Source: JBFJWU01 sp041623475 [NCBI: bacterium] (GTDB lineage Bacteria; J088). Taken from it: DNA of 6,076 nucleotides. Position 1 is the first letter of the stretch. Each line of letters opens with the position of its first letter. The notes under the pieces are model-generated. The model was not told where the DNA came from and searched no databases. It worked only from the letters and a program-made list of their open reading frames with translations. The DNA lies in contig JBFJWU010000214.1 of the NCBI GenBank assembly GCA_041623475.1, forward strand, positions 1-6,076, written 5' to 3'. Positions 1 to 6,076 of the stretch are shown in pieces. The position numbers and the translations under genes are program-made.

Positions 1-3
1 GGC

Positions 4-441
4 CTACTCAAATGCGGTCAGGACGCGACGTCGGATCTCAGTCGCCTGTTCCAGTGATTTCAGACCAGGGGCATTGCGCTCCCAATGTTCGTTGCCAAAA
101 TATCCCTGGCGCGTCCCACAGGCCAGGATCAGGTAATCAAACGGCACATCACCGAAGCTACAAATCAGTTTCGAGCCGGTCAGGTCGACCCGTGTGACTT
201 CGCCTTGCAGGACCTCAGTATTGCGAAATTCCGATAACATTCCGCGAATGGGCGCAGCGATCTCGGCCGGACTGAGTCCAGCCATTGCAACCTGATAAAG
301 CAAAGGCTGAAACAGATGATGATTGCGGCGATCGATCAGCATGACGGATACGGACGGGCACCGTCCGAGGATCCTGGCCGCGTTGATGCCAGCAAAGCCG
401 CCGCCGACAATGACGACCTGTTTGCGTTCTTTTGTTTCCAT
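4..441 (-). CDS. NDH-2 type NADH dehydrogenase (FAD), N-terminal part, ended by an in-frame TAG; probable pseudogene
   Basis: Type II NADH dehydrogenases are single-subunit, non-proton-pumping flavoproteins on the cytoplasmic face of the inner membrane that pass electrons from NADH to quinone. The Rossmann FAD motif GGGFAG is at residues 13-18, the end-of-strand acid is D37, and the very characteristic block HHLFQPLLYQVAMAGLSP spans 41-58. YLILACGT (103-110) is the second flavin-contact motif, and YFGNEHW (114-120) plus APGLKSLEQATEIRRRV (124-140) are also typical of the family. The reading frame stops at TAG (6-4) after residue 145, whereas family members have roughly 400-450 residues, so the NADH-binding and quinone/membrane parts are missing. 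The next codon, GCC (Ala), fits the usual continuation 'AFE-x-AE', so the stop appears to replace a sense codon such as CAG. The ATG at 441 is 7 nt after the upstream PilZ-like gene, suggesting co-transcription. The family call is firm; whether the gene is dead, read through or mis-sequenced is open. Confidence 0.85.
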   Translation of the reverse strand: METKERKQVVIVGGGFAGINAARILGRCPSVSVMLIDRRNHHLFQPLLYQVAMAGLSPAEIAAPIRGMLSEFRNTEVLQGEVTRVDLTGSKLICSFGDVPFDYLILACGTRQGYFGNEHWERNAPGLKSLEQATEIRRRVLTAFE

Positions 442-448
442 TATTGAC

Positions 449-1177
449 TTATTTCCCCATTAATTTTCGGGCTGCCTGGCGGACCCGCATCGGATATGAC
501 GTCTGCATCGGGGCACGAATCAGCTCCGGTTTGGGTAGTGCTCGCAAAACCCTGGTCAGTGCGGTTCCATTTAGACGGGGATTGCTGAGCAGGGCTCTCT
601 GGACCTGCGCATTTTTGAGCCAGACATTGTTGCCGACAATGACCTCGATCAACGGCTGCGGCAGGTTGCCATTACGGGCTATTGCCGCTACTTCAGGCGC
701 GGTCAAGCCGTTGTTTTTCAGCAGCTGATCCCAGACTGAAATGCCGAAACGCCGCTCCAGCGCGACCCGTTCAGCAACATTGGCCTTCAATGCCATTTTC
801 TGGGCTTCCGACACAGACAACCCGCGGATTCGTTCCTGGGCAGTTCGACCGGTTGCATTGGCTGGGCCAACGTCCTGATCGCCCTCACTTGCTACGCCAG
901 TCAACTGCAACTGCCGCATCAGGTCATCGCCGATTGGGTCAAGCTCGATGCCGGTGCCGGCAGCGGGGCCCTCAGGCTCCAGCCAGACGACTTCGCCGGA
1001 CAAGTCATAGGTCATGTTTCTGGCCGGGTGCTTGATCCTGACGCTGCAACGCTGCCGTAGTTCTCCAGCCACCTGGCCTTGGACAAACAGCCTTTGGCTG
1101 GAAATACACTCGTCCAGGATCTTTTTCAGATCTTCCGTGGTATCCGGCGTCACACTGATTTCAAGCGCATCCGGCAC
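449..1177 (-). CDS. PilZ-like domain protein with C-terminal alpha-helical repeat-like domain
   Basis: This is a predicted cytosolic protein of 242 residues with no signal peptide or membrane segment. Residues about 5-93 resemble a PilZ-type beta-barrel: strands around RCSVRIKH (43-50) and MTYDLSGEVVWL (55-66), then GTGIEL (74-79). The c-di-GMP motifs RxxxR and (D/N)xSxxG are not matched exactly (D58-L-S60 is followed by V63, not Gly), so ligand binding is doubtful. A polar linker (about 94-115) leads to a helical half (116-242) whose pattern, SVSEAQKMALKA, then NNGLTAPEVAAIARNGN, then WLKNAQVQRALLSNPRL, recalls a HEAT-like module I know from deltaproteobacterial proteins. That match is from memory. 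GTG at 1177 is the first start after an in-frame stop (TGA at 1216-1214) and has AAAGGGG about 5 nt upstream. It lies between a receiver gene and an NDH-2 gene on the same strand. A signalling or adaptor role is inference. Confidence 0.7.
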   Translation of the reverse strand: MPDALEISVTPDTTEDLKKILDECISSQRLFVQGQVAGELRQRCSVRIKHPARNMTYDLSGEVVWLEPEGPAAGTGIELDPIGDDLMRQLQLTGVASEGDQDVGPANATGRTAQERIRGLSVSEAQKMALKANVAERVALERRFGISVWDQLLKNNGLTAPEVAAIARNGNLPQPLIEVIVGNNVWLKNAQVQRALLSNPRLNGTALTRVLRALPKPELIRAPMQTSYPMRVRQAARKLMGK

Positions 1178-1224
1178 CCGGGCCCCTTTGGGAACAGTTT
1201 CGCCCGCATTTTGTCAGGGTAGCA

Positions 1225-1256
1225 CGACGATCCATTGTGCCGTCGATCCATTCTTG
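1225..1256. repeat. Imperfect 16-bp tandem direct repeat upstream of the PilZ-like gene
   Basis: Two adjacent 16-bp units, 1225-1240 and 1241-1256, agree at 12 of 16 positions and share the core CGATCCATT (1228-1236 and 1244-1252). They lie about 50-80 nt upstream of the GTG of the PilZ-like gene, in the 179-nt gap that separates it from the receiver gene. The word TCCATTGTGC (1231-1240) recurs in the promoter of the receiver gene at 1789-1798, where a second TCCATT also follows at nearly the same distance. A binding site for a shared regulator is possible, but coincidence is not excluded. No clear -35/-10 pair and no terminator were seen in the rest of this gap. Confidence 0.45.
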
Positions 1257-1356
1257 TACAGCGGAAAATAACCGGGGGCCTTTCGTTCAGGTCTACACGT
1301 CCGGTCTGTCGTTTTGCGTCCCTTGGACTGCGAGTACGGAAGAAGGATCCGACAGA

Positions 1357-1767
1357 TCAGGACCGGGCGGAGTCTCCGGTGTTGCCGGTTCCAGCAGCCA
1401 GGTACCAGCTGATGTGCTGGATTAATTTGTCCGTGTCATCGGTTTTTTCGATGTAGCCGTCGGCACCTGTTTCCAATGTCAAACCCGCCAGGACATCCTC
1501 GGGAAGGCCCGAATGCAGGATGATCGGGATGTCCCTGGTAGCGGCAGCAGCCTTGAGGGCACGAGTCGCACTGGCACCTTCCTGCTGGTTCATCGCGAAT
1601 TCGACATCCATCAGGATCAGGTCGCAACCGGATTCGGCCAGCTTGCGCGCTGCAAACACGGTGTTGGCCGTCTTGACCCGGTGGCCGGCGGCTTCAAGCG
1701 CATCCGCAGTTTTCGTCAGGATAAATTCGCTGTCATCCAGCACCAAGACAGTGTTTGATTCGGCCAC
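1357..1767 (-). CDS. Stand-alone CheY-like response regulator receiver
   Basis: A single receiver domain of 136 residues that would be phosphorylated by an unseen histidine kinase and act in the cytosol through protein contacts, since there is no DNA-binding or enzymatic output domain. All active-site residues are present: acidic pair D11/D12 (VLVLDDSE), phospho-acceptor D54 (LILMDVEF), switch Ser S86 (IILHSGLP) and conserved K108 (GYIEKTDD). The insertion EFAMNQQEGA after D54 slightly lengthens the loop that usually reads 'DxxMPxxdG'. The reading frame is open up to position 1905, but GTG at 1767 is preferred: GGGAGG stands 5-6 nt upstream, a good promoter sits just before it, and the domain begins at once (residues 6-12). 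The extension would run across that promoter and into the divergent gene. Downstream on the same strand is the PilZ-like gene after a 179-nt gap. The partner kinase is not in the window. Confidence 0.88.
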   Translation of the reverse strand: MAESNTVLVLDDSEFILTKTADALEAAGHRVKTANTVFAARKLAESGCDLILMDVEFAMNQQEGASATRALKAAAATRDIPIILHSGLPEDVLAGLTLETGADGYIEKTDDTDKLIQHISWYLAAGTGNTGDSARS

Positions 1768-1791
1768 GCTCACCTCCCGATAAGTAATTCC

Positions 1792-1820
1792 ATTGTGCGT
1801 GGCTCCATTGTTCGTGTCAA
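1792..1820 (-). promoter_or_regulatory. Sigma70-type promoter for the receiver gene
   Basis: On the minus strand a perfect -35 box TTGACA (1820-1815) is followed by a 17-nt spacer and a -10 candidate CACAAT (1797-1792), 4 of 6 matches to TATAAT. A transcript start near 1785 would leave a leader of about 18 nt containing the GGGAGG ribosome-binding site before GTG at 1767. The -10 region is overlapped by AATGGA direct repeats spaced 15 bp apart (complement at 1789-1794 and 1804-1809), so a regulator binding there could block or shift polymerase. The intergenic region 1768-1898 must also contain the promoter of the divergent hydrolase gene, but no convincing plus-strand -35/-10 pair was found. 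Confidence 0.55.
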
Positions 1821-1898
1821 TAAAACGATGTTTGCAAAGGTCTGACCATTTATCTGGAGGCTTTCGGCTATGCTTATCGTGGGGACGGAGGGTATCCC

Positions 1899-2780
1899 GT
1901 GGCAAAGACTGGAATCGCGATAAGTGTGGCGTTATTGTTGGTGTCCGTACCGGTAGCCGCCCAGCAGTTAAATCAGGTGCATGTTCGTGGACCTGTATAC
2001 ATGCTGCAGGGTAAGGGCGGAAATATCGGCGTGTTTGCGGGGCGCGACGGTTTTACGCTGATCGATGATCAGTACGCCCCGGCCAATCCTCAAATTATTG
2101 CGGCTTTGAACAAGATCAAACGACAACCGGTTCGCTGGGTTATCAATACACATTGGCACGGCGACCACACTGGTGGCAACGAACAATTGGCACTTGGTGG
2201 CGCGATGATCGTCGCACATCGAAATGCTCGGCAGCGATTGTCGACCGACCAGACAATGGAGTTTTTTTCCAGGACTGTCCCGGCATCCCCCGATGCAGCA
2301 CTGCCGGTATTGACGTTTACGTCGGACATCCGTTTTCACCTGGACAACGAAACTGTCGATGTTGTCCACGTCGCCAATGCCCACACAGACGGCGACAGCC
2401 TGGTTTTTTTTGCACGTGCCAACGTGATCCACATGGGCGATACGTTTTTTAACGGCAGTTTTCCGTTCGTCGACGAAAGCTCTGGCGGTTCGATATCGGG
2501 AATGATCGATGCCGTTGACCGGGCCCTGAGTCTGGCGGACGAGCAAACACTGGTGATCCCCGGTCACGGGAGCCTGGCATCCCGGGTTGAGTTGCAGAAT
2601 TATCGAGACATGCTTGCGACGGTGCGGTCCCGGGTTCATGACTTGAAGAACCAGGGTAAGTCGTTGCACGAGATTGTCAGCCAGGATCCGACAAAAGGCT
2701 ATGAGTCCTTTGGCGATGGATTTATCAAATCGGATGACTTTGTCCGGTTTGTGTTCAATGGCGTGGGGACGACATTGTGA
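1899..2780 (+). CDS. Secreted metallo-beta-lactamase-fold hydrolase
   Basis: A 293-residue binuclear-zinc-type hydrolase of the MBL superfamily, predicted periplasmic. Residues 1-21 form a Sec signal (K3, hydrophobic ISVALLLVSVPVAA, likely cut before QQ at 22-23). The metal ligands are all visible: HWHGDH (H85, H87, D89, H90), H162 (NAHTDGD), bridging D181 (HMGDTFF) and H223 (PGHG). The bridging position is Asp, as in glyoxalase-II-like and other hydrolytic MBL proteins, rather than the Cys of class B1 beta-lactamases, so a beta-lactamase call is not justified. The GFTLIDDQY strand and the IDAVDRAL helix also match exported MBL hydrolases. GTG at 1899 has GGAGGG 6 nt upstream. The gene is divergent from the receiver gene and overlaps the next gene by GTGA at its stop codon. 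The substrate is unknown; an ester, lactone or thioester is plausible. Confidence 0.87.
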   Translation: MAKTGIAISVALLLVSVPVAAQQLNQVHVRGPVYMLQGKGGNIGVFAGRDGFTLIDDQYAPANPQIIAALNKIKRQPVRWVINTHWHGDHTGGNEQLALGGAMIVAHRNARQRLSTDQTMEFFSRTVPASPDAALPVLTFTSDIRFHLDNETVDVVHVANAHTDGDSLVFFARANVIHMGDTFFNGSFPFVDESSGGSISGMIDAVDRALSLADEQTLVIPGHGSLASRVELQNYRDMLATVRSRVHDLKNQGKSLHEIVSQDPTKGYESFGDGFIKSDDFVRFVFNGVGTTL

Positions 2781-3190
2781 TCGCTGCGGACGATGTCGCG
2801 GCAGCGGAACACGCCTACTCAATTATCGAAACCGGACAGGTATTGGTCGTTCGTCATCCTCGCCTGGGTGATCGGGCCCTGGGCCGTACAATTGTCTGCG
2901 AAATGTTCGAACTGCTGGACCGTTTGACCGAATCAGGCGGCCGTGCTGCCTGCTACCACGACTCATTGAATATCGAAACCGTCGACTACGGTTACACGGT
3001 CGAATTTGCCAAACTGGGAAACCGATATGGAGACCGCGTCATGCACGTTGCCGCCGTTGACAAGCCGTGGCTGCGAGTCCTTGGACGCGCCGGGGCGATC
3101 CTGGGCGGCGTCGACACGAAGTTCGCGCCGACCGAAGAAGCGGCACTCAAGGTCCTGGCCTCTGCCGGATTCGATTTGGAACTGTCGTGA
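2777..3190 (+). CDS. Small SpoIIAA/STAS-like protein (tentative)
   Basis: A 137-residue soluble protein without signal peptide or membrane segments. Its strand-helix pattern suits the SpoIIAA-like (STAS/SEC14-like) fold: strands around YSIIETGQVLVVRH (14-27), a helix CEMFELLDRL (41-50), strand RAACYHDSLN (56-65), a helix to NRYG, strand DRVMHVAAVD (86-95), then WLRVLGRAGAIL (98-109) and TKFAPTEEAALKVL (114-127). The last two elements most resemble the family. Such proteins are thought to bind lipids or act as anti-sigma-factor antagonist-like partners, but no function can be assigned here. GTG at 2777 overlaps the TGA of the hydrolase gene (GTGA), with GGGGA about 7 nt upstream, which implies translational coupling. 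A plain hypothetical protein is the fallback call. Confidence 0.6.
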   Translation: MIAADDVAAAEHAYSIIETGQVLVVRHPRLGDRALGRTIVCEMFELLDRLTESGGRAACYHDSLNIETVDYGYTVEFAKLGNRYGDRVMHVAAVDKPWLRVLGRAGAILGGVDTKFAPTEEAALKVLASAGFDLELS

Positions 3191-3240
3191 ATCACTACGC
3201 CGACATGGTTGAGAACGGCCGGATGAACGGTCTGTCATGA
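3187..3240 (+). CDS. Possible 17-codon micro-ORF coupling two genes
   Basis: GTG at 3187 overlaps the TGA of the preceding gene (GTGA, 3187-3190), and the frame ends in TGA at 3238-3240, overlapping the ATG of the esterase gene (ATGA, 3237-3240). The deduced peptide is MNHYADMVENGRMNGLS, with in-frame ATG codons at 3205 and 3223 as alternative starts. The esterase ATG has no good Shine-Dalgarno sequence, so ribosomes terminating on this micro-ORF could reinitiate there. The micro-ORF itself has only a weak GGA upstream. It may be a coupling device, a real micropeptide or a chance open frame; the double 4-nt overlap is the only evidence. Confidence 0.3.
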   Translation: MNHYADMVENGRMNGLS

Positions 3241-4922
3241 AAATGAGTTGGCCGACGCTGCTGCTTGCGGCACTGTTTCTGTCGACAATGGCCTGTGAAA
3301 ACGGTGATTCTGGTTCCTCTGATTTGACACCGGTCAACTGCCAGGGGGTCGCCCGATCCGCCTCGGTCTCGTTTACGGGCAAGCCGGATGGGGACACCTG
3401 CGCATGGCTGGGGATTCCGTTTGCTGAACCGCCGACCGGCAACAAGCGCTTTCGGCCTGCCCAGTTGCTGGCCTCGTCCGGAGACATCGATGCAACCCGG
3501 TTGGGCAACGACTGTATCCAGGACCAGAGCGTCATGACCGAACGGGAAATTTCTGAAGATTGCCTGCAACTGAATGTCTGGGCGCCCGGGCAAAGCCGGG
3601 ACGGCCAGCTGCGGACCAACCTGCCGGTGATGGTCTGGTTCTACGGCGGTGGATTTGTGATGGGGAGCGCCAACTGGTCTTTGTACAACGGCGCCAATTA
3701 TGCCCGGGATGGTGTGGTGCTGGTCGCTGTCAATTACCGGCTGGGCGCACTGGGGTGGGCGGCGCCTCCAGGTGTGACGGATGCCGACGGCACTGTGCTT
3801 GCCGGCAACCTGGGACTGACGGATCAATTGACGGCGCTGGAGTGGGTCCAGCAGAACATCCGCCTGTTCGGGGGCGACCCGGACCGGGTGACCATCTTTG
3901 GCGAGTCTGCCGGGGGCTGGAGCGTTTGCGCGTTGCTGGGTGCAGGTGCCGCCGACAAAGGATTGGTTCATGGTGCAATTATGGAAAGTGGTGCCTGCTT
4001 TGTGGCGACCCCGGCCAGTGCGCAGACGTTCGGTACCGAGTGGCTGGACAAAACGAGCTGCCCCAGCCACGGATTCCCGGCAATGGACTGTTTGCGGGAT
4101 TTTTCGGCAGAGCAACTGAATGATCCTTATGGGATCGGGATGTTGTCCGGGGCTTTCCCGAATGTCGATGGCAAGCTGCTGTCGCAACACCCGATCGATT
4201 CCTTACGGGCGGGCGACGCCGCTGATATTCCGATGATGGCGGGATTTAATCACGATGAGCTGGAGGTCGCCGCGCTGGCGGACCTGGAGCTCGTTGCGAT
4301 CCGGTTCGATAGCTGGCAAAAATTCTGGAGCGATGTCGAGGAAGCCCTGGGGCGGGATGATCGGATCCGGATGCAACAGATCTACCCCGAGGACGGTTTC
4401 GAAACGCCCTTTGATGCAGGCCAGGCGATGGTTGTCGACCAGGTGTTTGGTTGTGCCGCCCGGGACGCGGTCGCAGCCCAGGCCAGCCACGGCGCGTCGG
4501 CGTATCTGTACCGGTTTGCCTTGACGCCAGAGGTGTTTCCGCTGGAGGAGTATATTGGCTCGTTCCATGGGCTGGAAGTGCCGTTTGTTTTTGGCAACCT
4601 GGAACTGGTTGCGCCCGTCCTGGGGACCGACCAACAACTGGAAACGGCGGTTTCTTTTTCGCGGCAGATTCGTCGTTACTGGACGCGGTTTGCCGCAACC
4701 GGGAATCCGAATGGTGGCGATGATCCATTATGGCCGCGATTTTCCGAGGCCGAATCTGCACTGGAATTACGGCCCCAGTCTTCTGTGACCCGTGGCTTCC
4801 TGACCGATCGCTGTGCGTTCTGGAACAAACGGTTGCCAGGGGATATCAATTCCCGGGTTGACTGGATCCTGGATCATATACCGGGACAGGATGATCCGTC
4901 GTTTTTCAAGGGCCGTCGCTGA
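3237..4922 (+). CDS. Exported type-B carboxylesterase/lipase, probable lipoprotein
   Basis: A 561-residue alpha/beta hydrolase of the type-B carboxylesterase (cholinesterase-like) family, which hydrolyses carboxylic esters; the length is typical. Residues 1-19 are a signal ending in STMA before C20. The -3 residue is Thr rather than the usual Leu, so lipidation is likely but not certain; Glu at +2 would favour the outer membrane. The serine elbow GESAG holds catalytic S224, the charge relay acid is probably E341 (GFNHDE), and the His is H444 (FHGLEVPFVFG). The oxyanion hole is YGGGF (136-140), the second family signature is EDCLQLNVW (107-115), and cysteine pairs C93-C109 and C275-C285 match the conserved disulfides. 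ATG at 3237 overlaps the preceding micro-ORF stop. It is the last gene of the hydrolase operon and faces the cytochrome gene. Its substrate is unknown. Confidence 0.92.
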   Translation: MKMSWPTLLLAALFLSTMACENGDSGSSDLTPVNCQGVARSASVSFTGKPDGDTCAWLGIPFAEPPTGNKRFRPAQLLASSGDIDATRLGNDCIQDQSVMTEREISEDCLQLNVWAPGQSRDGQLRTNLPVMVWFYGGGFVMGSANWSLYNGANYARDGVVLVAVNYRLGALGWAAPPGVTDADGTVLAGNLGLTDQLTALEWVQQNIRLFGGDPDRVTIFGESAGGWSVCALLGAGAADKGLVHGAIMESGACFVATPASAQTFGTEWLDKTSCPSHGFPAMDCLRDFSAEQLNDPYGIGMLSGAFPNVDGKLLSQHPIDSLRAGDAADIPMMAGFNHDELEVAALADLELVAIRFDSWQKFWSDVEEALGRDDRIRMQQIYPEDGFETPFDAGQAMVVDQVFGCAARDAVAAQASHGASAYLYRFALTPEVFPLEEYIGSFHGLEVPFVFGNLELVAPVLGTDQQLETAVSFSRQIRRYWTRFAATGNPNGGDDPLWPRFSEAESALELRPQSSVTRGFLTDRCAFWNKRLPGDINSRVDWILDHIPGQDDPSFFKGRR

Positions 4923-4942
4923 GGTGGTTTTCGGGCTGCAAT

Positions 4943-6016
4943 CTATTTGAACAGGCCGCTGCCAAAATCCGCGGCGACGTCCACGCACCAGACACTGACG
5001 CCGTTCAGGTCGTCCAGGGATTGCTGGTCGGTCAGGACAAAATACAGGGTTTCGCCGTCATATCCACCGTTACGAATCAGGTCGGGGCCGATGGGAAAGC
5101 CTGCAGAGTAATCGCCACCGATGCCGCCATATAGGCGCACATCGATTCCCGCACCGTCGTAGTAAAAGTTGTCCATTCTTATGGTGCAATCGTTCAGAAT
5201 GGTTGCCGTACCGGCGACACCGTGAAAAAACGTTTCCAATTCCGCAGTCTGGCCGACGATCGGATGGGTCTTGGCGCAGTCACCCGGCGTATCCAATCCC
5301 GCGATTCCGGTTGAAATCGGCTGGGTGCCCTCGGCAGTCGACAGGTATGCAATGATGTCAGCCAACTCCTGGTCCGAGAGTCGGTCAACGGACCAGAACG
5401 GCATTCGTCCACCGGTCAGGCCGTCATAAACCGGACTGGATTCCAGACCACTTGTCCGTACCCGTCGCGCAATATAGTCTGCGCCTCCCTGTGCTGCCAG
5501 CAAGTCGCCCCGCAGTCCGGGAGCCAGATTGGTTCCTGATGCATCGATGCCGTGGCACGCAGCGCACGTTGCGTTGAATATGCTGCGTCCGGTTTCCGAA
5601 TTTCCGGAAAGTTGCGGAGGCTCCGTCAACCCAAGTTGAAAAGTGACCGGTTCCGTGTGGTCAGGCGGCAGTGATTGAAGCCATCCGTACAAGTCGATCC
5701 AGTCTGTATCGTCGCTGGTCCAAAGGCGGGTGTTCATCCATTCGCTGCGGCAGCTGTTAACCGCTTCCAGCAGCGAAGCGACGTTTCCGTTCTTGTATGT
5801 CGGACGATCCGTGCTGCCGGCCAGCGGGTGACCGGCCCGGCGGAATGGATCGCTGGATGGTTCTGATATCGCGTGGCAGGTCGAGCACGCGAACGTGTTT
5901 CCGTTTGGGTCCGGGTTGTCATAGACTGCCCGCCCCCGATCATTGGTCTGGCCACACGATACGAGAATCGCGAAAGACAGGGCCCCAAGGGCCGACATCC
6001 CGTTCGTCCAACGCAC
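4943..6016 (-). CDS. Dihaem c-type cytochrome lipoprotein with C-terminal DM13 domain
   Basis: A 357-residue exported redox protein. The signal LGALSFAILVSC ends in a good lipobox (LVSC) with C21; Gly at +2 favours the outer membrane. Two haem c attachment sites are seen: CSTCH (44-48) and CAACH (151-155). M205 (GGRMPFW) before a C-terminal helix is the likely sixth ligand of the second haem; M94 is the candidate for the first. Residues about 262-357, from FFHGVAGTATILNDC to VSVWCVDVAADFGSG, match the DM13 domain, which is thought on comparative grounds to take part in electron transfer; C277 and C344 are its cysteines. GTG at 6016 is the first start after an in-frame TAG and has AGGT 5 nt upstream; ATG at 5998 is less likely because it would drop the only Arg of the signal. 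The gene converges on the esterase with a 20-bp gap. Donor and acceptor are unknown. Confidence 0.88.
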   Translation of the reverse strand: MRWTNGMSALGALSFAILVSCGQTNDRGRAVYDNPDPNGNTFACSTCHAISEPSSDPFRRAGHPLAGSTDRPTYKNGNVASLLEAVNSCRSEWMNTRLWTSDDTDWIDLYGWLQSLPPDHTEPVTFQLGLTEPPQLSGNSETGRSIFNATCAACHGIDASGTNLAPGLRGDLLAAQGGADYIARRVRTSGLESSPVYDGLTGGRMPFWSVDRLSDQELADIIAYLSTAEGTQPISTGIAGLDTPGDCAKTHPIVGQTAELETFFHGVAGTATILNDCTIRMDNFYYDGAGIDVRLYGGIGGDYSAGFPIGPDLIRNGGYDGETLYFVLTDQQSLDDLNGVSVWCVDVAADFGSGLFK

Positions 6017-6048
6017 CTGCTACCTGACCCCGACTGTTGGCAATGACT

Positions 6049-6076
6049 TTGCAGGCGCCGCCGAATAGCGCTGCAA
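6049..6076. repeat. Imperfect inverted repeat at window edge, upstream of the cytochrome gene
   Basis: TTGCAGGCGC (6049-6058) pairs with GCGCTGCAA (6068-6076) with one unpaired base and a 9-nt loop. On the minus strand no T-run follows, so it is not an intrinsic terminator for that direction. On the plus strand the flank is outside the window, so it could terminate an upstream gene or be an operator for the cytochrome gene, whose GTG is 33 nt away. The role is not determined. Confidence 0.4.

What the first reader, a model, noticed from the sequence alone, without database searches (positions are those of the whole stretch)
1..30. NDH-2 gene cut by an in-frame amber codon at an otherwise conserved position
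The frame reads ...RRRVLTAFE, then TAG, then GCC. In NDH-2 proteins as I know them this stretch continues 'AFE-x-AE', so the frame after the stop still looks like the family and one base change (for example CAG to TAG) explains the break. Everything upstream is intact. This could be a recent pseudogene, natural suppression or readthrough, or an error close to the sequence end.
Basis: partly seen in the sequence, partly recalled or inferred. Interest (0 to 1): 0.6.

Follow-up and report, generated by a model that had tools for sequence, protein, structure and literature searches.

The report
NDH-2 gene fragment with terminal stop
The sequence ends inside an ordinary bacterial respiratory gene, and a stop codon lies just three bases before that end, most likely a sequence-end error or a plain broken gene rather than anything unusual in how the cell reads its code.

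Summary
The minus strand at 441-7 encodes the first 145 residues of a type II NADH dehydrogenase (NDH-2). The next codon (6-4) is TAG, and only three more bases (GCC) exist before the sequence ends.

First, the TAG does not replace a conserved residue: it sits at the variable x of AFE-x-A-E, with 15 different residues in 133 relatives and no stop. Second, that the frame after the stop "still looks like the family" rests on one Ala codon, about a 6-8% chance match. Third, TAG recoding is unlikely: another gene of the window ends with TAG where two relatives stop.

The 145 residues show no decay: 38 of 38 nearly invariant columns are kept. So the break is either an error or bad join in the last bases of the sequence, or a very recent nonsense mutation; I lean to the former. 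Interrupted copies occur among relatives: 3 of 127, by missing stretch or frameshift. No genome or reads of the source were available, and no relative above 71% identity was found, so the choice stays open. Ordinary; low interest.

The parts
7..441 (-). 5' third (145 codons, ATG start) of an NDH-2 type NADH:quinone oxidoreductase gene
   Evidence: Pfam Pyr_redox_2 E 4.3e-15 over profile 1-138/291; PDB 9mqy E 2.7e-34; 80 loci kept at 45-71% identity; 38 of 38 conserved columns kept
4..6 (-). in-frame TAG at the variable x of AFE-x-A-E
   Evidence: sequence; 0 of 133 relatives have a stop there
1..3 (-). last codon before the end of the sequence, GCC (Ala)
   Evidence: sequence; Ala in 121 of 122 relatives at this column
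4943..6016 (-). cytochrome c / DM13 protein gene that ends with TAG (4945-4943); internal control for TAG as a stop
   Evidence: Pfam Cytochrom_C and DM13; its C-terminus and stop line up with those of L081 and L084

Best explanation
The window starts inside an ordinary NDH-2 gene, because the sequence ends there. The TAG three bases from that end is most likely an artefact of the sequence end: a base error or a bad join in the last few bases of a draft contig. The organism then carries an intact, standard NDH-2 gene that continues outside the window. Shown: the intact frame, the place of the stop, its distance to the end, and TAG as a normal terminator of another gene in the window. Inferred: that the window is a whole draft contig, and that its last bases are in error.
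For: The stop lies 4-6 bases from the sequence end. No sign of decay in the other 145 codons: 38 of 38 columns with at least 95% conservation are kept, and G+C by codon position (0.63, 0.43, 0.60) is close to that of the six other genes, at their low end for third positions. 0 of 133 relatives have a stop at this column, and in 30 of 133 the codon is a single base away from TAG (29 of 122). Only one residue after it can be compared, so the bases after the E codon may not even be NDH-2 sequence.
Against: The Ala codon after the stop fits the family (Ala in 121 of 122), which argues against a random join, though not against a base error. No read, coverage or second assembly could be examined. 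That the window is a complete contig is shown by no call; 'no whole genome is held' merely fits it. Nothing in the sequence is positive evidence of an error. The preference over a real nonsense codon rests on error rates recalled, not measured here.
Confidence: 0.55

Rival explanations
1. A real, recent nonsense mutation: the gene is a young pseudogene making a 145-residue fragment that lacks the rest of the protein and so is inactive. Other ways for electrons to enter the respiratory chain would cover the loss (inferred).
For: The upstream frame is intact with no visible decay, as for a very young break; the Ala codon after the stop fits the family. Interrupted NDH-2 genes exist among relatives: 3 of 127 (L033 with an internal stretch missing, L141 and L052 with a shift of frame).
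Against: None of those 3 looks broken by a nonsense codon. A stop that falls within the last six bases of a sequence is more likely to come from the end itself (inference). There is no second disabling change.
Confidence: 0.36
2. TAG is read through or reassigned (suppressor tRNA, TAG-to-Gln code, or programmed readthrough), so that a full NDH-2 is made.
For: One in-frame TAG in an otherwise intact gene; Gln is common at this column (15 of 133). TAG-to-Gln recoding is reported for crAss-like phages (PMC9523058; start of abstract seen in the listing).
Against: The cytochrome gene of this window ends with TAG where L081 and L084 stop; no internal stop in the six other frames taken as genes (weak test); no tRNA in the window; 5 of 7 window proteins match bacterial enzyme, regulator or cytochrome families in Pfam, 2 match none (no phage library was run); 0 of 133 relatives have a stop here.
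Confidence: 0.04
3. The NDH-2 homology really ends at the E codon: a rearrangement, insertion or fusion begins there and the TAG is simply its first codon.
For: Only six bases follow; one matching Ala codon has a 6-8% chance probability. L033 shows that internal loss of an NDH-2 stretch occurs. Two 10-base words of the end recur, at 2813 and 5029, against about 0.3 expected for all words tried (my estimate), slightly more than chance.
Against: The Ala codon fits the family (121 of 122). No exact repeat over 10 bases starts in window 1-25, and no repeat of 16 or more bases involves the end.
Confidence: 0.05

Closest known systems
Type II NADH:quinone oxidoreductase (NDH-2), as in PDB 9mqy
   Same: N-terminal FAD-binding part, residues 4-145 aligned to 9-153 at E 2.7e-34
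   Different: Only 145 residues are in the window, then TAG and the sequence end; relatives have a median of 285 further codons (127 of 133)
Ordinary bacterial pseudogene or gene cut by a contig end (recalled kinds)
   Same: Intact frame cut by a single in-frame stop with no other change seen
   Different: The stop is so near the sequence end that the downstream part cannot be examined
TAG-to-Gln recoded (code 15) crAss-like phages (PMC9523058, listing only)
   Same: In-frame TAG at a column where Gln is common
   Different: TAG is the terminator of another gene of the same window; no window protein was found to be a phage family in Pfam, and no phage library was run

Membership tests
NDH-2 | N-terminal FAD-binding Rossmann part of Pyr_redox_2 | tested here: met
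   PF07992 E 4.3e-15, profile 1-138/291
NDH-2 | closest solved structure is an NADH:quinone reductase | tested here: met
   9mqy_A E 2.7e-34, next best 1.9e-10. The NCBIfam scan gave no NDH-2 model, only sub-cut-off matches to other flavoproteins, best SQR_III_seleno at 33.9 bits against a cut-off of 525
NDH-2 | NADH-binding part and C-terminal membrane-binding part (recalled) | not testable with these tools
   would lie outside the window; no genome held
Recoded TAG (TAG read as an amino acid) | TAG not used as a terminator in genes of the genome | tested here: not met
   the cytochrome c/DM13 gene ends with TAG at the C-terminus shared with L081 and L084; one gene only
Recoded TAG (TAG read as an amino acid) | several conserved genes with in-frame TAG | tested here: inconclusive
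   0 internal stops in the six other frames taken as genes, but these were chosen as open frames and only 6 kb is available
Recoded TAG (TAG read as an amino acid) | a TAG-reading tRNA in the genome | not testable with these tools
   0 tRNAs in the window; genome not held
Pseudogene | disabling change supported by reads or by a second disabling change | not testable with these tools
   no reads; only six bases follow the last sense codon before the stop

The most novel reading that the evidence does not exclude
A bacterium that uses TAG as an ordinary stop elsewhere reads this one TAG as an amino acid, or uses it to make a short FAD-binding fragment alongside full-length NDH-2, as a control of electron entry into respiration.
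Probability: 0.02. Interest if true: 0.65.

Novelty: already known. Interest (0 to 1): 0.08.

Why it matters
It matters little. It is a caution that a stop codon in the last bases of a sequence says little about the biology of the gene, and that a 'conserved position' must be checked against relatives. If readthrough were real it would be a new case of stop-codon use in a respiratory gene, but the evidence leans against it.

Tried and rejected
TAG recoding: set aside after the TAG of the cytochrome gene was found to line up with the stops of two relatives.

Search for the same organism or a close relative, to read the codon there: none found. Exact 27-base pattern across the end, with the first base of the TAG left open, in viral contigs: 0. 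Whole window against plasmids, megablast: no match. NDH-2 protein against plasmids: 354 records match; best of the 10 listed 58.2%, the tally puts one record at 60-80%. NDH-2 protein in further whole genomes: matches in 24 of 90 (E<=1e-20), 28 of 369 (E<=1e-25), 5 of 19, 14 of 196 and 21 of 58 (E<=1e-40); these sets overlap. All 95 match rows listed in these five calls show no stop in the aligned part, and none is above 69%.

Placing the organism through its other genes: cytochrome c/DM13 protein in the genomes of 20 of the 80 loci: 4 of 20 match, best 45% over residues 31-357; in the order of that best genome 8 of 43 match, next best 35% over 37-356, with partial copies up to 43%; in another class 71 of 185 match, all weakly, best E 1.1e-7. 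Esterase in the genomes of 48 of the 80 loci: 26 of 48 match, best 36-39% over most of its length, shorter pieces up to 45%. In the 149 loci held the frames next to the NDH-2 gene (452-1213 and 1360-1770), the metallo-beta-lactamase-fold protein and the 137-residue protein had no listed match at E<=1e-4. None of this names a lineage, so taxonomy is left open.

End repeat as a cause of a bad join: words of 10-12 bases starting at window 1-25 were sought on both strands. Two 10-base matches (to 2813 and 5029) and nothing longer; with all these words tried I estimate about 0.3 matches by chance, so two is slightly more, but too little to build on. Searches give expectations of 0.00 and 0.02 for each single word, which do not correct for having picked the word. 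One search lists no repeat of 16 or more bases at the end.

Paper searches: one search listed 12 of 29 papers on stop codon reassignment (listing and abstract starts seen only, no paper opened); two searches found no paper with all their terms. No claim about absence from print is made.

Rows dropped before counts: one search printed 80 loci, two of which (L040, L063) do not reach residue 145 and are misread in its tally, so that tally is not used; 5 of 127 dropped (2 short, 3 duplicates); 8 of 141 dropped (2 short, 6 duplicates), and 6 of 133 have no stop before the end of the held DNA. The relatives were found by likeness to this protein, so conservation is judged within that set.

Full report
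What is there. On the minus strand an ATG frame runs from 441 to 7 and encodes 145 residues ending RRRVLTAFE; TAG follows at 6-4 and GCC at 3-1, and the sequence ends. The product is the N-terminal third of a type II NADH dehydrogenase: it matches positions 1-138 of the 291-position Pyr_redox_2 model at E 4.3e-15, and the best solved structure is an NADH:ubiquinone reductase of 494 residues, 9mqy, at E 2.7e-34, far ahead of the next at 1.9e-10. NCBIfam gave only matches far below its cut-offs.

The column of the stop. I read the codon after the E in relatives. In one search, 122 of 127 loci could be counted (2 too short, 3 duplicates): no stop; R 44, E 18, L 16, Q 13, A 11, K 7 and others; the next residue is Ala in 121 of 122 and the one after is Glu in 111 of 122. 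In one search, with more loci, 133 of 141 were counted (dropped: 2 short, 6 duplicates): 15 different residues and no stop. So the TAG is at the variable x of AFE-x-A-E, not at a conserved position. In 30 of 133 the codon is one base away from TAG. The only ground for saying that the frame continues as the family does is one Ala codon, which chance gives at 4 in 64, or about 8% at this G+C (my arithmetic).

Is the gene decayed? No sign of it. All 38 columns conserved in at least 95% of the relatives are kept; among the relatives 100 of 133 have no mismatch there, 27 have one, 5 two and 1 three. G+C by codon position (0.63, 0.43, 0.60) is close to that of the other six genes (first 0.59-0.69, second 0.41-0.51, third 0.61-0.69). 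The gene was under selection until the present or very nearly so (inference).

Is TAG a stop in this organism? Yes, as far as one gene can tell. The cytochrome c/DM13 gene (6016-4943, minus) ends GLFK-TAG; its relatives L081 and L084 end GLFQ-stop and GGFN-stop in the same place. The six other frames taken as genes have no internal stop, a weak test since they were chosen as open frames. There is no tRNA in the window. So recoding is unlikely; a suppressor tRNA elsewhere cannot be excluded because the genome is not held.

How often is this gene broken? In the 127 of 133 relatives whose stop lies in the held DNA, the median is 285 codons after the E. Three stop clearly early (under 260 codons): L033 at 88 codons (an internal stretch is missing, with the last part in the same frame), L141 at 89 and L052 at 215 (the later part lies in another frame) (six best alignments printed for each). 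None of the three looks like a nonsense codon. Broken copies thus occur at the percent level, from real decay or from assembly, and one more is no surprise.

Choice between error and pseudogene. With rates recalled, not measured here, an error in the last bases of a draft contig and a young nonsense mutation are within about an order of magnitude of each other, and the nearness to the end favours the error. I put 0.55 on an end artefact, 0.36 on a real nonsense codon, 0.05 on a true end of homology and 0.04 on readthrough or recoding. No closer relative was found in viral contigs (exact pattern only), plasmids or further whole genomes, so no sister sequence can settle it.

Verdict.

Noticed in passing
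449-1177, minus: Open frame of 242 codons with GTG start and no Pfam or NCBIfam match, between a response-regulator frame (1905-1357, minus; domain in 1770-1360, Response_reg E 1.3e-13) and the NDH-2 gene, all on one strand. No histidine kinase was matched among the seven proteins scanned.
   Followed up: partly
1899-2780, plus: Metallo-beta-lactamase fold protein (Pfam Lactamase_B E 8.6e-17); best NCBIfam model is the SoxH-related quinoprotein relay metallohydrolase 2 (E 5.9e-25, 88.2 bits, well under its cut-off of 280), so a relative of unknown substrate; the true beta-lactamase models also match only under their cut-offs among the 25 listed.
   Followed up: no
2777-3190, plus: 137-codon frame with no family match, its GTG start overlapping the stop of the metallo-beta-lactamase-fold gene by four bases.
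   Followed up: no
4943-6016, minus: Protein with a cytochrome c domain followed by a DM13 domain; the nearest relative found is 45% identical (L081).
   Followed up: partly
L033, L141, L052: Three relatives have interrupted NDH-2 genes: one with an internal stretch missing in frame, two with a shift of frame.
   Followed up: partly
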